From Planktothrix serta PCC 8927 (GTDB taxonomy: Bacteria > Cyanobacteriota > Cyanobacteriia > Cyanobacteriales > Microcoleaceae), in contig NZ_LR734844.1 of the NCBI RefSeq assembly GCF_900010725.2, positions 1 through 64,000 on the forward strand: DNA of 64,000 nucleotides, written 5' to 3'. Both the position numbers and the translations under genes were made by a program. Under the pieces are notes generated by a model, which saw only the letters and a list, made by a program, of their open reading frames with translations, was not told where the DNA came from and ran no database searches. This document shows positions 1 to 64,000 of this stretch, piece after piece (position 1 is the stretch's first letter; each line of letters begins with the position of its first letter).

Positions 1-74
1 CCCTGTTCCCTGTTCCCTGTTCCCTGTTCCCTGTTCCCTGTTCCCTGTTCCCTGTTCCCTGTTCCCTGTTCCCT
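1..74. repeat. (CCCTGTT)n tandem heptamer
   Basis: About ten head-to-tail copies of the 7-mer CCCTGTT, running off the left edge of the window. The same heptamer recurs just upstream of two start codons (near 14340 and 56290), so it is a dispersed short tandem repeat of the STRR type known in cyanobacteria. No coding role is seen. Confidence 0.95.
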
Positions 75-87
75 ACTATAATTCAAT

Positions 88-121
88 ATAAAAAACCTGA
101 TTTCTGAATCAGAAACCAGGT
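88..121 (-). terminator. Rho-independent terminator after rplL
   Basis: Read on the minus strand, an imperfect 12-bp stem (TTTCTG/CAGAAA, extended by ACCTG/CAGGT with one mismatch) with a 3-nt loop is followed by a TTTTT run. It lies about 40 nt beyond the rplL stop and is the expected end of the ribosomal transcript. Confidence 0.75.
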
Positions 122-162
122 GAGGAATGAACTAAAAAAACTAAAATTAAGCCCCGTTAAAA

Positions 163-552
163 TTATTTAATGGAAACTTTAGCGCCAGCTTCTTCCAGTT
201 TTTTCTTAGTAGCTTCAGCGTCATCTTTGTTAGTCCCTTCTTTGACAGCTTTAGGAACTGCTTCCACTAAATCTTTAGCTTCTTTCAGACCTAAACCTGT
301 CAGTTCACGCACCACTTTCAGAATAGTGATTTTTTTGTCAGCCGGATATTCTTCCAGGATGACATCAAATTCAGTTTTTTCTTCAACTTCTTCCGCAGGC
401 GCGGCTCCACCCGGAGCCGCCATCATGAAACCACCCACAGGAGCCGCCGCACTCACACCGAAGGCTTCTTCGATTTGTTTGACTAATTCAGAGGCTTCTA
501 ACAGAGTTAAAGACTTCAGTTGTTCCAGAATTTGATCAGTAGTTGCAGACAT
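163..552 (-). CDS. rplL: 50S ribosomal protein L7/L12 (bL12)
   Basis: Ribosomal stalk protein that recruits and stimulates translation GTPases; present as dimers bound to L10. At 129 aa it is normal length. An N-terminal dimerisation helix (about 1-34) is followed by a Gly/Ala/Pro hinge (about 37-55) and the globular C-terminal domain (about 60-129) with the conserved stretch [18 protein letters not shown]. It is the last gene of the rplJ-rplL transcript, 65 nt beyond rplJ and just before a clear terminator. Expression is expected to be controlled with rplJ through the L10 leader upstream. Confidence 0.98.
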
Positions 553-617
553 TTGTTAAACTCCTAGACAATGTAACGGTTTGTGTTTGAGACTCGTTGC
601 CAAAGCAATCCGAGAAA

Positions 618-1166
618 CTATGCAGCTTCGTCGTTTGAGCCATCTTGATCTTTTTCCACATAGGCATTGAGTGCCCGCGCCAAAGACCCAGGAACTTCGT
701 TGATGCCCACGGCCAGTTTGGTCGCCACACCATTGATAGCACCCGCAATTTGAGCCATAAGTTGCTCTTTGGAGGGTAAATCTCCTAATGCTTTAATGTC
801 ACTGTCACTCAGCAGACGCCCTTCCATGACCCCACCGCGAACTTCCGTTTTCTTGGAAGCTTTTTGGAAGGCTTGGTAGGCTTTAATAGCGCTGCCAAAA
901 TCTTCTTTGACTAATAAAAAAGCATTAGAACCCTTCAGTAATTCATTCAGAGGCTCCCAATTGCTTTGACCTTCAATCGCAATTCGCATTAAGGTGTTTT
1001 TTGTCACCTTGCAAACACTACCTGAAGGCCGAAGCTGTTGCCGTAAATTGGTGATTTCCGCAACGGACAAGCCGTTGTAGTCAATCACAATCGCCAGTTG
1101 TGAGTCTTTGAGTGTTTCTTTGAGTTCGGCAACAATTTCTTGTTTATTTTCTAGGGTTCTTCCCAT
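618..1166 (-). CDS. rplJ: 50S ribosomal protein L10 (uL10)
   Basis: L10 anchors the L7/L12 dimers to 23S rRNA and is the autogenous regulator of its own operon. The start MGRTLENKQ at 1166 (182 aa) is preferred over an in-frame ATG eight codons upstream: it matches the usual cyanobacterial L10 start and has GGAG 11 nt before it. The RNA-binding N-terminal domain (about 1-130) includes the conserved [16 protein letters not shown] region. The C-terminal helix that carries L7/L12 (about 140-182) follows, with an acidic tail. An L10-leader-like motif and attenuator lie in the roughly 350 nt upstream. Confidence 0.97.
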
Positions 1167-1278
1167 TCTTGTTGAAACTCCGTGTGACATTGCCGTTCAT
1201 CTTTACCCCTCGAAAGAGATAAGATAACTTGCAATGGTTGACTCCTGACCCGATTAATTAAACAGCAGCGATTTCGCC

Positions 1279-1308
1279 ATAAAAAACCCCGGTTTTTTCA
1301 CCGAGGTT
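1279..1308 (-). terminator. Attenuator hairpin upstream of rplJ
   Basis: On the minus strand the segment AACCTCGG pairs with CCGGGGTT (8 bp including one G-U pair) around an A-rich loop, followed directly by TTTTTT. It sits about 110 nt before the rplJ start and after the L10-leader motif, where an L10-controlled transcription attenuator belongs. The 5' arm CCTCGG could instead pair with CCGAGG of the leader (plus-strand 1401-1406), giving an alternative antiterminator pairing. It may also serve as the end of the rplK-rplA transcript. Confidence 0.7.
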
Positions 1309-1399
1309 AAGACTTAAAACTCAAACATTAACTCTAAAGACAGACTGAATAAATTAGGTCTGTAACCTTATCCTGATTGTTTAGTTTTAAACTTGTTTA

Positions 1400-1445
1400 G
1401 CCTCGGCAGGACATTAAGCGTTTTGCCCCTGCTGTCTGCGGTAAG
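1400..1445 (-). promoter_or_regulatory. Ribosomal L10 leader motif
   Basis: Minus-strand sequence reads CCGCAGACAGCAGGGGC, a short linker, then CTTAATGTCCTGCCGAGG. The combination GACAGCAGG ... TTAAT..CCTGCCGAGG is the conserved core of the L10 leader, the binding site of the L10(L12)4 complex, with GCAGG/CCTGC forming the stem. It lies about 235 nt upstream of rplJ in the expected orientation. The match is by recognition; a covariance-model scan was not possible. Confidence 0.75.
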
Positions 1446-1515
1446 TTAGTCGTTTATTGGTTTAAATACGCAATTTTTAATCATTGCATATTTTGTTGGA
1501 TTTGTCAACCCCCAA

Positions 1516-2232
1516 TTAAACTACATCTGCAATTTTCAGTTCTCGCAGTGCTGTTATATCCACTTCAATCGCTGGCCCCATTGTGGCGGTGATAAATACA
1601 CTGCGCCAATACCGACCTTTAGCCCCAGAGGGACGGTTGCGGTCAATACATTCTTGCAGAGCCGATAAGTTCACCAACAAATCCTCGGCGGCGAAAGCTG
1701 TTTTGCCAAACATAACGTGAACGATCCCGGTACGATCTGCCCGGAATTCTAACTTCCCGGCTTTAAATTCTGCGATCGCTTGTGTCACATCCGTCGTCAC
1801 CGTTCCGCCTTTGGGTGAAGGCATTAAGCCTTTAGGCCCCAGCAACCGCCCCAATTTTGCCACTTGAGGCATCATATCCGGGGTAGCAATTAAGCAATCA
1901 AAATCCAGCATTCCTTTCTGGATATCATTAATTAAATCTTCAGAGCCAACGATATCAGCCCCAGCAGCTTGAGCTTCGGTGACTTTTTCCCCTTTAGCCA
2001 ATACCGCAACTCGCACCACTTGACCGGTGCCTTTGGGTAAGCTCACCGTTGTCCGCAGTTGTTGATCCGTATATTTAGGGTCAATCCCTAAACGAATATG
2101 GGCTTCGGCTGATTCAGGAAACTTAGCTGTAGCGGTTTCCTTCAACAGATTAATCGCCTCTAAAGGTTCGTAAGGTCGTTCTTCAACCTTTTTTCTGAGT
2201 TCTTGTAATCGACGGGATTCTTTTCTTGCCAT
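1516..2232 (-). CDS. rplA: 50S ribosomal protein L1 (uL1)
   Basis: Primary 23S rRNA-binding protein of the L1 stalk, which helps release deacylated tRNA from the E site. The 238 aa are typical for the family. Conserved segments include the proteobacterial/cyanobacterial signature around [18 protein letters not shown] (about 127-144) and the rRNA-binding [10 protein letters not shown] region near 168. It lies between rplK, about 190 nt upstream, and the rplJ leader, in the standard cyanobacterial order. The ATG is preceded by AGGAG-like sequence. Confidence 0.98.
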
Positions 2233-2421
2233 TCTATCTATATCTCCTGGGGTGGTTAACGAAGATCTACTTCTCCCCCACTAAAGGGTTAACTTAAATC
2301 TCCTGGCATCAGCAGGAATTCAAGGATCAGTCATTGAGGCTCAAATACAGTTTGTTGACAATCAGCCCTTAGTCTAACCGGATCGGTTTATCCTTGGCCT
2401 GGATCTCAAACTAAATCAGCC

Positions 2422-2847
2422 TCAATCAACAACGGTGACTCCCATATTCCGGGCAGTTCCCGCCACAATTTTCATCGCGGCTTCGACATCATTTGCGTTC
2501 AGGTCGGGCATTTTAGTTTCTGCAATTTCGCGTAACTGAGCTTGCGTAATTTTGCCCACTTTCTTGCGGTTGGGTTCCCCTGAACCTCTTTCAATTCCGG
2601 CGGCTTTGCGAATTAACACTGAAGCCGGAGGCGTTTTGAGGATAAAGGTGAAACTGCGGTCTTCAAAAACCGAAATTTCCACCGGAACCACAAGACCTGC
2701 TTTATCTGCGGTTTTGGCGTTATATTCTTTACAAAACGCCATAATATTCACCCCGTGTTGACCCAAAGCTGGGCCAATTGGGGGCGCAGGGTTGGCTTTG
2801 CCCGCAGTAATTGCCAACTTAATAACTGCTACAACTTTCTTTGCCAT
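2422..2847 (-). CDS. rplK: 50S ribosomal protein L11 (uL11)
   Basis: Binds the GTPase-associated centre of 23S rRNA with L10. 141 aa, full length: N-terminal domain (1-70) with [17 protein letters not shown] and the C-terminal rRNA-binding domain (75-141) ending RNMGVTVVD, both textbook L11. Only 3 nt separate it from the nusG stop, so the two are co-transcribed and probably translationally coupled. Confidence 0.98.
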
Positions 2848-2850
2848 TCC

Positions 2851-3525
2851 TTAGCCTTGTTTTTCAACCTGATTAAACTCTAATTCTACTGGGGTATCTC
2901 GTCCAAAAATTGAAAGTAAAGCTTTGAGCTTACTTCGTTCTGGACTGACTTCAATCACATCCCCTTCAAAGTCTTTAAACGGCCCTGAAAGCACAATGAT
3001 ATGATCCCCAACGGCCATTGCTGCCTTGACAATGGGTTCCTGTTGTTGCGCTTGTCTGAAGATTCGCTCCACTTCGGCATGGCTCAATGGTAGAGGTTTA
3101 ACGTGACCTCGACCCCGACCCGAATGCCGTTTTTGTTCCGCCCCAACGAAGTTAATTACGTGTGGCGTGTTCTTGACCACCTGCCAAGCTTCATCGTCAA
3201 TTTCCCAGCGATTGAGTTCGTTATTCCATTTCAGCCTCATCTGAATGAGGACATAACCTGGAAACACTTTCTCCTCACCATGTTGACGACTGCCATCTTT
3301 TCGCAGTTTAATCATTGGGGTGTGGGGAATTTCCACCTTCAAAATTCGATCCGCAACATCCAGGGTTTGTACCCGTTGCTCCAGGTTCGCTTTGACTCGT
3401 TTCTCACAGCCAGAAGCCACCTGAACAGCATACCAACGACGCTCTCCCGGTGAAAAGTCCTGGGAAAGTTCGCTTGCATCTGCCATGAGGTCTGAATGTT
3501 GTGATTCGTCCGATGTAAAAGTCAT
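2851..3525 (-). CDS. nusG: Transcription antitermination/elongation factor NusG
   Basis: NusG binds RNA polymerase and couples it to Rho or the ribosome. The chosen ATG at 3525 (224 aa) overlaps the secE stop as ATGA, the usual coupled arrangement; an in-frame start eight codons earlier would run further into secE. The NGN domain (about 30-145) begins RRWYAVQVASGCEKRV, with the PGYVLIQM element. The KOW domain follows (about 170-222; VGDHIIVLSGPFKDFEGDV). The 25-30 residue acidic, Ser-rich N-terminal extension is longer than in E. coli and common in cyanobacteria. Confidence 0.96.
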   Translation of the reverse strand: MTFTSDESQHSDLMADASELSQDFSPGERRWYAVQVASGCEKRVKANLEQRVQTLDVADRILKVEIPHTPMIKLRKDGSRQHGEEKVFPGYVLIQMRLKWNNELNRWEIDDEAWQVVKNTPHVINFVGAEQKRHSGRGRGHVKPLPLSHAEVERIFRQAQQQEPIVKAAMAVGDHIIVLSGPFKDFEGDVIEVSPERSKLKALLSIFGRDTPVELEFNQVEKQG

Positions 3526-3752
3526 CCGAAGATTTGCCCCGACGCCCAACGAAGGAAGTTGTCTGCTAAATAGATCAAGGTAGCCGAGAGCGTGACCATC
3601 AACAATACGCCCGCCGACTCACTCAATAGTTGCTGTCGGCTTGGCCAGACCACTTTGTCCAATTCCTCTTTTGTTTCTTTGAGGAAGGTAGAAGCGTTAA
3701 AGCCAGAAGTTGTTTCTTTAACTCCAACTTCTTCTTTCTTGTTGACCACCAT
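3522..3752 (-). CDS. secE: Preprotein translocase subunit SecE
   Basis: Small essential clamp subunit of the SecYEG channel. The ATG at 3752 gives 76 aa and has a strong AAGGGGAG Shine-Dalgarno 3-5 nt upstream; longer upstream frames lack this and are rejected. An N-terminal polar region is followed by the amphipathic SecE signature (FLKETKEELDKVVWPSRQQL) and one transmembrane helix (about 50-70). The stop overlaps the nusG start. Confidence 0.96.
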   Translation of the reverse strand: MVVNKKEEVGVKETTSGFNASTFLKETKEELDKVVWPSRQQLLSESAGVLLMVTLSATLIYLADNFLRWASGQIFG

Positions 3753-3883
3753 GAACTCCCCTTGCGATCTTACGGTATCTGATCCTGATCTTAGCTGAAA
3801 GAGGGTAATACATCCGCCCAAACTTCTTAAACTATCACACTGAATGCCCCAAAACAATGTTCCTTAATGTTGCTTTTCGGAAC

Positions 3884-3920
3884 AATGCCCAGACGTAAGA
3901 TTTCCTTTCGTCTGGGCATT
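3884..3920 (-). terminator. Perfect 12-bp hairpin between trnW and secE
   Basis: AATGCCCAGACG pairs perfectly with CGTCTGGGCATT across a 13-nt loop, immediately 3' of tRNA-Trp on the minus strand; a weaker TGTTCC/GGAACA stem overlaps it. No U-run follows, so it may be a tRNA 3'-processing or partial termination structure rather than a full terminator. Confidence 0.45.
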
Positions 3921-3932
3921 GGAGGTATCCAG

Positions 3933-4005
3933 CGCGCCCTGGAGGACTTGAACCCCCGACATCAGGTTTTGGAGACCTGCGTTCTACCAACTGAACTAAG
4001 AGCGC
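3933..4005 (-). tRNA. trnW: tRNA-Trp (anticodon CCA)
   Basis: A 73-nt cloverleaf on the minus strand. The acceptor stem pairs GCGCTCT with AGGGCGC, the D-arm contains AGTTCAGTTGGTAGA, the anticodon stem-loop is CAGGT-CTCCAAA-ACCTG with anticodon CCA, and the T-arm contains GGTTCAAGTCC. The discriminator is G and the 3' CCA is not encoded. Its place between rplS and secE is the conserved cyanobacterial synteny. Confidence 0.97.
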
Positions 4006-4119
4006 ATAGCGGAGTGGCTGATCTTTTACCGTATCTAGCTTAACACAACTTGCAGACTTTAGTTAAAATTTTTTCCGAAAGTCACCCGGGGAATCATGGA
4101 TTTTCGGGTGGGGGCCAAT

Positions 4120-4506
4120 TTATAGGCTCCGATCAAAGCGTTGTTTAACGCGAGTGGCTTTACCGATGCGATCGCGCAGATAGTAGAGTTTTGCCCGACG
4201 GACTTTACCGCGACGCAGAACTTTAATACTGGCAATTCTAGGAGAATGAATTAAGAAGACTCTCTCAACACCCACGCCTTGAAAAATCTTCCGCACGGTG
4301 ATCGTGGCATTAATACTGCCATGACGTTTGGCAATTACAACTCCTTCGTAGGGCTGAATCCGTTCTTTACCGCCTTCTTGAATTTTGACTCCAACTTTCA
4401 CCGTATCCCCGACATAAATCTCAGGGAGATCGGATCTATTCAGTTGTTGTCGGAGGTTTTCAATTTCTGCCGTTTCAATAAAACGGATAATTTCTCCCGC
4501 CTTCAT
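4120..4506 (-). CDS. rplS: 50S ribosomal protein L19 (bL19)
   Basis: L19 sits at the 30S-50S interface. 128 aa with the family core: [20 protein letters not shown], then [20 protein letters not shown] and the basic C-terminus [16 protein letters not shown]. The start [11 protein letters not shown] gives a slightly longer N-terminus than E. coli L19, as is usual in cyanobacteria. It is the first gene of the minus-strand translation cluster and is transcribed divergently from the phosphate permease gene, with about 120 nt between the start codons. Confidence 0.97.
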
Positions 4507-4573
4507 GATGATTTCCCAAAACTCACAAGCCCCTATTATAGATCGAAACGGATTGCAAAATCTATCAGTAATC

Positions 4574-4617
4574 AGTCAACAGCTAACCGTCAACCGTCAA
4601 TCGTCAACCGTCAACCA
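4574..4617. repeat. (GTCAACC)n heptamer, degenerate
   Basis: About six imperfect copies of GTCAACC/GTCAATC lie in the rplS/permease divergent intergenic region. An open frame running through them could falsely lengthen the permease N-terminus. Confidence 0.85.
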
Positions 4618-4624
4618 TTTTAGA

Positions 4625-5911
4625 ATGTTAAACCTTTCAATGGATTCAATTGTGCCGATTGTCCTGTTATGCGGGTTAGCCTTCTATGTCGCCTGTAATT
4701 TAGGGGCTAATGATGTGGCGAACTCAATGGGGACATCGGTGGGTTCCAAAGCACTGACGCTCAAACAAGCGATTATCGTAGCCGGGATTTTAGAATTTAC
4801 CGGGGCGGTATTATTTGGAGAACGAGTCTCTAAAACCTTAGCAACGGGGGTTGTCAATCCCGAAGTCTTTCTCTCCATACCCAGGGTATTTGTGATTGGG
4901 ATGGTATCGGTATTGATTTCCGCCGGACTGTGGTTACAAATTGCTACCCGTTACGGATTACCCGTGTCTTCGTCCCATGCGGTGGTCGGTGCGATCGCTG
5001 GATTTAGTTCTATCGCCGCCGGACTCAACGCCGTAGACTGGCGCACCATTGGTGTGATTTCCCTAACTTGGTTAATCACGCCCTTGATCAGTGGCCTAAT
5101 TGCGGCTTTATTCTACACGCTGATCAAACGTTGGATTTTAGACCAACCCGATCCCCATCGCCAAATTCGAGAATGGATTCCTTGGTTGAGTAGTTTCTTA
5201 ATCGGAATTTTTGGGGTAATTGTCTTCCCGATTTTGAGTGTTCCGTTACAGAAAACCTTAACCCAATGGGGTTGGACGCTACCCGTTCATGATATTCCTT
5301 TAGGGATTGGGGGAATAGCTGCGGTGAGTTTAACTTGGATCAGTTGGCGACAATTAGAGCAACAACAGAATTCTTCTATTTCTAATTCCACACCCGAAAA
5401 ATTCCCAGGGATAGAAAAACAAATGGCACAATTTCAGGTAATTAGCGCCTGTTTTGTTGCTTTTGCTCACGGGTCAAATGATGTGGGGAATACGATCGCG
5501 CCCTTAGCTGCAATTTTAACGGTGATCAAAACAGGTTCAGTTCCTTTAGCCGATATTGAAATCCCCACTTGGCTTTTACTCTTAGGGGGGAGTGGGATTG
5601 TAACCGGATTAGCCATCTGGGGCAAAAACGTGATTATGACAGTAGGAGAAAATATTATTTCTCTGGTTCCCAGTGAAGGATTCTGTGCAGAATTAGCAAC
5701 CGCAACAACAGTATTATTAGCCTCCCGTTTAGGATTACCTGTTTCCACCTCCCATGCTTTAGTTGGGGGTGTAGTCGGAATTGGACTGGTGCAGGGCGGA
5801 AAGTCTGTGCGTTTGGATACCGTGCGTTCAATTGCCTTAGCTTGGGTGATCACAGTTCCCAGTGCTGCCCTTCTCAGTGCTATTCTGTTCAAGATTTTGA
5901 ACTGGATTTGA
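4625..5911 (+). CDS. PiT-family inorganic phosphate (or sulfate) permease
   Basis: Ion-coupled inner-membrane transporter of the PiT/PF01384 family (low-affinity phosphate; some relatives carry sulfate). Both inverted signature halves are visible: NLGANDVANSMGTSVGS near the N-terminus and AHGSNDVGNTIAPLAAI near residue 280, with GLPVSSSHAVVG and GLPVSTSHALVGG loops. About 10-11 hydrophobic segments are present. The ATG at 4625 (428 aa; 4640 is an alternative) is chosen because the frame upstream reads through the GTCAACC heptamer. Substrate is not fixed by sequence. Confidence 0.88.
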   Translation: MLNLSMDSIVPIVLLCGLAFYVACNLGANDVANSMGTSVGSKALTLKQAIIVAGILEFTGAVLFGERVSKTLATGVVNPEVFLSIPRVFVIGMVSVLISAGLWLQIATRYGLPVSSSHAVVGAIAGFSSIAAGLNAVDWRTIGVISLTWLITPLISGLIAALFYTLIKRWILDQPDPHRQIREWIPWLSSFLIGIFGVIVFPILSVPLQKTLTQWGWTLPVHDIPLGIGGIAAVSLTWISWRQLEQQQNSSISNSTPEKFPGIEKQMAQFQVISACFVAFAHGSNDVGNTIAPLAAILTVIKTGSVPLADIEIPTWLLLLGGSGIVTGLAIWGKNVIMTVGENIISLVPSEGFCAELATATTVLLASRLGLPVSTSHALVGGVVGIGLVQGGKSVRLDTVRSIALAWVITVPSAALLSAILFKILNWI

Positions 5912-6039
5912 ACGACCGTGATTTTAATCCTCGTGATAGTAAATCGACAGAGAAATCTAAAAGAATTGTCGCTAAGGTTCATGAGAAAATAGCCAACTCC
6001 CGCCAAGATTTCTTACATAAATTATCAAGAAAATTGGTC

Positions 6040-6085
6040 AACGAAAGCGTAGAGACCTGCCATGGCGCGTCTGTAAGCTTTCGTT
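6040..6085. repeat. 46-nt palindrome
   Basis: AACGAAAGC and GCTTTCGTT form perfect 9-bp arms. Inside is a degenerate form of the AGAGACGTTGC-type palindrome that also occurs as a perfect copy near 45034. There is no U-run on either side, so it is read as a dispersed hairpin repeat. It lies in the 560-nt gap after the phosphate permease. Confidence 0.7.
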
Positions 6086-6189
6086 GAAAACCTCAACTTT
6101 AAGGGAATGGTTAAGAATCGAAAGCTGTCCCAATCAATATCTGATGTGGGATGGGGAAAATTTGTTAACTTTATTGATTACAATCAGAA

Positions 6190-6324
6190 TATTAAATCAA
6201 GGCGGAGGGAACCCCGTTTTTGCCGATGGAGGCTGTGTAAGACCACTTACTTTTCAAGTCAGGGCATCGGTCTGTGAATTCGGAAGCCTACACCAACCCG
6301 ATTAGGGCGGTGTCGGTAGTTCAC
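6190..6324 (+). mobile_element. Remnant 3' end of an IS200/IS605-type (tnpB) element
   Basis: The last about 35 codons of a frame ending at 6305 (GGNPVFADGGCVRPLTFQ, then RASVCEFGSLHQPD) resemble the degenerate 3' tail of cyanobacterial tnpB genes. They are followed by an imperfect hairpin (CCTACACC ... GGTGTCGG) and the terminal GTAGTTCAC, which resembles right ends of cyanobacterial IS605-family elements. In intact elements this stretch doubles as the omega-RNA scaffold. No transposase catalytic region or left end is present, so it is a dead fragment. Recognition is from memory of the family, not a search. Confidence 0.5.
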
Positions 6325-6472
6325 TTGAGGTTTTTGGGGATAACCCTCCCCCAGTCCGCCATTTTTCCCGTTGTGCCTTTATCGGAGTCAGATTGTGAAA
6401 CCCGGACACAGGCAGCGTTGGTATGAGTGGCGGTATAGCTGAATCAGCAGATCAATAAGAGGTTAATCACGA

Positions 6473-8188
6473 ATGGGGACACAGGACAATCAACCGCCAC
6501 CCTTTGGATCGGGAGAAACCAGAACACCAGCAGAAGAAATCCTCAGTTCGGTGATCCAGGAGTTAGAAACATTCCATCACCAAATGAAGGAACAAATGTC
6601 TCAGGACATTCAACGACTGCAACAGGATAAGGTTCGCCTAATTGAGGATATTGAAAGTCTGCAAACGGAATATCGGCGACTGCAATCTCAGCAGTTCCAA
6701 ACGCTGTCCGATCGGATTCCTCCTAATCCAGCTTGGCTGAAACAACTGACCCAAATTGTTGCTCGTAATGTCGAACAAGCTTTAATCCTACGGATCAATC
6801 AAATTAAAGCAGCCAGCGATCCACCTTTGTTGGCGACTGATCCCAGTGGACTGGTTCCCCTGTCCGATGTCGGCAATGAAAACTTGAATAGTCGAGAGTT
6901 GGAAGCGGTTTTGGAAACAAGCCTTAACCATACATTCCAATCGTTACAGCAGGAATTAAATCACTACCAAAGTGACCTGTCTCGACGCTTGAATAATATG
7001 CAAACTCTGGAACAGCAAGTAGAAGCTTTGCTGGAAACCATTGTTGCTCGTTTGCAAGAACAGACGGTCGCGCCCTTTATTCGAGGAGATCACGACCGAC
7101 CGGAACTACCGAGTGGACGTCCTGAAGCACTGCCCCCGGCTAAGGCTGCATTAACTAAGCAGCCGGAATCTGTTCCTTCTGGGCCAAAGCCATCTTCTCC
7201 GGTACAACTTGGTCTATTTTTGGCGTTACTCTCGGCGGTATCCCTATCGTTGTTTAACGTTTGTCTGAAAATTATCCTCAAAGGGCCACAACCCCGTGAA
7301 ATCTTTGGTCTATTTTCACTAGAAGGAATTATTTCTCCGGGGATTGGAAATTCCTTATTAATTTTGTTACTCCGCATGATTGTGGTCATGGGACTGATGC
7401 CGATTGTGGCGTCGTTCCTGTATCCTCCGGTGTGGACGGATCTTAGACGTTTTCTCCAGTCCGGTGATCGTCGCTTAATGCTGACGGTAATTGGCAGTGG
7501 ATTTTTCTTATTTGTATCTCAAGTCGCTATCTATGTGGCGATTGGTGAAATCCCAACGGGAATTGCGATTACGATTTTCTTTATTTATCCCATTGTCACG
7601 GTGCTGGCCTCTTGGGGTTTATTTGGAGATAAACCGACGTTCATCCGAGTGATTGCCATGATTACGATTTTGGCTGGAGGTATTCTCTGTTTACCTGCCC
7701 GAAATCCTAATATTGCGATGGGAAATGTACAGGTGGGGGTGATCGCTGCTATTTGTGCAGGTGTTGCGTTTGCAGGTTATGTACTGTTGACACAGGTAGC
7801 GGCTGGAAAACTGCATCCGATTCCGTTTAGCTTGGTGAATTTTGCGGCCATCTTTGTCTTTTCTGCCGTGAGTTTAATGGTAATACCCGATAGCTTAGGG
7901 ATTAGTATTGAACCCGGAGTTTGGAATGGTTTAATCATCGGGGGTGTTGTTTTAGGGGTTCTCACCTTATCCAGTTATTTGTTAAACAATTTTGCCATTC
8001 GCTCGGCGGGAGCTTCCTTAGCCTCGATTATCGGGACGACGGGGCCAGCGTTAACGGCGTTGTTTGCCTTTTGGATTATTGGTGAATCGATTAAACAGCA
8101 ACAAATTTATGGGATGGCTTTAGTGATTTTGGGGGTGGGAGCCATGAGTGTTGAACGCATGATGGCCCCGAAACGTAAAGCCAGCTAG
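6473..8188 (+). CDS. EamA/DMT-family transporter with N-terminal coiled-coil region
   Basis: 571 aa. Residues 1-200 are hydrophilic with Gln/Leu-rich heptad-like stretches (for example MSQDIQRLQQDKVRLIEDIE and the 150-195 segment), consistent with coiled coil. A Pro-rich linker (about 205-240) follows. The C-terminal about 320 residues carry roughly ten membrane helices of the drug/metabolite (EamA) type in two repeats, with ITIFFIYPIVTVLASWGLF in the first and a similar motif near the end (GTTGPALTALFAFWIIGE). Substrate unknown. EamA proteins are usually about 300 aa, so the soluble N-terminus is an extra domain, perhaps for oligomerisation. Confidence 0.8.
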   Translation: MGTQDNQPPPFGSGETRTPAEEILSSVIQELETFHHQMKEQMSQDIQRLQQDKVRLIEDIESLQTEYRRLQSQQFQTLSDRIPPNPAWLKQLTQIVARNVEQALILRINQIKAASDPPLLATDPSGLVPLSDVGNENLNSRELEAVLETSLNHTFQSLQQELNHYQSDLSRRLNNMQTLEQQVEALLETIVARLQEQTVAPFIRGDHDRPELPSGRPEALPPAKAALTKQPESVPSGPKPSSPVQLGLFLALLSAVSLSLFNVCLKIILKGPQPREIFGLFSLEGIISPGIGNSLLILLLRMIVVMGLMPIVASFLYPPVWTDLRRFLQSGDRRLMLTVIGSGFFLFVSQVAIYVAIGEIPTGIAITIFFIYPIVTVLASWGLFGDKPTFIRVIAMITILAGGILCLPARNPNIAMGNVQVGVIAAICAGVAFAGYVLLTQVAAGKLHPIPFSLVNFAAIFVFSAVSLMVIPDSLGISIEPGVWNGLIIGGVVLGVLTLSSYLLNNFAIRSAGASLASIIGTTGPALTALFAFWIIGESIKQQQIYGMALVILGVGAMSVERMMAPKRKAS

Positions 8189-8190
8189 AT

Positions 8191-8240
8191 GTTGACGGTT
8201 AACGGTCAACCGTCAACCGTCAACCGTCAACCGTCAACCG
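8191..8240. repeat. (GTCAACC)n heptamer between convergent genes
   Basis: One GTTGACGGTTAAC motif is followed by five GTCAACC copies, between the EamA gene and the LysR gene. The LysR stop codon (TGA, minus strand) lies inside the repeat. Confidence 0.9.
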
Positions 8241-9121
8241 TCCTCTTGGCGTGAAAATACTCCTGTTCCTCTTAAGACATCGAGAAAGGCGAAGACGGCG
8301 GGGACATGAAAGCCATTTGACCAGATGGCAGCACCGATGACTCGTTCTAGGGGAACAGGTAAGGCTCTAACTTGGACTTGGGGAGGAATGGGTAAGGCAG
8401 CTAAACGGGGTAAAATTGCGGCCCCTAATCCCTGAGCAACCATACTAACAATCGTTGAATCTTCTTTAATTTGATAGGCGACTTTTAACGATTGTCCCCA
8501 TTTTGCCCAATGTTCGCGCACTGCTGAGGTACATTCGGCATAATTGAATAAAATGAAAGAGTAGGTCGAGAGTTCTTCCCAGGTTAAGGTTTTGGGAATT
8601 TGACCGAGGGAGTTAGGAACCAAAACCACATATTCATCTCTAGCAATTTCCCAGGTTTCAAATTCTTCAGAACGGGGTAAGGGAATTAACCCAATATCGA
8701 CTTGACCTGTGCGTAAGGTTTGTTCAACCCCTAACGGGTCAGTTTCGGTAATGGTGATTTCCACATCGGGAAAACGGTTGCGAAACTGGGCAACTTTTGA
8801 GGGGAGGATGTGGGTGGCTGCACTGCGGAAGGACGCAACTCGAATTTTTCCTCGATGTAAACCTTTTTCTAAATTGACTTCATAATCGATTTTTTCACGC
8901 AGTTCTAAGATTTTAAGCGCGTGTAGCATTACCCGTTCTCCAATTAGGGTGGAACGTGCGCCAAACCGTCCTCGCAATAGTAAGGGGACTCCGAGTTCAT
9001 CTTCTAAAGCTGCGATCGCTCGACTGACGGCGGATTGAGATATATTTAAACTCAATGCGGCTTCTGAAAAGCTTCCTTGTTCTGCTACTGCTAATAAAAT
9101 TTCCAGTTGGTCAATATTCAT
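8234..9121 (-). CDS. LysR-family transcriptional regulator
   Basis: 295 aa. The winged helix-turn-helix (1-60) contains LLAVAEQGSFSEAALSLNIS and QSAVSRAIAALEDELGVPLL, the canonical LysR DNA-binding signature. The substrate-binding domain (about 90-290) has the periplasmic-binding-protein fold typical of the family, which senses a small co-inducer. No target is apparent: the neighbours are a convergent transporter gene and divergent pilin-like genes about 180 nt away, and LysR proteins often control divergent neighbours. The last residues and the stop come from the heptamer repeat. Confidence 0.9.
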   Translation of the reverse strand: MNIDQLEILLAVAEQGSFSEAALSLNISQSAVSRAIAALEDELGVPLLLRGRFGARSTLIGERVMLHALKILELREKIDYEVNLEKGLHRGKIRVASFRSAATHILPSKVAQFRNRFPDVEITITETDPLGVEQTLRTGQVDIGLIPLPRSEEFETWEIARDEYVVLVPNSLGQIPKTLTWEELSTYSFILFNYAECTSAVREHWAKWGQSLKVAYQIKEDSTIVSMVAQGLGAAILPRLAALPIPPQVQVRALPVPLERVIGAAIWSNGFHVPAVFAFLDVLRGTGVFSRQEDG

Positions 9122-9303
9122 TTTCGTTAAGCTATTAGCTATTCACCCCCAGACTTCAGTTGTTCTACAAACGTTGAGTTAACTTTAATAAACTAAGTTA
9201 TATTATAGTAAATTTTTATCCATTTTTAACTTATAACCGTTATATTAAATTCAGCATCATTGATTAAAAATTGCTATTTTTTATTCAACCTATACTCACA
9301 AAT

Positions 9304-9810
9304 ATGTCAAAATTTACTTTTTTAAATTCTCAAGCAAAATGGATATATTTATCTTTTTTAAGTCTATTATTGCTCCTAGTTACCCTGGGTTATTTTCATT
9401 TTGACAATAAAATTCGTAGAGGTCAACAAGCACAAGGGAGATCAATTTTAAAGAGTTTAATTAAAAATCAAAATCAACAATTTAGAAAATATGGTAAATT
9501 CACCCCTAACTTAGAAAACTTATATCGAGGGACTTCAACCGGGATCGGAACCTATCAATTTAAAATGACGGTAGAATCGGATCGAGTATTTTTTGAAGCG
9601 ATTCCTATGATTTGGCGACGGGTGAGTTACTCTGGAGCGATCTTTAAAATTAATCACAATCCATCGGTTATCCTGGTGGGAGGAATTTGTAAAAGTCCTC
9701 GCTCCTCCTTTACGGCTCCAACTCCCATTGAACCGCCTTTCCCAAACTTTTATCAAGTTCGCTGTCCCCTTGATTCTGAATTAATTGAATCGATGAAGTT
9801 TCTCAAATAA
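9304..9810 (+). CDS. Type IV pilin-like G/H family protein (first copy)
   Basis: 168 aa from the ATG at 9304 (an in-frame start 11 codons upstream is possible). One N-terminal membrane helix (about 12-35) is followed by a small globular domain with the cyanobacterial pilin-GH pattern: ILKSLIKNQNQQFRKYGKFT, L..LYRGTSTG, YQFKM, then a Tyr/Gly-rich strand and two late cysteines. There is no classic prepilin peptidase site before the helix, so incorporation into pili is doubtful. It is followed 36 nt later by a paralogue in the same orientation. Confidence 0.6.
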   Translation: MSKFTFLNSQAKWIYLSFLSLLLLLVTLGYFHFDNKIRRGQQAQGRSILKSLIKNQNQQFRKYGKFTPNLENLYRGTSTGIGTYQFKMTVESDRVFFEAIPMIWRRVSYSGAIFKINHNPSVILVGGICKSPRSSFTAPTPIEPPFPNFYQVRCPLDSELIESMKFLK

Positions 9811-9846
9811 AATTTAGAAAATAGCTAGAAACTTAACTCAATATTA

Positions 9847-10365
9847 ATGTTTACATCTAACTTGTTTTCAATTAAAAATTTAAAAAAGATAGGTCAAACT
9901 TGTTTGCCAATCTTAATCTGTTTTGTACTATTTGCCTTAATTACTTTTCCTTCCTTTGATGCTAGAGTTCGCAACATAAAACAACTTGAAGCAAAAGAAA
10001 TTTTATTGGCTCTCATTAAAAACCAAAATTATCAGTTAAAGCATTATAATAAGTTTACCCCTAAATTAGATAATTTATATCGAGGAATTGCTCAGGGAAC
10101 CCGTAACTATCAATATAAAATGAACGTGCGATCGGAGCAAGTATTATTTGAAGTTTCCGCAAACCTTCCTCGGATTAAAAGTTATTCCGGTGCATTATTT
10201 ATCGTTAAAATACAAGGCTCTATGGTGCGGGTCGGCGGAATTTGCCAAAGCAATGATCTAACCTCTATTCCTCCCACTCCGATTCTACCTCCCTCCCCAG
10301 GTTCTAAAGAAATTCGTTGTCCTGCGGGTTCTCAATTGATCGAAGCCATGCAGTTTATCGATTAA
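9847..10365 (+). CDS. Type IV pilin-like G/H family protein (second copy)
   Basis: 172 aa, paralogue of the preceding gene. It shares the N-terminal helix, the ALIKNQNYQLKHYNKFTPKL segment, DNLYRGIAQGTRNYQYKMNV, the SYSGALF strand and the C-terminal two cysteines (GGICQS ... IRCPAGSQLIEAM). The pair probably arose by tandem duplication and is co-transcribed. As with the first copy, the fold assignment rests on the pilin-GH-like pattern, and function is unknown. Confidence 0.6.
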   Translation: MFTSNLFSIKNLKKIGQTCLPILICFVLFALITFPSFDARVRNIKQLEAKEILLALIKNQNYQLKHYNKFTPKLDNLYRGIAQGTRNYQYKMNVRSEQVLFEVSANLPRIKSYSGALFIVKIQGSMVRVGGICQSNDLTSIPPTPILPPSPGSKEIRCPAGSQLIEAMQFID

Positions 10366-10462
10366 AATGAGTGAAACATGACAATATTGGTACAGTTTCG
10401 TAACATACTGTTAATTTGTTTTGATCCCTGTTCCAACGAACTAAGATTTGAGTCAAGTAACT

Positions 10463-11218
10463 ATGAATCAACCTCAACAATATTTAGGTAAAGTCTATCT
10501 GGTCGGTGCTGGGCCAGGAGATCCAGGCTTATTAACGGTTAAAGGAAAAACTTTATTAGAATTAGCAGATGTCGTGATTTATGATGCGTTAGTTAGTCCT
10601 CAAATTTTAGATTTAATTAACCCTAACGCTGAAAAAATTCATGCGGGAAAACGGCGAGGACGACACTCCTTATTACAAGAAGAAACGACTCAATTATTAA
10701 TTGAAAAAGTTAAAACTAATGCCATTGTAGTCCGACTAAAAGGAGGAGATCCGTTTATTTTTGGTCGCGGTGGGGAAGAAATGCAAGATTTAATTCAAGC
10801 GGGTATTTCTGTGGAAGTTGTACCGGGAATTACTTCAGGAATTGCGGCGCCAGCTTATGCGGGAATTCCTTTAACCCATCGAGATCATAGTTCTTCTGTT
10901 ACCTTTGTAACGGGTCATGAAACCGCAGGAAAATATCGACCTGTAGTGAATTGGGAAGCGATCGCGCAAGGTTCAGAAACCATTGTAATTTATATGGGAG
11001 TTCACAATTTACCCTATATTATTCAACAGTTAACCCAGGCTGGACAATCCCCCCAGACTCCGATAGCGTTAATTCGCTGGGGAACACGACCGGATCAAGA
11101 AGAGTTAATTGCCACTTTAGAAACGATTGTTCAAAAAGTAGCAGAAACGGGTTTTGAAGCCCCTGCGATCGCTGTTATTGGTTCGGTTGTCAATTTTAAA
11201 TCTCGTTTAAATTTGTAG
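10463..11218 (+). CDS. cobA: Uroporphyrinogen-III C-methyltransferase (SUMT)
   Basis: Transfers two methyl groups from S-adenosylmethionine to uroporphyrinogen III to give precorrin-2, the branch point to sirohaem and cobalamin. 251 aa from ATG 10463; a TTG five codons upstream is less likely. Motifs: VYLVGAGPGDPGLLT (near 13), VVRLKGGDPFIFGRGGEE (about 90), VEVVPGITSGIAAPAYAGIP and FVTGHE. This is the single-domain form without the CysG dehydrogenase/ferrochelatase part. In cyanobacteria it supplies sirohaem for nitrite and sulfite reductases. Confidence 0.95.
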   Translation: MNQPQQYLGKVYLVGAGPGDPGLLTVKGKTLLELADVVIYDALVSPQILDLINPNAEKIHAGKRRGRHSLLQEETTQLLIEKVKTNAIVVRLKGGDPFIFGRGGEEMQDLIQAGISVEVVPGITSGIAAPAYAGIPLTHRDHSSSVTFVTGHETAGKYRPVVNWEAIAQGSETIVIYMGVHNLPYIIQQLTQAGQSPQTPIALIRWGTRPDQEELIATLETIVQKVAETGFEAPAIAVIGSVVNFKSRLNL

Positions 11219-11387
11219 AAGGAAATTATGTTAATGAGTAACATCTGTTGTGATTATTTTCCTACTCCCTGCTATACTTGAGCTATTACTCCTATGGCAA
11301 TAAAGTAGTATAATTTTAGGAATAAGTCTAAAAAGATCGCTTTTTATGAAGTTACCTTAGACTAAATTTGAAAAATCGAGGTAAATA

Positions 11388-11690
11388 ATGATGGATAATT
11401 ACAAGATTACAGCAACAAAACAACGGCTTGATTTATTAACAGAAATTGAACAAACACCTGAAGAATATATACCTGAGCTATTAAATTTTGTACGTTTATT
11501 TCGTCAAAGTTTGCTGACAAAACAAATCTCTATTAATGCTTGGAATAATGCTATTAATCAAATTAATAATAGTAGCCAAGATCAAGAAAAAATTAAACAA
11601 TTATTTGAGTCTTGGGCTGAATTAGATGATGAAAATGAACAAAAAGAAACTTTAAAAATTATTGAATCTTTAGAGGATGTTTCAATTTAA
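11388..11690 (+). CDS. Putative antitoxin of a PIN-domain toxin-antitoxin pair
   Basis: 100 aa, small, acidic and helical, with no DNA-binding fold that I can recognise with confidence. The call rests on position: its stop TAA shares one base with the ATG of the PIN-domain gene (TAATG), the usual translationally coupled antitoxin-toxin order. GAGG lies 6 nt before the start, and a TATAAT hexamer about 75 nt upstream may be the -10 of its promoter. The region is AT-rich compared with neighbours. Confidence 0.6.
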   Translation: MMDNYKITATKQRLDLLTEIEQTPEEYIPELLNFVRLFRQSLLTKQISINAWNNAINQINNSSQDQEKIKQLFESWAELDDENEQKETLKIIESLEDVSI

Positions 11691-12139
11691 TGAGTAAAGT
11701 TATTTTATTAGATTCTGCACCAGTGGGATTAATTACTAATCCCAAAGCAACACCTTTAGCGGTACAATGTCAACAATGGTTTTTAAGTCTTATTCAAAGA
11801 GGTTATCAAGTCATTTTACCCGAAATTATAGATTATGAAATTAGACGAGAATTATTAAGAGCGAATAAACTTTCAGGGATCAGAAAATTAGATCAATTAA
11901 AATTAGAAATTATTTATCTTCCTATTACCACAGAAGTCATGTTAAAAGCCTCAGAATTATGGGCTGAAGCGAGAAAAAAAGGTAAACCAACCTCTGATAA
12001 TAAAGCCTTAGATGGTGATGTTATTTTAGCATCACAAGCTATTTTAGTCGCTAATTTAGGGCATGAGGTGATTGTTGCAACAACTAATAAAAAGCATTTA
12101 TCTTTATTTGTTGACGCTAGGGAATGGCAAGAAATTTAA
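11690..12139 (+). CDS. PIN-domain toxin (VapC-like ribonuclease)
   Basis: 149 aa. PIN fold with the expected acidic residues: LLDSAPVG near the N-terminus, a middle ILPEIIDYEIRRELLR segment (conserved Glu) and the late LDGDVILASQAIL acid, followed by VIVATTNKKHL. PIN toxins are Mg-dependent ribonucleases that block translation. It overlaps the upstream small gene by one base, completing a type II toxin-antitoxin module. The RNA target cannot be told from sequence. Confidence 0.8.
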   Translation: MSKVILLDSAPVGLITNPKATPLAVQCQQWFLSLIQRGYQVILPEIIDYEIRRELLRANKLSGIRKLDQLKLEIIYLPITTEVMLKASELWAEARKKGKPTSDNKALDGDVILASQAILVANLGHEVIVATTNKKHLSLFVDAREWQEI

Positions 12140-12179
12140 TTAAAAATGCTATTTGCACAATCCTTCGATTAAAAAATTT

Positions 12180-12297
12180 ACAATTAATGCTGATAATAAA
12201 TGATAATAAAGTTATCAACTGTTCTTCTGTAATTAAAATTTGTCCCTCCATAAATAACATAACTAAACCATGAACAATTGACCAACAAGCTAATGTT
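12180..12297 (-). pseudogene. TetR-family C-terminal fragment
   Basis: The minus strand translates as TLACWSIVHGLVMLFMEGQI followed by LITEEQLITLLSF. The WSIVHGL..LF..GQI pattern is the usual signature of the TetR C-terminal ligand-binding domain. A stop codon lies directly before it, and no DNA-binding domain is found upstream, so only about 40 codons of a former regulator remain. Confidence 0.45.
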
Positions 12298-12319
12298 TAG
12301 AAGGGAAGGAATTTTAACT

Positions 12320-12451
12320 ATGTTTTCCCCAATTCCCCTAACTCCGGTCTTCCTCAATCCCGATGATTCTCAAGATTGGAATACTTCACAGGATTCTGGA
12401 CAGGATGATTATACAGATGTCAACACACCCCATAACTATCTCAATGAATAA
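12320..12451 (+). CDS. Small acidic protein, unrecognised (43 aa)
   Basis: ATG to TAA frame of 43 codons with a strong GGAAGGA Shine-Dalgarno about 10 nt before the start. The product starts MFSPIPLTPVFLN and continues with an Asp/Ser/Gln-rich tail, with no hydrophobic segment. It follows the TetR fragment and precedes an orphan gene in an accessory stretch. The next about 200 nt hold a TATAAT hexamer (12552) followed directly by an 8-bp hairpin (TTTTTGAG/CTCAAAAA). Low certainty: supported only by the ribosome-binding site and composition. Confidence 0.35.
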   Translation: MFSPIPLTPVFLNPDDSQDWNTSQDSGQDDYTDVNTPHNYLNE

Positions 12452-12669
12452 AACCAGTTTTAAAAGACTATTCTTAGGTAAAATCCTGAAAACAAAGAAA
12501 ATGCCGACAAATGAATATACTTTAGGCATTGCTTTTGAGATTATACAGTAGTATAATTTTTGAGGCTCTCTCAAAAACATTACTTTGTTTTTAAAGATGT
12601 TTGCTAGTAACCTAGTTCCTATTTGTCTAAAAGCCTTAATTCAAACTATTTTAGTATATCTATAAATTT

Positions 12670-13305
12670 ATGCTTAATGAACAATTTGAAAAACTCAAGA
12701 AGCTCATGGGAAGATATTGTACATCTACTACATCTAATTTTAAAGTAAAAGATGATCGAATTATAAAAAAAATTTACTATAAAAAGCAGTCTAATCAAGA
12801 CTGTAATGTAGTAATAGAGGATTATCATGAATTTTTTATAGAAAAAGATAAAATTTTTGAAAAGATAGTTCTTCGAGAATCTGATTTAGCTATTTTTAGT
12901 GGCAAATCTTTTGTTCTCGCTGAAGGGTGCGATTTTGGAGAACCTATCAAGGATGAGATTGAGGAGCATAGCAGCATTATTCAACTAGCTTTTCATTTAG
13001 GAGGAGAGGTACAACAAAAGCAAAACTCATTAAATCGGTATGAATGGATATCCTTACCAAAAATTATTAAAGAGCTTAATTTTATTTTAGTAAAAGGAGA
13101 GGGATATGCAAGGCCCGCTGATCGGGCTGATCAGGCATTTATTGATTTTCGAGATGAAGAGTATGTTGTAACACTTAGTTCTCAGGGGTATACAGTCAAG
13201 ACAAAAGGAAAAGTAGTAGGAGTATATAAAACACCAATGGAACTGGTAATGGCTCTAGGTATACATAAATTTCAGTTTGGTATATTTGGCAATGGGGGTC
13301 GGTAG
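12670..13305 (+). CDS. Unrecognised protein, 211 aa
   Basis: I do not recognise this protein. It is soluble, with no signal peptide or membrane helix. The N-terminal half is Lys/Tyr-rich; the middle is acidic (about 70-110, including EGCDFGEPIKDEIEEHSS). The C-terminal part (about 145-190) contains DEEYVVTLSSQGYTVKTKGK, which looks like a small beta-sheet unit. AT-rich composition and position beside a toxin-antitoxin pair and a gene relic suggest an accessory gene. No Shine-Dalgarno is obvious. The 140 nt after it hold only a 25-codon open frame that I do not support. Confidence 0.6.
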   Translation: MLNEQFEKLKKLMGRYCTSTTSNFKVKDDRIIKKIYYKKQSNQDCNVVIEDYHEFFIEKDKIFEKIVLRESDLAIFSGKSFVLAEGCDFGEPIKDEIEEHSSIIQLAFHLGGEVQQKQNSLNRYEWISLPKIIKELNFILVKGEGYARPADRADQAFIDFRDEEYVVTLSSQGYTVKTKGKVVGVYKTPMELVMALGIHKFQFGIFGNGGR

Positions 13306-13446
13306 ATAAAAACAAAAAAAATTTTGATAATAAAATATGCTCAATAGGGGATTACTTAATGGACAAATCAATTCAATATAAAATTGATATTATGCTATAT
13401 AAAATAGAGTTTTTAAAGACAGATGTATCGATATAGGTGTAAACAA

Positions 13447-14070
13447 TTAATCTCCTAAATTCATCTGACCTTGAAATCCGGTAATAATTCGTCGTCCATC
13501 TTTGAGAATATGAATTTCAATTTGATCTGAGGCCCAAGTGAGTTGATCTTGTAAAGCCGGATTAAAAACATGAACCCGTTGATTGCGAGAAGACACCAAA
13601 GAATCAGGAGAATTAATCGCTAAGGATTCTGTATAAGGCCCATCAATTAAAATATCCAATTCCCTTAATAAATCTTGAGCATGAGGGGGGGCTTTTGGAG
13701 ATTCTAATTCTGCTAATGTAAACCCAGTAAACGACATAACATTGAATCCTTTGGCTTTAACAATTTTAGCTAATTGGGTTAAAGCTTCAGCTTGCCAAAA
13801 GGGTTCACCGCCAGAAAATGTTACCCCTTGATTGCGAGGATTTTGTAAAATTTGTTCAGCTAAATCTGTAACAGCAATTAATTGGTTGGGTTCAAATGAC
13901 CAAGATTCACGGTTAAAACACCCTGGACATTCTCGCAAACACCCCTGAACCCAGACCACGGCGCGATATCCTGGGCCATTGACCTCGGATTCATCGACAT
14001 AACCCATAATATTAAGGTATCCTGGTGGAATGGATAGGTCGGAAGGGGGTAAATTGTTGGCTGTTTTCAT
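13447..14070 (-). CDS. Radical SAM activating enzyme, NrdG-like
   Basis: 207 aa. The cluster-binding motif is CLRECPGC (C44, C48, C51; CX3CX2C), giving a 4Fe-4S single-cluster radical SAM fold, followed by GVTFSGGEPFWQAEAL (SAM-binding GGE). Length and motif resemble the anaerobic ribonucleotide reductase activase NrdG and related glycyl-radical activases. No class III reductase gene is seen in the window, so the partner is unknown. Similar stand-alone proteins occur in many cyanobacteria. Confidence 0.78.
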   Translation of the reverse strand: MKTANNLPPSDLSIPPGYLNIMGYVDESEVNGPGYRAVVWVQGCLRECPGCFNRESWSFEPNQLIAVTDLAEQILQNPRNQGVTFSGGEPFWQAEALTQLAKIVKAKGFNVMSFTGFTLAELESPKAPPHAQDLLRELDILIDGPYTESLAINSPDSLVSSRNQRVHVFNPALQDQLTWASDQIEIHILKDGRRIITGFQGQMNLGD

Positions 14071-14335
14071 CGCGTTCTCCTTTGATTTATTTCACAGTTA
14101 ACGGGTGAAAATATTGATCTCTACTTTAGCTTAAATTTTGAGAATTTATGCAAATATTAACTATTTTTACAAGCTCTTTTCCAACCTCTATTAAAATAAT
14201 TATTAAACCATCCCCTGATTTGATTTTTTCCAAAATTTAAGTTAACCTAATTTAACTATAGCAGTCGCCAGACCCGTTAGGACAAAGAGTGATGCTGAAA
14301 ACTAGATTTGTGTCTGTCTTTTCTTCCTTCCTCTT

Positions 14336-14368
14336 TCCTGTTCCCTGTTCCCTGTTCCCTGTTCCCTG
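14336..14368. repeat. (CCCTGTT)n heptamer before a response regulator
   Basis: Four to five CCCTGTT units end about 45 nt before the response regulator start. The rest of the about 340-nt gap upstream is AT-rich and shows no gene. A frame reading through the repeat encodes a spurious PVPCSLFP-type extension. Confidence 0.9.
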
Positions 14369-14411
14369 CTATACATTAAGCTGGATTAAATCGCTGGCAA
14401 ACGAGGAGAGA

Positions 14412-15092
14412 ATGAGGATTTTATTAGTAGAAGATGATGAACGGATTACCAAAGCCTTAGCAGAAGCACTCATGGATCATCATTATGTAGTAGATGTTGT
14501 TCATGATGGTCAGATGGGGTGGGAGTTTGTGGAAGCGGCCGCCTACGATGTGATTATATTAGATGTGATGTTACCTCGACTCAATGGCATTCAGTTTTGT
14601 CAACGATTAAGACAACGGGGTAATACTACACCTGTATTGATGTTAACGGCAAAAGATACCAGTGCAGATAAAGTTTTAGGGTTAGATGTGGGGGCTGATG
14701 ATTATGTAATTAAACCTTTTGATTTACAGGAATTATTAGCCAGAGTTCGGGCTTTATTGAGACGAGGAAACTTAGCTTTACCTCCGGTGTTAGAATGGGG
14801 AAGTCTTCAGCTTGATCCGAACAAGTGTGAAGTTACTTATGCCGGAAAACTTCTGTCTGTAACGCCTAAAGAGTATGAGTTATTAGAGTTGTTTTTACGG
14901 AACCCCGGACGGGTGCTTTCACGCGAAATGATTTTAGAACACCTCTGGTCTTTTGAAGATATTCCGGGTGATGATACGGTCAAAACCCATATTAAAAGAT
15001 TGAGACAAAAACTTAAAACAGTGGGTGCATCCTCTACATTAATTGAAACTATTTATGGCTTGGGATATCGGCTCAACACGCAATGCAATTAA
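14412..15092 (+). CDS. OmpR/PhoB-family response regulator
   Basis: 226 aa from ATG 14412, which has GAGGAG just upstream; the longer frame includes the heptamer repeat and is rejected. The receiver domain (1-115) has the acidic pocket VEDDE (near 7-10), phosphoacceptor D51 (YDVIILDVMLPRLNG) and Lys near 101 (DDYVIKPFD). The C-terminal winged helix (about 128-224) ends LIETIYGLGYRL. It overlaps the histidine kinase gene, so the two form a two-component pair. The architecture resembles cyanobacterial RppA/NrsR regulators; its signal is unknown. Confidence 0.93.
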   Translation: MRILLVEDDERITKALAEALMDHHYVVDVVHDGQMGWEFVEAAAYDVIILDVMLPRLNGIQFCQRLRQRGNTTPVLMLTAKDTSADKVLGLDVGADDYVIKPFDLQELLARVRALLRRGNLALPPVLEWGSLQLDPNKCEVTYAGKLLSVTPKEYELLELFLRNPGRVLSREMILEHLWSFEDIPGDDTVKTHIKRLRQKLKTVGASSTLIETIYGLGYRLNTQCN

Positions 15093-16389
15093 CCCTCAAT
15101 TTCGAGCTTTAAGTTGGCGCTTATTGCTTTCTTATTTAGGGGTGATGATGGCAATTTCGGGGACATCAATGATTGCAGTTTATGAATTTTTTGCCTTTAG
15201 TTTATATCAACAATTAGATCGTCAACTCCTAACATTAGCAGATGCAGCTACTCATAATTTTGAAGAAATTAAAGAACATAAAGAAGCTTCTAAAGTCTCT
15301 GATTCTCTGAAATTAGATGATGATGAAGATCTGGATATTCCTTGGCAAAATATTCAGCAACCGAATCAAGGAATTGAATGGTTTGATGCCAATCGCCAAC
15401 TGATTACTAAAGCTGGAAAAGTTTTTCCTCCTCTGGATTTATCCCATTATCATCGGACTTATACAGTTAATGAGAAAAAAATTCGGACTCTAACTTTAGA
15501 GATTAACAAAGAACCTGAAGCAACCCAACAGATTATGGGCTATGTACGGATCAGTGAGTCTACAGAACCGATTGAAATGGTGTTAAAAAAATTAAGGTTA
15601 GGGATGATGTTAGGGGGAATCTTGGTGTCAGCATTAACGGCTTTTGGGGGAATGTGGTTAACAAAACAATCTTTAAAACCCATTGAACAAAGTTTTGAAA
15701 AACTCAAACAATTTACCGCCGATGCTTCTCACGAATTGAGAAATCCTCTAGCCGGAATTAGAGCTTGTGTGGAAGTGATGCAGAGTCATCCTGAACGAAT
15801 TCATACTGCGGATATTGATAAATTAAAAGCGATCGCTAGTGGTGTTAATCAAATGACGAGCTTAGTAGAAGATTTATTGCTCCTGGCGCGCACAGATCAA
15901 CATTCTCTTTCTATAACAACGAATTGGCTGATTATTCCTCTCCATGAACTGTTAGAAGATTTAGTAGAATTTCTTTCTTTTCAAGCCGAACAAAAGCAAA
16001 TTGAATTAATCTTAGATATCAAGACAAATATTAAAATGAAAGGAGATGGAAATCAACTTTGGCGATTATTTTTGAACTTAATTGAAAATGCCATTTATTA
16101 TACTGACACGGGCGGAAAAGTTAGGGTATCCCTAGAAGATCGAGAAAAATGGGTTTGGGTACGAATTGAAGACACGGGAATGGGAATTTCTGCTGAACAG
16201 TTACCCTTAATTTTTGATCGGTTATGGCGTGCGGATCAAGCTCGAACTCGACAAGAAGGGGGATCGGGATTAGGGTTAGCGATCGCTCAAACTTTAGTTC
16301 AACATCATCAAGGGGAAATTACCGTTACCAGTGAATTAGGAAAGGGTAGCTGTTTTGTTGTCCGTTTTCCGAATTTACCCCATCTTTAA
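15055..16389 (+). CDS. Membrane sensor histidine kinase
   Basis: 444 aa from ATG 15055, overlapping the end of the response regulator gene by 38 nt. Two membrane helices (about 23-45 and 180-203) enclose a roughly 135-residue extracytoplasmic sensor region rich in acidic residues (for example DSLKLDDDEDLD). The kinase core has the H-box ADASHELRNPLAGIRA, N-box LIENAIYY, DTGMGIS, LIFDRLWR and GGSGLGLAIA. Arrangement and length match RppB/NrsS-type kinases. The acidic sensor loop could bind cations, but this is inference. A PepSY-TM-like gene follows. Confidence 0.9.
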   Translation: MAWDIGSTRNAINPQFRALSWRLLLSYLGVMMAISGTSMIAVYEFFAFSLYQQLDRQLLTLADAATHNFEEIKEHKEASKVSDSLKLDDDEDLDIPWQNIQQPNQGIEWFDANRQLITKAGKVFPPLDLSHYHRTYTVNEKKIRTLTLEINKEPEATQQIMGYVRISESTEPIEMVLKKLRLGMMLGGILVSALTAFGGMWLTKQSLKPIEQSFEKLKQFTADASHELRNPLAGIRACVEVMQSHPERIHTADIDKLKAIASGVNQMTSLVEDLLLLARTDQHSLSITTNWLIIPLHELLEDLVEFLSFQAEQKQIELILDIKTNIKMKGDGNQLWRLFLNLIENAIYYTDTGGKVRVSLEDREKWVWVRIEDTGMGISAEQLPLIFDRLWRADQARTRQEGGSGLGLAIAQTLVQHHQGEITVTSELGKGSCFVVRFPNLPHL

Positions 16390-16504
16390 AACCCCATTAT
16401 AATTCGTCACCAGTTTGTCACTTTTTAGGTTTATCCTCAAACTAAGGGTTAGGAGCATTATCTTTCTGTTGTTATATTAATAACTATTTTCTGGGTCATG
16501 TACC

Positions 16505-16520
16505 TACCTTTAGAGAGGTA
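16505..16520. promoter_or_regulatory. Short inverted repeat upstream of the PepSY-TM-like gene
   Basis: TACCT and AGGTA flank a 6-nt spacer about 45 nt before the start codon, inside the likely promoter region. Its position suggests an operator, possibly for the adjacent response regulator. This rests on one short palindrome only. Confidence 0.25.
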
Positions 16521-16565
16521 AACTTTTTACATTTCTACAAATCTATAATTATTGAGGTTAATGAT

Positions 16566-17150
16566 ATGCAAAATATCCAATTTCGGAAATTTCATCGCAA
16601 AATAGCACCCATTGTATTTATTCCTTTATTCTTAACTGCCTTAACCGGAATAGTCTATCGCCTGGGAAGGACTTGGATGGGAATGTCAGAAGAAAAAGGA
16701 GAAATTATGATGTATATTCATCAAGGAGAATTTTTAGGAAAACCATTAGTTCCGATTTATGTATTATCAGTAGGTTTAGGACTAATTGCCATGATTGTCA
16801 CCGGATTGGCAATGGTTCAGTTAGCACAACAAAAACGTAAAAATCCCTCTAAAAATTCTCCCTTGAATGCTAGAAAAGTGCATCAAATTCTAGCACCGAT
16901 TACATTTTTACCCTTATTTATAAGTGCGTTAACAGGAATTTTATATAGACTTGGGAAAACTTGGTTTGGGATACCGAGTGAAGTTTCTAAATTCTTACTA
17001 GGAATTCATCAAGGTACTTATTTAGGCCCCTTCGGAAGAACAATTTATATTGCCTTAATTGGTTTAGGCTTAATTGCCCTGTTAATCACAGGAATTAATC
17101 TAACCGGAATTTTCCGAAAAAAACGGGCTAAAGTTTCAGAAGAAATTTAA
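16566..17150 (+). CDS. PepSY-TM-like membrane protein with internal duplication
   Basis: 194 aa in two similar halves: FHRKIAPIVFIPLFLTALTG, then IVYRLGRTW (about 9-38) is repeated as VHQILAPITFLPLFISALTG, then ILYRLGKTW (about 105-133). Each half has two membrane helices and ends in a G(I/Y)HQG(T/E)(Y/F)LG motif. The histidine near the start of each helix is typical of PepSY-associated membrane segments and might bind haem or metal. It lies 176 nt after the two-component pair in the same orientation and is a plausible target or accessory of it. Confidence 0.65.
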   Translation: MQNIQFRKFHRKIAPIVFIPLFLTALTGIVYRLGRTWMGMSEEKGEIMMYIHQGEFLGKPLVPIYVLSVGLGLIAMIVTGLAMVQLAQQKRKNPSKNSPLNARKVHQILAPITFLPLFISALTGILYRLGKTWFGIPSEVSKFLLGIHQGTYLGPFGRTIYIALIGLGLIALLITGINLTGIFRKKRAKVSEEI

Positions 17151-17247
17151 GTTTCAACGCAATTAAAAATTTAATTTTTAACCCAATCTGGCTTTTTTTA
17201 GTTGCAATTCCTTCTAATATTAAGATCAAAACCAAACTCGAAATAAT

Positions 17248-17381
17248 CGGTTTCCTAACGTAGTAAGCCCTTCAGGGCTTTCTTTTCCCGAATTGAGTTA
17301 AAAGTCCGGTTTCCTAACGTAGTAAGCCCTTCAGGGCTTTCTTTTCCCGAATTGAGTTAAAAGTCCTGAAGGACTTACTAC
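17248..17381. repeat. 59-bp direct duplication within a REP-like palindromic repeat
   Basis: Two identical 59-bp units (17248-17306 and 17307-17365) each carry AAGCCCTTCAGGGCTT. They are followed by AAGTCCTGAAGGACTTACTAC, the inverted partner of GTAGTAAGCCCTTCAGGG. The same palindrome family recurs at 45628-45720. It lies just downstream of the convergent PepSY-TM and NTRC genes and could serve as a bidirectional terminator or mRNA stabiliser. Confidence 0.9.
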
Positions 17382-17411
17382 GGAGTGACTTTAGAAACCG
17401 GGTTTTGAGTT

Positions 17412-18779
17412 CTATAAATTATTCTGAATTAACTCTCGATACAAACTCTTAGGTTGAACTCCTTTGAGGTCTTGAATTAAATCCTTATTTTTGAACATTT
17501 GTAGGGTTGGAGTCCCAACTACCCCCGCATTTTGAGCAATTTCAGGATCTTCTTCAATGTCAATTTCAACATAGTGAATCTTACCCTCAAATTCACTTAC
17601 GACTTGATCTAAAATCGGTTTAAGCCTATGACAGGGCCCACAAGTGGGTGAGGAATATTTTACCACAATTAAGCGATCGCTATCATGGTAAAGTTTCCGC
17701 AAGGCATAGCCCCCCGTATGGCGGGTATTTTGGATATCAAAATTTTCGGAAGTCGTAATTTGAGGTGGTGTTGAAGTTGGGGTTTCCGCTTCCGGTTCTG
17801 AAGTTTCCGTTTGTTGAACTTCCTGCGCTAACCCATTAATTGATAACCAACGTTCGGCTAACATCGCCCCCATACAACCACTTCCGGCGGCTGTAATGGC
17901 TTGACGAAACTCATGATCTTGAACATCTCCAACCGCATAAACTCCCTCAACGCTAGTTTCTGGAGTCCCATGTTTCGTAATAATATATCCCACCTCATCC
18001 AGGTCTAATTGTCCTTGGAAAATTTGCGTATTAGGAGTATGACCAATGGCATAAAATAACCCTTGGACAGGTAAATCCTGTTGTTCTCCTGTCTGGTTAT
18101 TCTTAATTTTAATTCCCCCTAATTTCCCATTTCCATAGACATCAATAGCTTCCGTATGCCAATGTATCGTAATTTTAGGATGGGTAAGCACCCGTTGCTG
18201 CATGGCTTTACTCGCCCGCAGTTCATTACGTCTGACTAATAGATGAACGTGGGTGGCATATTTGGTTAAATAAACGGCTTCCTCGGCGGCGGTATCTCCT
18301 CCCCCAATTACGGCTAATTCTACGCCTTTGAAAATCGGACTCGCCCCATCACAAATCGCACAGGCGGAAATTCCCGCATTCCAAAAGGTTTCTTCCTGGG
18401 GTAAATGCAGCCGTTTCGCCGTCGCCCCCGTTGCAATTACAATGGTATGCGCCTTGATTTCCCGGTCTTCAGATTTAACGGTAAAGGGACGTTGACTCAA
18501 ATCAACAGAAATCACATCCTCGGTAAACAATTCCGCCCCCCAGCGTTGAGCTTGGGCTTTCATCCTATCCATCAGTTCCGGCCCGGTAATGCCTTCGGGA
18601 AAACCAGGGAAATTCTCAACTTCTGTCGTGGTCATTAACTGACCCCCCGGTATCCCCCCAATTTGATAGCCTTCAAAAACAACGGGTTTCAAGTTCGCCC
18701 GTCCTGCATAAATCGCCGCCGTATAGCCCGCAGGCCCAGAGCCAATAATTACAAGGTTTTCAACAGTTGTATGTCCCAT
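17412..18779 (-). CDS. trxB: NADPH-thioredoxin reductase with fused thioredoxin domain (NTRC type)
   Basis: Reduces 2-Cys peroxiredoxins and other targets with NADPH; NTRC is characteristic of oxygenic phototrophs. 455 aa. The reductase module (1-310) has FAD-binding [16 protein letters not shown], redox centre CAIC (C140/C143) and NADPH-binding [10 protein letters not shown]. An acidic/Thr-rich linker (about 320-345) leads to the thioredoxin domain (about 355-455) with active site CGPC (C380/C383) in [13 protein letters not shown]. It is monocistronic, next to the REP-like repeat. Confidence 0.95.
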
Positions 18780-18871
18780 TTTTCTTATTTCAAACTCATA
18801 ACGACTTCGTTTAAATCAATTATAGCAGTTTCTGTCCTCAGATGGCGAGGGAGCCGCTGATTCCGATTGAA

Positions 18872-19234
18872 TTAACCCATTTCGTTCTCATATTGAGTAA
18901 TCACCTCTTCAATGGTTTCATGACTAACATCTGAGTAGTCAGATTTGGAATAAATGGTAGCGAGAATGATGGCTTGAGCCGTTTTCAGATAATAAATAAC
19001 TCGATAGCCTCCACTTTTTCCTTTTTGGATATTACTATTTTTAAGACGAACTTTAAAAACGGTATATTTCACACCAACAATTCTATCACCAGGAATTTCA
19101 CCTGCTTGAAGTTTTTCGATTAAGGGTTGAAGATCGGTACGAATTGAACGATAGCGTTTAGCCAGTTCTCGAAGATCCTTTTTAAAGCGGGGAGTAAGCG
19201 CGATTTGGATGGGTGGTGGTTCACTCAGCATCAA
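18872..19234 (-). CDS. RelE/ParE-family toxin
   Basis: 120 aa. The RelE fold is suggested by TPRFKKDLRELAKRYRSI near the N-terminus, a central basic strand (VFKVRLKNSNIQKGKSGGYR) and VIYYLKTAQAIILATIYSKSD. Family members cleave mRNA at the ribosome or target gyrase. It overlaps the upstream antitoxin by 14 nt, the usual operon arrangement. The ATG is doubled (ATGATG), so the start may be one codon later. Confidence 0.82.
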   Translation of the reverse strand: MMLSEPPPIQIALTPRFKKDLRELAKRYRSIRTDLQPLIEKLQAGEIPGDRIVGVKYTVFKVRLKNSNIQKGKSGGYRVIYYLKTAQAIILATIYSKSDYSDVSHETIEEVITQYENEMG

Positions 19235-19466
19235 TACCTTCCCACATTTCTGAGAGCGGAATAGTCTGTCCGGTTAATGCTTCGTATAAACCTTGACGAA
19301 TCCCTTCGATAACAATTTCAGTCGGCGTTTCATTGGGGTCAACTTCGTCGTCTTCAGGAATTAAGACAATAACCCGAACACGCTGTAGTTTAGTAATTCC
19401 TAATGATTGATCAAGTGTCAATTGCCCACTCTCATTAATAGTTGCTGTCGTTTCAATTGCTTTCAT
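19221..19466 (-). CDS. Antitoxin of the RelE-type pair
   Basis: 81 aa from ATG 19466 (MKAIETTATINESGQLTLD); a start 12 codons upstream is possible. The beta-rich N-terminus (TATINESGQLTLDQSLGI) resembles the AbrB-like or cyanobacterial antitoxin type, and the acidic C-terminal half probably wraps the toxin. It would repress its own promoter and neutralise the overlapping toxin. The roughly 430 nt upstream contain no complete gene, only a short frame relic (19556-19687; AQNPDFCREIIANYLQLLDG) without a start codon. Confidence 0.75.
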   Translation of the reverse strand: MKAIETTATINESGQLTLDQSLGITKLQRVRVIVLIPEDDEVDPNETPTEIVIEGIRQGLYEALTGQTIPLSEMWEGIDAE

Positions 19467-19933
19467 AATTTTTGATAGTTTACTCAAACATTTTTTCATC
19501 ATAATCTTTTTTAAAGTATTACTCCAGGTTTGGTGTCAAGAGGAAGTTTTAATAAGAAAAAGCTATAGATTATGGGATTTTGTTTTTAATTTTAAAAGAT
19601 TTAGCCCAAAATCCAGATTTTTGCCGAGAAATTATTGCTAATTACTTGCAATTACTTGACGGAATCATGGGGTTTGGGGTATTATAGGAAAAATGAACAT
19701 CTGGGGAAGTATAACTTGACCTCAAAACCCTATTCTCAAACCCAGTAAATTCGTGAAAAGTTACAAAACCCTGACGTAATTTAGGCGTGGCGATGCACGA
19801 GTTTTTCTAAAAACTGAGGGGGTAATTTTGAGGGGAGTTGACAAAAAAGCAATTTTGTGCATTAGCTCCCAGGACTTCCCACTTCCCCCAATTAACCCTA
19901 CTATATTTTGAGATCACGTTAATCTGAATAATA

Positions 19934-20602
19934 ATGATAGAACGTATTCCAGAAGCCGAAGTCATGGACACTTGGGAAGCAGCCAGCGAATATGATGCAA
20001 TGGATTTTACTCAAGTCAATCAAGAATTTGCAGAATTGGCGATAGAATTAGGGCCAGAAACCGGATTAATCTTAGATGCGGGAACTGGGACAGCCCGAAT
20101 ACCAATTTTAATCGCTCAATTGCGCTCACAATGGCAAATTACCGGAATTGATTTATCAGCAAATATGCTATTTATCGGGAATCAAAATATTGAACAAGCG
20201 GGGTTACAGGAACAAATTAAATTAGAACAAGTGGATGCAAAACAGTTACCCTACCCCGATGATCAATTTGATCTGGTAATTTCCAATAGTATTGTTCACC
20301 ATTTACAAGATCCTCTGCTATTTTTTCAAGAACTTCAGCGCGTGTTAAAACCCCAGGGAGCAATATTTCTCAGAGATTTAACTCGTCCTTGTAGTGAAAC
20401 AGAACTCAATACATTAGTTGAACAGTATGCTGGAGACTGTAACGACCATCAAAAAAAACTATTTCGAGAGTCCTTACAAGCTGCCTATACATTAGATGAA
20501 ATCATTAATTTTATCGAGTCTGTGGGTTTAGAGAAGATCAGAGTTTATCAATCTTCTGATCGCCATTGGACAGCAGAACGTTCCTATCGCCCTCCGAAAT
20601 AG
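19934..20602 (+). CDS. Class I SAM-dependent methyltransferase
   Basis: 222 aa, methyltransf_11/25 type. Motif I ILDAGTGTARIPI (about 46-58), motif II acidic residue in ITGIDLSANML, and the QLPYPDDQFDLVISNSIVHH segment (motif III region), then LKPQGAIFLRDLTRP. The substrate cannot be told; family members act on small molecules or quinones. It is isolated and in the opposite orientation to its neighbours. Confidence 0.85.
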   Translation: MIERIPEAEVMDTWEAASEYDAMDFTQVNQEFAELAIELGPETGLILDAGTGTARIPILIAQLRSQWQITGIDLSANMLFIGNQNIEQAGLQEQIKLEQVDAKQLPYPDDQFDLVISNSIVHHLQDPLLFFQELQRVLKPQGAIFLRDLTRPCSETELNTLVEQYAGDCNDHQKKLFRESLQAAYTLDEIINFIESVGLEKIRVYQSSDRHWTAERSYRPPK

Positions 20603-20689
20603 TAGTAATAGCATAATCAGGAGGGCTTGAATCAACTAAGATGAAGTACAAAAAATTAGGGGATAGGGAGGAGTTAAGACATATACCCT

Positions 20690-21286
20690 TTATTGAAACC
20701 GAACAGAAATAGCAGGAGGAATTCCTAATTTGATATCAATAATGATATCTTTAAACAGCGAAATATAAACGCTTTCAAGTTTATCATTACATTTTTTCGC
20801 TAATAAGATAGCATTGAGAACAGCTATCAGCAGTTTATTATTATTGTTTTCTGACTTAATCTTCTCAATCATCTCGTTTTTGATGTTGTCAATTGAGCCT
20901 CGCAAAGAAGTTTTGATTTGTGGTAAGACTCCGGCTTCAATACTAAAACTATCTACTTTCAATCCCAATTGTTCTGCATAGGGGAGAAATTTTTGATATT
21001 CCTCAAGAATTAGATTAATTTTTTCTTGAGCGATAGCAGCCATTTCTGTCGTCTGGTCTTGAACCTGATCTATAACTTTACTTTGAATTTGTAAAGCTTG
21101 TTCAGAGATATTTTGGACGGCTTTTACTTGATTTTTATTTAAAAAATAAACCAGTAAAACTAGAATGACTACAACCACGAGAAATAGCCAGTTAGACGAG
21201 ATAGATGGAAAAGCATCTAATTGACTTAAAACCGGGGGTAAATTAGCCGCAGAGAAGATGGGTGAGAAAAATTCAATGGGTGTCAT
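20690..21286 (-). CDS. Unrecognised membrane-anchored protein, 198 aa
   Basis: I do not recognise the family. One N-terminal membrane helix (about 33-50, LFLVVVVILVLLVYFL) is followed by a helical, Gln/Glu/Lys-rich region (about 55-100) likely to form coiled coil, then a mixed C-terminal part with NNNNKLLIAVLNAILLAKKC. It probably sits in the plasma membrane with the bulk in the cytoplasm. It is convergent with the methyltransferase gene and about 140 nt from the AEC transporter on the same strand. Confidence 0.6.
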   Translation of the reverse strand: MTPIEFFSPIFSAANLPPVLSQLDAFPSISSNWLFLVVVVILVLLVYFLNKNQVKAVQNISEQALQIQSKVIDQVQDQTTEMAAIAQEKINLILEEYQKFLPYAEQLGLKVDSFSIEAGVLPQIKTSLRGSIDNIKNEMIEKIKSENNNNKLLIAVLNAILLAKKCNDKLESVYISLFKDIIIDIKLGIPPAISVRFQ

Positions 21287-21426
21287 TGTTTTATCTTTAA
21301 AATGCCTATGGTTTAAGGGTCTAGTTTTCTAAAAATACAATTCCAGCATATAATATAATAAAAAAGATGTCAACTGGGTTCTTTCCTACTTGTCCGAGTT
21401 AATTCTTAATCAATCATGACGGAGTG

Positions 21427-22371
21427 TTATGAGCCAAATAAGAACAACCACAGAGGTAAGGTTAATAATAAGAGTGTAGAACCCATCGCTAAATTTGTAA
21501 CGGCTAATTCCCGATCTAAATTAAAGGCTTCGGCTAAAACCAATGTGGCGAAAGCGGGAGGAGTTGCCATTTGTAAGACTAAAACTAATAAAGGAGATCC
21601 TGTTAATCCCAATAACGTTAATCCATAACCCAACACCAAAGGCACAATTAACATTTTAATAGCTAAACTAACAGAAGCAGGTCGGAAATGATGCCAAGAA
21701 TTAAGCTGACTCAAACGCATTCCCATTAACACTAAGGTTAAAGTAACACTACTCCAAGCAATTCCCCTTAACCCCTGTTCAATGGGGGGGAGAAAAGGAA
21801 TATTTCTTACCATTAAACCGATCACCATACTAATTAAAGCAGGATTCGTTAATGATACTCGAACTAATTGCCAAGGGTCTTGTTTTCCCATGCCAAATCT
21901 TGCTGCTAAAGCCACTCCTAATCCATAAGCACCAATCACCGTTCCCAGTCCATCATAAAAGACTGCCCAACCGAAATATTTAGGGCCGACTAATGCTAAA
22001 ATAACGGGAAAACCAATATATCCTGTATTCCCAACCATTGAAGCCAATAAAAAACTGCCTTGAGAGGGTAAAGATTGGGGTAAAATATTGAATTTAGGAA
22101 TACGGCTTTGCCAGTGTAACCCCATCCAAGCTAACCCCGCACCGAGGAAAATAGCAGCCCAAGCCACTAAGGGAGCAATCCAAATTGAACCGGATAAATC
22201 CGCTTTTCTTAAAAATGCAATAATCGCAATCGGAACAACACCCCAATATAAAATTTGACCTAAATAATAGGGAACAATAGCAGGTAATTTTCGACCTAAA
22301 ATCCATCCGATTAAAACGCCACCAATTAGCCATTGATAAAGAGTAAAAAGTTGAGTTACAGAATTAGACAT
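21427..22371 (-). CDS. AEC-family transporter (auxin efflux carrier type)
   Basis: 314 aa with about ten membrane helices in two five-helix bundles, PF03547-like. The central NTGYIGFPVILALVGPKYFG segment is the conserved N(x)G(y)xG region of AEC permeases. The C-terminal helix bundle includes MATPPAFATLVLAEAF, also typical. Substrates in bacteria include malate and other organic acids; none can be assigned here. Confidence 0.85.
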   Translation of the reverse strand: MSNSVTQLFTLYQWLIGGVLIGWILGRKLPAIVPYYLGQILYWGVVPIAIIAFLRKADLSGSIWIAPLVAWAAIFLGAGLAWMGLHWQSRIPKFNILPQSLPSQGSFLLASMVGNTGYIGFPVILALVGPKYFGWAVFYDGLGTVIGAYGLGVALAARFGMGKQDPWQLVRVSLTNPALISMVIGLMVRNIPFLPPIEQGLRGIAWSSVTLTLVLMGMRLSQLNSWHHFRPASVSLAIKMLIVPLVLGYGLTLLGLTGSPLLVLVLQMATPPAFATLVLAEAFNLDRELAVTNLAMGSTLLLLTLPLWLFLFGS

Positions 22372-22388
22372 AAAGATTAGGTATTAAC

Positions 22389-22424
22389 TGTTGAGCGTTG
22401 AGGTGTTGACGGTTAGCCGTCAAC
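22389..22424. repeat. Degenerate GTTGACG heptamer
   Basis: Degenerate copies of the GTTGACG/CGTCAAC repeat, including the palindrome GTTGACGGTTAGCCGTCAAC, between the AEC gene and the divergent peptidase gene. Confidence 0.7.
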
Positions 22425-22474
22425 ATGAAGTATTATAAAATTCAGCCTTTGATGGATGTGCAGGAGTAAAGCCG

Positions 22475-23338
22475 TTGAAGAATTCTAGTCTGCCTAAACA
22501 AGCCGAAACTGTCGCGGATGGATCAACAGAGGAGATTCCAGAGGCGATTCGAGATCTTCCCGTTGTGACCGTGGCTTCCTCCCGACCTTCCCAAAGACCT
22601 GGACTCTTCTGGAAAATGTTGGGGTTAGCAGTCGTCGCGTTCTGTACTGCTTTGGTGATTAATTATCAATTTGGAATTCTCTCTCCCAAATCTTATATCC
22701 CCATCGTAGAAACCGTCGTAGAACCCAAGAGTTCTGCTACATCTTCCCCTACTCCCACTCCCAGCGCTTCAGCGACACCAACCGCCTCCGCCTCCCCAAC
22801 AGCCTCTCCAAGCTTACCGGACAATTTACTGGGTCATCTCCCCTACGCGGAAGCCCCCGCAGCCGAGTTAGAAAGTATTAATGCTGATGGGAGTCATCGC
22901 TTACGCAAAGCCGCCGCCCAAGCTTATCAGCAAATGGATCAAGCGGCTTTAGCCAGTGGGGTGAGTTTAGTTCCGATTTCCAGCTTTCGTACTGTTAAAG
23001 ATCAGGAAATGATCTTTTTTGAAGTCAAAGCGCAACGGGGACAAGTCGCCACTAAACGCGCTGAGGTGAGTGCGCCTCCGGGTTACAGTGAACATCATAC
23101 GGGTTATGCCATTGATATTGGCGATGGTAATATGCCCTCAACAAATTTAAGTGTTAGTTTTGAGCAAACTCAGGCTTTTCAATGGTTAAAAAATAATGCC
23201 GCTTTTTATAGTTTTGAGTTATCCTTTCCTAAAGATAATCCCCAAGGAGTGAGTTATGAACCTTGGCATTGGCGGTTTGTTGGCGATCGCCAGAGTTTGG
23301 AAATGTTTTATAAAGCTAGAAATCAGAAAAAAAATTGA
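22475..23338 (+). CDS. M15-family D-alanyl-D-alanine carboxypeptidase (VanY-like)
   Basis: Trims peptidoglycan peptides in the periplasm. 287 aa from a TTG start, supported by AGGAG 8 nt upstream. A membrane anchor (about 47-66) and a Ser/Thr/Pro/Ala-rich linker (about 88-115) precede the catalytic domain (about 120-285). The zinc-ligand motifs are SEHHTGYAIDIGDG (His and Asp) and EPWHWRFVG (catalytic Glu and His). SFRTVKDQ is the usual substrate-site segment. It overlaps the next gene by one base (TGATG). Confidence 0.9.
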   Translation: MKNSSLPKQAETVADGSTEEIPEAIRDLPVVTVASSRPSQRPGLFWKMLGLAVVAFCTALVINYQFGILSPKSYIPIVETVVEPKSSATSSPTPTPSASATPTASASPTASPSLPDNLLGHLPYAEAPAAELESINADGSHRLRKAAAQAYQQMDQAALASGVSLVPISSFRTVKDQEMIFFEVKAQRGQVATKRAEVSAPPGYSEHHTGYAIDIGDGNMPSTNLSVSFEQTQAFQWLKNNAAFYSFELSFPKDNPQGVSYEPWHWRFVGDRQSLEMFYKARNQKKN

Positions 23339-24015
23339 TGAGAACGACCAGTTTAAATTTAATTGCTATTACTGTTTTCTCCATCACTTTATCGGCTTTA
23401 TTGAGTCCGGTTTTGAATATTTCGCCGTTTATTCCGGCGAGCATCACCTGTTTTTTATTAGGTGTGGCGACGTTAGATGTTTTTCAATTTCAAGGTCAGG
23501 GTGCTAATTTATTAGTAGATTGGTTAGCGGGAACTTCGGCTTCTACTCGTGAACGAATTTTACACCATGAAGCCGGACATTTTTTAGTCGCCTATTTGAT
23601 GGAAATTCCCATTCAGGGATATGCGTTAAATGGTTGGGAAGCGTTTAAACAAGGATTAAATGCTCAAGGGGGGGTGCAGTTTGCTGATCAACTATTATGG
23701 GAACAATTACAACAGGGTCAACTTTCAGCACGGGTTTTAGATCGTTATTGTACAGTGTGGATGGCGGGAATAGCCGCAGAAACGATAGTCTTTAAAAAGC
23801 CGCAGGGGGGACGGGAAGACCGAGAAAAAATTACCGCTATTTGGACTCAGTTAAACCGTCCGATAAGTGAAGCCAAATTTAAAGAGCGCTGGGCTATTCT
23901 CCAAGCTAAAACATTAATTGAATCTCACAAATCTGCCTATTATCGTTTAGTAGAAGCCATGAAAAATCGGGCTTCTGTTGAAGAGTGTTATCAAGTTATA
24001 AATGTTGACGGTTAA
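23338..24015 (+). CDS. M41/FtsH-like zinc peptidase without AAA domain
   Basis: 225 aa from ATG 23338. Two N-terminal membrane helices (about 6-25 and 33-48) are followed by a soluble domain with HEAGH (77-81), in ILHHEAGHFLVAYLMEIPI, the zinc-binding motif of FtsH-type peptidases. A later MAGIAAETIVF segment matches the FtsH GxAAE region. No ATPase module is present, as in a cyanobacterial/plastid group of FtsH-like proteins. It is translationally coupled to the M15 peptidase. The final residues (NVDG) and stop lie in a GTTGACG repeat. Confidence 0.72.
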   Translation: MRTTSLNLIAITVFSITLSALLSPVLNISPFIPASITCFLLGVATLDVFQFQGQGANLLVDWLAGTSASTRERILHHEAGHFLVAYLMEIPIQGYALNGWEAFKQGLNAQGGVQFADQLLWEQLQQGQLSARVLDRYCTVWMAGIAAETIVFKKPQGGREDREKITAIWTQLNRPISEAKFKERWAILQAKTLIESHKSAYYRLVEAMKNRASVEECYQVINVDG

Positions 24016-24077
24016 CTGTTGACCGTTGGCTGTTGACAATTCGTAATTCGTAATTCGTAATTCGTAATTCGTAATTC
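24003..24077. repeat. GTTGACG and (AATTCGT)n heptamers
   Basis: Four degenerate GTTGACG units (to 24037) run straight into five to six copies of AATTCGT (24038-24077). The first block contains the stop codon of the upstream peptidase gene; the second ends 28 nt before the LRR gene. AATTCGT also appears in inverted form near 51400. Confidence 0.92.
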
Positions 24078-24104
24078 CCAATTCCCTACTCTAACAAAAA
24101 TATT

Positions 24105-25211
24105 ATGATCAAATTTATTAAAAGAAATAAAGATAAAATTGCGATCGCTTTCTCAATATTTTTATTAGAAATAAATCCTGTTTTTGCCTCTGAAAGTCTG
24201 TCTCAGCCTTTAGATGGCTTTGAAAATTTGTGTTTAAATCAAGAAAATTTGAGTTTAGAAACGAAAAAAACCTTTGATTTATTATTAGGAATAACTCAAA
24301 CAAAAGACTGTAAAACAGCTAATAAAATTCTATCTCTACAAACCCAATTAAATTTAAGTGGGTATGGAATTAAGGATTTAAGTCCCTTAAGTTATTTTTC
24401 TCAACTGCAAATTTTGTATTTAAGTGGAAATCAAATCTCTGATTTAACGCCCTTAGCTAATTTAACAAATTTAAAAGGGTTAGTGCTCGATGTTAATCAA
24501 ATTAGAGATTTAACGCCTATTTCTTCCCTAACCCAACTAGAAACTTTGATTTTAGATACTAATCAAATTAATGACCTAACACCTCTTGGAGGTTTAAAAA
24601 ACTTAAAAAATCTAGTGTTATTTGATAATCAAATTCAGGATATTACCCCATTAAAATCTTTAGTGGCTTTAAAAAAATTATCCTTATATGGAAACCAAAT
24701 CAAAAATATTACGCCCCTACAATCTTTAATAAAACTCAGCTATTTAGCCTTATATGATAATCAAATTACTAATTTAACCTCGATCAGCAATTTAACTCAT
24801 CTGAAACAACTACTACTATTTAACAATCAAATTGCTGATTTAACCCCCCTCGCCTCTTTAACCGATCTCAAGCAATTAACTCTATTTGATAATCAAATTT
24901 CCGATATTCGTCCTTTAGCGACCTTAACGAATTTAACCGAACTTTCCCTCGGAAATAACCCCATTTCCGATTTAACTCCTTTACAAGCCTTGAGGAATCT
25001 AAAAATCCTCAGCTTGTTTAATGCTCCCGTGTCGGATATCACCGCTCTGCAAGAATTAACGCAATTAATTACATTAGATTTGTATAATACTAAAGTTTCC
25101 GATAGTCGCCCGTTGCAAAGCTTGACCAACCTAACCGGATTAGATTTAAGAGGGAATCCCTTGACAGAACCTAGTTGTCCAGTTAAAACCAACTTAACTT
25201 GTCGTTTTTAG
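24105..25211 (+). CDS. Secreted leucine-rich repeat protein
   Basis: 368 aa. A signal peptide (1-29, cleavage probably after PVFAS) is followed by a short cap and about 12 LRR units of 22 residues (about 80-350), consensus LTNLKxLxLxxNQIxDLTPL, the internalin/LRR_4 type. A short cysteine-containing end (EPSCPVKTNLTCRF) may cap the array. Such arrays bind protein or polysaccharide partners; location is periplasmic or extracellular. Confidence 0.88.
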   Translation: MIKFIKRNKDKIAIAFSIFLLEINPVFASESLSQPLDGFENLCLNQENLSLETKKTFDLLLGITQTKDCKTANKILSLQTQLNLSGYGIKDLSPLSYFSQLQILYLSGNQISDLTPLANLTNLKGLVLDVNQIRDLTPISSLTQLETLILDTNQINDLTPLGGLKNLKNLVLFDNQIQDITPLKSLVALKKLSLYGNQIKNITPLQSLIKLSYLALYDNQITNLTSISNLTHLKQLLLFNNQIADLTPLASLTDLKQLTLFDNQISDIRPLATLTNLTELSLGNNPISDLTPLQALRNLKILSLFNAPVSDITALQELTQLITLDLYNTKVSDSRPLQSLTNLTGLDLRGNPLTEPSCPVKTNLTCRF

Positions 25212-25397
25212 TTGAGCTAGGATAATCCCTATGACTTATTTTCTCTAAAATCCACAGAAATAGTGACCGCATTGACTAAATACTGAATCACGGCGCGATA
25301 AATTAGAGAAATAGAGTCAGGTCAGAAGTCAGAATTTTCACCATTCTTTAAAATTTAGGTGAGTCAATCATGCTTGACTAGCAAGCGGGAGAATCTT

Positions 25398-25751
25398 ATG
25401 ACCTTTGAAGAGATCTATCAATTTTTCCAAGAACCCCCGCCTATCTATCTCAATAAAGAACTGGCGGTTTGCTACATTTTGTCTGTTTTTCTCCAAGGGG
25501 ACTCCTATGGAACCGAACTGATTGAACGATTGGAAGAAGAATATTCCACCTATCGATTGTCCGATACGGTTCTCTATAGTGCTCTGAAGTTCCTCGAAAA
25601 ACAAGGAACGATTACGGGATACTGGCAGAAAGTTGAAGGTAGAGGTCGTCCTCGGAGGATGTACCAAATCATCCCTGAATATAAACATCAGGCTCAAGAG
25701 TTGGCACGGCTTTGGTCTGAATATACATCTCGTCAAGGTAAATTTATGTAA
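25398..25751 (+). CDS. PadR-family transcriptional regulator
   Basis: 117 aa from ATG 25398, with GGGAG 8 nt upstream; a start 13 codons earlier is less likely. The winged helix covers nearly all of the protein: LAVCYILSVFLQGDSYGTEL, SDTVLYSALKFLEKQGTI and GRPRRMYQI, the PadR wing. There is no long C-terminal dimerisation domain. It is 47 nt upstream of the complex C assembly gene, so it may be co-transcribed with it. Confidence 0.87.
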   Translation: MTFEEIYQFFQEPPPIYLNKELAVCYILSVFLQGDSYGTELIERLEEEYSTYRLSDTVLYSALKFLEKQGTITGYWQKVEGRGRPRRMYQIIPEYKHQAQELARLWSEYTSRQGKFM

Positions 25752-25798
25752 ACTACAAATCAACGAGTAACACTTCTAAGACTAGACTGGTTTAACCT

Positions 25799-26332
25799 AT
25801 GATGATTCCCGTAATCCCTTCGACTTTCGTGCTAACGCTGTTACTAGCTATTGGGTTATTCTTTTTTGTTCGGGCTTCGATCAAAGATCGAATTGAGCAA
25901 GAGAAGCTCATTGCTGAACAGGAGGCGGACTCTCTGCTCAGGCAAATTCAGCAGTATTTTGCGTCACGAGCCTATCGTGTTACGGAGTTAAATCGGGAAG
26001 ACAATCAAATTACCTTTGAGGGGCTAGTCCGCCCCAGTTGGTTTTTAGCCATCTTCTTAACCCTGTTAACAGCCGTGGGACTGTTATGTCTAGGGTTAGT
26101 GCTATCGATGGCTATTCCCAACACGGGCAAACTCTCTTGGGGGCTGGTGTTGCTTTCGCCCCTAGCGGGTTGGTTTTATTGGCAAGGGGCCGGGCGTCCA
26201 GAACAAGTCTCTCTCAAGCTAGATGCTGTTCTCGATCAGGGAAACCAAACTCAAAGTTTAATTACCGTAACCGCTCACCGAGACGAACTAGCAACGCTCA
26301 AACAAGCACTCCACCTCAAACCCTGCGAATAA
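25799..26332 (+). CDS. Cofactor assembly of complex C subunit B-like protein (CCB1 family)
   Basis: 177 aa. One N-terminal helix (about 5-26), a helical charged segment (ASIKDRIEQEKLIAEQEADS), then two helices (about 80-105 and 113-128) and a C-terminal beta-rich domain. Length and pattern match the cyanobacterial family for covalent haem attachment to cytochrome b6 (haem ci of the b6f complex). The assignment is by resemblance. The ATG is doubled. A roughly 330-nt gap follows in which I see only a GGATCAG repeat. Confidence 0.6.
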   Translation: MMIPVIPSTFVLTLLLAIGLFFFVRASIKDRIEQEKLIAEQEADSLLRQIQQYFASRAYRVTELNREDNQITFEGLVRPSWFLAIFLTLLTAVGLLCLGLVLSMAIPNTGKLSWGLVLLSPLAGWFYWQGAGRPEQVSLKLDAVLDQGNQTQSLITVTAHRDELATLKQALHLKPCE

Positions 26333-26533
26333 TTTCCCTCAAACCCTGATTAGAAGCGCAGACTCCTGTGTTAGTTGGCAAAAAGAGATTCAATCAACTT
26401 TTAACCGACTCAACGCCAAGAGAAAAATTGCCCCGATTGACCTCTTTCCACCAGACACATCCGGTTCCTTTCTCTTGCGCCTGCCTTATAGGAGTTAAGG
26501 ACTGAAGCTCATGTTGGTGATGGCTATCATCAA

Positions 26534-26582
26534 GGATCAGGGATCAGGGATCAGGGATCAGGGATCAGGGATCAGGGATCAT
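26534..26582. repeat. (GGATCAG)n tandem heptamer
   Basis: Seven tandem copies of GGATCAG in the gap between the CCB-like gene and the convergent DUF3155 gene, a fourth heptamer family in this window. Confidence 0.95.
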
Positions 26583-26664
26583 AGCTCAAGAAAAGTTCCG
26601 CATTCAGAAAACCCTTTCAATTTCAACAGGAGAATGTTGCCGAGAACATCAGGACTTCTGGACT

Positions 26665-26991
26665 TTAAACCCCCTTAACAGTAGTGGAAGCGGAAGACAT
26701 CGGTGTTGCTTTTTCCACTAGCTGTTTGAGACTGGGGAATAAAAAGTGATTTTCTTCAACATACTGAGCCCCAAACAGACCCTTTTCAGCCCAGAAGTAA
26801 CGGTCTGTGGTATGCTCATTTCGCTTGACAAGAAGCAAAGCAGGAGGAATAATCCCCTCAGCATGGATAAACTTGCGAGCAGCCGTTACAGGTTTATCTT
26901 CGCCACTCGAAATGCTATATTGAGGCACACATTCTAAAATTCTACGTCCTTCTTGTCTGCGACGGCTTTTACGCTTACGTCTTCTAGCCAA
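26665..26991 (-). CDS. DUF3155 protein (cyanobacteria-specific)
   Basis: 108 aa. Highly basic N-terminus (MARRRKRKSRRRQEGRR) followed by the conserved VTAARKFIHAEGIIPPALLL and KRNEHTTDRYFWAEKGLFG, recognised as the cyanobacterial DUF3155 family. The basic head suggests nucleic-acid contact, but function is unknown. A Shine-Dalgarno AGGAGGT is seen just upstream on the minus strand. Confidence 0.85.
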   Translation of the reverse strand: MARRRKRKSRRRQEGRRILECVPQYSISSGEDKPVTAARKFIHAEGIIPPALLLVKRNEHTTDRYFWAEKGLFGAQYVEENHFLFPSLKQLVEKATPMSSASTTVKGV

Positions 26992-27110
26992 CTTGTTGAC
27001 CTCCTTTTTAAGCAGGCGGGTTGTAAATATAGCTACAAAATCCGAAAGAAGTATATCTGTTCTAGTTCAAAATTTCAAGCTGTTTTAATAGATTGATACA
27101 AAAGAGGGTT

Positions 27111-27180
27111 GACAGTTGGCGGTTGTTGGTTATCAGTTAACCCTCAGCATCTCCTCTGTCAATCATTAACACTCAACCGT
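27111..27180. repeat. Degenerate GTTGACG-type repeat
   Basis: Loosely repeated GTTGAC/GTTGGC/GTTAAC units run up to the histidine kinase start, a decayed version of the heptamer family. Confidence 0.5.
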
Positions 27181-27181
27181 T

Positions 27182-28597
27182 ATGATGATCACAGCAAGTT
27201 CTGAGTTTGTTCAACTATGTCGCACTCAACTGTCGTTGACGGCGAGTTTAGGCGCGTCGTTGAGTGTGGTCTACTTAGCGGAGGCTTGGGTGGATGAGGA
27301 ACAGAAGAAACTGATTCCCATCGCTACTTACCCGGAGACATCCCTGGAGGATTTGCAACTTCCGGGTGTGATGCCTTTACCAGAAACCTTAATGCCGACC
27401 TTACCCCGCTTATTAACCGCAGAACTGGAGGCGAAAACCAACATCCTCTTACCGACGGAGGAGATTAACGATTTTTCCCAGACGGAAACGGACGCGGATA
27501 AACCGATGGAGGAAACAGCCTCCTGGCAACAACGCTGTCAAACGGTTTTACCTCTAATTCAAGAAGAAGTGGTTTTAGGCTTTTTAGTCACCGGACGCCA
27601 TGATCGACCTTGGAATCCAGAGGAGTACCGCCAACTGCAAGCGATCGCTCATACTTTAGCTATTGCCTGTATTTTAGATCAACGCGGCCAATGGTGGCAA
27701 CAACAATTAGGACAACAGCAACACCTACAAGCGCAACAGGCTGATGCCCTTCATAATATCTTCCATCAACTCAAAAGTCCGCTCACGGCTGTTCGTACCT
27801 TTGGGAAATTATTATTAAAGCGACTGCTGCTGGAAGATAAAAATTATCCCATTGCTAATAGTATTTTGCGGGAGAGCGATCGCATCCAAGAATTGTTGCA
27901 ACAAGCGGATCAAACCTTAGAACGCAAAGACTCCCCCCTAAGTCTACCTCTAACGGTGGATTCTGTCTCGATTTCGACGCCCCCATCGGCAGAAAATTTT
28001 TCCCCGTCTTCGGCGTTAGCGTTGATCAGCACCTGTGATCAACTCGAACCCCTAGAATTGTCTGAGGTGTTATCACCGTTAATTTTATCCACCCAAGCCA
28101 TCGCCGAAGAACGACAACTCCAGTGTCAAGTTGACCTCCCCCCCAAATTACCCGCCATCCAGGGGAATCGTAAAGCCTTACGAGAAGTTTTGAGTAATCT
28201 CCTCGATAACGCCTTAAAATATACTCCACCGGGCGGAAAACTTTGGATTCGAGTGCAACGGAACAAACCCACTCAAAAACGGAAACCTCAACCCCCGCAA
28301 GTCGGAATTGGGATTAGCGATAATGGCCCTGGAATTCCCCCAGCAGATTTAGAGCATTTATTTGAACGTCACTATCGGGGTGTCCAAGGAAATTCGGAAA
28401 TTCCAGGGACAGGTTTAGGATTAGCGATCGCAAAAGCCTTAGTTGAACAAATGCACGGAGAGATTCAAGTATTTTCTCCCGTTCATCCCGCCTGGGTATC
28501 GGAGGATAACATTTCCTCCCCTAATCTTCCCAGAGGAACAACATTTATCGTTTGGTTAAAGGTTGTAACCCCTAATAGAGAATTGAACAAGATTTGA
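27182..28597 (+). CDS. Soluble sensor histidine kinase, possibly Hik2/CSK-like
   Basis: 471 aa, no membrane helix. The N-terminal 165 residues look like a GAF-type sensor domain (SLSVVYLAEAWVDEEQKKLI; ending in LQAIAHTLAIACILDQR). The H-box is NIFHQLKSPLTAVRTFGKLL with H195. The kinase core includes LSNLLDNALKYTPPGG, ISDNGPGIPP and GTGLGLAIAKALVEQ. No response regulator adjoins it. The H-box and soluble GAF-like layout recall cyanobacterial Hik2 and plant chloroplast sensor kinase, which read redox state, but this is a weak resemblance. Confidence 0.85.
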   Translation: MMITASSEFVQLCRTQLSLTASLGASLSVVYLAEAWVDEEQKKLIPIATYPETSLEDLQLPGVMPLPETLMPTLPRLLTAELEAKTNILLPTEEINDFSQTETDADKPMEETASWQQRCQTVLPLIQEEVVLGFLVTGRHDRPWNPEEYRQLQAIAHTLAIACILDQRGQWWQQQLGQQQHLQAQQADALHNIFHQLKSPLTAVRTFGKLLLKRLLLEDKNYPIANSILRESDRIQELLQQADQTLERKDSPLSLPLTVDSVSISTPPSAENFSPSSALALISTCDQLEPLELSEVLSPLILSTQAIAEERQLQCQVDLPPKLPAIQGNRKALREVLSNLLDNALKYTPPGGKLWIRVQRNKPTQKRKPQPPQVGIGISDNGPGIPPADLEHLFERHYRGVQGNSEIPGTGLGLAIAKALVEQMHGEIQVFSPVHPAWVSEDNISSPNLPRGTTFIVWLKVVTPNRELNKI

Positions 28598-28728
28598 TAA
28601 AATTATCCTTTCTTAACGGATGTTGTACTTATCCCCAAGCCAATACTCGTGTTGGGTGTAATTACAAACGCTTCTGAGTTCAAGAATTGATCCCTTTCCT
28701 CTTAGCAAATTTACCCGATTTAAAACCC

Positions 28729-29367
28729 ATGAGTTCATCTGCTAATTCTGATAATATTATCAATAACCCTGTGAATTCTTCCCTGCCTTTAGAAGACAAT
28801 TCTACCAAACCAATCCCTTATGTTGCTCAAGAAGATATCATTTATCGCGCCTTTGATCGGAAAACGGTCTGTCGGGTTTTGAGTCAAGCTCATATTTATG
28901 TTTCCATTCGCTGGACAAGAACCCATCTTTATATTGGAATTCCGAGTACCGTTTTAGCCGCCGTTGCGGGTGTACAAGCCATCTCCAGTTTAGGAGGAAA
29001 TTATCAATTAGTTTCCATGATTATTCCAGTTTTAGTGGCTATTCTCGCACCCTTGTTAACCTTTTTAGATCCCAATGGTAAAGCAAATACCCATTTAGTC
29101 GCCTCCAGAGTTTATGAACAAATGGCAGATCAATATGATTCTTTTTTACTCAAATGTCGTTTAGAACCCCGATCCATTCAAGAAGAACTTAATGATTTAG
29201 TTCAAATTAATTCTGCATATAGTGAAAGTAAAAAATCCCTTCCAGCTTGTCCAGAATGGGCCTATCAACAAGCCCTTCACACGGAAAATGCCATCCAAAA
29301 ACTGATTCCTGATGAACTAAAAAAGGCAGGAGGTCATAATAGATTTAGGACGAATTCTCCCTCTTGA
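28729..29367 (+). CDS. SLATT/DUF4231-like two-helix membrane protein
   Basis: 212 aa from ATG 28729; a TTG 14 codons earlier is possible. A polar Ser/Asn-rich head, then RTHLYIGIPSTVLAAVAGVQ and LVSMIIPVLVAILAPLLTFL as a membrane hairpin (about 70-120), then a helical cytoplasmic tail starting HLVASRVYEQMADQYDSF. The layout of two helices followed by this charged helix is that of SLATT-type domains, pore-forming effectors linked to nucleotide-second-messenger defence. No nucleotide cyclase or SLOG gene is adjacent, so a defence role is unproven. Confidence 0.55.
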   Translation: MSSSANSDNIINNPVNSSLPLEDNSTKPIPYVAQEDIIYRAFDRKTVCRVLSQAHIYVSIRWTRTHLYIGIPSTVLAAVAGVQAISSLGGNYQLVSMIIPVLVAILAPLLTFLDPNGKANTHLVASRVYEQMADQYDSFLLKCRLEPRSIQEELNDLVQINSAYSESKKSLPACPEWAYQQALHTENAIQKLIPDELKKAGGHNRFRTNSPS

Positions 29368-29487
29368 ATTATCGACAAATTGAACATAGTTAAACACCTT
29401 TTGATTTCCGTAGAAGCAGGTTTGAGTTCACCTTTGAATATCTACCTAAAACCAACCCAAAACTACTTCTACGGGATGGAGGCTTAA

Positions 29488-30147
29488 ATGAATAAAATAC
29501 CATCTGATTTAGAAGGATTAGAAATTACTCCAGGGGAAATCAAACATTGGAGCGGTGTCAGCCCGAATTTATTGTATCGACCTGCTACACTCAAAAAATT
29601 GATGGGAGAAGGTTTAAAAACTTTTAGCATTGCGGTATTATTATTAATCAGTTATTGGATTTGGAGTTTGATTTTTCCTGAAATTTCCTTAATCTTTATC
29701 ATGATTTATTTAATCATTGGAGTTCTATTAATCCTTGAGGATAGTATCAAATTTTGGAACACCTTAACCCGTCCCCAGTTTGTTAAACTCTGTAATCAAG
29801 TTGATCGTTATAACGCAATGGTTAAAGCCTTAAGCATTTATGATCAACTCGAAGCAACGGAACATTCCCCAGGAAAATTAAACAATAGAGCAGCAATTAT
29901 TGAAGCCTTAAACTTAATTAGAACCGAATTAATTAGAGGATTAAAAATAGAACGAACCTTAAAAAAGCATCAAAAATTTATTCAGCAACATTCAGAACTA
30001 TTTGACCCCAATTTTACCGCCTTAACCGTCTTACAAACAGAAGAACCCACAACAGAACAAGGAAGACTCCTCTATCAAGCCTTTGAAATTGCTTCAGAAG
30101 TTTATCTACACTTAAAACAACTTCAGGCTCAACAAACTTCCCGTTAA
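29488..30147 (+). CDS. Unrecognised two-helix membrane protein, 219 aa
   Basis: I do not recognise the family. A soluble N-terminus (1-40) is followed by two closely spaced membrane helices (about 50-68 and 72-92; TFSIAVLLLISYWIWSLIF). The helical, mostly charged C-terminal about 120 residues start PQFVKLCNQVDRYNAMVKAL. The topology (hairpin plus helical tail) parallels the SLATT-like gene 120 nt upstream, suggesting a functional pair. GGAGG precedes the start. Confidence 0.62.
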   Translation: MNKIPSDLEGLEITPGEIKHWSGVSPNLLYRPATLKKLMGEGLKTFSIAVLLLISYWIWSLIFPEISLIFIMIYLIIGVLLILEDSIKFWNTLTRPQFVKLCNQVDRYNAMVKALSIYDQLEATEHSPGKLNNRAAIIEALNLIRTELIRGLKIERTLKKHQKFIQQHSELFDPNFTALTVLQTEEPTTEQGRLLYQAFEIASEVYLHLKQLQAQQTSR

Positions 30148-30215
30148 GTGGTAGGCTGTTCTTAATATCCTATAAATCCTCCGATGGCCTCAACACAATT
30201 TTGAGAGGAACTCCA

Positions 30216-31595
30216 ATGCGACCTAAAATTATTGTTCTCGATGATGACCCCACAGGTTCCCAAACCGTTCATAGTTGCTTATTGCTGACTCAATGGGATG
30301 TCGATACTCTGCGAATTGGACTCGCTGACCAATCTCCGATTTTCTTTATTCTGACCAATACTAGAGCCTTAACCCCCGAACAAGCCGCATCCGTTACCCG
30401 TGAAGTCACCCAAAATTTAAAACTCGCCCTCGCCGCCGAAGAAACCCGGTTTCTCAACGAAAAATCTGGATTTGATCAGCAAAATCTGGGCCAGAAACCC
30501 GGTTTCTATGTTATGGTGGTGAGTCGTTCCGATTCTACCTTACGCGGTCACTATCCTGTAGAAACCGATGTCATCGCCGAAGAACTTGGCCCCTTTGATG
30601 CTCATTTTCTGGTTCCCGCGTTTTTTGAAGGCGGAAGAATTACCCGCAATAGTATTCATTATTTAATGGTTGAGGGTGTAGAAACCCCCGTTCATTTAAC
30701 AGAATTTGCTAAGGATTCGGTCTTTGCTTATCAACATAGTTATTTACCCGATTATGTCACCGAAAAAACCAAAGGTTTGATTCCATCGGAAAAAGTAGAA
30801 CGATTTTCGTTATCGGATATTCGGGTGGGAACCTTACCTCGGTTAATGCGTTTAACAGATAATCAATGTGTAGTTGTTGATGGTGAAACTCAAGCCGATT
30901 TTGATCAATTCGCCTCGGATATTATTAGTGCGGCTAGTCAAGGAAAACGCTTTTTATTCCGCAGTGCGGCGAGTATTTTAACCTCTTTAGCAGCACTGGG
31001 AAATCAACCCATTCCCGCCGAAGAAATGGCAAAATACACCCGCAATGGAAAACCGGGTGTGGTGATTATGGGTTCTCATGTTAAAAAATCAACTCAACAA
31101 TTAGAACAGTTATTACAAGAACCTGGAATAGTCGGAATTGAAGTCGATGTTTCCCATTTATTAGAAGAAAGTGAGACTCAAAAACAGGAACTATTACAAC
31201 AGATTTTAGACCAAATTTATGCTATTCATAATGCAGGTCAAACGCCAGTTATTTATACCAGTCGTCAAGAATTACAATTTGATACGGTAGATATTCGGTT
31301 AGCCTTTGGGATGAAAGTCTCAGATTTATTGATGGATATTGTGCGAGGTTTACCCCCAGATATTGGATTTTTAATTAGTAAAGGCGGAATTACCTCTAAT
31401 GATGTCTTGAGTAAAGGATTAGCGTTAAAAACAGCACGGTTACTCGGTCAAGTATTAGCCGGATGTTCAATGGTCAAAACCTCTTCTAAACATCCTCTTT
31501 ATCCCAATTTACCAGTAGTTTTATTCCCTGGAAATGTGGGAGACTCCAATGGTTTAGCAACGGTTTATCAACGTTTAACCCAACCCCCAACCTAA
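30216..31595 (+). CDS. Four-carbon acid sugar kinase family protein (DUF1537)
   Basis: 459 aa from ATG 30216, with GAGAGGA upstream. The N-terminal sugar-binding domain opens VLDDDPTGSQTVH, the family signature, with SRSDSTLRGHYPVETDV near 110. The C-terminal nucleotide-binding domain includes PGVVIMGSHVKKSTQQLEQL, ISKGGITSNDVL and VVLFPGNVGD. Related enzymes phosphorylate 3-oxo-tetronate or D-erythronate-type acids. The aldolase and dehydrogenase partners of known pathways are absent, so the substrate is open. Confidence 0.85.
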   Translation: MRPKIIVLDDDPTGSQTVHSCLLLTQWDVDTLRIGLADQSPIFFILTNTRALTPEQAASVTREVTQNLKLALAAEETRFLNEKSGFDQQNLGQKPGFYVMVVSRSDSTLRGHYPVETDVIAEELGPFDAHFLVPAFFEGGRITRNSIHYLMVEGVETPVHLTEFAKDSVFAYQHSYLPDYVTEKTKGLIPSEKVERFSLSDIRVGTLPRLMRLTDNQCVVVDGETQADFDQFASDIISAASQGKRFLFRSAASILTSLAALGNQPIPAEEMAKYTRNGKPGVVIMGSHVKKSTQQLEQLLQEPGIVGIEVDVSHLLEESETQKQELLQQILDQIYAIHNAGQTPVIYTSRQELQFDTVDIRLAFGMKVSDLLMDIVRGLPPDIGFLISKGGITSNDVLSKGLALKTARLLGQVLAGCSMVKTSSKHPLYPNLPVVLFPGNVGDSNGLATVYQRLTQPPT

Positions 31596-31627
31596 CCCGT
31601 AGGGTGCGTAAGCGCAGCGCACGCACC
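31596..31627. repeat. ACCCGTAGGGTGCG palindromic repeat
   Basis: GGTGCGT and ACGCACC arms preceded by CCCGTAG, starting directly after the DUF1537 stop codon. A second copy in the opposite orientation lies at 37660-37691, just before the dnaJ-like gene end. The two bracket the CHAT operon. It is a common dispersed cyanobacterial hairpin and may end both converging transcripts. Confidence 0.85.
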
Positions 31628-31683
31628 ACTCCCTAATTAAACTTAATTAATCTACCAACAATCATAAACCCCTACTAACAAGC

Positions 31684-33153
31684 CTATGGTTTCTTCTTCT
31701 TAAAAATCCAAGCCAGTCCCAGAATTCCTACATAAAAGAAGAACGCCACTATAAACCAGATTATTACTGATATTATAAAGGTCATGCTGGGATCATCAGT
31801 CGAATATTTCTTTACTAATAGACCAGAACTAGAGACTGCAATCCCTCCCGCGCTCATTCCTGTACCGACGGCTAAAATTTGGATTTGGAGTTGATAATTA
31901 TTCTCTTGTTCCCGTTTTTCATGACGGTATTGGTTTTCGGTTTGTTCAATTTCTGTAATTCCCCGAATAGATGCGATCGCTCGATCTACTAAAGTAGAAC
32001 CCTCAACAAAATAGTTGAGTTGATATTTAATTCGCTCTTGGAAATATTGGCTATCTTCGTTAATAAAAGCCGAAAAGAAATCTAAATTTTTCTCAGAATG
32101 AATCGATGATTTTTCTTTTAATTTCCGTTGAATTTCTTTGAGGGTTTGTTGATAGTTTTTACTATTAATTACAATTGTATTTCTATAATGTTTTAAATTG
32201 CGGAGGGTTTGAGAATAGGTAAAATCTAGCTGAGATAAAGCTTTAAGTTTTTGTTTAAGAAACTTTAAGTCTGCTTCATTTAAAAAAGATTCATCTGTTA
32301 TTTCCTGATTTAAAAATTCATTTAAACTTTTGATTTCTCCTTGAATTTTACTATAATAATTAAAAGCTTTTTCATATTGTTTGAGGCTTCCCTGGTAGTC
32401 TGTAATCACTTTATTACGATAACAAAATAAATCAATAAACTTAGGGTAACAATCAATAAAATCTTCACTGCTTTGATTTTTTCTGAATAACCAAATTAAA
32501 ATATGACAGTGATGAAGATCTGAAGAATCAATATTGATTTCACTTAAATTATTGATTTCACTTAAATTATCATATTCAAAAATAGGGCTTCCAAATAATT
32601 CTCCTTGGTTTTTTAGGGGAGGAAGTTGTTGAGCATTGGGGATAAATTTTTCTAAACATTTTTGAGCTAAAATTTCTAAATCTTCAATTGAGCTTTGTTT
32701 AAATTCCTCTGGAATAAAAGCAGTAATTAATAAAGTTTGTCCGAGAGAACTATTAACAAATTTGGGTAAAAATATCTGATTTCGATTAATTTCTCGTAAA
32801 AAATTTAAAGATACTTCTTCTGTTTTTTTACCATTCTCCTTTTCGGGACGGCGCAAATTAAATGCTAGAGCATAACTATCATGAAGACATTTAGCATAAA
32901 CTTTTCCAGTAATCGGAATTCCACTATAGCGGAGTTTTTCCGCAATGGGTAAACTTTTGGAGTTTTCGGAAGGTTCAAAGTTATATTGCTCAAGATGTAA
33001 CCGTTTTGAAAAATGCAGATTTTCTAATATTTCATCACACTTTTGCCAAAGTTTATTAGCGTCAGTAACTCTATTGTTTCCATCGTCTCTTAAAGCTTTC
33101 CACAGATGAAATGCAAATAAATGTAAATTAGGTGCATAAACTTTTTCTATCAT
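31684..33153 (-). CDS. Unrecognised protein with C-terminal two-helix membrane domain (third gene of CHAT operon)
   Basis: 489 aa. A large soluble N-terminal part (1-200) of no recognised fold includes KVYAKCLHDSYALAFNLRRP. A long helical, coiled-coil-rich middle (about 235-420, for example RNLKHYRNTIVINSKNYQQT) follows. The C-terminal 70 residues hold two membrane helices (about 420-445 and 458-482) and end in a basic KKKKP tail. The start lies 1 nt after the stop of the upstream 148-aa gene, so the two are translationally coupled. A membrane effector role is inferred only from operon context. Confidence 0.7.
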   Translation of the reverse strand: MIEKVYAPNLHLFAFHLWKALRDDGNNRVTDANKLWQKCDEILENLHFSKRLHLEQYNFEPSENSKSLPIAEKLRYSGIPITGKVYAKCLHDSYALAFNLRRPEKENGKKTEEVSLNFLREINRNQIFLPKFVNSSLGQTLLITAFIPEEFKQSSIEDLEILAQKCLEKFIPNAQQLPPLKNQGELFGSPIFEYDNLSEINNLSEINIDSSDLHHCHILIWLFRKNQSSEDFIDCYPKFIDLFCYRNKVITDYQGSLKQYEKAFNYYSKIQGEIKSLNEFLNQEITDESFLNEADLKFLKQKLKALSQLDFTYSQTLRNLKHYRNTIVINSKNYQQTLKEIQRKLKEKSSIHSEKNLDFFSAFINEDSQYFQERIKYQLNYFVEGSTLVDRAIASIRGITEIEQTENQYRHEKREQENNYQLQIQILAVGTGMSAGGIAVSSSGLLVKKYSTDDPSMTFIISVIIWFIVAFFFYVGILGLAWIFKKKKP

Positions 33154-33154
33154 C

Positions 33155-33601
33155 TTAATGATTAATCCATTGGCTTAAAATTTGCTTGACATAATCCAGA
33201 ATAGGAACTGTAACGGGACAATCTTCGCTACTTTGAGGGGGAGGTGTAATTAAAATTCTAACTTCAGAACTAGAAATTTCTGATGGAGAATCTTCTGAGG
33301 TTGCGAGTTGACAATTCGGAATAATCAAGCGATATTTATGGGGATCAGAATCGATAATCTCTTCAAGTTCTGTTCGATATTTTCGCTTCTTAGCTTGATC
33401 ATATAGATTTAACCGTTGTTCATGATCTCCACACCATTCTATAATAGAATTCGCAGCTTGTTGAATTTGATCAGGTTTTAAATTTTCCAGTTGTTCTAAT
33501 AATCGGGTTAAACTGGATTTATCCTGAGCTTCAAGAATGGGAGGTTGTATTTCTAACAGTTCTAAAAAGCAGACTAGGGTTTCAATAGAGTCTTGCATCA
33601 T
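33155..33601 (-). CDS. Unrecognised 148-aa protein (second gene of CHAT operon)
   Basis: 148 aa. The N-terminal about 75 residues are a compact helical region (ETLVCFLELLEIQPPILEAQ ... ANSIIEWCGDHEQRLNLYDQ), which could be a small adaptor domain. The rest contains an acidic, Ser-rich middle and short beta segments (YRLIIPNCQLA; VRILITPPP). I cannot assign a family. It lies 49 nt after the TPR-CHAT gene and 1 nt before the membrane protein gene, a position suited to an adaptor between protease and effector. Confidence 0.65.
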   Translation of the reverse strand: MMQDSIETLVCFLELLEIQPPILEAQDKSSLTRLLEQLENLKPDQIQQAANSIIEWCGDHEQRLNLYDQAKKRKYRTELEEIIDSDPHKYRLIIPNCQLATSEDSPSEISSSEVRILITPPPQSSEDCPVTVPILDYVKQILSQWINH

Positions 33602-33650
33602 TTATTCCCTCAACGGATTGACAATAATAGAAGATCAAGATAATTCTAAC

Positions 33651-36600
33651 CTATTTTCCAATTGCACAAAAACCCGCCCAATAATAGGCTTCTTTAAAAG
33701 GTTGATAGGTTGATAAACGCCACGCTAAGTTTAACTCTTGACTGAGGTTTGGTTTCGATTCTGGCTTTAATTGTAGCGCATTCCACCATTTTAGCAGGTT
33801 TTCTTTATCAACGGTTCTTAACCAGTTTTGGGCTTGATTTAAGGCTAAACTCACGGACTTTTCAGATCGAAACAGTTCATAAAACTTAATCATTAAAATC
33901 GCCGTTGATAAATCACTGACTCGCCATAAACTACAAATCACATTTTTAACCCCTGCAAACAGGAACCCACTGGAAAGACTAATATATTCTTCTAAAGTCT
34001 GATCAAATTGCGTTAACCCCGTTTCACAGGCGGATAATGTCACCAGTTCCCCTTTTGGGAAATCTAAACTAAAGATTTCGCGGAGGGTATAACATTGGTC
34101 GGTATCGACTTGTTTACCTTTTCTCCAAGGAAGATAACGCTTGGTTTCTGGAGAATCTAATTCTTCCTGAGTTTGGCGATCGCTCGATTCAAATACTTCT
34201 ACAATTCCCCCTGCTAAAATTAAATGGGATAATAACGGAAATTGAAAGTTAAACGACCCGTGACAAGCAAAGTGGAGATAATTAGCATCTCGAAAGAGGT
34301 CACTATTAGGAGGTTGAGTCAGGGCGATTTTAGTCGCTTTTTCACGCGATAAAATATTAGCGGTAAATTGAGAGGCGATCGCATCCACTTCTAATTCTGC
34401 AAAGTCTAAGTCTTTTGTGGGATTTTGAATCGCAAATAATTGAATATTATTAACAGCATGGTCGGGATTTTCTTCCCGCAAGGCAATATTTTCTAACGAC
34501 ATTAACCCCATTTGCAAACTCGGTAAATATTGCACCCCCTGAGAGAATTTATCAAATAGACAGAGGGTTTTTCCGTTATCTTTAGCAACGGGTAAGGCAT
34601 GGAGGGGAAATAAATGTAATTCTCGATAGGGAACTAAGATTAACCGTTGACAGAAGGCGGGAATTTTACTCAAAATATACTGAATATTCAGAATTTCGGC
34701 TAATTCTTCTAAAAACGGTTCTAACTGATTTTCCCAGATGTCGGTTTTGCTATTATAGGTTTTTAAATAGCGATCGCGCAATTCCACCACTGCCGTCACC
34801 GCTTCCGGTTTTGATTGCCAATAATCCATCGAAAAACCATTAACTAAATTTTCACCATCAACAACACTCTCCCTGTCATTACTCTCACTGTCATTCTGAG
34901 CGCAGCGAAGAATCTCAGAGATGTTTCGCTCCCCAGCATTACCCTCAACAACACTCTCACTGTCATTCTGAGCGAAGCGAAGAATCTCAGAGATGTTTCG
35001 CTCCCCAGCATTACCCTCAACACCACTCTCCCTGTCATTCTGAGCGCAGCGAAGAATCTCTAAGATGTTTCGCTCCCCAGCATTACCCTCAACAACACTC
35101 TCACTGTCATTCTGAGCGCAGCGAAGAATCTCTGAGATGTTTCGCTTCTCTGCGTTCCGCTCAACATGACAAGGGGAATCTGCCCAAACGATAAACGCAT
35201 AAATCCTTTCCGACGCGATAAACCATTCCACTAAGGCCGTTTTCTCTGGCAATAATGCCGGAATTTCTGATAGATTAATCCGTTGCACCCGTTGGGTATA
35301 TTCAAAGGTGGAATCAAAGGTTTTAATCTGTTCTAAAACTTGATTTAATTCCTGCTTTTGCTGAACCAAAGTTTCCCGAATTTGATTAATAGAATCAATC
35401 GGAATATTAACAGCACCCGCACTTCGACTTTGAGGAGAATCTGGATCAGTCCCATCAGCCGGAATATCGCCGCCTAAAGATTCGATAAACCGTTGATTAG
35501 CAGAAAGTTCCCGACGCAACTGTTCTAACCGTTGACAAATCTCTGGTGGGGTATTTTTCGGCAATAAATCTCGGTTAACCAAGAGTTCAATTAAACTGCG
35601 AGACTTGCCGCGCTCCAGGGTGACTAAGGCTTGAGCGATCTGGTTCTGATGCAGATAAGCTTGGATAAGGCGCTCATAAACCCCAACATTCTCACGCCGT
35701 CGCTGTTGTTTATTGGCATCGGAGCGATCGCGGTGACAGAGTTCTTCTAAAGCATCCAGGGCGGCTTCATAGCCCGTAATAGCCAGTTGCCAGTTTTCCA
35801 CCTCAAAAGCCGTATCACCCAAATTACGCCCGAGCAATAAATATTGTACCGGAAACTCCAGGGGAGAAGATAAAGCTAGGGCAGATTGCCAGATTTCCAA
35901 GGCTCGGGGGATTTGTAGCAGGTCATTGTAGGTAGATGCCAAGTTATTCAGACTATAAAATTCTCCGTAACGATCTCCGATTTCCCGTGAAATCGTTAAA
36001 GCCTGCTGATGATAGTTGATGGCTTGTTGATGTTGCCCCAACAAGTAATTGTGAGCAAGGCCCAAATTGCCCAGAACATTGCCTTCTTGCACACGATCTC
36101 TGATTTCCTGATAAATCGTTAAAGCTTGGTGATAATAGTCGATAACTTGTTGATTCTGCCTTAAGCAAAGGTAAACAATGCCCAAATTGACCAGAGCAAT
36201 GCCTTCTCTCCTACGATTTCCGATTTTCCGTGCAATGGTTAAAGCCTGCTGATGATAGTTGATGGCTTGTTGATATTGTCGCAAGCAAAGGTAAACATTG
36301 CCCAACTTGTCCAGAGCATGGCCTTCTCCGCTACGATTTCCGATTTCCTGATAAATGGTTAAAGCCTGCTGATAATAGTCGATGGCTTGTTGATATTGCA
36401 CCGAATCGTGAGCATTGCCCAAATTGACCAGAGCATTGCCTTCTCCCTCACGATCTCCGATTTCCTGATAAATGGTTAAAGCCTGCTGATAATAGTCGAT
36501 GGCTTGTTGATATTGCCTGAAGCAAAGGTAAAAATCGCCCAAATACTTGAGAGCATTGCCTTCTCCCTCACGATTTCCGATTTCCTGTGAAATCGTTAAA

Positions 36601-37190
36601 GCCTGCTGATGATAGTCGATGGCTTGTTGATTCTGCACCAAGGAACGGTAAGCAACGCCCAAATTATTGAGAACTTTTGCTTCTTCTCCGCTACGATCTC
36701 CGATTTCCCGTACAATGGTTAAAGCCTGCTGATAATAGTCGATGGCTGGTTGATATTGCCCCAAGAAACGGTAAGCAAAGCCCAAATTATTGAGAGCATG
36801 GCCTTCTCCGCTACGATCTCCGATTTCCTGATAAATGGTTAAAGCCTGCTGATGATAGTCGATGGCTTGTTGATTCTGCCCCAAGGAAACGTAAGCAACG
36901 CCCAAATTATTGAGAACTTTTGCTTCTCCGCTACGATCTCCGATTTCCTGATAAATGGTTAAAGCCTGTTGATGATAGTCGATGGCTTGTTGATTCTGCC
37001 CCAAGGAACCGTAAGCAAGGCCCAAACGGTTGAGAGCATTGCCTTCTCCCTGACGATCTCCGATTTCCTGATAAATGGTTAAAGCTTGCTGCCAGGATTG
37101 TAACGCTTGACGATATTGACTACGGTAATATTCCTCAAGTCCTTGATCTAACAAGCGCTCCGCTTCAGCTTTTTTCTGTTCTGGGGTCAT
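33651..37190 (-). CDS. TPR-CHAT protease (caspase-like) with inserted repeat block
   Basis: 1179 aa. Residues 1 to about 420 carry ten or so TPR units of 40 residues, kinesin-light-chain type, consensus AIDYHQQALTIYQEIGDRSG. A helical linker (about 430-620) leads to a CHAT domain (about 650-1179) with catalytic His977 in HFACHGSF and Cys1055 in LSACETGL, so the caspase-like dyad is intact. Residues about 671-766 are an insertion of four 24-residue repeats (ISEILRCAQND-type) encoded by 72-bp DNA repeats. TPR-CHAT proteins act as regulated proteases in bacterial immunity and cell death. First gene of a three-gene operon. Confidence 0.9.
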   Translation of the reverse strand: MTPEQKKAEAERLLDQGLEEYYRSQYRQALQSWQQALTIYQEIGDRQGEGNALNRLGLAYGSLGQNQQAIDYHQQALTIYQEIGDRSGEAKVLNNLGVAYVSLGQNQQAIDYHQQALTIYQEIGDRSGEGHALNNLGFAYRFLGQYQPAIDYYQQALTIVREIGDRSGEEAKVLNNLGVAYRSLVQNQQAIDYHQQALTISQEIGNREGEGNALKYLGDFYLCFRQYQQAIDYYQQALTIYQEIGDREGEGNALVNLGNAHDSVQYQQAIDYYQQALTIYQEIGNRSGEGHALDKLGNVYLCLRQYQQAINYHQQALTIARKIGNRRREGIALVNLGIVYLCLRQNQQVIDYYHQALTIYQEIRDRVQEGNVLGNLGLAHNYLLGQHQQAINYHQQALTISREIGDRYGEFYSLNNLASTYNDLLQIPRALEIWQSALALSSPLEFPVQYLLLGRNLGDTAFEVENWQLAITGYEAALDALEELCHRDRSDANKQQRRRENVGVYERLIQAYLHQNQIAQALVTLERGKSRSLIELLVNRDLLPKNTPPEICQRLEQLRRELSANQRFIESLGGDIPADGTDPDSPQSRSAGAVNIPIDSINQIRETLVQQKQELNQVLEQIKTFDSTFEYTQRVQRINLSEIPALLPEKTALVEWFIASERIYAFIVWADSPCHVERNAEKRNISEILRCAQNDSESVVEGNAGERNILEILRCAQNDRESGVEGNAGERNISEILRFAQNDSESVVEGNAGERNISEILRCAQNDSESNDRESVVDGENLVNGFSMDYWQSKPEAVTAVVELRDRYLKTYNSKTDIWENQLEPFLEELAEILNIQYILSKIPAFCQRLILVPYRELHLFPLHALPVAKDNGKTLCLFDKFSQGVQYLPSLQMGLMSLENIALREENPDHAVNNIQLFAIQNPTKDLDFAELEVDAIASQFTANILSREKATKIALTQPPNSDLFRDANYLHFACHGSFNFQFPLLSHLILAGGIVEVFESSDRQTQEELDSPETKRYLPWRKGKQVDTDQCYTLREIFSLDFPKGELVTLSACETGLTQFDQTLEEYISLSSGFLFAGVKNVICSLWRVSDLSTAILMIKFYELFRSEKSVSLALNQAQNWLRTVDKENLLKWWNALQLKPESKPNLSQELNLAWRLSTYQPFKEAYYWAGFCAIGK
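34891..35178. repeat. Four 72-bp repeats inside the CHAT gene
   Basis: The plus strand carries TCATTCTGAGCGCAGCGAAG at 34891, 34963 (one base differs), 35035 and 35107, exactly 72 bp apart, each followed by AATCTC and GATGTTTCGCT. This is a dispersed bacterial intergenic repeat, here amplified and kept in frame (72 = 3 x 24), with each unit encoding about 24 residues. Confidence 0.93.
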
Positions 37191-37362
37191 GGCACTATTC
37201 CTGGGTCTGGGCTGGGGTTGCTGATATTGATTTTAACTTGAATTCGATCAAGTGTGAGGGTTTTGAAATCCCTGAATATTTGTTATTAATAGGCAATCGT
37301 AATTCGTGCCGCAATGGGTGTTTTGTAGTGTCAGCGTCCTCGCTGGCTGGAAATTAACCCTC

Positions 37363-37606
37363 GGTGTCAATTTCAGAGGAAAACAGGTGATTACAGCCGA
37401 GATTAGATCCCCCTAAATCCCCCTTAAAAAGGGGGACTTTGAAATCTGGTTCCCCCCTTTTCAAGGAAGGTTAGAGGGGAGGAGAAGACTGTAATGATTC
37501 TGTCAAAACAAATACTTTGAAATCCGGTTCCCCCCTTCTCAAGGGGGGTTAGGGGGGATCATTGACTTAAGAGAAACTACCCAATTTTTAGCCGGAAGTT
37601 GACACC
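37363..37606. mobile_element. MITE-like element, copy A (GGTGTCAA ends)
   Basis: 244 bp bounded by perfect 8-bp inverted ends GGTGTCAA/TTGACACC, with looser matching beyond. Inside are the GGTGATTACAGCCGAGAT segment and two G/C palindromes of the type CCCCCTAAATCCCCCTT...AAGGGGG. A shorter relative lies inverted at 62856-63043. No coding frame, so it would need a transposase in trans. It fills the 500-nt gap between the CHAT operon promoter side and the dnaJ-like gene. Confidence 0.7.
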
Positions 37607-37659
37607 AATGGCGATTAATTATATAAAAACCATTATTATTTTATTGTTAAAAATTTTAT

Positions 37660-37691
37660 GGTGCGTGCGCGTTGCTTACGCACCCTACGGG
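37660..37691. repeat. ACCCGTAGGGTGCG palindromic repeat, inverted copy
   Basis: GGTGCGT ... ACGCACC arms followed by CTACGGGT, matching the copy after the DUF1537 gene. It ends at the stop codon of the dnaJ-like gene, so it may act as that gene's terminator. Confidence 0.8.
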
Positions 37692-38684
37692 TTATATTTT
37701 TAAGTTTTGACGGGGTTTAAAGGTTTCAATTTGACGTAATTTTTCATATAATTCTCGTTCTTGGGGAGTAATATTTTTAGGAATAACCACTTGAATTTCG
37801 ATTAATTGATCTCCTCTTTCTCCTTGAGGATTGGGATAACCTTTATTAGCTAATCGTAACCGTTGACCCGATACAACCCCCGCAGGTAAACGCATTTTAA
37901 CTAAACCATCAAGAGTAGGAACATCAACGTCTCCCCCTAATACTGCTTCTGTGGGAGTCACTGGAATTTGACAGTAAATTTCTGATTTTTCCACTCTAAA
38001 AAAGGGATGGGGAGTAATATTAATTTTTAAGAATAAATCGCCCCCATTAATTCCTTGATTTCTCAAACGGATTTGTTGACCCTTCACCATTCCTGGGGGT
38101 AAATCTACTTCTAAAGACCGTCCATCTTCTAAACGAATCCTTTCTGTTCCTCCAGTATAAGCTTTTTCTAAAGGTAACGTTAATCGTGCTTCAATATCCC
38201 GTTTGGTTTCACGGGGAGTGGGTTTATAAACTGCTTTTGTCCGAGGAGAATCATAGGGATCAGTGGAGGTCATTTGAGGGGAGTTTTTCGGGTCAACCGT
38301 TCGCACTTCTCGCCGCCGTCCTAATAATTGATCAACAAAGGTATCAAAATCAGAAAAATCCCCATAATCTACATCTTCAGTTTGAGAAATCGTCCGACGA
38401 CTTCCCCAGTTTTTGATTCCTGAAAACGCATTTTTTTGCCAATCTTGAAACCCTTTTTGTTTCCAAAATTGACTATAATTATCATATTCTAATCGTTTTT
38501 CAGGGTCAGATAAAATATTATAAGCTTCTCCAATATCTTTAAAGGTTTCTTCTGCTTCCTTATCTCCTGGGTTTAAGTCGGGGTGATATTGTCTGGCGAG
38601 TCTGCGATAGACTTTCTTAATTTCATCAACTGACGCCTCACGGGAAACCCCTAAAATTTGATAATAATTACGAAAATTTTGCAT
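37692..38684 (-). CDS. DnaJ-class co-chaperone (type II, no zinc finger)
   Basis: 330 aa. J-domain (1-70) with HPD at 34-36, which stimulates the Hsp70 ATPase. A charged linker without a long Gly/Phe tract (about 75-160) precedes the two C-terminal substrate-binding domains (about 165-325; [20 protein letters not shown] and [20 protein letters not shown]). The four-cysteine zinc finger of DnaJ is absent, giving the CbpA/DnaJ type II layout. It follows dnaK on the same strand with about 180 nt between, so it is the natural partner. Confidence 0.92.
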
Positions 38685-38828
38685 AGGTTGAGATTAGGTT
38701 AACGGGTTAATGTTTTAAGATATAGGAGTTAGCTTGCTTGGGTTGACAAGGCTCTAGCTAAATTTAACCACAAAGACGCAAAGACACAAAGAATTTATCA
38801 GGACTAATCTGCTGATTGCGATCGCAGA

Positions 38829-38855
38829 AACCCGGTTTCTTTTAGAAACCGGGTT
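38829..38855. repeat. AACCCGGTTTC hairpin
   Basis: AACCCGGTTTC and GAAACCGGGTT form a perfect 11-bp stem with a 5-nt loop just after the dnaK stop. Half-copies of this sequence recur across the window (for example near 17390, 41020 and 47385). There is no U-run on the dnaK side, so terminator activity is uncertain. Confidence 0.75.
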
Positions 38856-38865
38856 CCTAAGAGTT

Positions 38866-40890
38866 TTACAACCAATCATCATCATCATCCCAATTATCAG
38901 TTTGAGAATAGCGACGAGAACGAGTTGTACCCCCGCCTAAACTACTCCCATTGTTACTGCGTTGGTCATACCGGGGATAACTGCGAGTTTGAGGTTCGTA
39001 GGGATCAACTCGACGTTTTTCACCGGAAAAAGTTCGCCGAATTGAACCAAATAAATCATCCTCATCGTCCTCTGTTGCAAATACGGAAACTTCCCGACTT
39101 AACTCATATAAAGCATCCTGTAAATCTACACTAATTTGATCAATTCCTCGGTCATCATCTCGTTCTAAACTATCTCTTAAAGACCGAATTAAGGTTTCAA
39201 TTCTTGACCGTTGACGTTGAGCAAATTGCATTCCATAATCTAAAGCAACTTCCCTTAATTGTCGTTCTGCTTGATAGGTTAATGCTTGGGCGCGATTCCG
39301 TTTTTCGACTTTTTCTCGTTGTAAACGGTCAACTTCTGCATATTTTTCCGCATCTCTAATCATGTGATTAACTTCTTCTTGAGATAAAGTAGAAGCACCT
39401 TGAATTACAACACTTTGTTCTCGTCCAGTGGTTTTATCTAAAGCGGTAACTTGTAGAATTCCATTCGCATCAATATCAAGCGCTACTTGAACTTGAGGAA
39501 CTCCCCTCGGCGCAGGGGGAATTCCCGTTAATTTAAACCGTCCTAAAGATTTATTATCAACGGCTAATTCTCGTTCTCCTTGTAAGATATGAACTTCTAC
39601 CAAAGTTTGGTTATTTTCAGACGTTGAAAAAATGTCAGAACGACGTACCGGAATTGTTGTATTGCGGGGAATTAATTTTTTCATCACTCCCCCAATGGTT
39701 TCTAATCCTAACGATAAGGGAGTCACATCTAATAATAACACATCCCGCACATCTCCGGCTAAAATTCCCGCTTGAATTGCCGCACCAACGGCCACCACTT
39801 CATCAGGATTTACCCCTTGATTCGGTTCTAAATCAATTAAAGTTCTAACTAATTGTTGCACCATTGGCATTCGAGTTGAACCGCCCACTAAAATTACATC
39901 ATCAATATCATTAGGAGTTAATCCCGCATCCGCTAAAGCTTGTTTGACCGGACGACGTAACCGTTGAATTAAATCCCCACATAAGCCCTCAAATTCTCCT
40001 CTCGTTAGGCGAATTTCTAGGTGTTTAGGGCCGTCTTCTGTGGCGGCAATAAAGGGTAAATTAATATCCGTAACCCCCACCCCAGAAAGCTCAATTTTGG
40101 CTTTTTCAGCGGCTTCTGTTAACCGTTGTAAGGATTGGCGATCGCGTCTTAAATCTACCGCTTCTTCTGATAGAAATTTCTCCGCTAACCAATCGACAAT
40201 TTTTTGATCAAAATCCGTTCCTCCGAGTTGGGTATCTCCACAGGTAGACTTAACTTCAAATACCCCTTCTCCCACCTCTAAAATTGAGACATCAAAGGTA
40301 CCCCCACCCAAATCAAAGACTAAAATTGTGCCATAATCTCGCCGTTCCAAACCATAAGCTAAAGAAGCGGCTGTGGGTTCATTTAAGATGCGTTTAACCT
40401 CTAATCCTGCAATGCGTCCGGCATCTCTGGTGGCTTGTCTTTGAGAATCATTAAAATAGGCAGGAACCGTAATTACAGCCCCGGTAATTTCTTCCCCTAA
40501 ATAACGAGTTGCTTCTTCAACTAATTTTTTTAATATCATCGCCGAAATTTCTTCCGGTGCAAAATCTTTATTAACTCTGGGACATTTGATTCTAATATTA
40601 TCAGTTTCATCCCGTCGCATCGTGTAGGGAACCCGTTTCGAGGCGGGGGTGAGGTCAGAATAGCGACAACCCATCAGTCTTTTGACCCCATAAAAGGTAT
40701 TTTGGGGATTCAAAACCGCCTGTCGTCTAGCCATCTGTCCCACGATGCGTTCTCCTTCCTTGGTAAACCCAACGACGGAGGGGGTGGTTCGCATCCCTTC
40801 AGAGTTAGCAATCACAACGGGTTTACCGCCCTCCATGACCGCAACCACAGAGTTCGTTGTCCCCAAGTCAATGCCGACTACTTTGCCCAT
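38866..40890 (-). CDS. dnaK: Hsp70 chaperone DnaK (paralogue with long acidic tail)
   Basis: 674 aa. ATPase domain (1-380) with [38 protein letters not shown] and [17 protein letters not shown]. Substrate-binding domain (about 390-500; [19 protein letters not shown]) and a helical lid (to about 600) follow. The tail (about 605-674) is Arg/Ser/Gly-rich and ends in a run of Asp before WL. Cyanobacteria carry several DnaKs; this resembles the accessory DnaK1-type rather than the main DnaK2, because of the insert near 80-110 and the unusual tail. A DnaJ gene follows on the same strand. Confidence 0.95.
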
Positions 40891-40968
40891 GCGTTGGTTA
40901 TCTCCTTGTCTATATGGTTTCTGGCTAGATCAACTTATATTCTATCGTGTTGTAACGCAGTGTAACGT

Positions 40969-41388
40969 CTACTGGTTCCCTGACCCCTCAGCTAGGACTG
41001 ATGTAGAGGATAACAAAAACCCGGTTTCTATAGTTTCATCGGGTAAAATATCTATCCATTTACGATATAACATTTCCCAGGTTTGTTTTTGGTTAAAATT
41101 TAATTTATCCATCCCATCAGTTGCCATTTTAAATTGTTCTGATTTTTTTAATTCATCAGTATCTTTAACATTAAATCTTTTATATATCGCTTCTTTAATT
41201 TCTGTAATTTTAAGTTGTTTGTTTTTTGAAAGATTTTCTGATTTTATTTTTAATATCCTGTCAGAATCTTCAATCACCAGCCAAACCAATTTTTCAAGAT
41301 CAGTAGAAGTGATAGGATGATTTTGAGACTTTTGGGAAAGTTTGCTAATTTCTTCTTGTACTTTTGGAGGTAGAGGTGTAGTTTTCAT
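40969..41388 (-). CDS. Unrecognised 139-aa protein
   Basis: I do not recognise it. It is a soluble, Lys/Ser-rich, mostly helical protein, beginning with PLPPKVQEEISKLSQKSQ, a middle LVWLVIEDSDRILKIKSENL and a Trp-containing segment (QTWEMLYRKWIDILPDE). The C-terminal 15 residues, rich in Ser, overlap an AAACCCGGTTTCT half-repeat, so the original end may have been altered by repeat insertion. It is a single gene between dnaK and the ABC transporter, followed upstream by a clear terminator of the ABC gene. Confidence 0.55.
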   Translation of the reverse strand: MKTTPLPPKVQEEISKLSQKSQNHPITSTDLEKLVWLVIEDSDRILKIKSENLSKNKQLKITEIKEAIYKRFNVKDTDELKKSEQFKMATDGMDKLNFNQKQTWEMLYRKWIDILPDETIETGFLLSSTSVLAEGSGNQ

Positions 41389-41532
41389 AATTTTCAGGTG
41401 ATTTTGTGTTTAAATTTTAAGTTGTTATATTTTAGAATAAACCTGAATAGGATTCTGTATTATTGATAATACCTTCCTCTGTTCAAAAGTGTCAAGTCTC
41501 AAAAACGTCCTCTATAACCTTTATTACAAATT

Positions 41533-41567
41533 ATAAAAACCCCCTTAGTAGTTCATCTGCTAAGGGG
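41533..41567 (-). terminator. Rho-independent terminator after devA-like gene
   Basis: Minus strand reads CCCCTTAG, an 11-nt loop, CTAAGGGG, then TTTTT: an 8-bp perfect stem with a U-run, about 40 nt after the ABC ATPase stop. Confidence 0.88.
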
Positions 41568-41602
41568 AATTTAAGTTAATACTGCTATATTAACTTTGCA
41601 TT

Positions 41603-42358
41603 TTAATTTTTAATTCTGCCATCTTCTAAGGTCAAAATGCTATCAGCAACATCCATAATTCGGGGGTCATGAGTTACCATTAATACCGTTGTCTCTCCTT
41701 GTTTGGCTAAGGTTTTTAACAGATCAATTACACCCCGACCACTACTTGAATCTAAAGCCGCTGTGGGTTCATCCGCCATAATTAATGGAGGTTCTCCCGC
41801 TAAGGCTCGCGCCACAGCAACCCGTTGTTTTTGACCGCCTGATAAATCCTGGGGTAACAAATGAATTTTATCCTGTAAACCCACTTGTTCTAAACGGGTT
41901 TTCGCTTCTTCTCTGGCATTTCTTTTTCTCATTCCTTTGAGATGCAGAGCTAATTCTACATTTTCTAAAGCGGTTAAAGCAGGGAATAAATTAAAGCCTT
42001 GGAAAATAAAACCAATATTATGTAAACGAAACTCTGCTAATTGAGTCCGAGACAATTTTGTAATTTCTTCACCCAATAAAAAGACTCGTCCAGCAGTTGG
42101 CGTTAAAAGTCCTGCAATAATAGACAATAATGTTGTTTTACCCGATCCACTAGGCCCCATCAATAGTTGAATATCACCTTGTTCGACTTGTAAATTAATA
42201 TTTTGCAGGACTTGAATCATTTGTCGTCCCGATTTATAAGCCATTTCCACACGACAAGCTTGAATTCCAATCGGCTTAACTTTGGCATTTGGTGAATAGT
42301 ATGCAGCCTGATTGGGGGATATCGTGGATTTTTCCTCGCTAATTTGAGTGCGTATCAT
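41603..42358 (-). CDS. ABC exporter ATP-binding protein, DevA type
   Basis: 251 aa. Walker A GPSGSGKT (68-75), signature LSGGQKQRVAVARALAGEPP and Walker B LIMADEPTAALD, of the MacB/LolD/DevA subfamily. An N-terminal leader of about 30 residues precedes the ATPase. It is 218 nt downstream of the DevC-like permease on the same strand, giving a C-A pair. In heterocystous species DevBCA exports glycolipids; in non-heterocystous species the cargo is unknown. Confidence 0.9.
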   Translation of the reverse strand: MIRTQISEEKSTISPNQAAYYSPNAKVKPIGIQACRVEMAYKSGRQMIQVLQNINLQVEQGDIQLLMGPSGSGKTTLLSIIAGLLTPTAGRVFLLGEEITKLSRTQLAEFRLHNIGFIFQGFNLFPALTALENVELALHLKGMRKRNAREEAKTRLEQVGLQDKIHLLPQDLSGGQKQRVAVARALAGEPPLIMADEPTAALDSSSGRGVIDLLKTLAKQGETTVLMVTHDPRIMDVADSILTLEDGRIKN

Positions 42359-42576
42359 CGTTCAAAATTAATTATGATGTGGGCTTCTAACAAAAATTGA
42401 CGGGTCTAATAGACTAATTACACAGGAGTATTGTCAGTTTACTGAGAAAATCGAGTAATTCCAGAGAAGGAGTGCTGAACATGAACTATCCTGAACAGTT
42501 TAGTCTTACTATTCTAAGATCAAAAGTCCCTAATGCTTGTGATCAGACTCAATCCTTCCCTAAAACATCAATCACA

Positions 42577-43830
42577 TCAAGCTTTAAACACAATCGCCGG
42601 ATCAACCTTAGTGACTTTCTGAATGGCGAAAAATGCCGACCCCGTACACATCGCCACCGTTAAACCAAATACCCCTAAAGCAGATAACGGGGTAATTAAA
42701 ATCAAAATTCCTTGGGTCGCGCTCGCCCAGGATGCCACGCCGAAACACAGGGCCATACCTGGAATATAACCTAAAACAGCCATCCAGAGGGCCTGTTCTA
42801 AAATGATACTGTAGATCACCCAGTCGGACGCTCCCATCGCCTTCAGGGTTCCAAATTCCTTTAAGTGGTCAGTGACGGAGGAATAAAGAATTTGTCCGAC
42901 CACCACCATCCCAACTAATATTCCCACCGCCGCCCCTAAACTGAGAACAAACCCAACTCCTGTGCGTTTTTGCCAAAAGGTTCGCATCACCGTAGACATT
43001 TCTTCACGGGTAAAAACCTGAACATCATCGGGTAAAGCATCACCTAGTTTTTGCTTCAGTTGGGTCAAATCTTCGCCTGGTTTTGCCTTAATTAAAACAT
43101 AAGTGATCGGATCAGCTAAATTTAAGGCTCTTGGGGGAGGAAGATTGGCAAGTTTTTGATTAGAGGATTGATCCTCATAACTTTGAGTACATTGTAAATC
43201 CTCATTTTGAACTTGGCACAGAGTTTGAGTTTTTACGGGACTATTAACATACGCATTAGCATTTCTTAAAGACGTGAACACAAAACTATTGCTAACAATT
43301 GATTGAGTTCCTTGAGTGATTCCTCCTAATTTTGCTTCTAATCCTCCGAGTTTTGCAATATCACCGATATTTTTAATTTTGAGAGCGTTTAATTTACTCT
43401 CATCAATCATAATGGTATAGGGTTGTTTTAAAGCATTGGCTTCTCCTTGAATAATATTCCAAGGTGCAAATAATTCTCCCTCTGGATCGGAGCCAACCAC
43501 CGTAACCGCATGAATTTTATTCTCTAGGGGATCACGCCAACGCGCATTTCTAAAAATAAAAGCTTCGGCTTGTTCAACGCCAGAAACCGTCTGAGCTTGG
43601 GTCATCCGTTCTAAAGATATCGGCATCGTTAGCTCTAAGTGAATCATGTCTTTAGAGGCGATCCAAATATCCGCTTTCGAGTGATCAATTAATATCGAGG
43701 AAGACCGAATAAACCCCGTTAAAATCCCATTTTGAATGGTGACTAAACTAACAGCAAACATGATCCCAGCTTGAGCCACCAAAAAACGGGGAATATCTTC
43801 AAATAGGTTTTTTCGCGCCAGAGAAGCCAT
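42577..43830 (-). CDS. ABC exporter permease, DevC type
   Basis: 417 aa of MacB/FtsX topology: one N-terminal helix (about 17-38), a large periplasmic domain (about 40-290) and three C-terminal helices (about 295-405). The ending VTKVDPAIVFKA is typical of DevC proteins. The periplasmic domain contains two cysteines (CQVQNEDLQC). The usual DevB membrane-fusion gene is missing from the neighbourhood: a GNAT gene lies upstream instead. DevB could be elsewhere in the genome. Confidence 0.9.
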   Translation of the reverse strand: MASLARKNLFEDIPRFLVAQAGIMFAVSLVTIQNGILTGFIRSSSILIDHSKADIWIASKDMIHLELTMPISLERMTQAQTVSGVEQAEAFIFRNARWRDPLENKIHAVTVVGSDPEGELFAPWNIIQGEANALKQPYTIMIDESKLNALKIKNIGDIAKLGGLEAKLGGITQGTQSIVSNSFVFTSLRNANAYVNSPVKTQTLCQVQNEDLQCTQSYEDQSSNQKLANLPPPRALNLADPITYVLIKAKPGEDLTQLKQKLGDALPDDVQVFTREEMSTVMRTFWQKRTGVGFVLSLGAAVGILVGMVVVGQILYSSVTDHLKEFGTLKAMGASDWVIYSIILEQALWMAVLGYIPGMALCFGVASWASATQGILILITPLSALGVFGLTVAMCTGSAFFAIQKVTKVDPAIVFKA

Positions 43831-43841
43831 AGGTTAGGGGT

Positions 43842-43889
43842 GTTGACGGTTGACGGTTGACGGTTGACGGTTAACTGTTAACTGTTAAC
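43842..43889. repeat. (GTTGACG)n heptamer
   Basis: Four GTTGACG units followed by two GTTAACT units, between the DevC-like and GNAT genes. The inverse of the 8191-8240 repeat. Confidence 0.92.
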
Positions 43890-43909
43890 AATTCTATTGT
43901 ATACCTTCT

Positions 43910-44893
43910 CTAAGCAGTGGCTTGTTGGGGAAAAAGTTGGCTGAGATTTTGACGGGATAGGGGTTTTACCCAGGAATACCAGGTGGCTACGGGTTTAAAA
44001 TCAACCGATTGATAGAGCTTTGTTGCTCCTGTTAAACTATCGGCATCAACGCTAAGTTTCGCAGTGGTTACACCTGCTTTTTGCAGTTGAGATAAACCTG
44101 CCAAAAGGATGGTTTTTCCTAATCCTAATTTCCGAAATGTTCGCCGCGTTCCCAACCATTCAATCCAACCGATTTGATCAGAATTTAACTGACATTTACA
44201 AAAAGCCGCAAATGTGCCATTGGGTGCGATCGCAACTAAATCTAATTCGGGTTGATAGTTGGGTTGACTTCGCCAATATTCAGCTTGTTTAAGGGTTAAT
44301 TCGTGATGATCCCAATGGTCAATAAAGGATTCGTTAAATAAATCAACCCAGGCTGAAACGTCTTGTTTTCTTTGGATATGAGAGAGTTGAAAACCGGAAG
44401 GAAGTTCGGGAATAGATAGGGGAGATTCTAAGGATTTCGCCATTGTTATAAACTGTCGATCTACCTTAAAACCTTGTTGTTCCAGTAAGTGATTTTGTTC
44501 GGTTTGTTGTTCTAAAGTATAGGTTCTTAATTGCACGGGACACCGTTTTTGCTGTCCGATTTTTTGAATTCGAGCTTCACACCACCGCATCATCTCTTTG
44601 CCTAAATTACTGGCTCGGACACTGGGATGAATATACAACCCAAAATATCCATCTATCACATTTTTAGATACTTGAGGTTCAATTCCAACTAATCCTAAAA
44701 GTTGACCCTTTGCATCTGTCCAAAGACGGATATCTTTTTGGGGATTAACATTGGGAGAAGATAATCCTAATTTTAAGTCTGCTAAACTTTCATCTTCAGT
44801 GAGATGATCAACGGTTTGACAGGCTTGAAATAAATTAAAAATTGCAGACCAATCTTTTTGACCTTCGTAGGGTTTAATCATTAAGGAATTCAT
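43910..44893 (-). CDS. Tandem GNAT-family N-acetyltransferase
   Basis: 327 aa with two GNAT modules: an N-terminal one (about 5-155) with YFGLYIHPSVRASNLGKEMM, and a C-terminal one (about 165-315) with the acetyl-CoA loop RTFRKLGLGKTILLAGLSQL. The two-domain layout resembles mycothiol synthase-type proteins. Substrate is unknown. A start four codons downstream is equally plausible. About 590 nt with no gene follow upstream of it. Confidence 0.82.
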   Translation of the reverse strand: MNSLMIKPYEGQKDWSAIFNLFQACQTVDHLTEDESLADLKLGLSSPNVNPQKDIRLWTDAKGQLLGLVGIEPQVSKNVIDGYFGLYIHPSVRASNLGKEMMRWCEARIQKIGQQKRCPVQLRTYTLEQQTEQNHLLEQQGFKVDRQFITMAKSLESPLSIPELPSGFQLSHIQRKQDVSAWVDLFNESFIDHWDHHELTLKQAEYWRSQPNYQPELDLVAIAPNGTFAAFCKCQLNSDQIGWIEWLGTRRTFRKLGLGKTILLAGLSQLQKAGVTTAKLSVDADSLTGATKLYQSVDFKPVATWYSWVKPLSRQNLSQLFPQQATA

Positions 44894-44971
44894 AACAAAT
44901 TGTTCCGAAAATTCGGACTGTTTTGACTTAATATTGAACTGAAAAATTTGTAGGAGAAATTAGAGGTTGTT

Positions 44972-45084
44972 ATATGAAATCCCATTATAGATGCTACAGA
45001 TGATCCTCTCTAACCCCCTGTAGAGACGTTGCATGCAACGTCTCTACAGGGGGGATTTGTAGCAAACATTTCGAGATTTCATAT
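44972..45084. repeat. 113-bp palindromic element
   Basis: Arms ATATGAAATC/GATTTCATAT, continuing imperfectly to GCTAC/GTAGC, enclose a perfect 40-nt palindrome (45014-45053) centred on GCATGC, with TAGAGACGTT/AACGTCTCTA arms. It could extrude as a cruciform. The core is a very common cyanobacterial repeat, seen in decayed form at 6040-6085. Non-coding. Confidence 0.88.
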
Positions 45085-45160
45085 TACTTGAATACAACCT
45101 TGTTTTGCTCTCTGTTCAATGTTGATGACAGAGAATTCTAAACCAAACTCTATTTGAGCC

Positions 45161-45477
45161 GAAAACCTTTAATATTCAGGTTTTCCGACTAAAATCGGTA
45201 TAGTTATAGGGTTAAAAATCAATAATGACGATAAAACTCTGTTTCCTGTGGGTGACACAGAAATGTTCAGGTTTTATCCAATTAGACACTCATAAAAAAG
45301 GGTTAATAAATTAATTAAATTTTGTTCTTTTACTGGACTACTGCACAGGCTAAATGGATATTGCCAGTTCGACCACTGGCCCTTGGAAAGTCACCAAACC
45401 TGATACAAAAGTCCTGTTCATTTGATTAAAAAGGTTTTGTCTCGCTAGGTAAAGAAGAATTTCACCTCCAATGAGGT
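45161..45477. other. Gene-free stretch with several small hairpins
   Basis: No supported gene. Small hairpins occur at 45161-45185 (GAAAACCT/AGGTTTTC), 45185-45198 (CCGA/TCGG), 45246-45260 (CTGTG/CACAG), about 45375-45392 (GCCAGT/ACTGGC) and 45464-45477 (ACCTC/GAGGT). Together with the larger fold that follows they suggest a transcribed, structured region, but no known RNA family was recognised. Confidence 0.35.
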
Positions 45478-45492
45478 CTTATTGTGAATTCA

Positions 45493-45609
45493 CCCTCAGA
45501 CCTGACAACCGCAGGCTGGATTACTCCATTTGAGTGTGATCGGCTAATGGCGGACGTTCCTGATCTAAGGATAGCCGATCCCCCCAATCGGTTGTCAAGT
45601 CTTTCAGGG
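45493..45609 (+). ncRNA. Candidate structured RNA, unknown family
   Basis: A three-way fold of about 117 nt. The outer stem pairs 45503-45511 with 45589-45597 (TGACAACCG/CGGTTGTCA, 9 bp), extended by AGAC/GTCT and CCCT/AGGG. Inside are a small hairpin ACTC/GAGT (45523-45535) and a 9-bp stem GATCGGCTA/TAGCCGATC (45538-45580). It does not match tmRNA, RNase P, SRP RNA or a riboswitch that I know. Strand is not certain, as the stems pair on both. A GTG-started 64-codon frame crosses it, which is the alternative explanation. Confidence 0.35.
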
Positions 45610-45627
45610 TTAAGCTTTGATTATCAT

Positions 45628-45720
45628 GTAGTGAGTCCTTCAGGACTCAAAGCCCTGAAGGGCTTACTACTTTCTTAGTAGTGAGTCCTTCAGGACTCAA
45701 AGCCCTGAAGGGCTTACTAC
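45628..45720. repeat. Paired 43-nt REP-like palindromes
   Basis: Two identical 43-nt units spaced 50 bp apart. Each begins GTAGTGAGTCCTTCAGGACT and ends AGCCCTGAAGGGCTTACTAC, so two small hairpins sit between GTAGT/ACTAC ends. Same family as at 17248-17381. The second unit provides the last codons and stop of the minus-strand phytase-like gene. Confidence 0.95.
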
Positions 45721-46827
45721 TTTTAGATGATTTAGTCTGAATGCGATAATTTGGGTTGTTTGTAGAGTTGTAAAATTGTTATCACTGATTAGAATTAGCG
45801 ATCGCCCTGCTTCAGGTAAGAGAGCGCCCCACGTTAATCCTTCAATATTATCAATTGCTATATTTAAACGACTTAAATTGAGTAATAAAGTTTTTTCTGC
45901 GGGTCTAATCTCAAAATCTACTGCTTTTAAACTAGGCAAATCTTGAATATTATCCGCTTTTTCTAAAGAAACTATAAATAATTTAATAGTATATCCTAAA
46001 CCCAAGGAAAAAGATCGTTCTAAACTGATTAAATGTTGTTCATCAATCGCTAATAAATCGACTAAACCCTGTCTGTTATATTGTTCTGCTATAAAAGAAG
46101 AATTGGCTAAAGGATCAGTAATATACAAAAACTCTCGATCGGGTTGATTGGTTTGCAGATTATATCGCAAAATTCGAGCAGGTGTTCCCCGATCTAAATT
46201 CGCTATTTCTCCATCTTGAATGAGTGCGTTTTCATTCGCTGTAAATAAATAGGTTTTATCCGGTGTTATTGTTAAGCTTTCAAAGGCTAAATTAGAACGA
46301 ACTCCTCGGCTTTTATTCCCATTCCCATCAAAAAATTTTTCGGGAATGGGTAAAGTCTGCAATATTTCGCCCTTCAGGGAAAACTCTTGAATAAAAGGGG
46401 GAATATTTTGATAAAAATTTCCTTCTGAAGCGATAAAAATGCTATTTCCTGAAAAGGCAATTCCTTCAGGATCAATGCTATTTTTAGTAAAGGGTTTTCC
46501 CGTTTCTGTTAATAAGGGAGTAACACCGATCACACTTACTCCGGTTTCCGATAAAAAACCGGAACTTAAATCAATATTTAGGGTATAAAATCGGGCCTTA
46601 TTTTTATTGCTTGGGTCATCGGATATGGCATAATAAACCTGTTTTTCCGGGTTGTAAGTAATTCCTGATAAACCCCCAACTTCTGTATTATTATAGAGTA
46701 ATTCGGTCGGTAAAGTCCCTTGTCCTATCAAATCAATCACCGTTGAAATCGCCACACTAGAGGTGCTGAATATTAAAAACAAAATTACTGTTAAGATTAA
46801 GAGTGAAAAAGATAATAAAATTTGCAT
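45697..46827 (-). CDS. Secreted phytase-like esterase (PF13449 type)
   Basis: 376 aa. A signal peptide or membrane anchor (about 3-25) precedes a beta-propeller-like domain: VGGLSGITYNPEKQVYYAIS, NSIDPEGIAFSGNSIFIASE and NLAFESLTITPDKTYLFTAN, the repeated pattern of the 'esterase-like activity of phytase' family. Probably periplasmic; substrate unproven. The last residues VVSPSGL and the stop come from a REP-like unit, so the native C-terminus may have been replaced. Confidence 0.82.
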   Translation of the reverse strand: MQILLSFSLLILTVILFLIFSTSSVAISTVIDLIGQGTLPTELLYNNTEVGGLSGITYNPEKQVYYAISDDPSNKNKARFYTLNIDLSSGFLSETGVSVIGVTPLLTETGKPFTKNSIDPEGIAFSGNSIFIASEGNFYQNIPPFIQEFSLKGEILQTLPIPEKFFDGNGNKSRGVRSNLAFESLTITPDKTYLFTANENALIQDGEIANLDRGTPARILRYNLQTNQPDREFLYITDPLANSSFIAEQYNRQGLVDLLAIDEQHLISLERSFSLGLGYTIKLFIVSLEKADNIQDLPSLKAVDFEIRPAEKTLLLNLSRLNIAIDNIEGLTWGALLPEAGRSLILISDNNFTTLQTTQIIAFRLNHLKVVSPSGL

Positions 46828-46874
46828 TAAATTTACCTATTTTGAGGAGGATAAAATTGATAATTTTTTATATG

Positions 46875-47348
46875 CTAATAGCGAAGATTGATGAGAACTT
46901 GAGTAATAAAGGGTAAAGTCTTTTGGCTTTGCAGATTTAAAGAGTTAGGAACAGTTTTTAGAGGTAAATCTCGACGGAAAAATAATGGTAAACTCATTAA
47001 TCCTAGAATAATCACAATCACGGTCATCATCCAAATTAATAAACGGTTGGGTTTATAATTTGCTTGTTCAATTTGCCAAAAAACTTGATTATAATTCCAA
47101 GCTGCAATTATAGTAATAATCATTCCCGTAATTACTAAAATAATTCCAATATTATCAGAGTTGAAAATCGGATGACTAGGGGTAATTTTTTGGGTGAATG
47201 AGGTTTGTAATTGACGTAAAAATAAACTAAATCGAGCGATCGCAAAACCCAAAGCAATTAATGAAATAGACGTTCTTAACCAAGCTAAAAATGTCCGTTC
47301 ATTGGCTTGATGTTCTCGCTGACGATCAATTTTTTGTTCTTGAGTCAT
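46875..47348 (-). CDS. DUF202 (YidH-like) inner-membrane protein
   Basis: 157 aa. The conserved N-terminus ANERTFLAWLRTSISLIALG (about 15-34) defines DUF202. Three membrane helices follow (about 25-42, 66-86 and 105-124). Function is unknown in the family. It is 47 nt upstream of the phytase-like gene, on the same strand, so co-transcription is likely. Confidence 0.88.
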   Translation of the reverse strand: MTQEQKIDRQREHQANERTFLAWLRTSISLIALGFAIARFSLFLRQLQTSFTQKITPSHPIFNSDNIGIILVITGMIITIIAAWNYNQVFWQIEQANYKPNRLLIWMMTVIVIILGLMSLPLFFRRDLPLKTVPNSLNLQSQKTLPFITQVLINLRY

Positions 47349-47395
47349 ATCGTCTATATCCGTTAAAAGCTATTATTGAAAAACCGGGTTTTTTG

Positions 47396-48940
47396 TTAAT
47401 CATTGAGAAAGTCTGTTAACCATTCTTTAATATGAAATGTAGCGAGACAGTCATCTTCATTATACTGCACAATAGCATCTAATAAAGAGCGATCGCCTGT
47501 TTTTAACCATTGTTCATACCAACAAACAGATTGAGCACCATTTGCTTTGGGATCTCGCCATTCAAACCCTAACCATTTCGCCACAGGTTTCAGCGCGTAA
47601 CTTTCAACAGGAAGTGTCACCGTTTCTGTCATTTTTGCATGAAGATCAATAAATCGTTTTAACACGGGTTTCCACCAATAATCCGGGGTATTATAAACCG
47701 TCGCTAATCGTTTAATTGTTTTAGGTTCATAATCACAAAAATGGAAAATAGGGGCGATCGGATACATCCAAACTAACCCTAAAAACTGTTTCCAAATTAA
47801 TTCCTCTTGAGCTTTATTTTCTGCTAAAAGCGGATAAAATTTTTGTTGATTTGAACGCCGATCTACGACTAACATTCCATGTAAATAATCAAAATTTAAT
47901 TCGGGTTGTGCTTCAATATCAAAATAAATCTCAACGGGAAATTGTTTTAACTTCGTTTGATAATTATCCTGAAAAATATCAATCCATTGGCTAGAATTAA
48001 AGTTTTCCTCAAAACTAATAAACTCCTCTTGACGTTTAATTGCTTTACTCTCTAAATTGGATTCAGCTTGTTTAATAATTTGTAAAGCAACTCCTTCCAC
48101 AAATTCGGGATATACTTCCAATTGCTCAGGGGTAGCCTTGGCTAAGGTTTCAACGGTAGTTAAATTAAGTTCCTGTAACCGTAAATAACGAGTCGGAGTT
48201 ACACCCGGAATTAAAGAAAGATGATTTTGCGATCGCGCCCCATCCAAACAATAACTATACCATTGACATAAATTGCATTTTTGTCTAGCAATAAAAACTT
48301 CCGGTTCTTTCCGGTCTAAAATCATGTTTAAATAATTCTTTAAAACCTCGTGCATTTGGGGAAGACGCTGTTCTAAATTCACCGCATAAGGGGCTTTATC
48401 TCGTAAAATTAACCACCCTGTTTCCGGCTGTATTCCTTGGATATCTTCTAATAAATAGGCATGAAAAGCAGAAATAATTTGATAATCGAGTTTAGGACGT
48501 TTCCCTAATTTAATATCCTGAGAAACATAAACCCAATCTCCAAACTTAGAAAATCCGGGCTGTTTGACTAATAATTCAGGAGAACTTACTAAGGTAACCG
48601 GAATCATCAAATCAAGTTCTATAGACGATCCATTCCCGATCATTTCAGAGTGATTAATCACCTCTGATTTTAGCAAAACCCCTTGATAAATTCGATCAAC
48701 TCCTTGCTGCATTAACTCTAGGGTTTGTTTTGCACCTAACTCCCAATTTCCAAAAAAAGAGTTGAGTTTAAAATAAGGATAATGTGATAAAATACTTTTT
48801 TGATAAGCCGAACTATCCTGCATCAGTTTTAGTAAAAAATCACTGGGAGGATCTTGTTGAGAACTATCTCCATAACGCTCTAAAAATGCACGTCTCTGAC
48901 AGCGTTGATAAAGCAAAAGTTGTTTATCGGTGATTAACAT
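47396..48940 (-). CDS. TM0106-family RecB-like nuclease
   Basis: 514 aa from ATG 48940; a TTG eight codons upstream is possible. The N-terminal half is RecB/Cas4-like: an early Cys (LLYQRCQRRAFL) and a later CNLCQWYSYC could bind a 4Fe-4S cluster, with PDDED-type acids between (SIELDLMIPV; VYVSQDIKLGKRPK). The C-terminal half is an RNase H-like exonuclease (PF13482), with EIYFDIEAQPELNFDYLHGM and a late QYNEDDCLATFHIKEWL. A DNA repair or degradation role is likely; no CRISPR genes are near. Confidence 0.85.
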   Translation of the reverse strand: MLITDKQLLLYQRCQRRAFLERYGDSSQQDPPSDFLLKLMQDSSAYQKSILSHYPYFKLNSFFGNWELGAKQTLELMQQGVDRIYQGVLLKSEVINHSEMIGNGSSIELDLMIPVTLVSSPELLVKQPGFSKFGDWVYVSQDIKLGKRPKLDYQIISAFHAYLLEDIQGIQPETGWLILRDKAPYAVNLEQRLPQMHEVLKNYLNMILDRKEPEVFIARQKCNLCQWYSYCLDGARSQNHLSLIPGVTPTRYLRLQELNLTTVETLAKATPEQLEVYPEFVEGVALQIIKQAESNLESKAIKRQEEFISFEENFNSSQWIDIFQDNYQTKLKQFPVEIYFDIEAQPELNFDYLHGMLVVDRRSNQQKFYPLLAENKAQEELIWKQFLGLVWMYPIAPIFHFCDYEPKTIKRLATVYNTPDYWWKPVLKRFIDLHAKMTETVTLPVESYALKPVAKWLGFEWRDPKANGAQSVCWYEQWLKTGDRSLLDAIVQYNEDDCLATFHIKEWLTDFLND

Positions 48941-49037
48941 GATTGTTTGGGTGTCAATGGTCAATTAGGAATTAGATCTCCTCTTCACATTAAACTTAAA
49001 AGTGTTCCTTGACGAAAAATAACGAACTCTCAATATT

Positions 49038-50237
49038 ATGACAACTCTTTCCCTAGAAACCCATCGCCAACATTTTCCTGCCTTAGCGAATAAAGCCTAT
49101 TTTAATTATGGCGGACAAGGGCCATTACCCCAGGTGTCGATGGATGCGATTGTTCAAGGGTATAATTATGTGCAGTGTCATGGCCCCTTTTCAGGGAAAA
49201 TAGGTCACTGGCAACAGCAAGAAATCAGCTTAACTCGCCATCTGGTCGCTACTGAGTTAGGAATTCCTCCTGAAACCCTCACGTTCACCGAAAATGTTAC
49301 CGTTGGTTGTAATATTGCTCTGTGGGGAATTGATTGGCGATCGGGAGATCATCTGTTAATTTCTGATTGTGAACATCCAGGGATTATAGCAACTGTTCAA
49401 GAACTTCAACGCCGTTTTAATCTGGAAGTTTCGTTTTTTCCCCTCAGAGAAACCTTAAACCAAGGTGATCCTGTAGTCATGATTTCTGAGTATTTAAAAC
49501 CCCATACTCGCCTATTAGTTATCAGTCATATTTTATGGAATACAGGTCAATTATTACCCCTAAGCGAAATTGTTAACCTCTGTCATCAGAATTATAACAC
49601 AAAAGTATTAGTAGATGCGGCTCAATCCGTTGGAGTTTTACCCCTTCAATTAACAGAAACTGGGGTTGATTTTTATGCCTTTACAGGTCATAAATGGTTA
49701 TGTGGGCCAGATGGATTAGGAGGGTTATATGTTAGCGCTGAATCCTTATCAGAATTATCCCCAACCTTTATCGGATGGCGAAGTATTATTAGCGATGAAT
49801 TGGGAAAACCGATCGCTTGGACACCCGACGGTAGACGTTATGAAGTCGCCACTTCTGCCTCTCCCTTATATGCGGCTTTACGCGATGCGATCGCCCTTCA
49901 CCATCAATGGGGAACTGCTACAGAACGTTATCAACAAATTTGTCAAAATAGTCAATATCTCTGGCAAAAACTCTCTAAAATTCCGCAAATTCAATGTTTA
50001 AGAACTTCTCCTCCCGAAGCAGGTTTAGTTTCGTTTCAACTTAGCGATGGAAAATCCCATAAATCCTTAGTCAATGCTTTAGAAAACCGGGGTATTTTCC
50101 TCAGAACTCTCCTCGATCCCAATTGCGTTAGAGCCTGCGTTCATTACTTTACCCGGCCCTCAGAAATTGATCAACTTATAGAAACTCTAAATGAGTTTTT
50201 ATATAGCAGGGAACAGGGAGGAAAAGAGTTCTCTTAA
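49038..50237 (+). CDS. PLP-dependent class V aminotransferase-fold enzyme (C-S lyase-like)
   Basis: 399 aa. PLP lysine in FTGHKWLCGPDGLGGLYV (near 221), with VLVDAAQSVGVLPLQL (PLP-binding Asp) before it and SDCEHPGIIATVQ near 108. It resembles the cyanobacterial cysteine/cystine C-S lyase (C-DES) more than NifS/SufS, because the mobile catalytic-Cys loop of desulfurases is not evident. It would release sulfide from cyst(e)ine. The last residues (REQGGKEFS) come from a CCCTGTT-like repeat in reverse. It is convergent with lptC, 8 nt apart. Confidence 0.85.
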   Translation: MTTLSLETHRQHFPALANKAYFNYGGQGPLPQVSMDAIVQGYNYVQCHGPFSGKIGHWQQQEISLTRHLVATELGIPPETLTFTENVTVGCNIALWGIDWRSGDHLLISDCEHPGIIATVQELQRRFNLEVSFFPLRETLNQGDPVVMISEYLKPHTRLLVISHILWNTGQLLPLSEIVNLCHQNYNTKVLVDAAQSVGVLPLQLTETGVDFYAFTGHKWLCGPDGLGGLYVSAESLSELSPTFIGWRSIISDELGKPIAWTPDGRRYEVATSASPLYAALRDAIALHHQWGTATERYQQICQNSQYLWQKLSKIPQIQCLRTSPPEAGLVSFQLSDGKSHKSLVNALENRGIFLRTLLDPNCVRACVHYFTRPSEIDQLIETLNEFLYSREQGGKEFS

Positions 50238-50245
50238 CGTTAAGT

Positions 50246-51373
50246 TTATTCGGGAATAATTTCCGTCACCACAGGAGTTCCTGTATTTCCTCCACTAACA
50301 ACAATGGTGTCATTTTCAAACTTGCCAACGGCTTTTTCTCCCCTTAAATTAAATGGGGGATCGATTTGACGATAGACCACGTTTCCTTCTGCGGAAAAAG
50401 ACTGTTGAGGAACGAACCAACTCACTAAATTGGCGTTAAGTTGTGCTTGACGTTTAGCGCCAATGCCAACAACATTTCCCGTCAAATAAAAGATATTATC
50501 TTTTAAATCTCCCCAACCTTGATTCGCAGTTAGGGTAATTTGTTGTTCCCGTTCAATAATTGTAATAAATTGCGGAGAACTAATTGTGCGTTTTTCATAA
50601 TTCCATTGGAGTTCATGACTAGAAATTTGCAATGGCGGTTCAGATAATGCGATTTGGGCATTTTTTCTCAGAGTAGCGGTTTGGGTTTTTAAATTGAGTT
50701 CGCCGGTTTCTGCAATTCCTCGGTCAGTAATGGTTTGATTTTGATACCGTTCAATTTGTGTTTTTAAATTACTGCTTAAAAGTTGCTGTTCCCAGAGCCA
50801 AACAATATGATCACTTTGGATCTTGATCACGGGATTTTTTGAACTCACAGTGGCTTTATCCCAAAATTCAACTCGTTTTTGACGATAGAAAACCTGAACT
50901 TCTTTGGCAACGGCTTGCAGTTGAACATGATCTCCGGTCACTCCATTTCGCACCGCAATAATGTTCTGTTGAACAATCCATTCTAATTCTTTTCCCTTCA
51001 AAACTAAACCTGTTTTTGGATCAGTTGCTACAATATTATTGCGTAAAAAAATGCGTTTGCTTTTCTGTTCAAATTCTCCTTGATCTGCTTTAATTTTATA
51101 TAGGAGTTTCCCCTGATCATATAACTCCCCAACGGGATCTTTAACCGTCGCCATTTTCTGATCTTTACTATAACTGACTTGTTTGGCTTTAATTTTCCAT
51201 AATAATTTTCCCTGTTCATCCGCTTGTTCTAAGATGACATCATCTAAGGTTAATGTCCGATCAATTTCTTCAGAAGTCTTAGATTTAGAATCTGTTGAGG
51301 TCTGTTGGATATTTTTTGGGGTGCAGGCAGAAATTCCCACGAGAATAACTACCCAAAGGAGTAACAACCGCAT
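50246..51373 (-). CDS. lptC: LPS export protein LptC
   Basis: Links LptB2FG to LptA in lipopolysaccharide transport across the periplasm. 375 aa, about twice E. coli LptC and usual for cyanobacteria. N-terminus MRLLLLWVVILVGISAC has a lipobox ending in Cys17. Repeated beta-strand units follow (WKIKAKQVSYSKDQKMATVK; YKIKADQGEFEQKSKRIFLR; NLKTQTATLRKNAQIAL), the OstA/LptC beta-jellyroll. Confidence 0.85.
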   Translation of the reverse strand: MRLLLLWVVILVGISACTPKNIQQTSTDSKSKTSEEIDRTLTLDDVILEQADEQGKLLWKIKAKQVSYSKDQKMATVKDPVGELYDQGKLLYKIKADQGEFEQKSKRIFLRNNIVATDPKTGLVLKGKELEWIVQQNIIAVRNGVTGDHVQLQAVAKEVQVFYRQKRVEFWDKATVSSKNPVIKIQSDHIVWLWEQQLLSSNLKTQIERYQNQTITDRGIAETGELNLKTQTATLRKNAQIALSEPPLQISSHELQWNYEKRTISSPQFITIIEREQQITLTANQGWGDLKDNIFYLTGNVVGIGAKRQAQLNANLVSWFVPQQSFSAEGNVVYRQIDPPFNLRGEKAVGKFENDTIVVSGGNTGTPVVTEIIPE

Positions 51374-51396
51374 CTAATTTTATAGCAGGGAATAGG

Positions 51397-51429
51397 GAAT
51401 TACGAATTACGAATTACGAATTACGAATT
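51397..51429. repeat. (ATTACGA)n heptamer
   Basis: Four to five tandem ATTACGA units, the reverse complement family of AATTCGT at 24038-24077, between lptC and the NYN gene. Confidence 0.92.
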
Positions 51430-51583
51430 GGGAATGAGTTTGCTGGATTTAGTAGAGATGTGCCATGCTGCCTCCCTCTACAACTGTAATGCGTAGTGCT
51501 ATATAACAGTTTAGGAGTTCAAAAATTCAGGAGTTGGGGAGTAAAAACTTGCCTTGTGTCAAGTCTCTACTCCTGTAAATCTC

Positions 51584-52198
51584 CTATGAATCTTCTATGA
51601 TTTGCCCATCAATTAAACTTATTCCTGATAAGGGACGATAGGTATAACTGGGACTCCGGGGAGTTTTTTGGATGTCTTCTTTGATCATTTCTAAATCAAT
51701 ATAGCGATCCGCGACATTAATTAAACTATCACTGGTCATTGATCGCAAACTCACGACTTCCACCCGCACGCCTCGGTAACTTACGGAGTCCACCGCATAG
51801 GCTAAATCCCCATCACCACTAACTAAAACTGCTGTGTCATAAGAGCCCACTAAAGCCATCATATCAACGGCGATTTCAACATCTAAATTAGCTTTTTTGG
51901 AACCATCGGGAAGTTGTACTAAGTCTTTAGCAATCACGCGGTAGCCATTGCGTCGCATCCACAATAAAAAGCCCTGTTGCTTCTCGTTGGTGCGATCAAC
52001 TCCGGTATAGAAAAAGGATCGTAACAACCGAGATCCGGCCGTTAAACGACACAATAATTTAGTGTAATCGATTTCGATTCCGAGTTGTAAAGCTGCATAA
52101 AATAGATTAGAACCATCGATAAAAATGGCAACTCGTCCTCTATTTTCCAGAACTTGCTCAGGAGTAAACAGTTCTCCAGGGTTGATATTATTCAACAT
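51584..52198 (-). CDS. LabA-like NYN-domain protein
   Basis: 204 aa. NYN (PIN-like) nuclease fold: VAIFIDGSNLFYAALQLGIE near 23, then KKANLDVEIAVDMMAL and LVSGDGDLAYAVDSV carry the conserved acidic residues, and GVRVEVVSLRSM follows. Close in layout to LabA, which modulates circadian output of KaiC in Synechococcus; here no clock genes adjoin, so the link is by family only. It may act as an RNase. Confidence 0.85.
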   Translation of the reverse strand: MLNNINPGELFTPEQVLENRGRVAIFIDGSNLFYAALQLGIEIDYTKLLCRLTAGSRLLRSFFYTGVDRTNEKQQGFLLWMRRNGYRVIAKDLVQLPDGSKKANLDVEIAVDMMALVGSYDTAVLVSGDGDLAYAVDSVSYRGVRVEVVSLRSMTSDSLINVADRYIDLEMIKEDIQKTPRSPSYTYRPLSGISLIDGQIIEDS

Positions 52199-52320
52199 TT
52201 TTATACCTCTTTTTTTATGGAAAAAATGATCTGAACTATGGGTAAAATAAACCGATTGAAATTGATGTTTTATGTTAAACTAGGCTATCATTTAAACGGG
52301 TTTAAGTTTGTAAATTAGGA

Positions 52321-53922
52321 TTATGCCTCCTCTGCATTTTCCAAACGTCTAAAGACGGGTTGCGCTTCCTCCAGGGATTGATTTGCAGGTAACGCACCCC
52401 AAACAGCATGGGTGTCAAAGGACAGTGCTGTCGCTAGTCGGGTTTGATCATTGAAGTCGATTGGATATCCCAATTGTTGATAAATCCGGGTGCTGATATT
52501 GGGAATAATCGGGGATAACAGATAAGAAGCCAGTCGAACTGACTCTAAAACCGAGTACAGCACTTGGGAAACTGCTTCTTGTTTTCCTTGTTTATAAAGA
52601 CTCCAGGGAGCTTTTTCATCAATGTATTTATTCCCAGCTTGAACCAAGGTGAAAATAGCAGTACAAACTTCGCTAAAAGCAAGAGATTCGTAACCTTGAG
52701 TGACCGTATCCGCCAGGGTTAAGCCGAGGGTTTTCAGGGAATCATCCTTGGGGATTTCTTCACTTTTAACATTAGGAACACAACCGTTAAAGTATTTATA
52801 CGCCATTTTCAGCGTGCGGTTGAGTAGGTTTCCTAAGTCATTGGCTAAGTGGGCATTGACGGTGTGAATAAACCGAGTTTGATTATAATCACCATCCTGT
52901 CCAAATTCTATCTCTTTCAAGAAATAAAAGCGAATAGCATCGGCACCATATTGATTGACTAAAGCGATGGGATCAAGGGTATTTCCCAAGCTTTTGCCCA
53001 TCTTCTTCCCATCTTTGGTTAAAAAACCGTGTCCAAAGATACGACCGGGAAGAGATACCTCTGCGGACATCAACATGGCGGGCCAGTAAATGGCGTGAAA
53101 TCGTAAAATATCTTTACCAATCAGGTGTAAATTAATCGGCCACCATTTTGATAAAGCATTGTCTAAGGTTGGTTCATCCTCTGGGTCAAGTAAAGCCGTC
53201 ACATAGCCCAATAAGGCATCAAACCAAACATAAATCGTATGACTTGGATCAGAGGGAACGGGAAATCCCCAGTCAATATTAACGCGAGAAATCGAAAAAT
53301 CTTGTAATCCTTGCTTAACAAAATTGATGACTTCGTTACGGCGACTTTCGGGCTGAATAAAGTCAGGACGCTCTTGATATAAGGTTTCTAGCTGGTTTTG
53401 ATATTTAGAGAGTCGGAAAAAATAGTTCTGCTCATCTCGCCATTCTACGGCTTTATTGACGTGGATAGGGCAGTATTTTCCCGCTTCTAATTCCCGTTCT
53501 TCTTTGTATTCTTCACAGGCGACACAATACCAACCCTGTTGTTGGCTGAGATAGATATCTCCTTGATTCCAAACCTTCTGAAAAAACTCTTTGACGATGG
53601 CTTCATGACGAGGGGCGCTCGTGCGACTAAAGCGATCATACTGAATATTCAAGTGTTGCCAAAGAGAGGCAAAACTAGCAGCAATTTGATCGCAGTGAAT
53701 TTGGGGAGAACGCCCTAATTCCTCGGCGGTGCGTTGAATTTTTTGACCGTGTTCATCGGTTCCTGTAATCAACAGGACGGATTTTCCTTGAAGTCGTTGG
53801 AACCGAGCGATAACATCAGCCGCCATTGTGGTATAAGCACTACCTATATGAGGAACATCATTGACATAATAAAGAGGAGTTGTAAGTGCAAAGGTATTGA
53901 AATGGGTCTGTGTCAATTTCAT
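52321..53922 (-). CDS. metG: Methionyl-tRNA synthetase
   Basis: Charges tRNA-Met. 533 aa. HIGH variant in YVNDVPHIGSAYTTM (near 20), a knuckle with CVACEE and KYCPIHVNK (about 130-155), KMSKS variant in LTKDGKKMGKSLGNTLDP (near 305) and the helical anticodon domain to the end. The C-terminal tRNA-binding (EMAP) extension is absent, as in the shorter bacterial type. It is divergent from plsC, about 120 nt apart. Confidence 0.96.
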   Translation of the reverse strand: MKLTQTHFNTFALTTPLYYVNDVPHIGSAYTTMAADVIARFQRLQGKSVLLITGTDEHGQKIQRTAEELGRSPQIHCDQIAASFASLWQHLNIQYDRFSRTSAPRHEAIVKEFFQKVWNQGDIYLSQQQGWYCVACEEYKEERELEAGKYCPIHVNKAVEWRDEQNYFFRLSKYQNQLETLYQERPDFIQPESRRNEVINFVKQGLQDFSISRVNIDWGFPVPSDPSHTIYVWFDALLGYVTALLDPEDEPTLDNALSKWWPINLHLIGKDILRFHAIYWPAMLMSAEVSLPGRIFGHGFLTKDGKKMGKSLGNTLDPIALVNQYGADAIRFYFLKEIEFGQDGDYNQTRFIHTVNAHLANDLGNLLNRTLKMAYKYFNGCVPNVKSEEIPKDDSLKTLGLTLADTVTQGYESLAFSEVCTAIFTLVQAGNKYIDEKAPWSLYKQGKQEAVSQVLYSVLESVRLASYLLSPIIPNISTRIYQQLGYPIDFNDQTRLATALSFDTHAVWGALPANQSLEEAQPVFRRLENAEEA

Positions 53923-54039
53923 TACAAAGGTAAACTTAGATGGATTATAATGCTTTGTTTAAAGTTTCTCAAAATTCTAAAAGATGTCTTAAGTTTTAGT
54001 CAAAAATTTAACCCGATTCAAGCAGTGTGTTGGTGATTC

Positions 54040-54765
54040 ATGTTCTTAGATCAAACGGGATTGAGTTGTCGGTGGCTATTGGCAGTATTGGGAATACAGA
54101 TGTTCATAGACTATGAAGATCGAATTCCTGAAGGATGCCCTGCGATTGTGGTGAGTAACCATCGCAGCGTCATCGATCCGATTGTGTTAACCGCAGGTGT
54201 CGGTCGTACCCTTCGTTTTGCTTCCCATCATTATATGGGTCAAGTGCCACTTTTGCGCGAAATTGTTACCCAGTTCGGTGCTTTTCCTTTTGATGAACCT
54301 CAACATCGACCTCAACAATTTTTCAAACAAGCCACTCAACTTTTAAAACAACGACAAATGGTAGGGATTTTTCCCGAAGGCGCGACCCCAATGTTACAAC
54401 AAACCCAACCTAATGTTGTGGGAACTTTTCAACGGGGATTTGCTCATTTAGCTTTACGTTCAAGGGTTTCAGATTTAGCAGTTTTACCCGTAGCGATCGC
54501 AACATTAGAAGAACAAACCCTCCCCTCGGCAATTCCTCTGCGTTTACTAGGTATATTCGATCCGAGCGAACCCCTATTTAATCAACCCGGTTGGCATCCG
54601 GTGATTCTGTATCGAAGAATCCAGATCTTAATCGGCCGTCCCTATTGGATTACCCCACGATTACAACGTCAATATCAAGGCAAACAAGCTCGAAAAGTAG
54701 TAGAGGATTTGACCCACTATTGTCACAGGGAAATAGCTAATTTATTACCTCAGTCCTATCAATAG
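54040..54765 (+). CDS. plsC: 1-acyl-sn-glycerol-3-phosphate acyltransferase
   Basis: Makes phosphatidic acid from lysophosphatidic acid and acyl-ACP/CoA. 241 aa. Catalytic HX4D motif VSNHRSVIDPIVL (H41, D46) and the FPEGATP substrate motif (about 108), plus VLPVAIATLEEQ. Close to the membrane surface; weak hydrophobic N-terminus. It is followed by a PmbA/TldD gene 66 nt downstream on the same strand. Confidence 0.88.
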   Translation: MFLDQTGLSCRWLLAVLGIQMFIDYEDRIPEGCPAIVVSNHRSVIDPIVLTAGVGRTLRFASHHYMGQVPLLREIVTQFGAFPFDEPQHRPQQFFKQATQLLKQRQMVGIFPEGATPMLQQTQPNVVGTFQRGFAHLALRSRVSDLAVLPVAIATLEEQTLPSAIPLRLLGIFDPSEPLFNQPGWHPVILYRRIQILIGRPYWITPRLQRQYQGKQARKVVEDLTHYCHREIANLLPQSYQ

Positions 54766-54831
54766 AAATAGGGAATAGGAATCACCGATCACGGTAGGAT
54801 GAACGATGACGCTATGCCATGACAACCATCC

Positions 54832-56130
54832 ATGACCTACGACCAATCCGCCGAACAGCTATTAGAGTTAGCTGCCGCATCGGGCGCTGAGGCTGCGGAA
54901 GTATTTCAATCTCAATCCCTATCCAAGCCGATTTTTTTTGAAGCCAATCGACTCAAGCAACTCGAAAGTAGCCAATCGGAAGGGACAACCTTGCGACTTT
55001 GGCGAGATGGACGTCCGGGTTTAGCAGTTGCCTATGGGCCAGTGGAACCGGAAAAATTAGTCCAACGGGCGATCGCCTTGAGTACCCTGAATCAGCCAGA
55101 AACCATTGAACTGACCGAATCAACAGCCCCATCTCACTATCCCGATATTGGGGAAGCAGTACCCGTTGAACAATTGATTAATTGGGGAAAACAGGCGATT
55201 GAACTCATTCGCTCTCCCTATCCCGATGTCTTATGTATGGCGGAATGGGACTGTGAAGTCGAATCCATTCGCTTGATCAACTCACGGGGACTCGAATGTA
55301 GCCATACTGACACCACCCTCAGTGGTTATGTGGAAACGGAATGGGTTCGGGGGGATGATTTTTTAGCGGTTTCCGATGGCCAAACCCAACGGGATTTTCT
55401 TGATCCCATCCTTCTCGCCGAACGAATTTTAATGCGGTTAAATTGGGCCAAGGACAATGTGCCTTTTCCAGGCGGCAGAATTCCGGTCTTATTCACCGCT
55501 AAAGCCGCCGATATGCTCTGGGGAACCCTTTCCGCCGCTTTGAACGGCAAACAGGTCTTAGAAGGTGCTTCTCCTTGGAGCGATCGCTTAAGTACCCCCG
55601 TGATGTCAACCGTATTAACCATTTCTCAGGAACCTGATATCGGGCCATACAGTTGTCCCTTTGATGACGAAGGAATTCCCACCCGTCCGATTACTTTTAT
55701 TCAAAAGGGCGTTTTACAACTGTTTTATACCGACTTAACCACAGGCCGAACTTTGGGCAGTGGTACAACCGGAAACGGATTTCGTACTCATTTAGGCAGT
55801 TATCCCACTCCGGGTTTATTTAATCTTTTAGTTCAACCCGGAAAAAGTTCCTTAGCTCAGTTAATCCAAGGTTTAGATCGGGCTTTAATCGTTGATCAAA
55901 TGTTAGGAGGAAGTGCGGGAATTAGTGGGGATTTTTCGATTAATGTTGATTTAGGATATCGCATCGAAAAAGGTGAAATTGTAGGCCGGGTGAAAAATAC
56001 AATGGTAGCCGGGAATGTTTACACTGCCCTTAAACAAGTTGTAGAATTAGGAGGTGATGCCGCTTGGAATGGTTCTTGTTATACTCCTTCAATTATTGTT
56101 GAAGGGTTATCAGTAATTGGTAGAGGTTAA
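54832..56130 (+). CDS. TldD/PmbA-family protein (TldE/PmbA side)
   Basis: 432 aa. Subunit of the TldD/TldE protease that processes unfolded peptides and some RiPP precursors. N-terminal domain (1-180), central part with FTAKAADMLWGTLSAALNGK and FDDEGIPTRPITFIQKGVLQ, and a C-terminal segment (GISGDFSINVDLGYRIEKGE). The HEXXXH metal motif of the catalytic TldD is absent, so this is the TldE/PmbA partner. The TldD gene is not in the window. Confidence 0.85.
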   Translation: MTYDQSAEQLLELAAASGAEAAEVFQSQSLSKPIFFEANRLKQLESSQSEGTTLRLWRDGRPGLAVAYGPVEPEKLVQRAIALSTLNQPETIELTESTAPSHYPDIGEAVPVEQLINWGKQAIELIRSPYPDVLCMAEWDCEVESIRLINSRGLECSHTDTTLSGYVETEWVRGDDFLAVSDGQTQRDFLDPILLAERILMRLNWAKDNVPFPGGRIPVLFTAKAADMLWGTLSAALNGKQVLEGASPWSDRLSTPVMSTVLTISQEPDIGPYSCPFDDEGIPTRPITFIQKGVLQLFYTDLTTGRTLGSGTTGNGFRTHLGSYPTPGLFNLLVQPGKSSLAQLIQGLDRALIVDQMLGGSAGISGDFSINVDLGYRIEKGEIVGRVKNTMVAGNVYTALKQVVELGGDAAWNGSCYTPSIIVEGLSVIGRG

Positions 56131-56281
56131 TCGGCTAGGTTTTAATGAGTCCCCAGAATTGAGAAAGCGATATTAACTCCCCCCTGAAAATTCCCCTAAA
56201 ATTATAGGAGTCGCGCCTGGCATTTAGGACATAGACTGATGCTGAAACCGCGTGCAGAGAAATCTTTTCCTGCGGTATTCT

Positions 56282-56310
56282 CTGTTCCCTGTTCCCTGTT
56301 CCCTGTTCCC
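56282..56310. repeat. (CCCTGTT)n heptamer before HAD gene
   Basis: Four CCCTGTT units end 7 nt before the ATG of the HAD gene. A frame running through them would falsely add a SLFPVPCSLFP-type leader. Confidence 0.93.
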
Positions 56311-56317
56311 TTATATC

Positions 56318-57016
56318 ATGATTCAATTTAATCAATTTGCAGCCCTGAGCTTTGACTGCTACGGCACTTTAATTGATTGGGAAAGCGGGATTACTCCCGT
56401 TTTACAACAATTAGTCAAGGCTCATAATATTAAAATGAGTAATCAAGAGTTACTTGAATTATTTGCTATCCTAGAACCGGAAGCCCAAAGCGGAGACTAT
56501 AAAACCTATCGGGCAATTCTTCGAGAAGTGGTACAGAAGTTCGGAGAACGTTTGGGGTTTTCTCCGACTCCCCCGGAATTAGAGAGTTTAGGGAATTCGA
56601 TACAACATTGGCAACCTTTTCCTGATACGGTAGAAGCTCTTAAAGCCTTAAAACAAAAATATAAATTAGTGATTATTTCTAATATTGATGATGATTTATT
56701 TGCCCAAACAAACCAACATCTACAAATAGAATTTGATCAGATTATTACCGCACAACAAGCTCAATCTTATAAACCGTCTGCCCATAATTTTGAATTTGCT
56801 TTAGAAAAAACCGGGTTTTCTACTAATCAACTCCTGCACGTTGCTCAAAGTATTTTTCATGATATTGTTACAGCCAATAGTTTAGGATTAACAACAGTTT
56901 GGGTGAATCGTCGTCAAGGACAACCCGGAGGAGGAGCAACAAAAATTGCGATCGCTCAACCGGATTTAGAAGTACCGGATTTAAAGAGTTTAGTTGACTT
57001 GATTTTTGAGCATTAG
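56318..57016 (+). CDS. HAD-family hydrolase (haloacid dehalogenase type II-like)
   Basis: 232 aa from ATG 56318, chosen after the heptamer repeat. Nucleophile Asp13 in SFDCYGTLIDWESG, motif II Ser in LVIISNIDDDLFAQ, motif III Lys in QAQSYKPSAHNF and motif IV near LHVAQSIFHDIVTANSLGL. The DCYGT start and about 230-aa length match 2-haloacid dehalogenase type II, but many such proteins act as phosphatases. It is unlinked to its neighbours. Confidence 0.85.
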   Translation: MIQFNQFAALSFDCYGTLIDWESGITPVLQQLVKAHNIKMSNQELLELFAILEPEAQSGDYKTYRAILREVVQKFGERLGFSPTPPELESLGNSIQHWQPFPDTVEALKALKQKYKLVIISNIDDDLFAQTNQHLQIEFDQIITAQQAQSYKPSAHNFEFALEKTGFSTNQLLHVAQSIFHDIVTANSLGLTTVWVNRRQGQPGGGATKIAIAQPDLEVPDLKSLVDLIFEH

Positions 57017-57145
57017 AAAATCGAGTCAAGTTTTGGATAGGTTTTGGCGGGGTTGGGATACAGAATCTCAGATTGACATTCAGCCAAGAAAGAATTACAA
57101 TCTCTTTAATATAAATATCCTCTGATCTCCTCACCCTTAACTGTT

Positions 57146-58201
57146 ATGAATAAACTAAAACTTTTGAAACAATTTAAACAAATAGGTAAAAAAGCAGTTA
57201 AAAAAGCCAATCAAAAAATTAATCAAAGCGTTGATGAACTAAAAACTACTGTTTCTCAAACCTCTCAAAATTTAGCAGAAAAAATTACTGATACTTCTAA
57301 TCAACTTCAGGAAACTACCTCAAAAAATCTGGATCAAACTGTTCAAAAGATTTCTGAAGTTCAAACAACTGCTTCTCAATCTATAATTAAAACAGTTGAT
57401 GAACTAACAACTACTATTTCTCAAACCTCCCAAAATCTAGCGGAAAAAATTACTGATACTTCTAATCAAATTCAGGAAACCACCTCAAAAAATCTGGATC
57501 AAACTGTTCAAAAGATTTCTGAAGTTCAAACAACTGCTTCTCAATCTATAATTAAAACAGTTGATGAACTAACAACTACCGTTTCTCAAGCTTCTCAAAA
57601 TTTATCGGAAAAAATTACTGATACTTCTAATGAACTTCAGGAAACCACCTCAAAAAATTTGGATAAAACTGTTCAAAAGATTTCACAATTTCAAACTGTT
57701 ATTTCTGAAAGTGTAATTGAAACAACTGAAAAATTACAAAACAATACCACTGAAACGCTTCTGGCAATTCAAAATTTAGGAAAAAATACCGAAAAAGGTA
57801 TACATAAAGTTATTAAAAATCCTACTTCAAGTTTATCAAAATGGGGTATTTTTATCAATTTATTCAAATATCTGGTTTTCTATTTTTTGGTAGCTAGTCT
57901 GGTTAAACTTTTACATTCTCCACAAGAGTCTAGCCCTATTATAGCTTCTCCTTCACCTGAAAATTCATCAATTCAAGTTAATTATTTTCGAGAAGCTGTT
58001 AATAAAGCTACCCGTGCAGCTACTTTAGCTCAATCTGCAAAATCTAAAGAAGAGTGGAATTTAGTTGTCAAGGAATGGGAAAGTTCTATTAATATGATGA
58101 AATCAATTCCTTCATCTGACCCTAATTATGAAATTGCTCAAAAAAAGGTTATAGAATATCAAAAGAATCTGAATTATGCTCAACAACAAACTGAAGAATA
58201 A
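57146..58201 (+). CDS. Coiled-coil repeat membrane protein, 351 aa
   Basis: Three 55-residue repeats (about 29-193) with SQNLAEKITDTSNQLQETTS and DQTVQKISEVQTTASQSIIK, predicted coiled coil and rich in Thr/Ser/Gln. A membrane helix follows (about 236-255, LFKYLVFYFLVASLVKLL). The C-terminal domain (about 285-350), NKATRAATLAQSAKSKEEWN and so on, is a repeatedly seen cyanobacterial module of unknown role. The repeat DNA (165-bp period) is nearly identical between units 1 and 2. Perhaps a membrane-anchored scaffold. Confidence 0.7.
   Translation: MNKLKLLKQFKQIGKKAVKKANQKINQSVDELKTTVSQTSQNLAEKITDTSNQLQETTSKNLDQTVQKISEVQTTASQSIIKTVDELTTTISQTSQNLAEKITDTSNQIQETTSKNLDQTVQKISEVQTTASQSIIKTVDELTTTVSQASQNLSEKITDTSNELQETTSKNLDKTVQKISQFQTVISESVIETTEKLQNNTTETLLAIQNLGKNTEKGIHKVIKNPTSSLSKWGIFINLFKYLVFYFLVASLVKLLHSPQESSPIIASPSPENSSIQVNYFREAVNKATRAATLAQSAKSKEEWNLVVKEWESSINMMKSIPSSDPNYEIAQKKVIEYQKNLNYAQQQTEE
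57230..57724. repeat. Three 165-bp in-frame repeats
   Basis: GTTGATGAACT recurs at 57230, 57395 and 57560, exactly 165 bp apart; units 1 and 2 are almost identical and unit 3 is diverging towards its end. Each encodes 55 residues of the coiled-coil protein. Confidence 0.9.
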
Positions 58202-58399
58202 GTCCATCATTGCAATATCAACAGATACTAATAGGGTGATGAGATTGTATAGAATAAAATATCATCCTTAATTTACATCCAAAACTCAGATACTAATTAT
58301 GCTCAATTACAAAGGTTATAGGAATTTGACAAACAATTGATTATGGCTTATCATGGAATTAACATGGAATTCAATGTTTGAGGTTGAACAAGAAACTCT

Positions 58400-58687
58400 A
58401 TGATTAACTTAAAAGATATTCATTCACTAACTGAGTTTCAGAGAAATGCAAAACAATACGTTAAACAAATCAAAGAAACTCAACAACCTTTAGTATTAAC
58501 AGTTAATGGTAAAGCGGAAGTTGTTGTTCAGGATGCGATCGCTTATCAAGAGATTTTAAAACGTTTGGAATATGTAGAATCAGTCTTAGCAATTCGTCAG
58601 GGAATAACAGAATTTGAAAGCGGAGAAGGAAAACCAGCACGAACAGCTTTAGAGGAATTACGGAAAAATTATGACATTTCGCGTTGA
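58400..58687 (+). CDS. Phd/YefM-family antitoxin
   Basis: 95 aa. N-terminal Phd/YefM fold: IHSLTEFQRNAKQYVKQIKE then QPLVLTVNGKAEVVVQDAIA and YQEILKRLEY, the family's DNA-binding and dimerisation unit. The C-terminal tail (about 60-95) neutralises the partner toxin. It overlaps the toxin gene by 17 nt. The module should repress its own promoter. Confidence 0.92.
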   Translation: MINLKDIHSLTEFQRNAKQYVKQIKETQQPLVLTVNGKAEVVVQDAIAYQEILKRLEYVESVLAIRQGITEFESGEGKPARTALEELRKNYDISR

Positions 58688-58976
58688 AATTTCCCCATCT
58701 GCTTTAGCCGATGTAGAAGATGTTTTTTTGTGGATGCAAAGAGAATCTCCTTCAAAAGCAGATGAATGGTATAATGGCTTAGTAGAAGCAATTCTCACCT
58801 TAGAACAATTTCCTAATCGCTGTCCAAAAGCACCAGAAAGTAAAGATATCGGATTAGAAATTCGTCAGTTAGTTTATAAGAAACATCGAATTCTATTTGG
58901 TGTTAGTAATAGCGATGTACAAATTTTTGGGATTCGTCATATTGCCCAAAATAGACTTTCATCAGATAATTTGTAA
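58671..58976 (+). CDS. RelE/ParE-family toxin
   Basis: 101 aa. ParE-type fold: VEISPSALADVEDVFLWMQR, PSKADEWYNGLVEAILTLEQ, FPNRCPKAPE and IRQLVYKKHRILFGVSNSDV, then IFGIRHIAQNRL. Targets in the family are DNA gyrase (ParE) or ribosomal mRNA (RelE). It forms a complete toxin-antitoxin pair with the overlapping gene upstream. Confidence 0.92.
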   Translation: MTFRVEISPSALADVEDVFLWMQRESPSKADEWYNGLVEAILTLEQFPNRCPKAPESKDIGLEIRQLVYKKHRILFGVSNSDVQIFGIRHIAQNRLSSDNL

Positions 58977-59124
58977 ATTATTTATTTAATTAAAAATTCA
59001 AAATCTCTAGTATTCATCATTCCATTTTATATAAGGAGAGGAAATAGGATAGGATTGATACGACTCACTCACTATCCTAATCATTTAAGCATTCCAACAC
59101 ACAGCATTGGAACGAGGAGAAGGG

Positions 59125-60576
59125 TTAAAGTTGACCGAAACCTTTTTTCTTTTTCTCTTTCTTTTTCTTGGCTTTAGGTGCTCCTGGATAACCGCCTCTC
59201 ATCCCTCCCATACCACCCATTCCGGGCATCCCCATCCCTGGCATACCCATTCCGGGCATACCTCCCATTCCGGGCATCATTCCCTGACTCATTTGTTGCA
59301 TCATCACTCGCATTTTCTGGAAGTCACTAACTAACTTCATTACATCTTTTTCTAGCACTCCTGAACCTTTCGCAATGCGTTTGCGACGGGAGGGAGAACT
59401 CGCTAATAAATCGGGGTTTTTGCGTTCATCAACGGTCATAGAATTAATCATCGCTTCCGACCGTTTTAATTGCGCTTCTCCCTGGTCTAATTGGTCTTGG
59501 GAAATCTTATTCATCCCCGGAATTAACTTAATTAATCCCCCCAAAGACCCCATATTTTTCATCATCCGAGTTTGACGCAGGAAGTCGGTAAAATCGAATT
59601 TTGCCGTCACAATTTTTTCCTGCATTTTCTCGGCATCTGCCAAGTCGAATTCCTCTTGGGCTTTTTCAACTAAGGTTAAAATATCACCCATGCCTAAAAT
59701 TCGAGAGGCAACTCGTTCAGGATAAAAGGGTTGTAAAGCTTCAACTTTTTCCCCCACCCCCACAAATTTAATCGGAGCCCCCGATACCCGACGAATAGAC
59801 AACGCCGCCCCTCCGCGACTATCCCCATCCATCTTAGTTAAAATAGCCCCGGTAATCCCAATTTGGTCGTTAAAGGTGCGAGTTAAATTAGCGGCTTCTT
59901 GACCCGTCATGGCATCCACCACTAACAGGGTTTCATGGGGTTCAATCGTTTCTTTAATTTGGGCTAATTCCGCCATCATATTTTCGTCTATTTGCAGACG
60001 TCCGGCGGTGTCAATAATCACCGTATCAATATCTTGATTTCGGGCATATTCTACCCCTTGACGAGCAATTTCTACGGGGTCAGAATCGGTTCCCATTTCA
60101 AACACAGGAACGTTAATTTGTTTCCCTAATGTTATTAATTGATTAATAGCCGCCGGGCGATAAATATCCGTTGCGACTAACAAAGCGGTGCGATTTTCCT
60201 TTCTTAAATGCAGGGCTAATTTAGCCGTGGCGGTGGTTTTTCCCGTCCCTTGTAACCCCGCCATTAAAATAATTGTTGGAGCAGTGTCCGCTTGAGCCAG
60301 GGGAACATTACTTTCCCCCATGACATTGACTAATTCATCATGGACAATTTTAACGAACTGTTCCCCCGGTCGCACACCGGACACAACCTGCGCGCCCTGG
60401 GCTTTTTCCCCCACTTCTGCGACAAATTCTTTAACCACTTGCAGGTTAACATCCGCTTCCAATAGGGCGCGACGGACTTCTTTTAGGGCATCTTGAATAT
60501 TAGACTCACTAATTTTATCCTGACCTCGGAGTTTCTTCCAGGCCGACTCAAAACGTTCGCTTAGGGCATCAAACAT
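59125..60576 (-). CDS. ffh: Signal recognition particle protein Ffh
   Basis: Binds signal sequences and SRP RNA for co-translational targeting; in cyanobacteria also thylakoid proteins. 483 aa. NG domain with P-loop GLQGTGKT (107-114), DTAGRLQIDENMM (about 190) and ILTKMDGDSRGGAALSI. The M domain (about 325-440) has the SRP54 signature. The C-terminus is a long Met/Gly-rich tract (GGMPGMGMPGMGMPGMGG) and a Lys-rich end (KAKKKKEKKKKGFGQL), typical of cyanobacterial Ffh. Confidence 0.97.
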   Translation of the reverse strand: MFDALSERFESAWKKLRGQDKISESNIQDALKEVRRALLEADVNLQVVKEFVAEVGEKAQGAQVVSGVRPGEQFVKIVHDELVNVMGESNVPLAQADTAPTIILMAGLQGTGKTTATAKLALHLRKENRTALLVATDIYRPAAINQLITLGKQINVPVFEMGTDSDPVEIARQGVEYARNQDIDTVIIDTAGRLQIDENMMAELAQIKETIEPHETLLVVDAMTGQEAANLTRTFNDQIGITGAILTKMDGDSRGGAALSIRRVSGAPIKFVGVGEKVEALQPFYPERVASRILGMGDILTLVEKAQEEFDLADAEKMQEKIVTAKFDFTDFLRQTRMMKNMGSLGGLIKLIPGMNKISQDQLDQGEAQLKRSEAMINSMTVDERKNPDLLASSPSRRKRIAKGSGVLEKDVMKLVSDFQKMRVMMQQMSQGMMPGMGGMPGMGMPGMGMPGMGGMGGMRGGYPGAPKAKKKKEKKKKGFGQL

Positions 60577-60705
60577 AGCAATTTCTTTATGGAGCAGATG
60601 GGCATCACTCTCTATAATAATATTGAAAGGGCCGCAATTGTTCGATAATCCCTGTGTAGGGGCGAAGTAACCTCGCCCTTACAATTGTTGCGGAGAAGAA
60701 TTTAG

Positions 60706-61497
60706 TTAATCTCGTTTTATATTTTCTATTTTTTCATCGAAAATTGCTCCCCTTTTGATTAAATCTGCTTTCACTTCGTCGGAAATTCCCGAATCATGCC
60801 ATAGCCGAGCTTCTTTAACATTAGCACCCGTAAAATCCACGTTGACTAAATTGGTTAAAGCTAATCCCGCTTGATATAAATCGGCATTTTTTAAACAAGT
60901 TCCGCTTAAATTAGCATCGCTTAAATTGCAGTTACTTAAATTGGCTTCTTCTAAATTAACATGGCTTAAATTAGCTCCGCTTAAATTCGCTAAGACTAGA
61001 CTCACACGATGCAAATCAGCACCACTTAAATCCGTATCACTTAATAAGGCACCACTTAAATCTGCCCCGCCTAAATTTACATTTCTTAAATCAGCATTTG
61101 TTAAATTAATATCGCTTAAATCTGCCCCTCGTAAATAGGCATTGGGCAGTTTTGCACCGATTAAATCCAATCCGCTTAAATTAGCTCCTAATAATTTCGC
61201 ATCTGCAAAATCTTCTAAAGGATTTAAACCTGCAATTTCTGCTAATTCTAAAAAATTATCGGTTTTTGCTGAGATAACGGCTTGAACTGTTGGTTGTAAA
61301 ACTGAAAAATGACAGCCTTGAGTCGCTGCTTTTTGGGTTAACAATTGCAGGTCTTCATGGCTATCATAATGAAGTGCCATTTCGTGAATATCAGCAGGTA
61401 AAGGTTGTGCTTGTAACCAAAGTACAAGTTTACGTTCCAATACCGCCAAGCGATTTGGGCTGAGATTATGGGGCCAAAGTCCTTCTACACCAGTCAT
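60706..61497 (-). CDS. Pentapeptide repeat protein, 263 aa
   Basis: The N-terminal about 90 residues are helical and unrecognised (ERKLVLWLQAQPLPADIHEM). About 24 pentapeptide units A(D/N)LXX follow (about 100-230; LSGADLHRVSLVLANLSGAN), forming a right-handed quadrilateral beta-helix. The C-terminal cap EVKADLIKRGAIFDEK is shared with the next gene. Roles of cyanobacterial pentapeptide proteins are mostly unknown; some mimic DNA. Confidence 0.9.
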   Translation of the reverse strand: MTGVEGLWPHNLSPNRLAVLERKLVLWLQAQPLPADIHEMALHYDSHEDLQLLTQKAATQGCHFSVLQPTVQAVISAKTDNFLELAEIAGLNPLEDFADAKLLGANLSGLDLIGAKLPNAYLRGADLSDINLTNADLRNVNLGGADLSGALLSDTDLSGADLHRVSLVLANLSGANLSHVNLEEANLSNCNLSDANLSGTCLKNADLYQAGLALTNLVNVDFTGANVKEARLWHDSGISDEVKADLIKRGAIFDEKIENIKRD

Positions 61498-61590
61498 AGG
61501 TTTTAATGGTTGTGTGTATTGATATTAGTCAATGATTATGATTGAAAATTGTAGGGATAAAGCCCCCGATATTCATTCATCGCCACCAAC

Positions 61591-62766
61591 CTAATCTTCA
61601 TTTTCCTCAAAAATTGCCCCACGTTTGACTAACTCGGATTTAATTCGACTGGAAATTCCCACGACCTGGGTAAAATCAACGTTTTCGACAAGAGAATCTT
61701 TGAGTTCGGCGCGACTGAAATTCGCCCCTGTTAGGTTCGCGCCTTGGAAATTCACCCCCGTTAAGTCGGCGTATTGAAGATTGGCGTTGCTGAGGTTGGC
61801 TTGGGTAAAATTGGCATGGGGTAAATAGGCGCTCGTTAAGTCAGCTTGAGTTAAATTGGCATAACTCAAATTAGCCCTGGGCATTTTTGTGCGTAAATCG
61901 GTTTCTATAAAATTAGCATGGGTGAAATCGGTATCGCGGAGATTGGCATTGGTAAAAATAGCATGGCTCAAATCGGCTTCTTTTAAAATTGCCCCACTCA
62001 AATCGGCTAAGGTAAAATTAGTATAACTTAGGTTGGTTTTTTCTAAGTTTATCCCTCGTAAATCAGTGTAATTAAAATCAAGATGGCTTAAATCCATGCC
62101 GACAAAATCGATTAAGGGATCTAGCCCCATACTTTCGGCTTGTTGTACAATATTTCCGGGGTTATCGATTAAAAATTGACGAAATATTAGCTGATGTTGT
62201 TGAGAATAGGCTTGAACTTGATCCCATTGTTCTAACTGTTCATAGATTGATTTTAAAGAGTTGAGAGCATTACCCTGACTTTGATAGTTTTGGTTAGATT
62301 GGGCTAGGATTAATTGTTGTTGATAAGAGTTAGCCGCTTGTTCAAATTGTTCTTGAGCAAGGTAAATTCTTGCTAATATTGATAAGGCTTGTTCTTCGGT
62401 GTGGGGATCAAGCAATTGACGAGTGAGTTCTAAGCGTTGCTGTTGATATTCTAGGGCGTGAGGATAATCTCTTAAATTATAGTAAATATTGCTGAGATTA
62501 ACTAAGGCATTCAGTTCTCCTTTGGGGTCGTGAATTTCACGACTGATGGCTAAATGTTCCTGATAACAATTAATTGCTAGTTCGGGGTTTAAGAGGGCTT
62601 CATGAACAACGCCTAAATTCCCCCAGGCTGAACCTTCCCGTTTACGATCTTTTAGGTTTATATAGGATTGTAGCGCGTCCTGCCAAGATTTTAACGCGGC
62701 TTGATATTGCCCATTTTGATAGGATGAAATTCCCTGATTAAATAACTCGTTGGCTTGCTCTAACAT
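61591..62766 (-). CDS. TPR plus pentapeptide repeat protein, 391 aa
   Basis: N-terminal TPR array (about 1-185; five units such as GISSYQNGQYQAALKSWQDA and ANSYQQQLILAQSNQNYQSQ) joined to a pentapeptide-repeat domain (about 215-365; AILKEADLSHAIFTNANLRD). The C-terminus SELVKRGAIFEENED matches that of the neighbouring pentapeptide protein 93 nt downstream on the same strand, suggesting paralogy. It may act as an adaptor that binds protein partners through the TPRs. Confidence 0.9.
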   Translation of the reverse strand: MLEQANELFNQGISSYQNGQYQAALKSWQDALQSYINLKDRKREGSAWGNLGVVHEALLNPELAINCYQEHLAISREIHDPKGELNALVNLSNIYYNLRDYPHALEYQQQRLELTRQLLDPHTEEQALSILARIYLAQEQFEQAANSYQQQLILAQSNQNYQSQGNALNSLKSIYEQLEQWDQVQAYSQQHQLIFRQFLIDNPGNIVQQAESMGLDPLIDFVGMDLSHLDFNYTDLRGINLEKTNLSYTNFTLADLSGAILKEADLSHAIFTNANLRDTDFTHANFIETDLRTKMPRANLSYANLTQADLTSAYLPHANFTQANLSNANLQYADLTGVNFQGANLTGANFSRAELKDSLVENVDFTQVVGISSRIKSELVKRGAIFEENED

Positions 62767-62855
62767 CTGAATATTTATCTTGATCAGTTCTTTGATCCAG
62801 ATTAAGCCAAATCTGTCCCCTTGAGATCAATTGTAGGGGCGAGGTGTCCTCCATC

Positions 62856-63043
62856 GGTGTCAACAATCGCGCTAAAAGTAGGCTTGTTACCGAAAGTTCT
62901 TTGATTTTTGTTAAGCGTCCTAGATCCCCCCTAACCCCCCTTAACAAGGGGGGAATAGGAGATCAAAGTCCCCCTTTTTAAGGGGGATTTAGGGGGATCT
63001 GATCTCGGCTGTAATCACCAGTTTTTGGCGTTAAGTTGACACG
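62856..63043. mobile_element. MITE-like element, copy B, nested in a palindrome
   Basis: 188 bp with ends GGTGTCAA and TTGACAC. Inverted relative to copy A at 37363, it shares the GGTGATTACAGCCGAGAT stretch and the CCCCC/GGGGG palindromes. It sits between halves of another inverted repeat, TGTAGGGGCGAGGTG (62832-62846) and CACCTCGCCCCCTACA (63052-63067), as if inserted into it. Non-coding; it fills the gap between the TPR-pentapeptide gene and desC. Confidence 0.7.
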
Positions 63044-63085
63044 CTTTGGGTCACCTCGCCCCCTACAGTTAGGGATAATGTTAAT

Positions 63086-63934
63086 TTAGGTTTCTGTCGC
63101 CTGTTGAGTCGGTGGTAAAATCACTTTCTGAGCTAAACCTAGGGTTTTCAATACCCAAATTGACCACCAAGTCATATCAATTTCCCACCATTTCCAGCCC
63201 GCTTTGGCAACATTAGGATAGGCATGATGGTTATTATGCCAACCTTCGCCATAAGTGACAATCGCTGCCCACCAGAGGTTGCGCGAATTATCATTGGTCT
63301 CAAAGGTGCGGTATCCCCACATATGGGTCACGGAGTTAATAAACCAGGTGCTATGCCATAACAACACAGCCCGCAAAAATACCCCATAAATCACCCATGA
63401 CCAACCCCCAATGCTATAAAGTATTAGAGCAACCGGAATTTGCAGCAAAAGATGATAACGATCTAACCAACAATAAAAGGGATCTCGCGCTAAATCGGGT
63501 GCAAACCGTTTGTAATGTTCAGCATCAAAATAGGATTGACGAGGGTAGAAAATCCACATCATGTGACTCCACCAAAATCCCCGTCGTGCGGAGTAGGGAT
63601 CTTTATCTTCATCTTCGGTATAGGCATGGTGCAAACGGTGTCCGGCGACCCAAAAAATCGGCCCTCCTTGTAATGCACAAACCCCAATTAAAGTAATCAC
63701 ATATTCTAACCATTGGGGAACTTTAAAACTACGATGACTTAACAATCGATGGTAGCCTAAACAAATCCCAATACTGCCAAAAAACCAATGTAGAAATAGG
63801 GTGATTCCTACTGCTGACCAAGAAAAAAACCAAGGTGCCAATAAAGCCAGCAAATGGATAATACTAAAAAACGCAACTGTTAAACCGTTTAACTTCGGTT
63901 CATTTTCAGGTGAAGTTGCGACTTGAAAGGTCAT
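63086..63934 (-). CDS. desC: Delta-9 acyl-lipid (stearoyl-type) fatty acid desaturase
   Basis: Introduces the first double bond into membrane-lipid acyl chains. 282 aa. Three His boxes bind the di-iron centre: HRLLSH (62-67), HRLHH (99-103) and HNNHH (233-237, within EGWHNNHHAYPNVAKAG). Two pairs of membrane helices lie between them. The N-terminal cytochrome b5 domain of eukaryotic enzymes is absent, as in cyanobacterial DesC. Expression is likely cold-induced in the family. Confidence 0.92.
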   Translation of the reverse strand: MTFQVATSPENEPKLNGLTVAFFSIIHLLALLAPWFFSWSAVGITLFLHWFFGSIGICLGYHRLLSHRSFKVPQWLEYVITLIGVCALQGGPIFWVAGHRLHHAYTEDEDKDPYSARRGFWWSHMMWIFYPRQSYFDAEHYKRFAPDLARDPFYCWLDRYHLLLQIPVALILYSIGGWSWVIYGVFLRAVLLWHSTWFINSVTHMWGYRTFETNDNSRNLWWAAIVTYGEGWHNNHHAYPNVAKAGWKWWEIDMTWWSIWVLKTLGLAQKVILPPTQQATET

Positions 63935-64000
63935 GAAAATTTCCTCAACCTAATATAATTTTCGATCAATCGGTGCGGGTGAATCAAGGTTGATTGTGGG

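Follow-up and report, generated by a model that had tools for sequence, protein, structure and literature searches.

A recurrent three-gene module of filamentous cyanobacteria that joins a TPR-CHAT protease to a small helical protein and a membrane-anchored partner

A TPR-CHAT protease gene of Planktothrix serta PCC 8927 heads an operon that is one copy of a recurrent module of filamentous cyanobacteria, broader than first reported. The operon lies in a 64,000-nucleotide stretch (positions 1 to 64,000 of contig NZ_LR734844.1), which was analysed as a whole and is called the window. In the module, the protease gene is linked to genes for a small helical protein and for a membrane-anchored protein (489 aa in the window), and parts of these proteins are exchanged among loci. 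Our best reading is that a constant N-terminal and coiled-coil region carries a swappable C-terminal output, which is usually a two-helix membrane hairpin. The proposal that the module is a three-gene, protease-gated conflict or cell-death system stands, in our estimate, at even chances.

The three open reading frames of the operon are consecutive and are arranged head to tail on the minus strand. The first gene (33651..37190) encodes the 1179-aa protease, in which a Pfam scan finds ten TPR_12 stretches (E 1e-103) and a CHAT domain (PF12770, E 2e-44). The CHAT (caspase-like) domain spans residues 827-1178 (33657..34712), scores 152.5 bits against a cut-off of 24, and includes the catalytic residues His977 (HFACHG; codon at 34260..34262) and Cys1055 (SACETG; codon at 34026..34028), so the protein is a CHAT family member with both His and Cys. 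The TPR region, about residues 5-442 (35865..37178), is a putative sensing or scaffold part. In-frame tandem repeats of 72 nt (34809..35166) occupy a loop of the CHAT region. Locus L154 has a single remnant of them, and locus L155 has none. The second gene (33155..33601) begins 49 nt after the CHAT stop codon and encodes a 148-aa small helical protein, which is proposed to be an adaptor between the protease and the membrane partner. After a gap of 1 nt follows the gene for the 489-aa membrane-anchored protein (31684..33153), the proposed pro-effector. A recheck of reading frames and residues agreed with the preliminary description as to the ORFs, their spacing and the His977/Cys1055 pair. A promoter scan gave 18 matches, and 14.8 were expected. 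One of the operon's nearest named relatives is from Planktothrix rubescens PCC 7821, and the P. serta genome itself measures 6.27 Mb.

The preliminary description had not recognised the three-gene combination as a known system. In profile searches, neither the 148-aa nor the 489-aa protein matches a family over cut-off in Pfam, NCBIfam or PADLOC. PADLOC on the operon gave no system match, save for generic TPR models and weak coiled-coil matches. One of the latter, LeoBC (E 7.5e-4 on the 489-aa protein; 5 of 51 members), falls in the coiled-coil region and was taken to reflect composition.

The 489-aa family is present seven times in the P. serta genome, as the window protein and six diverged paralogues that are 24-33% identical to it (alignment of seven). 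A CHAT gene is upstream of five of the seven and a caspase C14 gene is upstream of one. At four loci (C51, C62, C5 and C57), a small ORF lies between the upstream CHAT gene and the family gene. At locus C49, the paralogue is found beside a caspase C14-nSTAND1 gene and small genes, and locus C65 has been rearranged by toxin-antitoxin-like genes. The genome contains 25 CHAT domain matches, and the presence of CHAT beside five of seven family members has P about 2e-8 by a rough binomial estimate with a 1.6% background.

Of 386 cyanobacterial genomes from 142 genera, 47 (in 29 genera) contain a match to a profile built from these seven sequences; four candidates were scored per genome, so that copy numbers per genome are lower bounds. 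All matches but one weak one fall in the window's own taxonomic order, and the module is concentrated in filamentous genera. Gene neighbourhoods were taken from the surroundings of 80 profile-matched places and from 80 loci of named genomes. Removal of duplicates left 154 distinct family genes, and for 132 of them the sequence reaches 2 kb or more upstream. A CHAT gene is present within 3.5 kb upstream on the same strand in 121 of these 132; five of the remaining 11 have a caspase C14 gene in its place, and at six distinct loci both CHAT and caspase C14 are missing from the neighbourhood. An ORF of 80-185 aa is located directly before the family gene, on the same strand, in 137 loci (median gap 1 nt; gap of at most 20 nt in 94 loci), and the corresponding downstream control gives 7 of 167. 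More than 100 distinct loci share this gene order, and therefore the arrangement in the window is not due to chance. The linkage to CHAT genes, whose failure elsewhere would have spoken against the initial proposal, thus held up strongly. On a Pseudanabaena plasmid, from another taxonomic order, the genes are arranged as small-489-CHAT-CHAT.

The linked CHAT proteases look active from their sequences, with the catalytic His and Cys each kept in 113 of the 113 distinct proteins long enough to test. Tree building places 106 of the 109 linked CHATs, and none of 13 unlinked CHATs from the P. serta genome, in a single clade (support 0.97). TPRs are present in the linked CHATs that were scanned. Mirror-tree comparison of CHAT distances with those of their 489-family partners gives r = 0.72. 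This value is above those obtained when partners are shuffled within genomes (500 trials, mean r 0.33, maximum 0.57), which implies that the pairing of paralogues is specific.

The model of the 489-aa protein (AlphaFold2, 51 sequences, mean pLDDT 84) comprises an alpha/beta domain (residues 1-223; 32485..33153), long helices at 236-284, 293-348 and 354-450, and a last helix at 455-486. The predicted coiled-coil stalk extends over residues about 226-420 (31894..32478), and the C-terminal hydrophobic hairpin over residues about 422-487 (31693..31890), with hydrophobic segments at 422-442 and 451-487. The coiled coil and two-helix hairpin described initially are borne out, with moderate confidence in the modelled hairpin (pLDDT about 53-79). 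Exactly two hydrophobic segments occur in the last 160 residues of 73 of 87 members, and the first is glycine-rich, with G430, G432 and G436 conserved. Comparison of the model with the PDB by Foldseek gave CorA as the best match (E 1.4e-4), and CorA/MRS2 proteins account for six of the top nine; the TM-scores are low, at 0.14-0.22 to CorA and at 0.12-0.22 by query for CorA/MRS2. The predicted order of alpha/beta domain, long stalk helix and hairpin agrees with that of CorA. However, even at E 10 none of the seven paralogues is hit by the CorA profile PF01544, and the window protein lacks the GMN motif that CorA channels have between the two membrane helices. CorA family membership was therefore rejected, and "CorA-like topology" is used here as a description of the modelled protein, not as a class assignment. 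The Pfam scan also found no nuclease match in this membrane-anchored protein.

The model of the small protein has a bundle of four helices (residues 2-75; block pLDDT 68-91) followed by a poorly modelled tail with a C-terminal helix. A fold search against the PDB gave no match, and the window protein has no Pfam match to an effector-associated domain (EAD) or a bacterial Death-like domain (bDLD); one of 42 homologues matches EAD8 below cut-off (E 0.018). Small proteins of the module form two subtypes whose first two helices align (hhalign probability 71%, 35 columns). In loci L138 and L144, the CHAT protein carries the small domain fused at its C-terminus; in locus L164, it is the 489-family protein that does so, with the fused domain behind the membrane hairpin.

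Both ends of the module can be exchanged. Two loci of different genera, L148 and L150, keep the N-terminal and coiled-coil part of the family but have bDLD1 and Trypsin_2 domains where the hairpin would be; the trypsin domain is apparently intact, and these genes lie downstream of at least two CHAT ORFs. The protease is replaced by a caspase-nSTAND1 protein in loci L041 and L078. Divergently oriented genes encode a caspase-nSTAND1-WD40 protein in locus L140 and a giant caspase-STAND-TPR-RelA/SpoT protein in locus L145. Thirteen plasmid records carry family homologues, and all but one of these plasmids (12) are conjugative or mobilizable. The complete order CHAT-small-489 occurs on a plasmid of P. 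agardhii, and at other plasmid loci the small-489 pair adjoins caspase genes, or caspase and trypsin genes. No relative was found among IMG/VR viral contigs.

The proposed mechanism would begin with the TPR array of the CHAT protease, which might sense a signal of infection or stress directly or through a partner. The small helical protein would then connect the protease with the third protein, at the N-terminal and coiled-coil part of the latter, a step supported by the gene fusions. Finally, CHAT would cleave the third protein or the adaptor, so that the C-terminal output domain is released or rearranged; strict conservation of the His/Cys dyad supports this step. The mechanism is drawn by analogy with canu, in which the caspase CanA, its complex partner CanB and the pro-nuclease CanC make up a three-gene anti-phage unit (PMC12799240). 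As output, the common form of the module would permeabilise or disturb the membrane by means of the two-helix hairpin on its long helical stalk, and rare forms would deploy a Death-like domain and trypsin. Since the hairpin is the part that is exchanged for these domains, the 489-aa protein is plausible as a membrane effector, judging from sequence. Invariant catalysis, fusions and co-evolution argue for coupling between protease and partner, as does output swapping; together with protease swapping, the same three observations support protease dependence indirectly. No cleavage site was identified in the module, and no conserved gating insertion was found. Cleavage, pore formation and phage defence may be functions of the module, and its direction (effector or sensor), cleavage event, trigger and membrane effect are what we infer.

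Of the known systems, canu (CanABC, PMC12799240) shares with the module a caspase-family protease, a small complexing partner and a pro-effector that is switched by the protease, and TPR parts occur in canu loci. In contrast, the protease of the module is a TPR-CHAT protein and its third protein is membrane-anchored, whereas the third gene of canu encodes an MBL-fold pro-nuclease. The preliminary description also drew parallels to Csx29 and gasdermins, which stand as analogies and fail as memberships. Csx29 of the type III-E CRISPR Craspase is likewise a TPR-CHAT protease that has an intact dyad and works on a partner protein. However, its partners are other proteins, and the window protease scores 51.8 bits with NCBIfam NF041237, far below the cut-off of 300, so Csx29/Craspase membership was rejected. 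Bacterial gasdermins with caspase-like proteases share the general idea of a membrane-damaging partner beside a protease. No gasdermin appears in the Pfam scans or among the first 50 Foldseek matches of the 489-aa protein, which is modelled as a helical protein bearing a small alpha/beta domain, and a gasdermin identity of the partner was dismissed for want of sequence or fold support. The CorA-family effector of type III-B CRISPR systems, a proposed immune channel, also has a soluble N-terminal domain and C-terminal membrane helices (PMC10600005). That effector is coupled to SAM-AMP, whereas the module protein is coupled to a protease and has neither a CorA profile match nor a GMN motif.

Swapping of effectors, small adaptors, mostly filamentous hosts, and partnership with Death-like domains, caspases, trypsin, nSTAND1 and RelA/SpoT are also features of the EAD/bDLD/STAND conflict network of multicellular bacteria, as far as it is described in the sections of PMC7159879 and PMC8195603 available to us. 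On the basis of these partner domains we assign the module to this network, which Kaur et al. described, although its adaptor is not a recognised EAD. The pair formed by the small protein and the 489-aa family does not appear in those sections.

The main alternative to protease-gated release makes the 489-aa protein a sensor or anchor in the membrane, whose hairpin and stalk report envelope damage and recruit and activate CHAT through the adaptor; the real substrates would then be elsewhere in the cell. Gene coupling, co-evolution and adaptor fusions are compatible with either direction, and three kinds of protease can adjoin the family gene. The glycine-rich first membrane helix also recalls the EACC1 membrane component, which Kaur et al. 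proposed as a sensor that activates a caspase (PMC7159879). However, the replacement of the hairpin by a Death-like domain and trypsin in L148 and L150 looks like an exchange of outputs, and the large sensor-looking parts (TPR, WD40 or STAND) belong to the proteases rather than to the 489-aa protein. A sensor or anchor is thus considered unlikely, if not to a great degree. A different question is whether the 489-aa family is distantly linked to the predicted CATRA (caspase and TPR repeat-associated) systems, with the domains CATRA-N (PF20269) and CATRA-C (PF20270), which concerns family and is compatible with a protease-gated mechanism. CATRA systems also have a neighbouring caspase-like protease and TPRs, as does the module with CHAT upstream in the 121 loci noted above. 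An arrangement of caspase, TPRs and effector is in keeping with the names of these families and with the ternary CATRA systems, dependent on a caspase and equipped with effector domains, that PMC8195603 mentions. CATRA-C matches three members at residues about 239-353, right after the N-terminal domain (E 0.0036-0.043), over positions 26-131 of the 137-position profile in two members and 26-99 in L220. Every one of these matches is below the curated cut-off, the best at 18.5 bits versus 24.6, and coiled-coil bias may explain them. In addition, a search at E 10 gave no CATRA-N match in any own-genome paralogue, and none of the 386 cyanobacterial genomes has CATRA-C over cut-off; the comparison is with Pfam profiles rather than true CATRA sequences. 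We rate such a link as rather unlikely. CATRA is nevertheless the closest predicted kind of system, and the possible link is the main caveat on the novelty of the module.

The module might instead be a regulator of development or cell division, not of defence, with the membrane protein as a localisation factor or substrate. The model for this is HetF, a CHAT protein of filamentous cyanobacteria with a role in heterocyst differentiation and in division: it is needed for heterocyst initiation and is a reported divisome component (PMC8406250). The kinship of HetF as a CHAT protein and the concentration of the module in filamentous genera favour this idea. It is nonetheless improbable, since a conserved developmental gene would not be expected to show what conflict systems typically do: patchy presence (47 of 386 genomes), many divergent paralogues per genome, carriage on plasmids, and partners of the Death-like, caspase, STAND and RelA/SpoT kinds. 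Moreover, Planktothrix has the module but does not form heterocysts. Least probable of all is that the third protein forms alpha-helical pores in the manner of ClyA/NheC and is not a CorA-like channel. The NheC profile matches three of 51 members (best E 2.7e-5), ClyA structures are among the Foldseek matches (E about 0.05), and a helical bundle with a hydrophobic hairpin is common to both. Unlike ClyA, the 489-aa protein has an N-terminal alpha/beta domain and a C-terminal hairpin that follows a single 97-residue helix, and coiled-coil composition alone can yield such weak matches.

The preferred reading remains a protease that gates the output of the third protein, and this can be extended, more tentatively, to an undescribed apoptosis-like proteolytic cascade of filamentous cyanobacteria. 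In this cascade, the small adaptor and the N-terminal and coiled-coil receiver would be constant, the proteases (CHAT, caspase-STAND and possibly trypsin) and the outputs (the hairpin, or a Death-like domain with trypsin) would be interchangeable, and each cell would hold several insulated copies.

To our knowledge, CHAT proteases are abundant in cyanobacteria and most are without a known partner. A whole clade of CHAT proteases now gains a fixed pair of partners and thus a testable substrate. The module is a recurrent protease-adaptor-output system whose small and 489-aa proteins have no Pfam, NCBIfam or PADLOC family, and it is probably undescribed. If the third protein is indeed a membrane effector released by the protease, the module would represent a non-gasdermin, membrane-acting branch of bacterial caspase-like immunity. 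Programmed cell death in bloom-forming cyanobacteria is a long-debated question, and in that case the module would be a concrete candidate for it.

The 489 family, which comprises homologues of the 489-aa membrane-anchored partner of the TPR-CHAT protease, includes proteins that carry bDLD1 and Trypsin_2 domains where the C-terminal two-helix hydrophobic hairpin would be (L148:3373-5835 and L150:7701-10076; coordinates are local to each locus). Several CHAT ORFs lie upstream of both genes, and, as judged by eye from the sequences, their trypsin triad motifs look intact. At another locus, a gene divergent from the pair of small-adaptor and 489-family genes encodes a 1913-aa protein (L145:6843-12584) with caspase C14, STAND-like ATPase, TPR, RelA/SpoT synthetase, TGS and ACT domains.

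Some of the CHAT genes contain repeats. In that of the window, a loop of the CHAT region is enlarged by a 72-nt unit that occurs four times in frame (34809-35166, minus strand) and encodes a peptide of about NAGERNISEILRCAQNDSESVVEG. One remnant of this repeat is found in L154 and none in L155 (P. rubescens). Both loci have a different repeat in their CHAT genes: it lies between the codons for the catalytic His and Cys, is in frame and reads about SKGGTEGGSNLPHL.

Two loci are interrupted by other genes. C65, the site of one of the six paralogues in the same genome, is split by HEPN, nucleotidyltransferase-like and PIN-like genes (L038:7205-11938); the nucleotidyltransferase-like gene is present in duplicate, and a truncated second 489 start adjoins the separated small gene. 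Elsewhere, two small genes, which we take to resemble HicB-like and DUF433-like antitoxin genes, lie between the small-adaptor and 489-family genes (L037:4351-4988).

A two-TM SLATT_4 protein (28687-29367; NCBIfam, 94 bits versus a cut-off of 55; PADLOC 2TM effector, E 2e-20), a predicted effector of the conflict-system type, is encoded on the strand opposite to the operon, at a distance of 2.3 kb. The product of the next gene (29488-30147) looks membrane-bound and matched no family in the window scans.

An orphan homologue of the small adaptor (L244:7169-7531; E 7.8e-10) follows genes for two coiled-coil proteins, and no CHAT or 489-family genes were found nearby. On Herpetosiphon plasmid pHAU01, a 116-aa gene (L249:2949-3299) begins 40 nt after a CHAT gene. 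Because the small-adaptor profile does not match its product, this pair may represent a parallel arrangement.
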